Shown here: positions 1 to 35,788 of the stretch, piece after piece | Position numbering within the stretch: position 1 is the stretch's first letter | Layout of the letters: each line of letters starts with the position of its first letter | Assembly (NCBI GenBank): GCA_022822215.1 | Contig: JAJECD010000236.1 | Coordinates: forward strand, 1-35,788 | DNA length: 35,788 nucleotides | Source: Candidatus Poribacteria bacterium | GTDB taxonomy: Bacteria > Poribacteria > WGA-4E > WGA-3G | Reading direction: 5' to 3' | Program-made: the position numbers and the translations under genes | Notes under the pieces: generated by a model | Seen by the model: the letters and a program-made list of their open reading frames with translations, nothing else | Database searches by the model: none | Told to the model about the DNA's origin: nothing

Positions 1-734
1 AGGTGATTTCAGAAGAGACGGGTATCCGATTAGAGAATATCGTCGTCGGTATGCTTGGCACAGCGCGCCGCGTCGTCGTTGACAAAGATAACACAACGAT
101 TGTTGGAGGTAGTGGTGCGAAAGAGGCAGTTGAAGGACGAGTTGCACAGATTCGGACGCAAATAGAGGAGACGACTTCCGAATACGACCGCGAGAAGTTA
201 GAAGAACGGCTCGCTAAACTTGCGGGTGGTGTCGCTGTTGTTAACGTCGGTGCTGCTACGGAAGTCGAGATGAAAGAGAAGAAGGCTCGGTTTGAAGATG
301 CGCTCGCCGCAACGCGCGCCGCTGTTGAGGAAGGCATCGTTCCGGGGGGTGGGACCGCACTCTTACGCGCCTCAGCATCTCTCAGCCAACTGGAATTGGA
401 TGGCGATCAAAATACGGGGCTTGATATTGTTCGGCGCAGTTTACTCTCACCGGTGCGTGCGATCGCAGAGAATGCTGGGTTGGAAGGTTCAGTTGTGCTC
501 GCGAAAGTACAGGATGGTGTAGGCAATTACGGTTTCAACGCAGCGACGGATGAATACGGCGACATGCTCGAAGCAGGGATCGTCGATCCAACAAAAGTTG
601 TCCGTTCAGCACTTCAGAACGCCTCCAGCATTGCTGGCTTGCTCTTAACGACAGAAACCCTTGTTACAGAGATTGAAGAGCCACCCGATGCTGCTCCTGC
701 CGCAGCCGATCCGCATGCTGGGCACTTCCATTAG
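1..734 (+). CDS. groEL: Chaperonin GroEL, C-terminal part (5' end outside window)
   Basis: This is the last 243 or so codons of the 60-kDa chaperonin, which folds proteins inside a double-ring cavity using ATP. The frame is already open at base 1 and the GTG at base 3 is an internal valine, so the true start lies upstream. Family features seen are the KAGGVAV-like stretch ([11 protein letters not shown]), EEGIVPGGG, the apical-to-equatorial return (NAGLEGSVV), YGFNAAT, and [16 protein letters not shown]. The usual Gly-Gly-Met tail is replaced by a short acidic/proline/alanine stretch ending in HAGHFH. The gene is convergent with the zinc-ribbon gene at 772-1299, with a hairpin between them. 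The identity is firm. Confidence 0.97.
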
Positions 735-746
735 GAGATTTATCGG

Positions 747-771
747 TAGGTGTGCTGCCCAAGCGCACCTA
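747..771. terminator. Hairpin between convergent groEL and zinc-ribbon gene
   Basis: TAGGTGTGC (747-755) can pair with GCGCACCTA (763-771) in a 9-bp stem with one G-T wobble and a 7-nt loop. It lies between two convergent stop codons, so a bidirectional terminator is the natural reading. There is no clear T-run on either side, so this is only moderately supported. Confidence 0.4.
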
Positions 772-1299
772 TCACCTTTGTATGTGATAGCGGGGTTCCA
801 TCCCGCTGTCCCAATCACAATCCAAGCAGAACATCACTTTGGGTCCCAAATACTGGATGTTCTCGTTCCCACATTCTGGACACACCGTTACAGGCTTCTC
901 GATTTCGACCCCTTCTCCTTGAAAGATACTCAGATAATACACCTTCAATTCGCCTTGGTAACGGTGCCCCATTGGGCAGCGTATCGAATGTGAGGCGTCA
1001 TTTTCAAAGCGTTCAATTGTCTCTCGAAGGAACGTCAAACGGTGGTGGCAAATTGGACACGGATTCGGGATTAATTCCTTGAGGATAACCAAATCCGTAT
1101 TGTTTTGTTCAATAGAGAGCGGCAAAGCGAGATGATGTGCTACCTGCAAGTGAGATAGCCCTTGCGTGCCGAGTTTTTCCGAAAGTTCTGTAACAATTTG
1201 CGAATAACTTCCCGCACTCAGCACGATCTCTGTCGGGACCATTGTTCCACCCTTTAAGCTGGAAAGAAGCCGATAAATGCGTTCTAAAATGGGTGCCAT
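772..1299 (-). CDS. Zinc-ribbon protein of unknown function
   Basis: This 175-aa soluble protein was not assigned to a named family. It carries CPICHH near residue 81, CPMGH near 108, and a C-terminal zinc ribbon made of CPECGNE and CLDCDWD, so at least one and perhaps two zinc sites are likely. No signal peptide or membrane segment is visible. The ATG start is preceded by AAAGG at an 8-nt spacing. It lies 26 bp downstream of the 1326-1700 gene on the same strand, so the two probably share the promoter at 1740-1768. A nucleic-acid or protein-binding role is possible but is only inference. Confidence 0.75.
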   Translation of the reverse strand: MAPILERIYRLLSSLKGGTMVPTEIVLSAGSYSQIVTELSEKLGTQGLSHLQVAHHLALPLSIEQNNTDLVILKELIPNPCPICHHRLTFLRETIERFENDASHSIRCPMGHRYQGELKVYYLSIFQGEGVEIEKPVTVCPECGNENIQYLGPKVMFCLDCDWDSGMEPRYHIQR

Positions 1300-1325
1300 C
1301 CGCTATACCTTTCTACGAAAAAGAA

Positions 1326-1700
1326 TTAAACTGTCTTACCTTCGGTTGATTGGGAAGCAAGCACTTGGCTGTTGCTTCGTGCCAGAGATGATACACTCCG
1401 CTGCGAACGGTAGGCATCTGTCGGTTGATTGCGAAGCAGAATTAGGTCGTCTCCGTCCCGCTCAATCACATCGTTTGCCATCAGTGTTGTTTCAATTTTT
1501 CGCATACTCGTCATGAAACTGATAGTGACACGGGCTGTCGCTTCTAATTTGATTTGCCAACCCGTCGTTGTTTTCGTCCGCGTAAACCCTTCGTTAATAT
1601 CAAGCGACTGCATCTGTGCGGCGTTGATGATAACACCACTCTTTGCTTGTATTGCGTCTTGGGTTTTAACCGTGCTATCGTTATTATTTTCCGCTGCCAT
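1326..1700 (-). CDS. Hypothetical protein, 124 aa
   Basis: I do not recognise this protein. The ORF track starts at 1712, but the second in-frame ATG at 1700 has GGAG at a 6-nt spacing, so I prefer MAAENNN as the start. The sequence is polar, with an Asn-rich N-terminus, a central stretch with alternating hydrophobic residues typical of beta strands (TTTGWQIKLEATARVTISF), and a Ser/Gln-rich tail. There is no signal peptide and no cysteine pair. A strong sigma-70-like promoter lies upstream, and the gene is first in a two-gene unit with the zinc-ribbon gene. A near-identical 19-bp direct repeat lies in its 3' end in two different reading frames. Confidence 0.6.
   Translation of the reverse strand: MAAENNNDSTVKTQDAIQAKSGVIINAAQMQSLDINEGFTRTKTTTGWQIKLEATARVTISFMTSMRKIETTLMANDVIERDGDDLILLRNQPTDAYRSQRSVSSLARSNSQVLASQSTEGKTV
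1342..1439. repeat. Direct repeat pair inside the 3' end of the 124-aa gene
   Basis: TCGGTTGATTGGGAAGCAA at 1342-1360 recurs as TCGGTTGATTGCGAAGCAG at 1421-1439, with 17 of 19 bases identical. The two copies are read in different frames of the reverse-strand gene, so this is a DNA-level repeat rather than a protein repeat. Confidence 0.5.
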
Positions 1701-1739
1701 AGTATACTCCATGTCTATAATGGAATTTGAGTTGAACGT

Positions 1740-1768
1740 ATTTTATCATGCATATTTCGGATTGTCAA
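1740..1768 (-). promoter_or_regulatory. Sigma-70-like promoter for the 1326-1700/772-1299 unit
   Basis: On the reverse strand TTGACA (1768-1763) is followed after 17 nt by TAAAAT (1745-1740). That is a perfect -35 and a 5/6 -10 at optimal spacing, about 40 bp upstream of the preferred ATG at 1700. Confidence 0.7.
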
Positions 1769-1865
1769 CATAGTTTTTATTCTTTTAGGGGTCATCGATT
1801 ATCGGTTCCGCTGACCGATTCCTACCGCGACAACCGACAGCCGGCAACTGATAACCAAATTCCGT

Positions 1866-1895
1866 TTGACATCTGTCTTCCAATTAGACTATAAT
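1866..1895 (+). promoter_or_regulatory. Sigma-70-like promoter for the VWA/DUF4159/DUF4175 operon
   Basis: TTGACA (1866-1871), an 18-nt spacer and TATAAT (1890-1895) match consensus in both hexamers. Transcription would begin near 1902, which is downstream of the GTG at 1898. This argues that the ATG at 1922 is the true start of the first gene. Confidence 0.75.
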
Positions 1896-1921
1896 ATGTG
1901 GAGAAAGGAATTAGAAGAGGT

Positions 1922-4309
1922 ATGCGATTCACCTATTTTTGGCCCGGATGGGCAATTGCACTCGGCATTGGCATTGCCATCGGTATAACCGTGTTCGTCT
2001 ACTTCAGGGTAGCACGTCCGATGCGTCCGAGATATAGGGTTTTGCTGGTTGCGCTGCGAATCTTCGCAGCATCAATCTTGCTTGCTTGTCTCTTAGCCCC
2101 GGTCGTTATTGAGAAAAAGGATATTACACCACCGACACACCTCTCCATTCTGGTAGATACCTCTCGAAGTATGGAACTCGTGGGTGAACCCACTGATGAA
2201 ATGCACGCGTCGAGACTGAGTCAGGTAAATCAACTCTTGTTTAATGTGCCGAGCGGTTTCCTGCAGGCGTTACAGACTCGATTTGAGGTCCACCTCTATC
2301 CTTTCGATACCGGACTCCATCAAAGTGTTCCGTTTGCCCAAAGTCTTGATTCTGAAATGCCTCAGTTTGAACCTGAAGGGGCACTTACTGATATTAGTGG
2401 TGCGATACAAGAAGCAGCAGCGACATGGAAAGGGCAGCAGGCTGCAGGTATTGTGCTCATAACGGATGGTGGACACAATTCTGGGCAATTTCCTTTTGCA
2501 GCTATTGCTGGATTAGAGATGCCAATCTATGCGGTAGGGGTCGGGGCAGTTGAACCCTCAAAGGACGTTCAGATTCAACACATTGATTATGCACCGATTG
2601 CCTACACCGGTCATGAAAGCACTATCCGTGTGAATGTAACGCAAACCGGCTATACTGGTAAGACAACCCGACTGACGCTGCGTGAAGTGAACGGAAATAC
2701 CCTCGTAGATGCTGAAACGTTGACCTTTGGACCTGAGTCGCAGACTTCGACCAAACCCGTAGTGGAAGACATTCGGGCAAGTGCCACTACACAACAGGTG
2801 GTTGAGCTGAAGTTGACACCACAGACCGAAGGCAACTTCCAGTATACCGTCACACTTCCGGCACTTGACGGTGAACTGACGGAGGCGAACAATCAAAAGA
2901 CGTTTTCGGTGAAGGTGGTGAAGGCGAAACTCAACGTTTTCTATCTCGAAGGGAGACCCCGATGGGATTACACTTTCTTGAAACGGGCGTTAGCGCGCGA
3001 TCCAGATGTTGAAGCGACGTGTGCGATCTTGTCGCGTGGCAGGGCAAGGCGGGTGGCTACTGATGCAGCGATCGAACGTTTAGATGGTTATTATCCGCAA
3101 TCTACACTGGCATCCGAAGCACCGAGATTTCCAGAAACTCCCGCAGTGCTCTCTAAATACGATGTGCTGATTTTAGGAGATTTAGAGGACGCACATCTTA
3201 CTGAGGCGCAGCAACTCGCGATCGTTGATTTTGTTGAAGTCCAAGGCAAACCTATTATTTTTTTACCATCTCGGAATATGCTCGGTGTGAACGGGTTGAG
3301 AAACACGGAATTAACGCACTTATTACCGATTGATATACCCGCAAATGGATGTCGTGTACACGACGCAGCGTTCACCGTGCAGCTGACGCAATCTGGGCTG
3401 TTTCATCCGATGCTCCAAATGGCGGACAGCGAAAGTACACTGGGAAATAACGCTACGCTATGGCGAAACGTTCCTGTTTCCTTATCGCGGTTTTTTACCG
3501 GATTTCAGCTCAGAGGCGGTGCGACTGTCCTTATGGAGAACGGAGGCGGGACACCCGTTTTGGTGCTTCAGAGAGTGGGGTTGGGCAAAAGCCTGCTGAT
3601 CGCGGCGGAAGGACTCTGGAATTGGGATTTCGCTGTTAAGACTTTTAAAGACAATCGCTATCGGACAATCTATCCACGTTTCTGGGCACAGGTTATCCGA
3701 TGGATGGCGACGCATACTGAGGACGAGAAACTCTATCTCACTACGGATGCCACAACCTATACGATAGGGGACGTCGCTGAAGTTAGGGCGTATCTGTATT
3801 CTGAGACCTATCAGCAACAAACAGACGCAACGGTTCAGATTGAGGTGACTCCACCTGAGGGAACGCCGTTCCAACTCCGAATTCGCAGCGCGACTGGAAA
3901 CACGGACGGATCGGCATCGCAGCAGCGCATAACGTCCGACATCGGAAATCTCTATACTGCTAAATTCGAGCTCCTACAGAAGGGAACTTACCGGATTCGA
4001 GCCGTCGGCAGCAGCCGGGACTTAACGCTCGGTGAAGATCAAATTGATATTTATGCCCATCCGCAGCTTGCGGAATTGGAAGCTCCTCAACTCAATGAGG
4101 TTTTGCTGAAGGAACTCGCTGAACAGACGGGCGGTGCTTATTTTACAATAGCGGACGCGGCATCGCTTCCGGATAACATTCCGAATGTCCAAAATCCTGT
4201 GTTCGTTGATGCTGAACGTGAGCTCTGGGCACATCCGTTAATTCTCCTCGCTGTGGTCGGGTTGTTAGGTGCTGAATGGTTCTTACGTAAGCGGATTGGA
4301 TTGGTTTGA
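1922..4309 (+). CDS. VWA-domain membrane protein with glutamine-amidotransferase-like domain (BatA-type N-terminus)
   Basis: This is a 795-aa membrane protein when started at ATG 1922. The track's GTG at 1898 lies at or before the expected transcription start. Two N-terminal membrane helices (about 9-28 and 38-62) are followed by a von Willebrand A domain with the MIDAS motif DTSRS (D79, S81, S83). A class I glutamine-amidotransferase-like domain follows, with the characteristic LNVFYLEGRPRWDYTFLKRA entry. A final helix lies close to the C-terminus (about 770-787). Proteins of this design occur beside DUF4159 and DUF4175 genes and MoxR ATPases in planctomycetes and relatives. A role in envelope stress or assembly is suspected but unproven. 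It is first in the operon, with the DUF4159 gene 33 bp downstream. Confidence 0.85.
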   Translation: MRFTYFWPGWAIALGIGIAIGITVFVYFRVARPMRPRYRVLLVALRIFAASILLACLLAPVVIEKKDITPPTHLSILVDTSRSMELVGEPTDEMHASRLSQVNQLLFNVPSGFLQALQTRFEVHLYPFDTGLHQSVPFAQSLDSEMPQFEPEGALTDISGAIQEAAATWKGQQAAGIVLITDGGHNSGQFPFAAIAGLEMPIYAVGVGAVEPSKDVQIQHIDYAPIAYTGHESTIRVNVTQTGYTGKTTRLTLREVNGNTLVDAETLTFGPESQTSTKPVVEDIRASATTQQVVELKLTPQTEGNFQYTVTLPALDGELTEANNQKTFSVKVVKAKLNVFYLEGRPRWDYTFLKRALARDPDVEATCAILSRGRARRVATDAAIERLDGYYPQSTLASEAPRFPETPAVLSKYDVLILGDLEDAHLTEAQQLAIVDFVEVQGKPIIFLPSRNMLGVNGLRNTELTHLLPIDIPANGCRVHDAAFTVQLTQSGLFHPMLQMADSESTLGNNATLWRNVPVSLSRFFTGFQLRGGATVLMENGGGTPVLVLQRVGLGKSLLIAAEGLWNWDFAVKTFKDNRYRTIYPRFWAQVIRWMATHTEDEKLYLTTDATTYTIGDVAEVRAYLYSETYQQQTDATVQIEVTPPEGTPFQLRIRSATGNTDGSASQQRITSDIGNLYTAKFELLQKGTYRIRAVGSSRDLTLGEDQIDIYAHPQLAELEAPQLNEVLLKELAEQTGGAYFTIADAASLPDNIPNVQNPVFVDAERELWAHPLILLAVVGLLGAEWFLRKRIGLV

Positions 4310-4342
4310 GGTGTTCAAGGGACAGAAAAGTGAGACATTATT

Positions 4343-5020
4343 ATGGGACGATTAATGAAGTGGCGACCCTCTTTTTTTCTCTGTTGCCTCCTATTTTCCG
4401 CAGCGATTGGCACGCCAGAAGCGGGTGAGAAGTTCACGATCGCCCAAGTCCACTATGGCGGTGGCGGCGATTGGTATGGAGACGCGACGACAATTAAGAA
4501 TTGGCTCCATCTCCTCCGCACCCGAACGGATATTGAAACAGACGAAGAGAGAGTAATTCTCAAGTTGACGGATCACATTCTTTACCACTACCCGATGCTC
4601 TACCTTGTAGGACACGGAAATGTCCGGTTGACTGAGAGCGAAGTTGAGATTTTGAGGGACTATCTCATGAACGGTGGGTTTCTGTTTGCCAACGATGATT
4701 ATGGACTTGACGAAAGTTTCCGCCGTGAAATGCGTCGTGTGTTTCCTAATCAGGAATTACAGCCTATACCGAACACACACCTGATTTACCGATGCTTCTA
4801 TGAACTGGAGGGGTTACCCAAGATTCATGAGCACGACGGCGAACCCGCACAAGGGTTTGGACTCTTTCACGATGGAAGAATGGTCGTTTACTACGTTTAC
4901 AGTGCTGACATCGGTGATGGACTTGAGGATGCCGATGTACATCCAGAGGATACGCCGCGGGTTCGCGAACTCGCAGCGAAAATGGCGGTGAATATTGCTG
5001 TTTATGCCCTAACGCACTAA
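4343..5020 (+). CDS. DUF4159 domain-containing exported protein
   Basis: This 225-aa protein has a hydrophobic signal peptide (about residues 8-27, ending near AIGTPEAG), so it is probably exported. The rest fits the DUF4159 family: FTIAQVHYGGGGDWYGD, YLVGHGNV, LRDYLMNGGFLFANDD, FRREMRRVFP, and the C-terminal YVYSADIGDGLED segment. The family fold resembles a glutamine amidotransferase but lacks a proven reaction. It sits between the VWA protein and the DUF4175-like protein (14-bp gap), which is the usual order for this gene set. A second ATG four codons in is an equally plausible start. The molecular function is unknown. Confidence 0.88.
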   Translation: MGRLMKWRPSFFLCCLLFSAAIGTPEAGEKFTIAQVHYGGGGDWYGDATTIKNWLHLLRTRTDIETDEERVILKLTDHILYHYPMLYLVGHGNVRLTESEVEILRDYLMNGGFLFANDDYGLDESFRREMRRVFPNQELQPIPNTHLIYRCFYELEGLPKIHEHDGEPAQGFGLFHDGRMVVYYVYSADIGDGLEDADVHPEDTPRVRELAAKMAVNIAVYALTH

Positions 5021-5034
5021 TAACCATATACACT

Positions 5035-8000
5035 ATGAACACACAAGATGTAAATCGATCTTATGAAAACTTGATTAATCAGCTGCGTGCGATTCGGCGG
5101 CAGTGGCGATGGCTGATTTTCTCGGAAGGATTGTTGAAGTGTATCGGCATTCTGGCACTTGTCGGGACGGGTGTCCTCATCGTTTTTGCGTTGAGTTTAC
5201 GCATGTGGCAACTCCCATTCTCGCACTGGATGCGTATGGGTATGCTGTTGCTGTCAATAGGTGTTGCTGTCTATGCGGTTGTCCGCGCACTTGTGCTGCC
5301 GCTCCGTCGGAGATTGACGGATGCAGCGGTCGCAGCGCGCCTTGAATCGACGCAAGCAGAAAGCGGGTTTGCATCCGAAAATCGAATCTTGAGTGCCGTC
5401 CAACTCTGGAGTGCGTTAGCAGATAACCGACTCGGGTATGCCCCGGAATTCATTGAGCACCTGATTCTTCAAACCAGCAGAGATATGGAACAGGTACAGT
5501 CCAAACAGGTGTTTCAGTCCGAGTTTCGGAAAATCAGGCGGAATGCGGGGGTCGCTGTTGCGGGTATAGGACTTCTTCTAATCACATTCTTTTTCTTACC
5601 GACTGCTTTCGTGGACTTCGCACACTCGTTTCGGGCATTACCCACAACGCTCCAGGCGGACGCCGAAGGTCTAAAAAATCTCATTCAGATTACAGAAATT
5701 CAGCCGGGTAACACTGGCATCGAACGAGGCAGTGACGTTAACATCACTGCCCAAGTAAACGGACACTTCGGCGCGCCTGTTGAGCTCTATTACCGCGTCG
5801 GAGAAGCAGATGCAGCAGCGTCAACGACAAAATGGGAATCTGTGCTGATGCAAAGAACCGCCGCCCCTATAGATCGTAACGAGCAGGTTTCCGCCCTTTC
5901 CTTGTTATACCGTGTGACGCTTGAGAAGGTGAGTCGTCCGCTCCAGTACTACGTTTCTGTGGAAGCGGCAGTGTCCGAGCGGTATCAACTGACAATCAGC
6001 GATGAGCCGGTTGTCACACAATTTCAGTATCGACTCAACTATCCACCTTACACGCAGCTCCAACCGCAGACGCTACCGACAAACACGGGTGATATTCAGG
6101 TGCTTTTCGGCACAGAGGTCGTCTTCACAGGGGAGAGCAACAAACCGCTTGAGAAAGCGTCCCTTGTATTTGAGGTATCTGACGCTGCGCCGTTAGCGGT
6201 TAAAGCGGCAGCGACAGGTCAGTCCAGCGAAGAATCGGTGGAAGAAGGGCAGGTCCCAGAAACGACTCAAATGTCCCGTGGCATCCAAGGTGCTTTTATC
6301 GCGCAACAGAGCCAGAGATACCAGATCCGTATCACCGATGTTGAAGGTTTCATGAATCGTGCCCCAATTAACTATACACTCACCGTTTTTGAAGATGCCG
6401 TCCCCGATGTCGCTATCGTCGCCCCGGCGCGGGATACTGTCTTAGATAATAGCATGTTGGTGGAGCTGAAAGTGGAGGCAACAGACGACTACGGGATACA
6501 GGAGCTCCAACTCGTCTATCGTGTTGAGGTCGAGGGTGCTGAAGCAGTGAATGTCCCATTAAAACGTTGGGGAATTGAGGGGGCAGATGTCCGCAGAGCT
6601 GTCTTTCTGAGTTATACTTGGGATGTGGATCGGATTGGTATCTTTCCGGGTGAGGTGCTCGCCTATTACGTTCAAGCCTTGGACAACGATGCTGTCTCTG
6701 GACCCAATATTGGTAAGTCGCCTACCTACACGCTTCGTTTCCCATCGCTCTCAGAAATGTACGATTCGGTTGCTGCCGAACAGGAAGCGGAACAGCGTGG
6801 ACTCGATGAACTCTTTGACGAACAAGCAGATGCTACAGGGTTGGTCGATAGTCTCCTTGATACGATGAAACGGATGGGCAGAAGCAATCAAGAACTTACG
6901 CGCAACGATGAAAATCTCATGCAGCAGGTGCTTGAAAACCAGAAACAGATTGAGGAAGCAGCACAGCAATTAATCGAAGATATGAAGCAGACGGCGGAGG
7001 AGATGGAGCAGAATCAGCTCTTTGACACTGAGACGATCCAGAAATATCAGGAACTCCAAGACCTGATGGAGAAAGCCCTCTCTGAAGAGCATCAAGAGAT
7101 TTTGCAGAAATTATCTGAGGCGTTGGCGAACCCGCAGCTGACTGAACGACAAGGGGCAATGCGGGAAGCGAATCTCAGTCAGGAACAGTTTTTACAGCAA
7201 TTGGAACGCGCGAAATCGCTCTATGAACAGATCCTGCTTGAGCAGGAATTAGAAGCCGCTGCGAAACAGGCAACCGCACTCGCTGAACAACAGAAAGAAT
7301 TGATGGATACATTGGAGGCGAAGACTGAATCCGCACCTTTGAATGATCTCGCGCAAAAAGAGGATCGCGTGGGTGAGGAGTTCGGACAGCTCAGTGAGAA
7401 ATTAGAGGAACTCGGCACCGATATGAAGGTGCTCGCGAAAGACAACGAAAACGCGCCACCGCAGATAGAACGGCTCGGAGATGAAATTCTCCGCCTCAAT
7501 CGGTTTGCGCATGAATATCAGCTGCCCGAAATGCTTGATGCTACCAGTGCCAACCTGCGAAGTGGACAGAACAGCGAGGCACTCGAATCGGGACGTGGCG
7601 CACAACAGACCCTGATGGAACTCGCACAAGGCTTGGATAACGCTTTGGCGTTTATGGAAGGTGCGAACGCAAACGAGTCTCTAACCGTGATGCGTGAAGC
7701 CATTGAAAGTGGGCTTCATCTCTCGCATCTCCATGAAAAGGTTATTAACCAAACAAACGACATTCTCGTCGCCGCGCAATCGAATGCCTATATCCAGAGT
7801 GAAATCTTGAAATTGCAAGAACTCGCAGCGGATGAAATTACCACGGCAGAAGGGCTTACACAACTTTCAAGTAAACTCTGGGAATTAGGGGGGCGACAGA
7901 TACAGGTGCCACCTGAAGTCGTCTTACATCTCAATGCTTCAAACGATGCGCTTTCTCGTGCTGCACGCGCTTTAGAGGATAGGCAACCGAGCCTCGCGCT

Positions 8001-8652
8001 CCCGATTCAGAAAGCCGCACTTGCCGATCTCAATCAAGCGATCTTTGAACTCCTTGAGGCGATGGCACAGATGAACCAGCAGATGGGTGCTGGTGGATTT
8101 GAGGATATGATGCAGCAGCTCGAACAACTCGCCGAGGGTCAGGAGCAGTTAAACCAGATGGCTGAGCGTCTCAGTCAACAGATGCGTGAGCAGGGGCAAA
8201 CCCCTGGGCTACAACAGATGATGCAGCAACTCGCTGCGCAACAGCAGCTGATCCGAGAGGCAACACAACGTCTCGCAGAGCGTGCTGAACAGATGGCGCA
8301 AATGCTTGGCAGCCTTGAAGAGGTGGCTCAGGAGATGAATGCGGTTGAGAAATCGCTCCAGCAAGGGAGCCTTGATGATGAAGTGCTTGATAGACAAGCG
8401 CGGATTTTGACTCGGATGCTTGATAGTTTAAAATCGCTGCAGAAACGGGATGTCGGCAAGCAGCGGAAGGCGGAAGTCGCGAGAACTGCTGCGACCCCTG
8501 CACAGGAAGTTCCGCCTTTGCACCCCGACTTACTCGAAATCGTTCGGGAGTTAGAAGCTGCGCCGAATGCCAAGGAATTTGAGGATATTCCGTTTCAGTA
8601 TCGTGAACAATTGAGACAATACTTTAAGGCACTTTCGCAAAAGACTCAGTAG
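5035..8652 (+). CDS. Large DUF4175-like membrane protein with extended coiled coil
   Basis: This is a 1205-aa membrane protein. Helices are predicted at about 27-54, 66-88 and 171-194. An extracytoplasmic region of beta-type domains follows to about residue 570, with Tyr-rich strands such as YYRVGE and YYVQALDND. From about 575 to 1140 it is almost entirely charged, Gln/Glu/Met/Leu-rich helix, with runs such as MMQQLEQLAEGQEQLNQM that predict long coiled coils. This is the layout of DUF4175/tail-length-type proteins found downstream of DUF4159 genes. It is the last gene of the operon, and a separate transcription unit starts at 8706. A structural or scaffolding role at the envelope is inferred from its shape only. 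No catalytic motif is visible. Confidence 0.82.
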   Translation: MNTQDVNRSYENLINQLRAIRRQWRWLIFSEGLLKCIGILALVGTGVLIVFALSLRMWQLPFSHWMRMGMLLLSIGVAVYAVVRALVLPLRRRLTDAAVAARLESTQAESGFASENRILSAVQLWSALADNRLGYAPEFIEHLILQTSRDMEQVQSKQVFQSEFRKIRRNAGVAVAGIGLLLITFFFLPTAFVDFAHSFRALPTTLQADAEGLKNLIQITEIQPGNTGIERGSDVNITAQVNGHFGAPVELYYRVGEADAAASTTKWESVLMQRTAAPIDRNEQVSALSLLYRVTLEKVSRPLQYYVSVEAAVSERYQLTISDEPVVTQFQYRLNYPPYTQLQPQTLPTNTGDIQVLFGTEVVFTGESNKPLEKASLVFEVSDAAPLAVKAAATGQSSEESVEEGQVPETTQMSRGIQGAFIAQQSQRYQIRITDVEGFMNRAPINYTLTVFEDAVPDVAIVAPARDTVLDNSMLVELKVEATDDYGIQELQLVYRVEVEGAEAVNVPLKRWGIEGADVRRAVFLSYTWDVDRIGIFPGEVLAYYVQALDNDAVSGPNIGKSPTYTLRFPSLSEMYDSVAAEQEAEQRGLDELFDEQADATGLVDSLLDTMKRMGRSNQELTRNDENLMQQVLENQKQIEEAAQQLIEDMKQTAEEMEQNQLFDTETIQKYQELQDLMEKALSEEHQEILQKLSEALANPQLTERQGAMREANLSQEQFLQQLERAKSLYEQILLEQELEAAAKQATALAEQQKELMDTLEAKTESAPLNDLAQKEDRVGEEFGQLSEKLEELGTDMKVLAKDNENAPPQIERLGDEILRLNRFAHEYQLPEMLDATSANLRSGQNSEALESGRGAQQTLMELAQGLDNALAFMEGANANESLTVMREAIESGLHLSHLHEKVINQTNDILVAAQSNAYIQSEILKLQELAADEITTAEGLTQLSSKLWELGGRQIQVPPEVVLHLNASNDALSRAARALEDRQPSLALPIQKAALADLNQAIFELLEAMAQMNQQMGAGGFEDMMQQLEQLAEGQEQLNQMAERLSQQMREQGQTPGLQQMMQQLAAQQQLIREATQRLAERAEQMAQMLGSLEEVAQEMNAVEKSLQQGSLDDEVLDRQARILTRMLDSLKSLQKRDVGKQRKAEVARTAATPAQEVPPLHPDLLEIVRELEAAPNAKEFEDIPFQYREQLRQYFKALSQKTQ

Positions 8653-8705
8653 TTGCTGTCAAGGTTTTGTGGCACACTCGATGCTTGATTGTGGGGAGTT
8701 AACGT

Positions 8706-9902
8706 ATGCCTGATAAAGTCGAAGGACAACAAGCGCACATCTCGAGACGGCGTTTCTTGAAGAAGGCAACTACTGCCGCTGTTACAGCGACCGTTGCACC
8801 AGAGGTTTTAAATGCCTTTGGTGCGCAAACGAACAATGCGATTCGTAAAAATGTTCAAATCAATACGAAGGAGAAGAAAATGAAAACAGCAGTTAGCATC
8901 GTTGAAGATGCTTTCTACATTAATGGTGAAATTACCTATCCGGGACGTTTCTACGAAGATAATAAAATCGAAGGATTGCTTATCAACACCCGCATGGTGC
9001 AGGGCATCTTCGATGATAGGAACCCAGAAACCATTCATCTGTGGGAATATCCAGATACAGGCGAATGGGACGCTGAGCGTAATACGCGTGAATTCTTAGC
9101 GGCGATGCCGACGTGGCGCGCTCACGGGGTGCTGGCGTTCACTATTAACCTCCAGGGGGGGAGTCCCGAAGGTTACTCTAAAGCACAACCGTGGCATAAC
9201 TCCGGTATAGAAGTCGATGGGAGTCTCAGGGATGATTATCTCTCGCGGCTTGAACGCATTATCGACTTTGCTGATGACCTCGGTATGGTTGTCATTCTCG
9301 GTTATTTCTATTTTGGGCAGGACCACCGACTCACCGACGAAAACGCCGTTATACGGGCTGTAGATGACGCAACTGGGTGGCTCTTTGACAAGGGATATAC
9401 CAATGTGATCATTGAGGTTAACAACGAATGTAATGTGAGATATTCACACGAAATTTTACAACCGCATCGTGTGCATGAATTGATTGAACGGGTGAAAGCA
9501 ACGACACGCAATGGCAATAGATTCCTCACGGGAACGAGCTATGGTGGTGGTCGAGTGCCACTTGAGAATGTTGTCCGATCTTCCGATTTCTTGCTTGTTC
9601 ATGGAAACGGTGTGAAGGATCCAAACCGTATTATCTCTATGGTTCAGGAAACACGCCAGGTGCCGGGTTACCGTCCGATGCCGATTCTGTTTAATGAAGA
9701 TGACCATTTTGATTTCGATAAACCGCTGAATAATTTTGTCGCTGCTGTGAGTCAATACGCTTCATGGGGCTACTTCGATCCGGGTGAAAACAACTACCAT
9801 GACGGTTACCAATCCGTGCCGGTGCAATGGCAGCTCAACACGCCGCGGAAACGTGCCTTTTTTCAGAAGGCTCGCGACATCACTGGCGGCTCTTCTGGAT
9901 AA
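8706..9902 (+). CDS. Tat-exported glycoside-hydrolase-like (GH5-type TIM barrel) protein
   Basis: This 398-aa protein has a twin-arginine signal (SRRRFLKK followed by a short Ala/Thr-rich hydrophobic stretch), so export in folded form is likely. The body looks like a clan GH-A TIM barrel. IIEVNNECN carries the Asn-Glu pair (N240-E241) expected of the acid/base, and PILFNED supplies a later Glu (E331) as candidate nucleophile. The substrate is unknown, although a carbohydrate or glycan is likely. The ATG has GGGGAG at a 7-nt spacing. An internal in-frame ATG at 8880 also has a very good ribosome-binding site (AAGGAG), which could give a shorter cytoplasmic form. The GH-A assignment is from motifs only. 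Confidence 0.72.
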   Translation: MPDKVEGQQAHISRRRFLKKATTAAVTATVAPEVLNAFGAQTNNAIRKNVQINTKEKKMKTAVSIVEDAFYINGEITYPGRFYEDNKIEGLLINTRMVQGIFDDRNPETIHLWEYPDTGEWDAERNTREFLAAMPTWRAHGVLAFTINLQGGSPEGYSKAQPWHNSGIEVDGSLRDDYLSRLERIIDFADDLGMVVILGYFYFGQDHRLTDENAVIRAVDDATGWLFDKGYTNVIIEVNNECNVRYSHEILQPHRVHELIERVKATTRNGNRFLTGTSYGGGRVPLENVVRSSDFLLVHGNGVKDPNRIISMVQETRQVPGYRPMPILFNEDDHFDFDKPLNNFVAAVSQYASWGYFDPGENNYHDGYQSVPVQWQLNTPRKRAFFQKARDITGGSSG

Positions 9903-9956
9903 TATCGGAAGCCGAATTTAAACCTACCTGAACGAATCGCAAGGAAAATTAAAAAT

Positions 9957-10727
9957 ATGCCACAAATTGATCCAACCTATTTTGCCATTGTTGTTGCTGT
10001 CGTCATTATGTTGGGGACGAGCATCCGAATTCTTAAAGAATATGAGCGTGCTGTTATCTTTCGCCTCGGACGTTTAACTGGGACCCGCGGTCCGGGACTC
10101 GTGCTTATGATACCGTTCTGGATTGAGCGGATGCAAAAGATTAGTCTGCGGGTTATCGTCAACGATGTTACCCCACAAGACGTGATTACGAAGGATAACG
10201 TCTCTGTGAGTGTCAACGCTGTGCTGACTTTTAGAGTGACGGAACCCAATCGGGCGGTGATTGAAGTAGAAGACTTCGGTTTCGCGATCAGTCAAACGGC
10301 ACAGACGACGCTGCGGAGCGTCCTCGGCCGCGCGGAACTCGATGACCTCCTCTCGGAACGTGAAAAGTTAAATCAGGATTTGGAGGATATTATCAAAAAG
10401 CATTGTGAACCGTGGGGTGTTGAGGTGCTGGCGATGGAAATCAAACACGTCGATCTCCCCGTTGAGATGCAGCGTGCGATGGCGAAGCAGGCGGAAGCCG
10501 AGCGGGAACGTCGCGCCAAAGTCACACACGCCACCGGTGAGTTTGAGTCTGCAGAGGTTCTCACTAACGCTGCAGAAATCCTCAGTAAAACTCCGACAGC
10601 CGTGCAACTCCGATTCCTTCAAGCACTGGTAGAGGTCAGTGCGGAGAAGAATTCAACCGTTGTCTTCCCGATTCCGATAGACCTGCTCAGTCCGTTTCTT
10701 GAGAAGTTGCAGCCGGAGGAGAAGTGA
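9957..10727 (+). CDS. Slipin/stomatin-like SPFH (band 7) membrane protein
   Basis: This 256-aa protein has one N-terminal membrane helix (about 7-24), then a full SPFH/band-7 domain ([40 protein letters not shown]). A short helical C-terminus with [15 protein letters not shown] follows, which is typical of slipins. Such proteins oligomerise in membrane microdomains and usually work with a partner NfeD protease-like protein, but no nfeD gene is adjacent here. The SD AAGGA lies 11 nt before the ATG. The gene is convergent with the WD40-dockerin gene. Confidence 0.92.
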
Positions 10728-10758
10728 GGAAGCCCCCTCGGTTGTCTTACGGGTAGTA

Positions 10759-10776
10759 GGCACACGCCGCTGTGCC
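10759..10776. terminator. Hairpin between convergent slipin and WD40-dockerin genes
   Basis: GGCACA (10759-10764) pairs with TGTGCC (10771-10776) around a 6-nt loop, just before the reverse-strand stop codon at 10778 and 31 bp after the slipin stop. A terminator role is likely from position, but there is no strong T-run. Confidence 0.35.
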
Positions 10777-10777
10777 G

Positions 10778-11425
10778 TCACACCAAATCAAGTGAGCCTG
10801 CGACCAAGACGAGATCCCGTACATCTACGATGCCGTCTTTGTTGACATCCGCGGGATGCTCTCCTTTCTGTCCAAAGTTTGCGGCAACAAAAACTAAATC
10901 AGAAATGTTTATGATGCCGTCTCCGTTGATGTCCTCTGGGCGTTTTTCGGGTTCGGGCATCGCATCCGTGAGTTGCCACAATAGCACCGTGCTGTCCCAA
11001 CTCCCAGTAGCGAGCGTTCCGCCATCCGGACTGAAGGCGACGCTGTTGACACCATCCGTATGCCTGGTGAGCGTGTGAAGTGTTCTGCCGGTTTCCACGT
11101 CCCATAAACGAATGGTATTGTCCGAACTGCCGCTTGCGCGTGTTTTTCCATCAGGGCTGAAGGAAATGCTATTGATCGTATCCGTATGCCCAATGAATAG
11201 GTCAAGTTCTTCACCGGTTTGTGTGTCGTATATCCAAACACCGATACGACTCGCGACTGCCAGACGTGTCCCATCTGCGGAATATTTTATCTCATGTATC
11301 GTCCCTTTATCGAGACGTATTATGGCACCTTCAGGGAGACCCCATTGGGTGTAGTCTTGGGCGAATGCACTTGGGATAGAGATTATTATAGTAAAGCCTA
11401 CAATTACTAAACTTTGGACAATTTT
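10778..11425 (-). CDS. Exported WD40-repeat protein with C-terminal dockerin type I pair (start codon not evident)
   Basis: The ORF track lists only 106 aa from a GTG at 11098, but I translated the same frame upstream and it stays open to a stop at 11426-11428. The extended 5' part encodes a signal-peptide-like stretch (IVQSLVIVGFTIIISIPSAFA), then WD40-type repeats (GHTDTINSISFSPDG, SGSSDNTIRLWD, then HTDGVNSVAFSPDG and ATGSWDSTVLLW). The C-terminus has two calcium-binding dockerin segments (DINGDGIINISDLVFVA and DVNKDGIVDVRDLVLVA). No ATG, GTG or TTG precedes the signal peptide in frame. Only ATT (11420-11422) is available, so the gene either uses a rare start or has lost its 5' end. Palindromic repeats begin about 20 bp upstream. 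The protein probably works outside the cytoplasm in binding. Confidence 0.75.
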   Translation of the reverse strand, partial: KIVQSLVIVGFTIIISIPSAFAQDYTQWGLPEGAIIRLDKGTIHEIKYSADGTRLAVASRIGVWIYDTQTGEELDLFIGHTDTINSISFSPDGKTRASGSSDNTIRLWDVETGRTLHTLTRHTDGVNSVAFSPDGGTLATGSWDSTVLLWQLTDAMPEPEKRPEDINGDGIINISDLVFVAANFGQKGEHPADVNKDGIVDVRDLVLVAGSLDLV

Positions 11426-11434
11426 TTAGTGGAT

Positions 11435-11519
11435 CCTACATTTCGCCCCGCTGGGGCTTGCCTCTTGGGGATGTAGCATTTCTATAGACATTCCGCCCCG
11501 CTGGGGCTGCGCTTGGGGG
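11435..11519. repeat. Two REP-like palindromes, core CGCCCCGCTGGGGCT
   Basis: The core CGCCCCGCTGGGGCT occurs at 11444-11458 and 11494-11508, each preceded by a T-rich ATTTC or ATTCC lead. Each core forms GCCCC-GCT-GGGGC hairpins. The first copy is further enclosed by CTACAT (11436-11441) and ATGTAG (11471-11476). The pair looks like a REP- or MITE-type interspersed repeat. Its position abuts the 5' end of the WD40-dockerin gene. Confidence 0.65.
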
Positions 11520-11533
11520 CATCTAAGTTTGTT

Positions 11534-11573
11534 TTTCTCTGAGTTGGGTTTGCGTAGGAAACTCACAGAGAAA
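11534..11573. other. Inverted repeat upstream of phyH-like gene
   Basis: TTTCTCTG (11534-11541) pairs with CAGAGAAA (11566-11573), and AGTT/AACT extends the stem across a 2-nt bulge. It may be the end of the repeat element to its left or a structured leader of the PhyH gene 47 bp downstream. Confidence 0.4.
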
Positions 11574-11620
11574 TCCGAAAACTCTTAAAATTGCTAAGTG
11601 AAACATCGGATCATCTAAGC

Positions 11621-12418
11621 ATGAACACACAACGGACAAGCAAGCAGATTCAATTTTACCGTGAAAATGGATTTCTGATTATTGACGATTTCCTGAACGG
11701 TGCCGAGTTGGCATCGTGGCAGGATACTGTTGACCAGGCTATCGCAGCACACGTAAGCCGTCTGGATACCCATCACAATCAGAGAGGCGAAGACGGTTAC
11801 TACAAGAATGTCTTCGTTCAATGCGTCAATTTGTGGAAGACGAGCGCGAAGGTTAAACAGTTGATTCTTGACCCCGAGTTGGGTAAACTGGCGGCAGATC
11901 TCGCCGGCACTTCAGGCGTGCGATTGTATCACGACCACGCCATGGTTAAACAACCGTGGGCAAATCCAACGAACTTTCATGTCGATAATCCGTATGACCC
12001 GTTTTATTCACATCAGGCGATTATGTTCTGGGTGGCACTTGATGATACAACAGTTCAGAACGGTTGTCTGTATTTTCTCCCCGGCACCCATAAGACAAGC
12101 GGCTTTGATATCGGTGGGAGTCTCGGAGAGGTCGGAATTGGTGAACTGTTTCGCGAGTATCCAGAGTGGTCAGAGATTGAACCCTATGCTGCTGAGATGA
12201 AAGCGGGAGCCGGTGTATTCATCAGCGGGATGGTCGCCCATGCAGCGGGTCCAAATATGACGACGCACCCCCGTCGGGCATTTGCTATGCTCTTTATGCC
12301 AGCAGATGCTACGTTCAATGGGAAGAAAAGCGCGTTGCCCGATGAAGTGTTTGCGAAGTTGGAAACCGGCGATGTGTTGGCGGATGATAAGCATCTGCCA
12401 TTGGTTTTTTCGTATTGA
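11621..12418 (+). CDS. Phytanoyl-CoA dioxygenase (PhyH) family protein
   Basis: This is a 265-aa Fe(II)/2-oxoglutarate oxygenase from ATG 11621. The track's TTG at 11591 adds ten unlikely residues. The iron ligands are visible as HVD (H120, D122) and a distal His in GMVAHAAGPN (H207). PRRAFAML supplies the Arg expected to bind 2-oxoglutarate. QNGCLYFLPGTHK is a family hallmark. The enzyme hydroxylates an unknown small substrate. A cryptic open frame lies downstream. A second family member is at 18753-19505, which fits lineages where this family has expanded. Confidence 0.92.
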   Translation: MNTQRTSKQIQFYRENGFLIIDDFLNGAELASWQDTVDQAIAAHVSRLDTHHNQRGEDGYYKNVFVQCVNLWKTSAKVKQLILDPELGKLAADLAGTSGVRLYHDHAMVKQPWANPTNFHVDNPYDPFYSHQAIMFWVALDDTTVQNGCLYFLPGTHKTSGFDIGGSLGEVGIGELFREYPEWSEIEPYAAEMKAGAGVFISGMVAHAAGPNMTTHPRRAFAMLFMPADATFNGKKSALPDEVFAKLETGDVLADDKHLPLVFSY

Positions 12419-12455
12419 GATGGTCGTACATCGTCAGATCAGTCTTATTGGATAG

Positions 12456-12734
12456 AAAGTCAGCTCCCTTCGAGTTGAGAAACACTCGGTTCTGCAGTAT
12501 ATCTGGTGGACACCGTGTGCAGATTGCACGGAACGCACCCCGAGCGAAAAAGGAGCGAATGATGAGATACCGAATGACGGCCTCGAGGATGTCTTGGTGG
12601 ATGAGGGACATTGGGTGACACAAGGTACATACAATGCTTATGGAATTATCGTCTTGACGCGAAAATCGATGACGGGCGAGTTTGAAGTTGCCCGACCTTT
12701 GGATCCCAGGGCGTCTCCATATTTCTTTGATTGA
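12456..12734 (+). pseudogene. Orphan open frame, possibly a 5'-truncated gene
   Basis: This stretch between phyH and the dehydrogenase gene is absent from the ORF track because it lacks a good start, but one forward frame is open for 92 codons. Its composition is protein-like: TPCADCTE near the N-terminus, then an acidic stretch (NDGLEDVLVDEGHW), WVTQGTYNAYGIIVL, and an end in RPLDPRASPYFFD. I do not recognise it. The lack of an in-frame ATG or GTG near the 5' end suggests a remnant or a gene with a lost start. Chance openness over 92 codons is possible, hence the low confidence. Confidence 0.3.
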
Positions 12735-12775
12735 GCGTTTGAATAAAATGGCAGTCCTTTTCACCTATGGTTCCA

Positions 12776-13705
12776 CTACGTCGCGTTCACGACCCCTTTG
12801 ATGTAACTACCATCTCCATTCGTTGCTTCTTTGAGAAGTGAGGGATAATCTTCAAGCTGGACGATGTGCGTTACAAGCGGTCTTAAGTCGATGTGACCAC
12901 GCGCAAGCATCCGGATCGCTGGTGGGAATGTATCCCGTATCTTTGCGCCCGGTGATGAGCTCACCAAATTAAACGCGGCACCGTGCCACTCTTGACCGTT
13001 GATTGTCACTTCTTCTCGAACACAACCGAAGAGATTAATGTGCCCACCTCTGCGAACAATTTTAGTGGCGAGGTTTAACCCGGCACCCTTGCCAGAACAG
13101 TCGAACACCACGTCAATTGGACGTGCCTTCAATGCTGGTACCAGTTCGGACACCTCAATTTCCTTAGGGTTATAGGTGATTTCAGCACCGAGCGACTTCG
13201 CCAGATTTAGCCGTTTCTCAACGAGGTCTATGGCGATGAGGTCATTCGTGTAGAATCGGCTCAGCGCTTGGATGAACATAAGTCCCATAAAACCACACCC
13301 AATGACTACGACGTTGTCAGCCGGTAGCAGCGGTGCCGTGTCAAGTCCTGTTACAACACACGAGACTGGTTCAACTAACCAGTATTCGTCTGCAATGTCC
13401 GATTCTGGAAGGACATATACGTTATCGGCAAGGCAGTTCTTAATACCGTCGAACCCCAACCCTGTGCCTGTCACACGCGTTCCCTCTTCAATCCCTTGAA
13501 CATTGCTCCCGACTTTTGTGACATAGCCGACCCCTTCATGACCCGGCGGCGCGTAACCGCCGTCCTGAAAGGTTGCTAAATCCCAAGCGCAGACCCCACA
13601 GGCGGCGCGCTGCACCTGTACTTCACCCGCCTGCGGATCAGAGACATCAATATCAATAATCTCGACGCCACCGTTTTCTCCATATCTAATCGTTTGCGTT
13701 TTCAT
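12776..13705 (-). CDS. Zinc-type medium-chain alcohol/polyol dehydrogenase
   Basis: This 309-aa NAD(P)-dependent dehydrogenase of the MDR superfamily probably oxidises a secondary alcohol or sugar alcohol. I start it at ATG 13705, which has GGGAGG at an 8-nt spacing. The track start at 13777 runs through the antitoxin gene. Catalytic zinc ligands are C39 (CGVCAWD) and H56-E57 (GHEGVG), and the Rossmann motif VIGCGFMG binds the dinucleotide. The usual four-cysteine structural zinc lobe is absent. The first 20 bases overlap the end of brnA on the same strand, so the gene is probably transcribed with the toxin-antitoxin pair. The substrate is unknown. Confidence 0.88.
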   Translation of the reverse strand: MKTQTIRYGENGGVEIIDIDVSDPQAGEVQVQRAACGVCAWDLATFQDGGYAPPGHEGVGYVTKVGSNVQGIEEGTRVTGTGLGFDGIKNCLADNVYVLPESDIADEYWLVEPVSCVVTGLDTAPLLPADNVVVIGCGFMGLMFIQALSRFYTNDLIAIDLVEKRLNLAKSLGAEITYNPKEIEVSELVPALKARPIDVVFDCSGKGAGLNLATKIVRRGGHINLFGCVREEVTINGQEWHGAAFNLVSSSPGAKIRDTFPPAIRMLARGHIDLRPLVTHIVQLEDYPSLLKEATNGDGSYIKGVVNAT

Positions 13706-14009
13706 TTGATGTGCCTCCCTGTCTGTTTGCTTCCATGTATGACCGGAGCACGGTGTTAATTTGTGCTTCGTAATCAACGTTACGGGCTTTGAACCACTTT
13801 AAGATATCCTGATCGATACTTGTAAAGTGTGAAGGGAGAGGGGCGGTTTTCCAAAAAGTTTCATCGGTAGGTTGGACATCTTTATCATTAAGCGCGTCCT
13901 GATAAACTTCCGCATCGCTCATTGCATCGACCTTCTCCCAATCCGTTTCATCAGGAACGTGTGCCAGTTCTTCACGCGTATATTTGACTAAAGTAGATTT
14001 GTCTTTCAT
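13686..14009 (-). CDS. brnA: BrnA-type antitoxin
   Basis: This 107-aa protein starts at ATG 14009 with AAGGAAGG at a 9-nt spacing. The track's longer form extends into brnT. The C-terminal half (PLPSHFTSIDQDILKWFKA, then VDYEAQINTVLRSYME) matches the BrnA ribbon-helix-helix antitoxin. The N-terminal part is an acidic linker that would wrap the toxin. It overlaps brnT by 38 bp at its start and the dehydrogenase by 20 bp at its end. BrnA proteins usually bind their own promoter, so autoregulation is expected. Confidence 0.88.
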   Translation of the reverse strand: MKDKSTLVKYTREELAHVPDETDWEKVDAMSDAEVYQDALNDKDVQPTDETFWKTAPLPSHFTSIDQDILKWFKARNVDYEAQINTVLRSYMEANRQGGTSNENAND

Positions 14010-14250
14010 TTTTAGTTGCCTTCCTTGCTGAAATAATACGACGCGTGTAGCCGCGCCACGTATAAACCACATACAAGAGACGACCCGCGCTTCGGCCAAG
14101 GACAACGATCCTTTCTTCGCCGTAGTCGTATCGAACATCTACGCGCTCTATCCGATCAGGATCATCAAAGACGAGGGCAGCGCGTTTGAAACTAATTCCA
14201 CGTTTTTGGATACATTCTTGATTCTTCTGTTCGTCCCATTCAAATTCCAT
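13972..14250 (-). CDS. brnT: BrnT-type ribonuclease toxin
   Basis: This 92-aa protein belongs to the BrnT family (RelE-like fold, mRNA cleavage). Seen motifs are the N-terminal FEWDEQKNQECIQKRGISF, VFDDPDR, the DYGEERIVVLG strand, LLYVVYTWRG, and the C-terminal RIISARKATKNER, which carries the usual catalytic Arg/Lys cluster. The toxin precedes the antitoxin, the normal brnTA order. There is no clear SD before the ATG, so the message may be nearly leaderless. A candidate promoter lies at 14301-14329. Confidence 0.92.
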   Translation of the reverse strand: MEFEWDEQKNQECIQKRGISFKRAALVFDDPDRIERVDVRYDYGEERIVVLGRSAGRLLYVVYTWRGYTRRIISARKATKNERQIYFSQIYA

Positions 14251-14300
14251 TATGGCTGGTTTGAGGCGTGTCTTATCCTAATTCTTACCAAGTTGTGTAC

Positions 14301-14329
14301 AGTATAACATACTTTGTGTGAATAGTTAA
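14301..14329 (-). promoter_or_regulatory. Candidate brnTA promoter
   Basis: On the reverse strand TTAACT (14329-14324), a 17-nt spacer and TATACT (14306-14301) form a reasonable sigma-70 promoter. An imperfect palindrome (GTTGTGTACAGTATAAC) overlaps the -10 element and could be the antitoxin's operator. The operator role is inferred from family behaviour. Confidence 0.45.
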
Positions 14330-14342
14330 GGGAAATCTAATT

Positions 14343-15233
14343 CTACAAATTGTTAGAAGGTTCGATGAGATAGGGAACCTGCCAGTCGGTGTTCCGAATA
14401 TAGTGCCTCCAGAAGTAGATAGCACAAGGTATGAGAATCACAAACCCTATAAGCCCTATCCACCACAATTCTTGAAACCCTTCGATTGTCAGTTGTGACG
14501 AGGAATCGTCAGACTGTATCTCAAGCCACTCCATAATTGATGGGATACTATTATTTGCTATATGGATCACCGTTGGAATAAAGAGCGACTTCGTTCGGAT
14601 ATAAAAAATAGCCATCATACAACCGAAACAGAAACTACTAATAGGATCCGGATGTAGGATGGCAAAGATCAAAGACGACGCGAAGATACTTTTTGACACA
14701 CCCCACTTGAAACTCCATCGCGTCAACAAGATACCGCGGAAGAAGAACTCCTCGATAACTGGAGCAAGTAAGATAATTGTGAAGGAATCCAACAAATTCG
14801 CAAGAATATGTTTGTTACCGCTCGGCATAGCCCTGGCCGCACCACTTTCAATAAACTGCTCTTTGAAAAAATCAGGCATGAAGATGGATACAGGGAAGTA
14901 AAGCAGAAAAAGGCATGAAAGGGAAAGGATCACAAGTGGTACTGCCCACAGACTGTAACGCCCAAGCGTACGCCACGGCGGAAGCGTTCCGCACAATCGA
15001 CTGTAAGACAAGCCTGTGCCAGACAGCATACCGAGGGTAAAAAGAAGAAAGAAAACGTACAGCAGGAGATTGATTAAAGCCTCTCGAAGTGGAGACGACT
15101 CCCCTTTGAACCAGGCAGGCAAGAGTTCTCCAAGGATAAAAATACTAAGCATAGTCGCGATAAACGCTAAGATAGCATAGCCGACTAATGCTCTAAATCG
15201 GATGCTTTCAAAGGGATTTGAATCAATTTGCAT
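14343..15233 (-). CDS. CPBP-family intramembrane metalloprotease (CAAX protease/Abi type)
   Basis: This 296-aa integral membrane protein has about seven hydrophobic segments. The three metal-site motifs of the CPBP family are intact: EEFFFR (E161, E162, R166), the LHPD segment (H194), and HIANN (H224, N228). Relatives cleave prenylated proteins, process peptides or give bacteriocin self-protection. The target here is unknown. No strong SD is seen before ATG 15233. It is followed 92 bp downstream by brnTA on the same strand, and preceded by the dehydratase gene with a 39-bp gap. Confidence 0.92.
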   Translation of the reverse strand: MQIDSNPFESIRFRALVGYAILAFIATMLSIFILGELLPAWFKGESSPLREALINLLLYVFFLLFTLGMLSGTGLSYSRLCGTLPPWRTLGRYSLWAVPLVILSLSCLFLLYFPVSIFMPDFFKEQFIESGAARAMPSGNKHILANLLDSFTIILLAPVIEEFFFRGILLTRWSFKWGVSKSIFASSLIFAILHPDPISSFCFGCMMAIFYIRTKSLFIPTVIHIANNSIPSIMEWLEIQSDDSSSQLTIEGFQELWWIGLIGFVILIPCAIYFWRHYIRNTDWQVPYLIEPSNNL

Positions 15234-15272
15234 ACTAATGTTTGCATCCCCACTGTTCTTGTGCTTTATCTA

Positions 15273-16433
15273 CTACCAGTTCGTATGGGATCCGTCCCGT
15301 CGGCGAAGATGTGGCGGTTCTGAGAATTTGAAGGTCTGGGACCTTACGAGTTCTTCATTAACTTCAACGCCCAAGCCGGGCCCGTCCGGGACGGGTATCG
15401 CTGCGCCTTCCAGCTTATGTTGCACGGGAAACAGATCTTCATCATAGTGCCCAGATGCCTCTGTTGGAGAAACCCGGATTTCTAACCAAGCGAAGTTCGG
15501 AACTGCTGCTGCGAGATGAACCGTCGCAGCCGTGCATATAGGACCTAACGGGTTATGGGGCATTAAGTCAATATAGTGTGTCTCCGCTAAACTCGCGACT
15601 TTCATTGCTTCTGTCAAACCACCGACGTTACAGACATCAAGGCGTGCAAAGTTCGTGATACCGCGCGCCAGATAGGGGAGAAACTGCCATTTACTGGAAA
15701 ATTCCTCACCAATCGCGAATGGAATATCGGTCATTGTCCGTAGAGACTCATACGCCTCTGGCGTTTCGTCTCGGATGGGTTCTTCCAGAAAATCAAGCGT
15801 ACCAGACGGCATACGCTGACAAAAGGACGCGGCTTCCGCAACGCTGAGTCGGTGATGGTAGTCGATACCGAGAACGGGTTCAGAGCCGATGGCTTCTCGT
15901 AGTGCGGTTAACCACTCCGCTGCGAGACTAATGGACTCACGCGGTTCAAAGATGTTTTCCTCACCCGGTTTTGCACGATGCAGTACGTTTGTGCGGATGA
16001 CGTTCCAACCGTTATCAAGCAATAATTGGGCATTTTCGATCAACTGCTCAACCGATGCTGCACCCGTTGTGGCGAAACACGGCACACGGTCTCGCTGTTT
16101 CCCGCCCAGCAGTTGATAAACCGGTACGTTCAACGCCTTTCCTACAATATCGTGGAGTGCGATGTCAATTGCTGAGATCGCGCCTGTTAAGGCACGACCG
16201 CCCTCGAAGTATTGGCTCCGATACATCTCTTGCCATAAGCCACCGATCCGCATCGGGTCACATCCGATGAGGAATTCGCGGTAGTGTCTGACTGCACCCG
16301 CAACAGCCAATTCTCGACTCGAAAGCCCTGATTCACCCCACCCGTAAATGCCTTCGTCGGTCTCTACTTTAACGATGTGTTGATTCCGATGTCCTACCCA
16401 AACAGGGAACGGTTTGATGTCCGTAATTTTCAT
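15273..16433 (-). CDS. Enolase-superfamily dehydratase, galactonate-dehydratase-like
   Basis: This 386-aa mandelate racemase/muconate lactonizing-type enzyme probably dehydrates an aldonic acid. Metal ligands and the base are placed as in D-galactonate dehydratase: DYH (D191, H193), FLEEP (E217), IGEE (E243) and PHNPLGP (H293). The N-terminal capping domain (MKITDIKPFPV, SQYFEGGRALTGAISAIDIALHD) is complete. The SD AAGGAG lies 9 nt before the ATG. A near-perfect promoter drives it (16473-16501), divergent from the nitrilase gene. The substrate cannot be fixed from sequence. The second superfamily gene at 20165 has the same ligand spacing. Confidence 0.92.
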   Translation of the reverse strand: MKITDIKPFPVWVGHRNQHIVKVETDEGIYGWGESGLSSRELAVAGAVRHYREFLIGCDPMRIGGLWQEMYRSQYFEGGRALTGAISAIDIALHDIVGKALNVPVYQLLGGKQRDRVPCFATTGAASVEQLIENAQLLLDNGWNVIRTNVLHRAKPGEENIFEPRESISLAAEWLTALREAIGSEPVLGIDYHHRLSVAEAASFCQRMPSGTLDFLEEPIRDETPEAYESLRTMTDIPFAIGEEFSSKWQFLPYLARGITNFARLDVCNVGGLTEAMKVASLAETHYIDLMPHNPLGPICTAATVHLAAAVPNFAWLEIRVSPTEASGHYDEDLFPVQHKLEGAAIPVPDGPGLGVEVNEELVRSQTFKFSEPPHLRRRDGSHTNW

Positions 16434-16472
16434 AGTGCATTTCTCCTTAAAATTTATCCTGAGTTTCTAATC

Positions 16473-16501
16473 CTTATACCAAATCGGTTGGTAGTTGTCA
16501 A
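16473..16501 (-). promoter_or_regulatory. Sigma-70-like promoter for the dehydratase at 15273-16433
   Basis: Reverse-strand TTGACA (16501-16496), a 17-nt spacer and TATAAG (16478-16473). This is a perfect -35 and a 5/6 -10, about 40 bp before the ATG. Confidence 0.7.
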
Positions 16502-16559
16502 TCGGTTTTTGTGTCTGCTGCCCGCTACTGACTGCTGATCGCCAAAAATCCTATCGCAC

Positions 16560-16588
16560 TTGAATTGAATCAACAAGTCTGATACAAT
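16560..16588 (+). promoter_or_regulatory. Sigma-70-like promoter for the nitrilase/amidohydrolase operon
   Basis: TTGAAT (16560-16565), a 17-nt spacer and TACAAT (16583-16588), 27 bp upstream of the nitrilase ATG. It is divergent from the dehydratase promoter, with about 60 bp between them. Confidence 0.6.
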
Positions 16589-16615
16589 GCCAAAAAAGCA
16601 AAGGAGGACATTCAG

Positions 16616-17458
16616 ATGGCTGAAAACCAGATTAAAGTGGCAGCATGCCAATTACTCACAAGTGAGGATGTTTCTGCCAACACTGTCAAGGTATTGGAAC
16701 AAATCGAAGCGTGTGCAGAGATCGGGGTTCAGATTGCGGCATTCCCAGAAGGGTGTCTGTTCGGTTACTGCTGCCGTACAGATTATTGGAAACGTATCTC
16801 ACCACAGGTTTTTAAAGAGGCTGAAGCAGAAATCGCTGAAGCAGCACGTCGGCACGCGATGGCTGTTGTTGTTGGTTCAGCGCATCACGATGGCGCAAAT
16901 TGGCATAACGACCTCGCCGTATTCGATCAGCAAGGACTCCTCAAATACCGTTACGGTAAGACCTTTCTTGCAGGAGAAAAATGGTGCATCAATAACCGTG
17001 GCAAACTACCGATCGTTGAACTTGCGGGTGTTGGTTGTTGTTTTATTATCTGCCACGATGTCCGCTACCCTGAGTTAGTCAAGCTTCCAGCAGCGATGGG
17101 TGCACAACTCTGTATTTTTTGCTCGTGCGAATCGGGGCTGCTCTCGGAATATAAACTTTCTGCTTATCGCGCCATGCCGATTTCACGTGCGACGGAGAAC
17201 GGGGTCTATCTCCTGATGGCGAATACACCGGCGAATCCTGAGGACATCCGCTCCCCCGGATCATCGCACGGCAACTCGAAGATTATCCATCCTGATGGCA
17301 ACGTCATCAAAGAGGCGGGATTTTTTGGAGACACCATCATTGCTGAAACAATAGACATTTCACAAGCAACTGGCTCACAAGCGAAACGGACTTATGATGA
17401 GGATACCATCCTTCGAGAATGGTTCCGACAAGGCTGTGAGTTTGTTGTGAAGGTTTAG
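16616..17458 (+). CDS. Carbon-nitrogen hydrolase (nitrilase superfamily amidase)
   Basis: This 280-aa hydrolase cleaves a C-N bond (amide, carbamoyl or nitrile type). The catalytic triad is visible as E45 (AFPEG), K115 (YGKTFL) and C146 (IICHDVRYPE). A strong SD (AAGGAGG) precedes the ATG at 16616. The amidohydrolase gene follows 26 bp downstream, so the two are probably co-transcribed and may hydrolyse successive amide or imide bonds of one substrate. The length matches an ordinary single-domain nitrilase. The substrate is unknown. Confidence 0.93.
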   Translation: MAENQIKVAACQLLTSEDVSANTVKVLEQIEACAEIGVQIAAFPEGCLFGYCCRTDYWKRISPQVFKEAEAEIAEAARRHAMAVVVGSAHHDGANWHNDLAVFDQQGLLKYRYGKTFLAGEKWCINNRGKLPIVELAGVGCCFIICHDVRYPELVKLPAAMGAQLCIFCSCESGLLSEYKLSAYRAMPISRATENGVYLLMANTPANPEDIRSPGSSHGNSKIIHPDGNVIKEAGFFGDTIIAETIDISQATGSQAKRTYDEDTILREWFRQGCEFVVKV

Positions 17459-17484
17459 CACAAAACATTTAAGGAAGAAGATTC

Positions 17485-18738
17485 ATGTCAGATCAAATCG
17501 TTTGTATCCGCGCTAATTCGCTCGTTGATGGGATCAGCACGTCTGCCAAAACGCATCAGGCAATCCTTGTGACCAACGGACGCATTGACGCTGTTGGTCC
17601 TCAAGAAGAGATTGCCAAAAAAACACCGCCTGACGCACAAGTTATTGACCTCGGTGCCGCGTGTCTCGCCTCGGGTCTCATCGACGGACATACACACCTG
17701 AGCCTTGCAGGTGACGGGCGGAACTATGTGCAGATGTTCTCTGAAACCGATGAGATGATGGTGTTGACTGGTGCGATGAACCTGCAATGCCATCTCGCCG
17801 CGGGGATTACGACAATCCGTGAGCACGGCGCGCGGAACAAAGTCGGATTTACGCTCAAAGAGGGGCTTGAACGCGGTTACATTCCTGGTCCACGTGCCTT
17901 AGTCAGTGGACGACCCATCACTTGCACAGGCGGACATTTCCATGTATGTAACGAGACAGCGGATGGTGAGGCGGAGATGCGCCGTTCCGTCCGCCGCTTG
18001 GTTCACGAAGGCGCGGATTATATCAAGATTATGGCATCAGGTGGTGGGACTGCCGGAACGATTCCGGGACGCGCCAGCTACTCTGTTGCTGAGTTGCACG
18101 CCGCTGTCCATGAAGCGCACCACTTCCACCGGCTCACAGTGGCACACTGCCGCGCGAAGGAATCGATGGTGCGAGCGGTTGAAGCGGGTATTGACCTGAT
18201 GGAGCATGCGGAATTTCTCGATCCGGACGGTGAACTCCGATTCGATCCTAAAATTGCGGAGATGATGGCGGAATCTGGTATCTGGATCAGTCCAACACTT
18301 CAAGCGTGGACAGGGTATCCGCGCATCGTTGAACTTCGCAAAAAACGGGACAGTGGAACAATTTCTGCCGGTGAAACGACTGAATTAAAACAAAGCGAAG
18401 CGCGGGCAGAAGTCCGATTGGACGTGATGCGGCGTATGCTCGACTATGACCTCCGGGATAGGATTGTGCCAGGGACTGATTCAGGTGTTGGCAATCTCGC
18501 ATTCGGGCATCTTGATTACGATTTGCAACTGCTTGTCGAAGTCGGATTTACACCGGCAGAGGCACTCATTTCAGCGACCCGTATCTCCGCCGAGGCAATC
18601 GGCATGGCAGATGAGATTGGGACGATTGCCCCGGGCAAAATTGCTGACCTCGTCGCTTTTGAGACTGATCCGACGAACGATGTGGGTACGTTTAGCCGAG
18701 TGGTTGCGGTGTTTCAAGCGGGGAAGCGGGTGAAATGA
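17485..18738 (+). CDS. Metal-dependent amidohydrolase (imidazolonepropionase/Xaa-Pro-dipeptidase-like)
   Basis: This 417-aa TIM-barrel amidohydrolase has a complete metal site: HTH (H69, H71), K181 (DYIKIMASGG, probably carboxylated), H221 (VAHCRA), H241 (MEHAEF) and D332 (PGTDSG). A flanking beta-sandwich is formed by both ends, with IAPGKIADLVAF near the C-terminus. It probably hydrolyses a cyclic amide or a dipeptide-like substrate. The SD AAGGAAG precedes the ATG. It is second in an operon with the nitrilase and convergent with the PhyH gene at 18753. There is no signal peptide, so it is cytoplasmic. Confidence 0.93.
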   Translation: MSDQIVCIRANSLVDGISTSAKTHQAILVTNGRIDAVGPQEEIAKKTPPDAQVIDLGAACLASGLIDGHTHLSLAGDGRNYVQMFSETDEMMVLTGAMNLQCHLAAGITTIREHGARNKVGFTLKEGLERGYIPGPRALVSGRPITCTGGHFHVCNETADGEAEMRRSVRRLVHEGADYIKIMASGGGTAGTIPGRASYSVAELHAAVHEAHHFHRLTVAHCRAKESMVRAVEAGIDLMEHAEFLDPDGELRFDPKIAEMMAESGIWISPTLQAWTGYPRIVELRKKRDSGTISAGETTELKQSEARAEVRLDVMRRMLDYDLRDRIVPGTDSGVGNLAFGHLDYDLQLLVEVGFTPAEALISATRISAEAIGMADEIGTIAPGKIADLVAFETDPTNDVGTFSRVVAVFQAGKRVK

Positions 18739-18752
18739 GGCACAGTATGCAG

Positions 18753-19505
18753 TCAAAACTCATAGATGTCTTCACGCCGTTTTGCGACCTTATGTCGGAC
18801 GAGTGCTTGTAGGTCTTCCGGCATTTTTGCGAAGGTTTCAGGAAAAACGGGTTGGTGTCCGCCCTCGCGCATGAGATTCCACCAAGCAGGATAGTAAGCA
18901 ATATTCAGTGCCATACGGTGTTGATCGTCGGTTGTGTTCGCCCCCTGTCCGTGCCATGTCCCACCGTGCCATAACAACACAGAGCCACGCCGTCCGCAGA
19001 CAGGCACTGGATGACTCTCTGCAATATCGGATTGCGAGGGTCTACGCCGTGCGCGATGACTGAATGGCACAACGAGCGTCGCACCGTTCTCAACTGTGAA
19101 ATCCGTTATCATCCAAATCGAATTAATCATCCACGGCGTTTCTGGGAGGCGCGCTGGCAAGTCGTGCGTCGAATCGGAGTGAATGCCACCCTGTGGTGCG
19201 CGCGGTTTGACCCATTTTGTACACGCCTCACCGAGTCTTGCGCTCTCACCGAGAAAGTGACGGATGACTTGTAGCACCTGTGGATGCGCGATGCACTCCC
19301 AGCACATCTCATCGAGGTTGACTACACCGAAAAGCGTTTGATACAGTTCAGCATCTGGATCCTGAAAAGCCTGTCGATTCGTTGAGTCTTGATGAAGTTG
19401 GAAATACTTCTTCGCCATCGCGTCGGCTTGCGTTACGGGGATTGCGTCCTCAATTAAGCAATAACCGAATGTTTCGAGATGCTCTATTGCGTTTTGTTGT
19501 CGCAT
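18753..19505 (-). CDS. Phytanoyl-CoA dioxygenase (PhyH) family protein
   Basis: This is a 250-aa Fe(II)/2-oxoglutarate oxygenase. Iron ligands are HSD (H109, D111) and a distal His in LLWHGGTWHGQG (H180 or H185). R197 in QHRMALN probably binds 2-oxoglutarate. Its ATG directly follows the stop codon of the methyltransferase-like gene (TAAATG), with GGAG 8 nt upstream inside that gene, so the two are translationally coupled. It differs clearly from the PhyH protein at 11621, so the two are not recent copies. The substrate is unknown. Confidence 0.92.
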   Translation of the reverse strand: MRQQNAIEHLETFGYCLIEDAIPVTQADAMAKKYFQLHQDSTNRQAFQDPDAELYQTLFGVVNLDEMCWECIAHPQVLQVIRHFLGESARLGEACTKWVKPRAPQGGIHSDSTHDLPARLPETPWMINSIWMITDFTVENGATLVVPFSHRARRRPSQSDIAESHPVPVCGRRGSVLLWHGGTWHGQGANTTDDQHRMALNIAYYPAWWNLMREGGHQPVFPETFAKMPEDLQALVRHKVAKRREDIYEF

Positions 19506-20033
19506 TTACTGATCTCCGTTTCTCTTTTTGTTACGAAACACCAACATAAATCTGTTTTCTTCTATTTGCACAACGCGTTCTAAAAGAAAGTACTTCTCAA
19601 TAATGTGCTTAGCAAAAGGGACTGTCCAAAAGTAGGTTGGATACGCGTACGTACCTTTGTCAGGAATTGTCTTACTTCCTCCTATCAAACCCGTCTGCAC
19701 ATCATATCGCTCTGGAAGTGCTTTCTCCCCCGCTCTTTTGACTAATTCATCGTGCATAATGACAACGAACATACCCTTATCCGATAGAATCCGTTTCAGC
19801 TGGACTGATGCGAAGTCGATGCCTGTTGCTATTGCGCCCATGTCTGCCATGGCAAAGGTAAACCGTCCTGCATTGCAGCCCAAGTCTAATGCGCGCATGC
19901 CGGGTCTTACGAGTTTGCGCAAGTGGTCTTCATATCTATCAACGGCAAATTGGGATCTTGGATTGTCGGGATCGGTTGTCGGATGGACCCCTCCTGCATT
20001 GTAATGTTTTCGAGTTGCCTTGAATACGCTCAT
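19506..20033 (-). CDS. SAM-dependent methyltransferase-like protein lacking the middle of the fold
   Basis: This is a 175-aa protein from ATG 20033, which has AAGGA 10 nt upstream. The track's TTG at 20051 is unlikely. The N-terminal half is a normal class I methyltransferase entry: motif I ALDLGCNAG and the acidic end of strand 2 in ATGIDFASV. It then passes straight into QLKRILSDKGMFVV, which resembles strand 5, and a family-like C-terminus (YFWTVPFAKHIIEKYFLLERV). Strands 3 and 4, about 60 residues, appear to be missing in frame. It may no longer methylate, or it may be a dead remnant kept for coupling to the PhyH gene. Confidence 0.72.
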   Translation of the reverse strand: MSVFKATRKHYNAGGVHPTTDPDNPRSQFAVDRYEDHLRKLVRPGMRALDLGCNAGRFTFAMADMGAIATGIDFASVQLKRILSDKGMFVVIMHDELVKRAGEKALPERYDVQTGLIGGSKTIPDKGTYAYPTYFWTVPFAKHIIEKYFLLERVVQIEENRFMLVFRNKKRNGDQ

Positions 20034-20164
20034 GTGTCTCTTTTCCTTCAAATATCGCTTGCATTGTCTGGTGTTATCGTGTAAATTAGCAGATAGGATG
20101 CATCATACATTTTACCATAGTTTATCATGTAGGAAAAGAAAAAATAACTGGAATACAATACACT

Positions 20165-21289
20165 ATGAAGATTACTGGATTTGAAACGATACCCATTCAA
20201 GGTCGGGCGATGATCTTGAAAATGTTCACTGACGAAGGAATCATCGGCTACGGTGAACCGATGAACTACGAGCATTGGCGCGTCGTTGCACAAGCCGTAG
20301 ATGACATGGCGGCATACCTTGTTGGCAAGGACCCACTACAGATTGAAGCACACTGGCAGGCGATGTACAGATCAAGCTATAGCCGAAGCATGCCGGCGTT
20401 GGTCGGTGCCCTGAGTGGGATTGAGATGGCGATGTGGGATGTGTTCGGTAAGGTCGTCGGGATGCCGGTGTGGAAGTTATTAGGCGGTTCGGTGCGGGAT
20501 CGGATTCGCGTTTATACCGGTATAGGTGGCACAACACCTGAGGGATGTGCGAAGCGCGCGAAAAAAGCAGTTGAAACTGGTTTTCGTGCAGTAAAGATGG
20601 GAGCTTCGCCTCAGCCTGTCCGGTTTGTTGATACCCCAAAGGCGATTGACACGATGGTAGCACGGGTGGCAGCGGTGCGCGAGGCAGTGGGTGATGAGGT
20701 CGATATTGCTGTTGATCTGCATAGACGTTTGAGTCCAACGATGGCTGTCATCTTAGTAAAGGAATTAGAACCCTTCCGTCTCTTGTTTGCCGAGGAGCCC
20801 TGCCATCCGGAAAACAATGAACCACTGTTGACGTTGTCCCGCTCTACAACGGTGCCAATCGCGACCGGTGAACGGCATTTGACGAGGTGGGGTTTCAGAG
20901 AGGTAATCGAGCGTGAGATGTGCGCAATTTTGCAACCCGATATCCGACACTGCGGTGGGATACTGGAACTGAAAAAGATCGCGGCGATGGCGGAAATCCA
21001 CAATATGGCGGTCGCACCGCACAACGCCGCCGGTCCTATCGGGGTTGCAGCATCGGTACACGCGATGGCAACAGTGCCGAATTTGTTGATATGCGAGGGC
21101 GGACATCGGCGCGGAGAAGGGGTGTTTCAGACGCCTTTGGTGTTCAAAGATGGATTCATCGAACTTCCGACAGCCCCTGGACTCGGTGTGGATATGGACG
21201 ACGCAGCTATTGAGGCAATCCGGGATGAGACGTTTCGGTTGCGTGGGATGTTCTGGCACACAGACGATGGTGCTTTTGCAGATTACTAA
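20165..21289 (+). CDS. Enolase-superfamily dehydratase, galactonate-dehydratase-like (second copy type)
   Basis: This 374-aa enzyme has the full enolase-superfamily active site: DLH (D184, H186), FAEEP (E210), TGER (E236) and PHNAAGP (H286), the same spacing as the 15273-16433 protein. K144 in AVKMG lies at the position of the second-strand lysine motif, which the other paralogue lacks (it has RTNVL there). The two are therefore distant paralogues that probably act on different acid sugars. The ATG is only 6 nt after a TACAAT box, so the message may be nearly leaderless. It is divergent from the methyltransferase/PhyH pair. Confidence 0.92.
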   Translation: MKITGFETIPIQGRAMILKMFTDEGIIGYGEPMNYEHWRVVAQAVDDMAAYLVGKDPLQIEAHWQAMYRSSYSRSMPALVGALSGIEMAMWDVFGKVVGMPVWKLLGGSVRDRIRVYTGIGGTTPEGCAKRAKKAVETGFRAVKMGASPQPVRFVDTPKAIDTMVARVAAVREAVGDEVDIAVDLHRRLSPTMAVILVKELEPFRLLFAEEPCHPENNEPLLTLSRSTTVPIATGERHLTRWGFREVIEREMCAILQPDIRHCGGILELKKIAAMAEIHNMAVAPHNAAGPIGVAASVHAMATVPNLLICEGGHRRGEGVFQTPLVFKDGFIELPTAPGLGVDMDDAAIEAIRDETFRLRGMFWHTDDGAFADY

Positions 21290-21311
21290 TCGTGTATCTT
21301 TGCGTAACACT

Positions 21312-21602
21312 TCAGGTCATTTTATTTCGATCCGTCGGGCGCGTTGAGAGGTTCGTTTTTGGGGGGATATCCCATGAGATGTGTCCGCAGCGTGGGCATC
21401 GCATCTCAAATTCGACGAGATTTCTGACAGTGCCTGTTTTTTCCGGTTTCCGTCGGGTTTGGCATTGCGGACACCGCACAGCACGGAATTCATCGGCATC
21501 GCTTTTGCCAAAGTAAGCACTGATCTTAAAGAGAATAAGTAGCAACACAACAATGAAAAAGCAAACGAGGCTGAAGATGAGAAAAGGGACAAGCGTTGGC
21601 AT
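21312..21602 (-). CDS. Small membrane-anchored zinc-ribbon protein
   Basis: This 96-aa protein has one strongly hydrophobic N-terminal helix (about residues 5-27), then a cytoplasmic zinc ribbon of CPQC and CPRC, and a polar tail. The ATG at 21602 has GAGGA at a 7-nt spacing. The gene is convergent with the dehydratase at 20165 and 55 bp downstream of the DUF309 gene on the same strand. I do not assign a function. Confidence 0.75.
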   Translation of the reverse strand: MPTLVPFLIFSLVCFFIVVLLLILFKISAYFGKSDADEFRAVRCPQCQTRRKPEKTGTVRNLVEFEMRCPRCGHISWDIPPKTNLSTRPTDRNKMT

Positions 21603-21657
21603 GTGGCTTTCCTCACAAGAGTTAAGGCTGGAAAATAAATGTGGTTGTCGGTCCGCG

Positions 21658-22227
21658 TTAATCTGTCAGCAGTATGAGCGGCTTAACAGAATTCTGACGA
21701 TATGTGGCTTCTGTGACATTGTCGGCAAAGAAAGGGGCGAAAAATGCGTCAGCGATTTCCAAGAATGCGGGTAAGTCGAGTCCCATATAGTTCCCTAAAG
21801 CATCGTCACATTCAACAATAACTTGCCGTAATTTATCCCGTCCGGCAGTAGAAAGGGTGCGCAATGGGCGCAGCATTCGCATGTGATGTTTGATGAGGGA
21901 TGCTGAAACCTGAATCAACCCTTGAAGAAAAAGACGATACGTATCCTCTGCTTGGTGCCATAATCCTTCCCACGCTTCATGTGCTTCCCACCAGTAGGCA
22001 AAGTTGTACAAATCTACGCCGTAGCGGTAATCCTCATTTTCCTGCCAGCGTTCTGGCGGTAACGGATTATCATCGTGTTCTTCTTCGAGTCCATAACTGT
22101 GTCCGCGCGGATCTCGGATGGGATGCGGTGTGATGCCCGGGATATGCCTATACGGCGGGAACGGTTTTTCTGGGCAGTATCGATGCCAATTTGCATCAAA
22201 AGGTTCGGGTTGTTTAATAGTGTCCAT
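21658..22227 (-). CDS. DUF309 domain-containing protein
   Basis: This 189-aa soluble protein has the DUF309 signature: DLYNFAYWWEAHEAWEGLWH followed by FLQGLIQVSASLIKHH. This helical family is known for conserved His/Glu/Trp residues but has no established activity. The N-terminal 65 residues are a proline-rich extension (PFPPYRHIPGITPHPIRDP) not typical of the core. It starts 15 bp after the end of the UDP-glucose dehydrogenase gene, so it is probably co-transcribed. Confidence 0.88.
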   Translation of the reverse strand: MDTIKQPEPFDANWHRYCPEKPFPPYRHIPGITPHPIRDPRGHSYGLEEEHDDNPLPPERWQENEDYRYGVDLYNFAYWWEAHEAWEGLWHQAEDTYRLFLQGLIQVSASLIKHHMRMLRPLRTLSTAGRDKLRQVIVECDDALGNYMGLDLPAFLEIADAFFAPFFADNVTEATYRQNSVKPLILLTD

Positions 22228-22242
22228 GTCGTCAGCGGTATT

Positions 22243-23622
22243 CTATATTCTGCCGACCCCGATGTAGTGAAAACCCGCGGCTCTTGCTTCTGCCGGTGAA
22301 TAGACATTGCGTCCATCAATGAGGATGGGTGTCTTCATCTGCTTGGCGAGTTTACGGAGTTGAAGCCTGTGGTAGAGATTCCATTCAGTGACAAGCACTA
22401 ACGCGTCTGCATCGTAGGCGAGCGCGTCTATATCTTCTGTGAAGTACAGGTTAGTGTTAGCAGACGGATCCTTTCCCCTTAAAGCACGCTGCGCATTTTC
22501 AATAGCGATCGGGTCGTGTGCACGAACAGTCGCACCTGCAGCAATGAGCTCGCGAATAATGTCAAGCGATGGCGCTTCTCTCACGTCATCCGTGTTGGGC
22601 TTGAAGGCGAGACCGAGGATACCGATAGTTTTACCTTTGAGTGTCTTCAGGACCCCTCGCAATTTTTCGATGATATGCGCGCGTTGGCGAAAATTAACGG
22701 TACGTGCAGCTTCTGTGATGGGCATCTCGTATCCGGATTGCACTGCGACTCCTAACAACGCTGAAGTATCTTTAGGGTAACAACTCCCACCCCAACCGAG
22801 GCCTGCTTGGAGGAACCGCTTTCCGATGCGAGTATCGAGTCCAATACCGCGCGCGACCTCCGTCACGTCTGCATTCACCTTTTCACAGAGTCCTGCAATT
22901 TCGTTGATAAAACTGATTTTGAGCGCGAGGAATGTGTTCGCAGCGTATTTAATCATCTCAGCACTGTTTGGATCGGTTGTCATCATCGGTGGGAGGTGGT
23001 AAGCCGATGGTCGTGGAAATTCACTCGGTGGATCAAACGTCTGTTCGAGAATCGGTTTATAGAGGCGACGTAATGTATCGACAGCTTTTTCACTATTTGC
23101 ACCGACGACGATCCGATCGGGATACAGTGCGCCTTGTAAGGCTAAACCTTCTTGTAGGAACTCCGGATTTGAAGCGACAGACACATTTCCCTGAATCCCA
23201 CGTGTCGAAAAAACAGACTCGACAACCTTAGCGACACGTTGGTTGGTGCCGATGGGGACAGTGGACTTAACGACAAGCGTATAGTGTCTATCGGGCAGAC
23301 AGACTTCTGCCACTTCTCTCGCCGCCTGTTCAACGTGCTGCGTATCGGCTTCCCCGTTCTTTTTCGGGGGCGTTCCGACAGCAATCAGAATCAGCTCTGC
23401 ATCCGGCACAACTTCAGCCACACTGGGTGTAAAGCGGATAGCGTGCTGCACCATTTCAAGCAGACCTTGGATGCCGGGTTCGTGGATCGGGCTTTTCCCT
23501 TCGTGTAGGAGGTCTAACTTGCTTTCGTCTTTCTCTACTACGGCGACATCATGATTAAGGTAAGCGAGTACAACAGCCGTGGTCAACCCGACGTATCCTG
23601 CACCTATAATTGCAATTTTCAT
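22243..23622 (-). CDS. UDP-glucose 6-dehydrogenase
   Basis: This 459-aa enzyme oxidises UDP-glucose to UDP-glucuronate with two NAD+ for surface-polysaccharide synthesis. I start it at ATG 23622 (MKIAIIGAGYVGL, the Rossmann motif). The GTG at 23655 adds an unlikely tail. Family motifs are KSTVPIGT, SNPEFLQEG, AEMIKYAANTFLALKISFINE and the catalytic GGSCYPKD (C281, D285), followed by the C-terminal domain with GLAFKPNTDDVREAPS. The GDP-mannose branch is possible, but the KYAAN/GWGGSCYPKD set favours UDP-glucose. No SD is visible at the preferred start. Confidence 0.92.
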   Translation of the reverse strand: MKIAIIGAGYVGLTTAVVLAYLNHDVAVVEKDESKLDLLHEGKSPIHEPGIQGLLEMVQHAIRFTPSVAEVVPDAELILIAVGTPPKKNGEADTQHVEQAAREVAEVCLPDRHYTLVVKSTVPIGTNQRVAKVVESVFSTRGIQGNVSVASNPEFLQEGLALQGALYPDRIVVGANSEKAVDTLRRLYKPILEQTFDPPSEFPRPSAYHLPPMMTTDPNSAEMIKYAANTFLALKISFINEIAGLCEKVNADVTEVARGIGLDTRIGKRFLQAGLGWGGSCYPKDTSALLGVAVQSGYEMPITEAARTVNFRQRAHIIEKLRGVLKTLKGKTIGILGLAFKPNTDDVREAPSLDIIRELIAAGATVRAHDPIAIENAQRALRGKDPSANTNLYFTEDIDALAYDADALVLVTEWNLYHRLQLRKLAKQMKTPILIDGRNVYSPAEARAAGFHYIGVGRI

Positions 23623-23755
23623 TTTTTTTACTATCAAATATGGGCATCGTTCCACTTCGTTTCACGATGGTTTTGGGTTAATTCCAACCGGAATGGGAGC
23701 ATGAACAGTTATTAAGAGTCTATAACTAACAACACATCCACCGATGAGAAGATAT

Positions 23756-23992
23756 TTAACTTGGTATGAATTTAGCAATCTCAAGAACTCTTTGAAGTCG
23801 CTCGGTAGTTGGATCGTAGCCATAGTTAATCTGCCGCATCAATTCGAGGGCTGCCATACGCTCTTGGGGCGTTTTAGAATGCCAATAGGCTTTGTCAACT
23901 TCGTCCGTTTCTTCAAAGGAGGACATCACAGAAAATGCTTCCTTATCCACTCTAAAACTATCAATTGCTCGCATTGTTCTCATACCTTTCAT
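23756..23992 (-). CDS. Small hypothetical protein downstream of moxR
   Basis: This is a 78-aa acidic, helical protein. The central part (DEVDKAYWHSKTPQERMAALELMRQ) and the RLQRVLEIAKFI tail resemble small proteins that I recall next to nucleotidyltransferase-type genes, but no such gene is adjacent, so the resemblance is not enough for a call. The first ATG directly follows the moxR stop codon. A start at 23974 (MRAIDSF) is better served by an AAAGGT box 9 nt upstream. It is probably translated from the moxR message. Confidence 0.6.
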   Translation of the reverse strand: MKGMRTMRAIDSFRVDKEAFSVMSSFEETDEVDKAYWHSKTPQERMAALELMRQINYGYDPTTERLQRVLEIAKFIPS

Positions 23993-25012
23993 TTATTCAA
24001 TAGGTGGTGGTTCGACGTTTTCCAGCAATCTATTGATAATATCTAAACTTGTAATACCGTCAGCCTCAGCGTTGAAATTCGTCAAAATTCGGTGGCGTAG
24101 GACGGGGATCGCAACCGCCTTGATATCCTCATAAGAAACGTGATAGCGTCCGTGGAGAATGGCGCGCGCCTTCGCACCGAGCACCAGATATTGCGATGCT
24201 CGGGGCCCGGCTCCCCATTGGACCCAATCTTGAATGAAGTCGTATGCATCTGGAGCAGGACGCGTCTGCCGATTCAACTCCACGGCATACTCTACGATCG
24301 CCTCGGCAATAGGGACTTTCCGGACGACCTGCTGTATTTGTAATACCTCTTCTCCAGTGATAACAGCGTTGATTTCGGGTTCATAAGCCGCTGTTGTTGT
24401 CATCACAATCTCTTTTTCAGAAGTTTTGTCTGGATAATCAAGCGTGATATGGAACATAAAGCGATCAAGCTGCGCTTCGGGGAGTGGGTAAGTCCCTTCT
24501 TGTTCAATTGGGTTCTGTGTCGCTAAAACAAAAAACGGACGTTCCAAGAAATAGGTTCTACCGCCTGCGGTGACCTGATATTCTTGCATGGCTTGTAAAA
24601 GTGCGGCTTGTGTTTTCGGGGGTGTTCGGTTGATTTCATCGGCGAGAACGATATTGGCAAACACGGGCCCCTTAATGAATCGGAAGGCGCGCTTACCTGT
24701 TCCATCTTCTTCAATAATATCGGTCCCGATAATGTCGGATGGCATTAGGTCTGGTGTAAATTGGATGCGGTTAAATGGCAATTTGAGAATCTGTGCGAAT
24801 GTGCTAATTAACAGCGTTTTTGCCAACCCGGGCACCCCGACGAGTAAGCAGTGTCCCTGCGAAAAGAGCGCGATAAGGAGCTGCTCGATAACCTCGTTTT
24901 GTCCAATGATGCGTTTTTTGAGTTCGGTTAGGATATTTTCTTTCGCTGTTTTTAGTGTTTCAGCGACTTCTATATCGGTTGCAGCGTGCGTGTCGGGCAT
25001 GTCGTTTTTCAT
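23993..25012 (-). CDS. MoxR family AAA+ ATPase
   Basis: This 339-aa ATPase probably acts as a chaperone for VWA-domain proteins. Walker A is GVPGLAKT (59-66), Walker B IVLADE (121-126), followed by INRTPPKTQAALLQAMQE and the sensor-1 stretch FVLATQNPIEQEGTYPLPEAQLDRF, all hallmarks of MoxR. The C-terminal lid ends in VLRHRILTNFNAEADG. In related genomes this gene sits beside DUF58 and VWA/DUF4159 genes. Here those partners are about 15 kb away (1922-8652) and the immediate neighbour is a GHMP kinase, 18 bp upstream. Confidence 0.94.
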   Translation of the reverse strand: MKNDMPDTHAATDIEVAETLKTAKENILTELKKRIIGQNEVIEQLLIALFSQGHCLLVGVPGLAKTLLISTFAQILKLPFNRIQFTPDLMPSDIIGTDIIEEDGTGKRAFRFIKGPVFANIVLADEINRTPPKTQAALLQAMQEYQVTAGGRTYFLERPFFVLATQNPIEQEGTYPLPEAQLDRFMFHITLDYPDKTSEKEIVMTTTAAYEPEINAVITGEEVLQIQQVVRKVPIAEAIVEYAVELNRQTRPAPDAYDFIQDWVQWGAGPRASQYLVLGAKARAILHGRYHVSYEDIKAVAIPVLRHRILTNFNAEADGITSLDIINRLLENVEPPPIE

Positions 25013-25030
25013 ATATTTAAGATATAAGGT

Positions 25031-26089
25031 TTAGTCGTTTGAGACTCTCCACATCTGGAGTCCATCGAAATCGAAGTTAACATCAATAACGCGTGCCCCA
25101 GCATCTTCGAGTTTCTGGCGCACACTATGTTCGCGTGTCGGTTCACAGTAGAACAGGAGACACCCTCCACCACCGGCACCACACGCTTTTCCGCCGATAG
25201 CACCGTGTGCTGTTGCGATTTTGAAAAGCTGCTCAATCTGCTCATTTGTAACAGAGGAGTGTAATTTTTTCTGATTCTGCCAATTTTGGGTGAGGAGTTC
25301 GCCGAATTCAGTTAGGCGCCCTCGCATCAGTGCCGTTTTGGTCGCCTCAGCCGTGGTTTTGAGAGTTTCCAACGCGTCGCGAACACTTGGATCCGCGCTT
25401 TTGTAGGCGGTTGTCACGTTCTGGTGGATGTTGCCCGAGAGTCTCGATTTCCCAGTATAACAGAGAACGAGGTTTTTTTCAAGTTCGTAGCGAATGGGGG
25501 GAGAGAGTCTCAACAGGGAGGTTTTGACCTCTTCTCCTTGGAATTCCATAAAGTGAATACCGCCGAGGGCACTGGCGTACTGGTCTTGTTTTCCACCGAG
25601 TATACCGAGTTCATGGCGTTCGATAGTGCTGGCGAGTTCGGCGTATTCGTAGGGGAGATAGGTGGCTTCTTTGAGCGCGCCGAGGACGCTAACGAGGGCA
25701 ACCCCCATTGCTGCCGAAGTTCCCAATCCACTTCCAGGAGGGGCGTTCGACTGTGTGATCAGGTCAAATCCACCGATCTGTATGGACATTCGCCGGACCG
25801 CTGCCTTGACTAAATCAATGTTTCCATCGTATTCGAGTTGACGTACATCGTCGGCTTCAATGAAGGTATCGAAATCTGCGGAATAGATACGAATACTTTT
25901 ATCTAAAATCCGCTGTAATTCAACGGAATCGTCCTGCATTGTCTGGCGTTCACAGCGGAGCGTTGCATAAGCATATCGATTGATCGCTCCGTTAACGACC
26001 AACCCCTTTGAATGCTCGGTGAATAAAGCTACGTCGCTCCACCCTCCAGCAAAGTCAATTCGGACTGGAGCTCTCGCTCGGATTAGCAT
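25031..26089 (-). CDS. GHMP-family sugar kinase (heptose-7-phosphate kinase/galactokinase-like)
   Basis: This 352-aa kinase starts at ATG 26089, which has AGGAGA at a 6-nt spacing. The track start at 26122 is too long. The N-terminus APVRIDFAGGWSD is typical of the HddA/fucokinase branch. The phosphate loop is PPGSGLGTSAA, and the C-terminal motif is GGKACGAGGGGCLLF. It phosphorylates a sugar at the anomeric or C1 position for activation to a nucleotide sugar, which fits the nearby UDP-glucose dehydrogenase. The exact sugar is unknown. It is first in a unit with moxR and the small gene. Confidence 0.88.
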   Translation of the reverse strand: MLIRARAPVRIDFAGGWSDVALFTEHSKGLVVNGAINRYAYATLRCERQTMQDDSVELQRILDKSIRIYSADFDTFIEADDVRQLEYDGNIDLVKAAVRRMSIQIGGFDLITQSNAPPGSGLGTSAAMGVALVSVLGALKEATYLPYEYAELASTIERHELGILGGKQDQYASALGGIHFMEFQGEEVKTSLLRLSPPIRYELEKNLVLCYTGKSRLSGNIHQNVTTAYKSADPSVRDALETLKTTAEATKTALMRGRLTEFGELLTQNWQNQKKLHSSVTNEQIEQLFKIATAHGAIGGKACGAGGGGCLLFYCEPTREHSVRQKLEDAGARVIDVNFDFDGLQMWRVSND

Positions 26090-26328
26090 GACGAGTCTCC
26101 TGACATCGGGTTTTATGAGCACGCTTGCAAAGAATATCTATAAATAATGCGGAAGAATAAACAAGCGAAACTACAGATCCGGCAAACCGGCAATAGACAT
26201 GTTCCCCTGCAAAGGATAATGAAAGCAAAAATTGTGGTAATAGTGAGCCGATGATCGTATTGAAATATCTTGCAAAGGCAGTCTCTGTCGAGAAAGTGGT
26301 AAAAAAGCGTTGGTGATAGATGTAACGC
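26090..26328. other. Gene-free stretch between GHMP kinase and HU hairpin
   Basis: About 240 bp upstream of the kinase gene holds no convincing gene. A weak promoter-like pair on the reverse strand (TTGTTT, 16 nt, TATAGA near 26130-26155) could serve the kinase operon. A 103-residue reverse-strand frame crosses this stretch and the hairpin but has no coding character. Confidence 0.4.
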
Positions 26329-26383
26329 GGAAAAGCCGCAGCTACCCCGATTCGGAAACGGGGCATAGCCCCGCGGCTTTTCC
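26329..26383. terminator. Large branched palindrome, probable HU terminator or REP-type repeat
   Basis: GGAAAAGCCGC (26329-26339) pairs perfectly with GCGGCTTTTCC (26373-26383), an 11-bp stem. Inside it, one GGGG tract can pair either with CCCCG (26345-26349) or with GCCCC (26368-26372), so two alternative hairpins are possible. It lies 23 bp past the HU stop codon and has an AAAA/TTTT stretch in the stem, so a terminator is likely. Its GGGGC/GCCCC core also recalls the palindromes at 11435-11519. Confidence 0.65.
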
Positions 26384-26405
26384 CAGAAACTGAGCGAAAT
26401 AACCG

Positions 26406-26693
26406 CTAATCTGAGGAAGTAGCGTCGCGAAGCTTCTTACCAGCTTTGAAGACAGGGACTATCTTCTCGGGGATACTGAGCGGTTCGCCAGTCTGTGGAT
26501 TGCGACCTGTGCGAGCTGGCCGAACTTTGGCTTCAAATGTTCCGAAACCGATCAACCCAACAGAATCGCCGTTACTCAAAGCATCGCAAATAGTCGCAGC
26601 AAAAGCATCAACAGCGGCGGTTGCGTCTTTTTTGCTAAGACCGGCCTGTTCGACGATACTGCTGACGACATCGTTCTTCATTAATTTTGCCAT
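26406..26693 (-). CDS. HU/IHF-family DNA-binding protein
   Basis: This 95-aa nucleoid protein starts at ATG 26693, with GAGGA 9 nt upstream (the track start at 26762 is too long). It has the full HU shape: MKNDVVSSIVEQAGLSK, the dimerisation helix, GFGTFEAKVRPARTGRNPQTGE (the DNA-embracing arm) and PVFKAGKKLRD. The HU and IHF branches cannot be separated with certainty. The consensus promoter at 26809-26837 suggests strong constitutive expression. Confidence 0.95.
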   Translation of the reverse strand: MAKLMKNDVVSSIVEQAGLSKKDATAAVDAFAATICDALSNGDSVGLIGFGTFEAKVRPARTGRNPQTGEPLSIPEKIVPVFKAGKKLRDATSSD

Positions 26694-26808
26694 GTTAAAT
26701 GTTCCTCTAATTTTCAGCCCGAGCCAGAAAACGGGGCATCTGCCAAACAACGGTTCTCCCACATCGAGCGTAAATTGGATTTAGCAAAAAACTAATAGTA
26801 GTAATTAT

Positions 26809-26837
26809 ATTATACTATACAGATATAGATATGTCAA
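26809..26837 (-). promoter_or_regulatory. Perfect consensus sigma-70 promoter of the HU gene
   Basis: On the reverse strand TTGACA (26837-26832), exactly 17 nt, and TATAAT (26814-26809) match consensus completely. It lies about 115 bp upstream of the HU start codon. Confidence 0.85.
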
Positions 26838-27077
26838 GATAAAATGCAGTTAATGTCAGAATTAGCTAGAATTATGGGGCGAAAATATCAAGAACTATCC
26901 CCGAAGCTGCCTTATAGAAACAGAAACCCAGCTAACTGGAGCCATTACAATTATCTATAGAAGCGATTTTTTGACGCTCGGAAGAGAGCTAACTGAAAAC
27001 TAAATGACTCTACCATTTAGCGAAGTTAACCTGACATAATACATAAGGTTTCTTAAAATTAATACCATAGATTGCGG

Positions 27078-27129
27078 AATTTGTCAAATTTTTTTGCTTT
27101 AAAGCCGTAAAGCATTTGATTAAATCAAA
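27078..27129. promoter_or_regulatory. Cluster of palindromes upstream of asd
   Basis: Three inverted repeats lie side by side: AATTTG-T-CAAATT (27078-27090), GCTTTA-N6-TAAAGC (27096-27113) and TTTGAT-TAA-ATCAAA (27115-27129). They could be operator sites or RNA hairpins. AT-richness alone makes such palindromes more likely, so support is moderate. Confidence 0.4.
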
Positions 27130-27199
27130 TTTTTAGCGGAATGATTTAATTTTCAACGGATCCTTTACCTGCCTATGCGGAGTGGCTTTACCGAAATAT

Positions 27200-27229
27200 T
27201 TGCTTTAAGCGGTATGTTTGTGGTAAAAT
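27200..27229 (+). promoter_or_regulatory. Possible promoter of asd-mtnK
   Basis: TTGCTT (27200-27205), an 18-nt spacer and TAAAAT (27224-27229) lie about 60 bp before the asd ATG. The hexamers match 4/6 and 5/6. Confidence 0.4.
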
Positions 27230-27289
27230 TATAAGATATAGTTTACTGAAGGTTCCGCTTGAATAACACAATAAAGGAAAATATCAAAA

Positions 27290-28291
27290 ATGCATGAAAG
27301 TTACCGTGTAGCGGTTGTAGGCGCGACCGGCGCTGTCGGCAACACGATGTTGCAAATTTTAGAAGAGCGAGGCTTCCCTATTGCCGCCTTGAAACTTCTG
27401 GCATCGCACCGTTCCGCTGGTGAGATTCTGTCCTTTAAAGATGCCCCGATTATCGTTGAAGAATTAACGCATGATTCCTTTGAAGATGTGGATGTTGTCT
27501 TTTCATCGGCGGGTGCGTCTGTGAGTCGCGAGTTCATGCCGACAGCTGTGGAAAAAGGAGCACTCGTTATTGACAATACAAGTGCCTTCCGTATGGACCC
27601 AGCCACCCCGTTGGTTGTCCCTGAAGTCAATATGGAGGCTGCCCGGACGCACAACGGGCTCATTGCCAATCCGAATTGTTCTACCATTCAGATGATGGTC
27701 GCACTTAAACCGATTTATGACGCTGTTGGCATCAAGAGAATCGTTGTTTCGACCTACCAGAGCGTCTCTGGCAAAAGTGGACGTGCTGTTATAGAATTAG
27801 TGCAGCAAACGAAGGACGCTCTTGAAGGCGTACCGGTTACTTTAGATAAATTTCCGCACCAAATGGCGTTCAATGTCGCGTTTGATTGGCCCTTTTTAGA
27901 TTGTGGAGACAATGAGGAAGAGGTCAAAATGATCAATGAGACTCGGAAAATACTTGAGGATAACACAATTGGTGTCTCTGCTACAACGGTTCGAGTTCCA
28001 GTTTTCTACGCACATTCTGAATCCATAAACGTCGAGACACACGGAAAACTCACCGCAGCTGAAGCGAGAGAATGTCTCGCCACAGCACCGGGGGTGAAAC
28101 TTCTGGATGATCCGAGTAATCAGCAGTACCCACTTGCTATAGATGCCGCAGGCAAAGACGATGTTTACGTAGGTAGGATCCGGGATGATGCCTCGATAGA
28201 AAACGGCTTGAATCTTTGGGTAGTCGCGGACAACCTACGGAAAGGTGCCGCCTTAAACGCTATTCAGATAGCTGAAAACCTGCTATTATAA
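27290..28291 (+). CDS. asd: Aspartate-semialdehyde dehydrogenase
   Basis: This 333-aa enzyme reduces aspartyl phosphate to aspartate semialdehyde, the branch point to lysine/diaminopimelate, threonine and methionine. It has the NADP-binding start VAVVGATGAVGNTM, SSAGASVSREF, the catalytic cysteine in ANPNCSTIQ (C130), TYQSVSGKSG, and the substrate-binding RVPVFYAHSE. The length is normal. The SD AAAGGA is rather far (11 nt) from the ATG. mtnK follows 15 bp downstream, so both genes serve methionine-related metabolism and are probably co-transcribed. Confidence 0.96.
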   Translation: MHESYRVAVVGATGAVGNTMLQILEERGFPIAALKLLASHRSAGEILSFKDAPIIVEELTHDSFEDVDVVFSSAGASVSREFMPTAVEKGALVIDNTSAFRMDPATPLVVPEVNMEAARTHNGLIANPNCSTIQMMVALKPIYDAVGIKRIVVSTYQSVSGKSGRAVIELVQQTKDALEGVPVTLDKFPHQMAFNVAFDWPFLDCGDNEEEVKMINETRKILEDNTIGVSATTVRVPVFYAHSESINVETHGKLTAAEARECLATAPGVKLLDDPSNQQYPLAIDAAGKDDVYVGRIRDDASIENGLNLWVVADNLRKGAALNAIQIAENLLL

Positions 28292-28306
28292 TCGGTTCAA
28301 AAAGAT

Positions 28307-29443
28307 ATGGAACTCAACCTTGCGACTCTCCAAGACTATTTGCGTAGACAACGGGCGGAGATCGGCGTATTTGAACCTGACACGGAGTTCCATATAGAAG
28401 AGATCGGCGATGGCAATCTTAATACGGTCTATCGTGTCTCGGATATAACGCGCCCAGAGCATTCTCTCGTCTTGAAACACGCGCCACCCTACATTAAAAT
28501 ATTGGGTCCCGATTATCCCTTGTCCGTTGAACGCTTGACTTATGAATCCCGCGCCCTGGATGTTTACAATCGGTTGGTGAGGGGGACTGTGCCTGTGCAA
28601 TACAGCTTTGATGCAGATGTAGCGGTCATAGCGATGGAGGACCTTCGAGACGCACGTGTGCTACGAGATGATCTGATTGCTGGGACTGTGGATATCGCAA
28701 TTCCTGAACAGATTGGGCGGTTTATGGCGGTCGTGCATAGTCAGACGTATCTTGATAACCTTGATAGTGGGACCGCGCAGCGTTGTAAACAACAGTTTGC
28801 GAACACCACTATGCAGTCGATAACGACTGATTATGTGTTCACCTTTCCGTATACTGACCATGAGACGAACTTCTGGACCCCCGGGTTAGAACCTGACGTT
28901 CAGCAGTTAAAAACGGATACGGACTTTTTGGAGCGAGCCGCACATCTTAAACAGGTTTTCCTAACAGCGCAGCAAGGTGTCACCCATGGAGACCTACATA
29001 CAGGCAGTGTTCTGGTCCAAGGCGACACAGCCAAAGTTATTGATGCTGAATTTGCCTTTTACGGTCCTATAGGATTCGACCTCGGATTATTTTGGGCGAA
29101 TTATCTCTTATCTTATTTTTCGCATCAGGACGCTTTGCGTGTGCAATCGGCACTCAAAACGGCGATTGTGCAAACATGGCACGCCTATACTGCTGAATTC
29201 AAAATGATTGATGCAGATTTGAGGATGGAGACATTACAAAACGTCTTCTATGATGCTGTCGGCTTTGCAGGATTGGAAATGCTACGTCGTCTTGTGGGTG
29301 CCGCGCATGTCAAAGATATAGAAGGTATCGTTGATATGTCTCGGAAACTGCGTGTAGAAAGAGCTGCGCTTCAATTCGGAACGACCCTTGTTAAAAACCC
29401 TCAATCTTTTCAAGATGTTACAGCGATAATTGAGAGGCTTTGA
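28307..29443 (+). CDS. mtnK: S-methyl-5-thioribose kinase
   Basis: This 378-aa kinase of the methionine salvage pathway phosphorylates methylthioribose to methylthioribose-1-phosphate. Family marks are the glycine loop EIGDGNLN (G34-N39), LVLKHAPPYIKILG, PLSVERLTYES, VIAMEDL, the catalytic THGDLHTGS (H227, D229) and the metal-binding DAEFAFYGPIGFDLG, where most relatives have DPEFAFYGP. It is slightly shorter than common MtnK proteins (about 400 aa). No mtnA is adjacent. It sits directly behind asd. The assignment is strong for the family and good for the substrate. Confidence 0.9.
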   Translation: MELNLATLQDYLRRQRAEIGVFEPDTEFHIEEIGDGNLNTVYRVSDITRPEHSLVLKHAPPYIKILGPDYPLSVERLTYESRALDVYNRLVRGTVPVQYSFDADVAVIAMEDLRDARVLRDDLIAGTVDIAIPEQIGRFMAVVHSQTYLDNLDSGTAQRCKQQFANTTMQSITTDYVFTFPYTDHETNFWTPGLEPDVQQLKTDTDFLERAAHLKQVFLTAQQGVTHGDLHTGSVLVQGDTAKVIDAEFAFYGPIGFDLGLFWANYLLSYFSHQDALRVQSALKTAIVQTWHAYTAEFKMIDADLRMETLQNVFYDAVGFAGLEMLRRLVGAAHVKDIEGIVDMSRKLRVERAALQFGTTLVKNPQSFQDVTAIIERL

Positions 29444-29547
29444 TCACAATCACAGTATCACTAAAAACTACGGATTGGAAGCCCAAAGATTTATCTTTGG
29501 TAGGAAAATCCGCCCTCTTGGAAAGGACCAAAGCGTTCATTTTTCCC

Positions 29548-29577
29548 TTGACGTTTGGTCTGAAATTGTGGTATAAT
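29548..29577 (+). promoter_or_regulatory. Strong sigma-70-like promoter left of the tnpB element
   Basis: TTGACG (29548-29553), an 18-nt spacer and TATAAT (29572-29577) end four bases before the left end of the element's inverted repeat. It can transcribe tnpB now, and it may originally have served dnaJ (see findings). Confidence 0.65.
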
Positions 29578-29580
29578 AGT

Positions 29581-30934
29581 TATATCGTGTTGGCAAGCAT
29601 TATGAGCATTACCGCTTGGTAATGTGCTTGCCTCCCACTCATAAGGGGATAAAGGCACGATACACGATATACCATGAAATTAACCTTTAAGTATCCTACG
29701 AAAACACAGGAAGAAACAGTGTTAGCGTGGCTTGACCATCTCTGCGAACTCCAGAACTCCGCACGCAATAACCGAAAGCATGCACACGAAGAAGAAGGTC
29801 GTTTTGTTTCGCGATATGACCAAGAGCAACTTTTGAAAGTTGCCCGTGAGAAATATGACGACTTTCGGGAAGTCCCTCAAGATTTTCAAGTTTCTATTCT
29901 CAAACGTGTTGATAAAGCATTTGATGCGTTCCGGAGACGGTGTAAAGAAGGTGCGGCGAAAAAAGGCTACCCTCGCTATAAAAAGCGTGTCCGTTCTTTG
30001 ACGTGGTGCTTGCGAAAGCACAAACTTAAAACCGGTGAACGAGTTCGTCAAAACCCGATCCGCGAAACAGGCTTTCGCCATAACCGCTTGAAAGTGCCGA
30101 AGTTGGGTGAAGTCAAGATACGGATGCACCGTCCGTTTGAAGGGGATCCGAAAGAAGTCACGCTCGTGAAAAAAGCAAGTGGCTGGTATGCTTATATTAC
30201 TTGTGAAATCCCCAACACTCCGAAAGTCGAACCGACGGATGCGATCGCTGTTGACGTTGGCACGACAAACTATCTGACGACTTCTGAAGGCGAAAAGGAA
30301 GATAACCCGCGTTGGTATCGCCAAGCAGAAGGATTGCTGCATAAACACAACCAGACGATGGCACGCCGAAAGAAAGGCTCTAAACGCTGGTATAAAGCGG
30401 GGCATGCCGTTGCGCTTCATCATGAACGAACTGCTAATAAACGCAAAGACTTCATTGGTAAACTCGTCTACAAACTTTTTCATCATTGCGAAAATAACGT
30501 GCTTATCACTGAAGACCTCAGCGTATCTAACATGGTTCAGAATAAGCACCTCAGCAAGAGCATTTCGGATGCGTCTTGGGGTAAATTTTTTGAATGGTGT
30601 GGGAACATAGCCGAAAGAGACGGTTTCCACTTCCATCAAGTTGCTCCCAAGAACACTTCGCAAACGTGCTCTGCTTGTGGTAAGAAATCGCCAAAGAAAC
30701 TCTCTTTAGCGATACGGACCTTTAATTGTAGTTTTTGTGGCACGGTTTTAGACCGAGACCACAATGCTGCGATAAACATACTCTTACGGGCGGCTTGCGC
30801 CCATCGTGGAGAGCGTTGGGTTACCACCCTCTATGAAACGAGAAACACAAACGAAGCACGGGACGCGGGCTGAGAGACTGCTGAACAACTGTTGTTCAGC
30901 GACCTCTTAACAAGCCCAAGTCTTTAGGCTTGGG
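29581..30934 (+). mobile_element. IS200/IS605-family element carrying only tnpB (IS1341-like)
   Basis: The element contains tnpB without a tnpA partner. The left end is a structured block: TATATCGTGT (29581-29590) pairs with ACACGATATA (29662-29671). Within it GGCAAGCA pairs with TGCTTGCC, and CATTACC with GGTAATG, giving a compound hairpin. The right end has GCTGAACAA-CTG-TTGTTCAGC (30880-30900) and the subterminal hairpin CCCAAGTCT-TT-AGGCTTGGG (30915-30934). This single-strand hairpin pattern fits the IS200/IS605 type, which has no terminal inverted repeats or target duplication. The exact ends are not proven. Movement would need a TnpA from elsewhere. Confidence 0.75.
29674..30873 (+). 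CDS. tnpB: TnpB RNA-guided nuclease/transposon-associated protein
   Basis: This 399-aa protein of the OrfB/TnpB family is related to the ancestors of Cas12. The RuvC-like catalytic triad is complete: D194 (AVDVGTTNY), E280 (ITEDLSV) and D362 (LDRDHNAAIN). The zinc ribbon lies between the last two, with CSAC (C332, C335) and CSFC (C352, C355). The N-terminal helix-turn-helix region and the beta-barrel-like middle are present, so the protein looks functional. Its ATG lies just after the left-end stem and has no SD. The guide (omega) RNA would be expected from the 3' end of this gene through the right-end hairpin. Confidence 0.93.
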   Translation: MKLTFKYPTKTQEETVLAWLDHLCELQNSARNNRKHAHEEEGRFVSRYDQEQLLKVAREKYDDFREVPQDFQVSILKRVDKAFDAFRRRCKEGAAKKGYPRYKKRVRSLTWCLRKHKLKTGERVRQNPIRETGFRHNRLKVPKLGEVKIRMHRPFEGDPKEVTLVKKASGWYAYITCEIPNTPKVEPTDAIAVDVGTTNYLTTSEGEKEDNPRWYRQAEGLLHKHNQTMARRKKGSKRWYKAGHAVALHHERTANKRKDFIGKLVYKLFHHCENNVLITEDLSVSNMVQNKHLSKSISDASWGKFFEWCGNIAERDGFHFHQVAPKNTSQTCSACGKKSPKKLSLAIRTFNCSFCGTVLDRDHNAAINILLRAACAHRGERWVTTLYETRNTNEARDAG

Positions 30935-30955
30935 TACATTGACTTTTTGAGAAGG
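30780..30955 (+). ncRNA. Candidate omega (reRNA) scaffold and guide at the tnpB right end
   Basis: By analogy with other IS200/IS605 elements, the guide RNA overlaps the 3' end of tnpB, runs through the right-end hairpins (30880-30900 and 30915-30934) and takes its guide from the flanking DNA (from about 30935, starting TACATTGAC). The hairpins are seen in the sequence. The RNA itself, its 5' end and the processing are inference. Confidence 0.4.
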
Positions 30956-30958
30956 ACC

Positions 30959-31828
30959 ATGAGAGATTACTACGAGATCCTCGGTGTAGACCGAAGAGCG
31001 ACCCCAGAAGAAATTAAGAAAGCGTATCGCAAACTCGCAGTTCAGTATCATCCGGACAAAAATCCTGGTGACAAAGGGGCAGAAGAGAAATTCAAAGAAG
31101 CATCGAATGCCTATTCGGTACTCTCCGACCCAGAAAAGCGACGCGTCTATAACACACGCGGGCATGCTGGCGTGAATAACATGGGGTTTGAAGGCTATAC
31201 GACGATGGACGACATCTTCGCGAACCTGAACCTCGACGATATTTTTGGGCGCGGCGGGTTTGGTGGATTCGGTGGGTTCGGCGATGCCTTCGGCGATGCC
31301 TTTGGTCAACGGCGTACAACTGCGCCTACACGGGGACGCGACATCCGCATGAACATCAGTATCCCTTTCGGGGACGCAATATTGGGTAACAAGAAAGAGG
31401 TCACTGTCCGAGGAAAGCGGATCACCCTTACAATTCCACCCGGTATTGAGAACGGAAAAACCTTACGCATACGAGGTCAGGGCGAATCTCTTGGTATTGG
31501 CATGTCGGGTGATTTATTGGTAACGGTCTCTGTGCAGCCGCATCCGACATTGACCAGCGACGGCTTAGATTTGTTGACAGATGCAAAAATCTCTATGACG
31601 ACCGCAGCATTAGGGGGTTCGGTTCGTGTGAAAACGCTAACTGATGATGTGGATTTAAAGATCCCGCCGGGTGCGCAGCCTGGACAGCAATTACGTCTAC
31701 GTGGGCGGGGTGGAACGGATACCTCTGGACGGAAAGGGGATTTACGGGTGCGATTGGTTGTAGAGATACCGAAATCGTTGTCTCGCAAGCAGCGGAATTT
31801 GCTCAAGGAATTTGAGAAGACGCTGTGA
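30959..31828 (+). CDS. DnaJ-type co-chaperone without zinc finger (CbpA class)
   Basis: This 289-aa co-chaperone starts at ATG 30959, the usual [10 protein letters not shown] start. The track's GTG at 30947 adds four residues. The J-domain has the HPD motif (31-33), then a Gly/Phe-rich linker ([20 protein letters not shown]), and then the two substrate-binding barrels of DnaJ_C ([31 protein letters not shown]). The cysteine-rich zinc module of full DnaJ is absent, so it is the CbpA/DnaJ type II class. It stimulates DnaK ATPase. Its start lies 24 bp past the tnpB element's right-end hairpin, with no promoter of its own visible between. Confidence 0.93.
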
Positions 31829-31930
31829 CAAATACAAACCAGCACCAAGCCAGTGTTATGTTTCTTTTAATTCAACGCCGCGTAGTATGTGATTCAGAGA
31901 TCCTACCAAAAGTAACAAAAAATAAGAACT

Positions 31931-32161
31931 ATGCCAACCCGACTTGAACTCATTCATAGTAATATAATGGAAGCAGAAGTTGATGCTATCGTGAACCCAA
32001 CAGACCTTGTTCTCAGTGGTGGGGGCGGTCTGGACCGGGTCATTCGTCAAGCTGCTGGTGAAGAGGTGGATCTGGCATGTGAGGGGATTCGCGAAAATTA
32101 TGGTGGTTGTCAAACCGGTATTGGATTTCGTTTGTTCTGCTTTCTCGGAGAAAAAAAGTAA
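31931..32161 (+). pseudogene. Truncated macro-domain (ADP-ribose-binding) gene
   Basis: The 76-aa frame starts like a macro domain (LELIHSNIMEAEVDAIVNPTD, SGGGGLDRVIRQAAGEEV, then GGCQTGIG). These are the first two ADP-ribose-binding segments. After GGCQTG the match ends: the next strands and the second half (normally the HTVGP and GVFGYP-type segments) are missing and the frame stops after 14 unrelated residues. A normal macro domain is about 150-180 aa. The gene looks cut at its 3' end, perhaps by a deletion or insertion in the accessory island. Confidence 0.75.
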
Positions 32162-32214
32162 AAGCCCTATAAAGTTTTTGGTATAACATAGTATTGGAAA
32201 AGAGTAAGTGCCAA

Positions 32215-32289
32215 ATGTTCACATGGAAAAAAAAGATTCAGCAGTTTGAAGCACTCCTTAACAATCTAAAAAATGACCTGTTGGCTTGA
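32215..32289 (+). CDS. Very small open frame, 24 aa, doubtful
   Basis: The frame from ATG 32215 reads MFTWKKKIQQFEALLNNLKN and then four residues. It is basic and amphipathic, and has no convincing SD. It sits in the 225-bp gap between the macro-domain remnant and the DUF433 gene. It may be a scrap of a lost gene, and I give it little weight. Nothing else was seen in the gap. Confidence 0.15.
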   Translation: MFTWKKKIQQFEALLNNLKNDLLA

Positions 32290-32386
32290 AAACCTTGCCG
32301 CAAAACGAAGACAAAAATCTATTTTCAAAGGAGATTGAAGGAACTTAAAAAAAACGTCGTAATATGAAAACTCAGGGAGTTTAACA

Positions 32387-32749
32387 ATGGAACTGGAAGG
32401 TTATTTTGACTTCATTCAAGAAGGGGTCATCCGGATTAAAGGGAATCGCATTGACATCGAGATTGTATTAGAAGATTATCTGGAAGGCGCGAGTCCGGAA
32501 GAAATTCTGCTACGCTATCCAACCTTAAACCTTGAAAAAATACACGCAACTATCCTCTACTATCTGGCGAAAAAAGAGGAAGTGGAAGCATATCTTGAAC
32601 GGGTGAGGCAACTTGACGAGGAAGCGGAACAAGAACAACTACGGAATCCATCACCTTTCGTGGTTGAATTACGGGAACGTTTCGCAAAGGCTTCCCAAGA
32701 ATTGCTTGAGGCTGAAGGCAAACGTACCAGATCGGCAGATGTCTTATGA
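32387..32749 (+). CDS. DUF433-family antitoxin
   Basis: This 120-aa protein has the DUF433 fold in NRIDIEIVLEDYLEGASPEEILLRYPTLN (helix-turn-helix-like, seen in antitoxins), then YYLAKKEEVEAYLERVRQ and an acidic, Gln/Glu-rich C-terminal extension that probably binds the toxin. The ATG has GGGAG 7 nt upstream. Its stop overlaps the start of the DUF5615 gene (ATGA), so the two are translationally coupled, as usual for this toxin-antitoxin type. Confidence 0.88.
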   Translation: MELEGYFDFIQEGVIRIKGNRIDIEIVLEDYLEGASPEEILLRYPTLNLEKIHATILYYLAKKEEVEAYLERVRQLDEEAEQEQLRNPSPFVVELRERFAKASQELLEAEGKRTRSADVL

Positions 32750-33105
32750 GACCTCGATTTCTCCTTGATGAAAACATGGATCGAGCGATTCAGCGGCAGC
32801 TCCAACGATTGAGTCCAGAAATAGACGTGAAGTTGGTGGGAGATGCGCAAGTGCCGCCACGAGGAACGTCTGATCCAGACATTTTGATGTGGATAGAAGA
32901 CAATGATTATATTTTGGTTACCAGAAACCGTAAGACGATGCCAAAGCACTTTAAGGAGCATCTGGCTGCGGGCAGGCAAGTCCCAGGAGTACTTTGCATC
33001 CGAAAATCTGTAGCGATGACAGAGCTCATCAATGTGTTATATCTGATTTGGTATGCTTCCGATGCTGAGGAGTATCGCGATAGGTTGGTATTCATCCCGC
33101 TATAA
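32746..33105 (+). CDS. DUF5615-family PIN-like toxin
   Basis: This 119-aa protein has a PIN-like nuclease fold: acidic residues in FLLDENMDRAI, TSDPDILMWIEDND and ILVTRNRKTMPKHF form the expected metal-binding set of the DUF5615/VapC-like family. Paired with the overlapping DUF433 antitoxin, it is a probable type II toxin acting on RNA. The RNA target is unknown. The pair lies between the macro-domain remnant and the primase-polymerase/nuclease gene. Confidence 0.88.
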   Translation: MRPRFLLDENMDRAIQRQLQRLSPEIDVKLVGDAQVPPRGTSDPDILMWIEDNDYILVTRNRKTMPKHFKEHLAAGRQVPGVLCIRKSVAMTELINVLYLIWYASDAEEYRDRLVFIPL

Positions 33106-33239
33106 TATCCAATGGGTTCGCTAAAACACTGAGAATCTATTAAATAATTGGTGTAGAGATATTGAAGTATAGATGATCGATTCATTTTTGACATCGGATT
33201 TCATCGAAATAGACATAAATGCTGTGCAAGAAATAACCT

Positions 33240-35558
33240 TTGTCGTATTGGTTGGAAGCGGATAATAATCTCCGCCGCAATGTGGAATATACGAGAAACC
33301 AATTGAAAAAGACTAAGATTTTTCATTCATTCGCCGAGTGTAATAAAGAGGTTCAACGTCTAAAACTTTTGCAAAAGCAGCATCCGCTTTGTCCTGAAGC
33401 TATACCGCTGGAACTGGCTGACTTAGATCAGTGGATAGTTTGGTCTTACGAAGTTTGTCGGTGGCAAAATGGGATGTTCGGTGTCGGTAAAGTTCCTTAT
33501 CAAGCCAGGAATCCCAATGAAAAAGCATCGAGAACTACGTCATTGGATTGGTGTGACTTGGAAACAGCTGTACAGTGTGTGAAAAATAATCAGTATCATG
33601 TTGATGGTATCGGCTTCGTTTTTTCGCGCGAAGACGGTCTCAGTGGTGTTGATTTTGATAACTGTCGTGACCCTTTAACAGGACACATCCGTAAAGAATA
33701 CCAATTTTGGATTGACGCACTCGGCGGATACGCTGAAGTTAGTCCTTCGCGTACTGGTGTAAAGGCTTGGGTGAAAGGAACTGTATCCGATAGATATTTT
33801 AAAACTGAAAAATCAACAGGATTCAGAATTCTGAATTTCGCGGGTGGTGAAATAGAAGTCTATCGGCGAGGCCAATACTTCACAGTTACAACGCAACGCT
33901 TAAAAGACGCGTGGTGGCTTGCTCCAGCTCAGACGGAATTGGATGTTCTCAGCGAATGGTCCCTGTCAAAGGTTAGCAGAGATATATCATACTACTTCTC
34001 GTCAGCACTCTTGTCTATGCAAGAAACTATGATAAGTGAGTTATCTTTGCCCGGACCTACGGATGAAGATGCGAAGCGCGAGTTGTCCTTGTTGCAGAAG
34101 TATTGGGATGAAATAAGTTATGGATATATTGATGAATCATCAATAACACAAGGAGTGGTAGAGATGCCCACTGATTTTGATCTATATCCTATTGGAGATG
34201 TATCTTATGTTAACATTGGTCAGTCTCGATGCCACCGATGCGGTAGGAAGTGTGAACCACAATATGAATTATGTAGTGATTGCTATAGGGACGGGGAACC
34301 TGAGTATAAGGTAAAGGAGGCAGTTTTTAACTATTTCTCCAAACCCAAATTTCAGAAAGATGGTTTTTTTCCAAAGTATGAACATAAGATTCGTATTGGG
34401 ACTTATACACCTCGCCCCGATGTCGTTCTTTTTGATCAACAAGGAAATTTGGCGGCTATTGCAGAGTGCAAACGGAGTGGAGTCACAAATTATGGAATTA
34501 AACAGTTAAAATCTTATCTCACCATGAGCGATGCGCAATTTGGGGTATTTGCTAATAGTACTGAACCGGATAAATGGATCTATTTTGAGAATTTGCGTAG
34601 ATATAATTTTAAACAAGATGTATCACGTTCTCAATTTGAAACAGAGATTGTTACAGATCGATCAATAGAGTCCATTCGTGAAGAGAAAGCCAGACTCGTT
34701 AGAGAAACCGAACAAGCAAATATCCAACTAACGAAAGAAGTTTGTTCGTTAAGTGTTAAGAAAGATCAATTGCAAAATGAGATGACAACACAGAAGCAAC
34801 AGCATATACTCCTAAAGCAACAATGTATGCGTCTATTACAAAAAATAAGTTTCTTAGAGCGAGACAAGGACAGGCTTGAGAAAAATCGAAATAAAATCAA
34901 GCTTGAGCGAAAAGTCCAGCGAGAAGCACTAAAAAAAATAAGTTCTGATTTAGATGGGCGTATTAAGCATAAAACCTCCCTAATTCAAGAACTTGAATCA
35001 AAATTGGGCGAACTAGAAGTAACATTTGCCCAAAAACCTATTTATGGAGAAATTGAAAAAGAACTTAAACGATTAAATGAACTGGAATCAGAAATCACGC
35101 GGAAGCAACAAGCAGTTGGAAGATATAAGGAAAAGTATGCTGCTTATGAAAAAAATAAAGTAGAAATCAATCAAAAAATACAACGACTCGTCCAAGTTTC
35201 GGAAAAAAGGGAATCTATTCTCAAGCAACTTAGGGTAGTAGTTAATCGATTAAAAACAACGAACCTTGAACAAGAGGCACAAATTGAAAGGCATCGGGAA
35301 CAATTAGTACAAGATTTGCGAAAGCAAGGATCTATTTCCACTCAACTTACGGCAGAAATCAACCAGTTAAAAGAAACGCAATCTAGATTGGAAACGGAAA
35401 TTATGGAAAAGACACAGCAATCCCCGGACGAGGAAAAAGAAATGCGTCCTGCTTATATACAGATTCAGGTACAAATTGATAAACTGGAAGCAGAAAAATC
35501 TAAACTTGAATCAGAAATTGGGCATCGAATTTTTATGCTTCAACTTCAGAAAGATTGA
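33240..35558 (+). CDS. Primase-polymerase / zinc-ribbon / PD-(D/E)XK nuclease / coiled-coil fusion protein
   Basis: This 772-aa protein has four parts. (1) About 51-225 is an archaeo-eukaryotic-type primase-polymerase domain: LDQWIVWSYEV, GKVPYQARNPNEKA, GVDFDNC (D138, D140), YAEVSPSRTGVKAWVKG and GEIEVYRRGQYFTVT. The usual His of the second motif is Lys here. (2) A zinc ribbon is made of CHRC (C331, C334) and CSDC (C345, C348). (3) A PD-(D/E)XK nuclease of the HsdR N-terminal type has D394 (RPDVVLFD), E409 and K411 (AECKRSG), then IKQLKSYLTMSDAQFGVFANS. (4) About 474-765 is continuous coiled coil. The start is a TTG right after a stop codon, and a GTG at V16 is an alternative. No helicase motor is visible. 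Confidence 0.82.
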   Translation: MSYWLEADNNLRRNVEYTRNQLKKTKIFHSFAECNKEVQRLKLLQKQHPLCPEAIPLELADLDQWIVWSYEVCRWQNGMFGVGKVPYQARNPNEKASRTTSLDWCDLETAVQCVKNNQYHVDGIGFVFSREDGLSGVDFDNCRDPLTGHIRKEYQFWIDALGGYAEVSPSRTGVKAWVKGTVSDRYFKTEKSTGFRILNFAGGEIEVYRRGQYFTVTTQRLKDAWWLAPAQTELDVLSEWSLSKVSRDISYYFSSALLSMQETMISELSLPGPTDEDAKRELSLLQKYWDEISYGYIDESSITQGVVEMPTDFDLYPIGDVSYVNIGQSRCHRCGRKCEPQYELCSDCYRDGEPEYKVKEAVFNYFSKPKFQKDGFFPKYEHKIRIGTYTPRPDVVLFDQQGNLAAIAECKRSGVTNYGIKQLKSYLTMSDAQFGVFANSTEPDKWIYFENLRRYNFKQDVSRSQFETEIVTDRSIESIREEKARLVRETEQANIQLTKEVCSLSVKKDQLQNEMTTQKQQHILLKQQCMRLLQKISFLERDKDRLEKNRNKIKLERKVQREALKKISSDLDGRIKHKTSLIQELESKLGELEVTFAQKPIYGEIEKELKRLNELESEITRKQQAVGRYKEKYAAYEKNKVEINQKIQRLVQVSEKRESILKQLRVVVNRLKTTNLEQEAQIERHREQLVQDLRKQGSISTQLTAEINQLKETQSRLETEIMEKTQQSPDEEKEMRPAYIQIQVQIDKLEAEKSKLESEIGHRIFMLQLQKD

Positions 35559-35614
35559 GATTTCTTATGATGTGGTATGTACTTAATAACTGGAAATCTC
35601 ATCCGTAATATTCA

Positions 35615-35710
35615 ATGATAAACATCCGAAAGATACAGGTAGTTCTTATTGTCCTATTTGGTGGTCTGATGTATGTGGATTTCTTTATAAATCACGAAGG
35701 AAATACATGA
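35615..35710 (+). CDS. Possible 31-aa single-span membrane peptide
   Basis: Downstream of the fusion gene, a frame from ATG 35615 encodes IQVVLIVLFGGLMYVDFFI, a clear hydrophobic span, between a short basic N-terminus and a polar tail. It is too short for the ORF track and has no good SD, so it could be chance. Its place between two accessory genes makes it worth noting. Confidence 0.3.
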   Translation: MINIRKIQVVLIVLFGGLMYVDFFINHEGNT

Positions 35711-35763
35711 AATAGGATATAAGTGCCTCAATTGTTTCCACACTAAAAATATAAGGAGAGCAA

Positions 35764-35788
35764 ATGATCTCATTATCACAACGGAGTC
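35764..35788 (+). CDS. Start of an unidentified gene cut by the window end
   Basis: ATG 35764 follows AAGGAG at a 7-nt spacing (the strongest SD in the last 2.5 kb) and begins MISLSQRS before the window ends. It lies on the same strand as, and about 205 bp after, the fusion gene. It could be a partner, but identification needs the next bases. Confidence 0.55.

Follow-up and report, generated by a model that had tools for sequence, protein, structure and literature searches.

An in-frame internal deletion in a methyltransferase gene adjoining an intact PhyH gene in Poribacteria

The window, i.e. the complete stretch of 35,788 nt that was analyzed, comprises the whole of one contig in a draft genome that is 84% complete and distributed over 422 contigs; judging by its closest relatives, which are without exception Candidatus Poribacteria, the genome is that of a Poribacterium. 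At positions 19,506–20,033 its reverse strand harbors an internally deleted open reading frame for a class I SAM methyltransferase of 175 amino acids, whereas the full-length orthologues comprise 225–231. It is followed on the same strand by an intact gene for a PhyH-family Fe(II)/2-oxoglutarate dioxygenase (18,753–19,505; 250 amino acids), whose start codon abuts the methyltransferase stop codon in the sequence TAAATG (19,503–19,508, reverse strand). A GGAG located within the 3′ end of the methyltransferase gene (19,514–19,517, reverse strand) forms the Shine-Dalgarno-like site of PhyH. The divergent upstream gene, on the forward strand (20,165–21,289), belongs to the enolase superfamily (MR/MLE), with galactonate dehydratase as its best NCBIfam match. 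The start of the methyltransferase was assigned to the ATG at position 20,033 and not to a TTG at 20,051, because the leader with its Shine-Dalgarno-like AAGGA (20,044–20,048, reverse strand), 10 nt 5′ of this ATG, is conserved across the orthologues, which give no support to the TTG; the good ribosome-binding site noted in the original prediction was thereby borne out. Pfam and PDB alignments agree that motif I with the SAM-binding loop, ALDLGCNAG (19,866–19,892, reverse strand; residues 48–56), has been kept; this glycine-rich loop follows strand 1 and is invariant among the orthologues. In the translation GIDFA runs directly into SVQLKRILSDKGMFVV, and the stretch LKRILSDKGMFVV (19,761–19,799, reverse strand), a helix and strand 5 according to the alignment with 1ve3, is likewise kept and is now fused onto the end of strand 2. 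The reading frame with its coordinates and strand, motif I, the joint between GIDFA and SV, LKRILSDKGMFVV and the TAAATG shared with PhyH were all found as originally described.

The extent of the loss was determined by alignment with 13 orthologues from the contigs of related genomes (225–231 amino acids), which align end to end with the window copy except for one gap of 55 residues. As the original prediction had proposed comparing the gene with its nearest methyltransferases, it is of note that all 13 are full length and that the gap occurs in the window. The missing piece measures exactly 165 nt between codons 75 and 76 (19,809|19,808, reverse strand), so that GAC TTC GCA is joined to TCA GTC CAG with a microhomology of 0–1 nt, and corresponds to residues 76–130 (55 codons) of the full-length orthologue L002. 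A loss in frame had been anticipated correctly, its size is slightly smaller than the roughly 60 residues first estimated. The closest full-length members show 91 and 88% identity to the window copy over the residues that it retains. The full gene was found in 30 of the 37 other genomes of the genus (in one of them, G005, it is cut by the contig end), a full-length methyltransferase matching over the full model occurs in nine genomes of the sister genus, and at this locus the gene is uninterrupted in relatives. No second 175-residue form was detected among 85 genomes of the phylum, and the junction sequence is absent from all others of the 59 family genomes; a search of the whole family with the junction motif allowing two mismatches returned scattered, unrelated matches only. 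The methyltransferase is single-copy in the window genome, where neither a second copy nor a hidden full-length allele was found and the missing 55 residues gave no convincing match elsewhere (best E-value 0.013, 46% over 26 residues).

The consequences for the protein were assessed against the methyltransferase families and the nearest solved structure. Full-length L002 scores 53.6, 45 and 44.7 bits with Methyltransf_31 (PF13847), Methyltransf_25 and Methyltransf_11, respectively, all above the cut-offs, whereas the window protein falls below every Pfam cut-off (22.1 bits with Methyltransf_31, cut-off 27). It has motif I, the end of strand 2, strand 5 and the C-terminal part in common with the Poribacteria orthologues of approximately 230 amino acids, but lacks residues 76–130. 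By profile the nearest structure is 1ve3 (PH0226, a hypothetical protein), of which residues 10–151 of the chain are matched by the full-length orthologues with an E-value of 2e-15. In the full-length proteins the lost part aligns to 1ve3 as ordinary methyltransferase sequence, and the window copy is devoid of the portion that aligns to about residues 70–125. From this alignment and the general class I fold, we take the lost part to comprise strands 3 and 4, together with the helix that succeeds strand 2 and the one that succeeds strand 4; strand 4 would carry motif IV, and strand 3 presumably bears the acidic position that contacts SAM. The core of the window protein would thus be incomplete, lacking both of these strands and motif IV, and the lost segment also includes many residues that are invariant in the intact orthologues. 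Because the sheet lacks two central strands, the 175-residue product should not fold, bind SAM or methylate. AlphaFold models were poor for the short form and for a full-length control alike (pLDDT 43.6 and 38.3, respectively, from an alignment that held only close relatives), so that the predicted loss of the fold rests on sequence alignment.

Breakage of this gene is a recurrent event in the genus. PhyH is present in 36 of 38 genomes, and the methyltransferase is broken or gone in seven of those 36, including the window genome. A larger internal deletion has left a frame-shifted frame of about 122 amino acids in G012, 42 codons remain in G006, and G037 and G013 have only the leader and the 3′ end. 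The gene is absent in G011 and G022, which have an intact PhyH, and G004 possesses neither gene. The breakpoints differ between the broken copies. In a PhyH tree, whose deep branches are weak, the losses are scattered and in many cases have an intact genome as their sister, as for G006 and G020 (support 99) and for G013 and G002 (support 100). This repeated loss and breakage with PhyH being kept indicates that the methyltransferase is dispensable in the genus. The window gene resembles bacterial pseudogenes formed by internal deletion in its restriction to a single genome, the internal position of the loss, its intact neighbors and the repeated loss in relatives, but differs from them in that its reading frame is still open. 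The original prediction had offered a recent internal deletion or a new minimal SAM-binding protein as interpretations. The former is supported: in every intact relative the gene has its full length, none of the others among the 59 family genomes has this junction, and seven further members of the genus have a broken copy or none at all. The latter is not supported, as the core of the class I fold is missing and no second short form occurred among the 85 phylum genomes.

The PhyH protein is unusually conserved, being 88–94% identical across the genus and 90% identical in two genomes of the sister genus. Poribacteria have very large numbers of PhyH proteins, most of them with no assigned function (PMC3909097), and a Poribacteria member of the family was among the actives in a screen for 2′-O-methylnucleoside demethylation (PMC12709175). 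At first look, about 50–75 candidate places for PhyH occur per genome. The coupling of both genes, as originally suggested, holds for the TAAATG overlap, which is found in many, not all, members of the genus, and in about thirteen genomes of the genus an intact methyltransferase leads directly into PhyH. As a general rule it does not hold. In about nine genomes (among them G024, G007, G020, G021, G027, G028, G032 and G034, and in degraded form G035) a second methyltransferase-like gene lies in antisense orientation between the two genes, and the PhyH thus separated has its own upstream region. This antisense gene encodes 272 amino acids in G024 (L028, 1,818–2,636) and is absent at this place in the window. 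In seven of the nine methyltransferase-bearing genomes of the sister genus PhyH is absent at an E-value of 1e-60, and in the other two it is located on another contig. This arrangement weakens the assumption that methyltransferase and PhyH form an obligate functional unit. The methyltransferase of the sister genus adjoins a nucleotide-sugar dehydrogenase and a DUF309-like protein, both named from the look of their translations. Inspection of translations near the window gene revealed homologues of the DUF309-like protein (21,658–22,227) and of the nucleotide-sugar dehydrogenase (22,243–23,655). Based on the sister-genus layout and these homologues, dehydrogenase, DUF309 and methyltransferase probably represent the older neighborhood and the PhyH junction a later arrangement.

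The age of the deletion was approached by a branch test on the retained codons, which gave an omega of 0.12 for the window branch and 0.17 elsewhere; omega = 1 was rejected on the window branch (lnL −5179.9 versus −5191.6). As this branch spans the periods on both sides of the deletion, and most of it presumably precedes the deletion, the low value implies that there was no long period of free decay afterwards, so that either the deletion is recent or constraint on the remnant continues. Purifying selection dominates the branch, which is most simply explained by a young deletion. Two changes are found only in the window, and both are non-synonymous. One of them affects Glu63 next to motif I, which is invariant in the 13 full-length orthologues and replaced by Ala in the window. 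These changes are a weak hint at relaxation.

Concerning the mechanism, microhomology at the junction amounts to 0–1 nt with every full-length homologue, no word of at least 8 bases from the lost segment, taken as it stands in G026, recurs in its flanks of 75 nt, and L002 has no direct repeats. Slipped-strand deletion between repeats was consequently rejected, and the joint more probably arose by illegitimate joining. The similarity of the gene (19,509–20,033) switches along its length, with a middle segment like G026 and a 3′ segment like G009 and G010. Mismatches to G026 number 25 in 225 positions to the left of the junction and 4 in 186 to the right, and then become dense again; since the breakpoints were picked after seeing the data, the p-values attached to them are only indicative. 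Such switching points to recombination at the locus and shows the gene to be a mosaic, with the junction located at one tract end or in the deleted gap beside a tract end. With the nearly identical G026 tract lying right of the junction, it is plausible that the joining took place during uptake of a related or foreign allele.

Two rival readings deny that the window shows a decaying gene. According to one, the organism has the full gene, and its shortened form was produced by the assembler through a chimeric read or the fusion of two places. The fragmented state of the draft (84% complete, 422 contigs) and the strain mosaic in this segment, as it can arise in strain-mixed assemblies, are compatible with such an artefact. 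However, the junction has a microhomology of only 0–1 nt, and the lost segment in its G026 form has no words of this length in common with the flanks, which leaves a k-mer graph without anything to collapse. The assembly does not contain the lost piece at any other place, and separate assemblies carry deletions in the same gene. An artefact is therefore improbable. Even less credit is given to the second reading, a functional short protein that binds SAM or is otherwise active and is under selection. It would account for a deletion in frame, for the intact start, Shine-Dalgarno site and stop-start overlap, and for the low omega on the window branch, yet such a protein would be confined to one genome, without strands 3 and 4 and many invariant residues and with the invariant Glu by motif I changed to Ala, whereas relatives have lost the gene outright. 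The low omega presumably reflects mostly the time before the deletion.

A further reading concerns the question why the remnant persists and is compatible with the decay of the gene. Ribosomes that finish the remnant could restart at TAAATG on PhyH, and shortening in frame would be tolerated or favored while frameshifts would not. We regard this as possible, though doubtful. The window has kept TAAATG or a similar overlap and GGAG, and so has G037, in which a mini-ORF of 18 codons just upstream of PhyH (L077), composed of the methyltransferase leader and last codons, ends at TAAATG; in addition, in genomes where the two genes lie apart, PhyH is preceded by a sequence of its own. On the other hand, PhyH is still intact in G012 and G013, whose remnants reach it out of frame, and the kept 3′ end may simply represent the ribosome-binding site of PhyH. 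The parts that survive in decayed copies are the upstream leader and a similar PhyH ribosome-binding site, which would be explicable by selection on PhyH expression. That the 175-residue product or its translation is itself functional, as a non-catalytic remnant or a leader ORF that tunes PhyH translation and was repeatedly selected as the catalytic middle was removed, appears unlikely.

Decay following a recent deletion remains the preferred reading. The deletion with its exact borders, its uniqueness and the repeated loss or breakage in the genus beside an intact PhyH are direct observations, and we are largely confident that the window gene is an orthologue of the full-length (about 230 amino acids) Poribacteria class I SAM methyltransferase, that it recently lost 165 nt in frame from its interior and that it is now decaying. 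Counting against this are the low omega of 0.12 and the chance of one in three that a deletion stays in frame. The deletion would have hit the middle of a dispensable gene, and illegitimate joining, possibly while a related allele was taken up, may have made the junction. The short product without its central strands would be unable to fold as a SAM methyltransferase, and the gene would decay; its leader and 3′ end would persist chiefly as the transcription start region, ribosome-binding site and stop-start overlap of PhyH. On this reading the case is one of routine gene decay and not the emergence of a new minimal enzyme. As the frame of the remnant is still open, an automatic annotator would call a gene here, and caution is required with an open, well-started frame that resembles a tiny methyltransferase and is a deletion remnant. 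The broken copies beside a strictly conserved PhyH form a small natural series, which suggests that the methyltransferase is dispensable in these sponge symbionts and PhyH is not.
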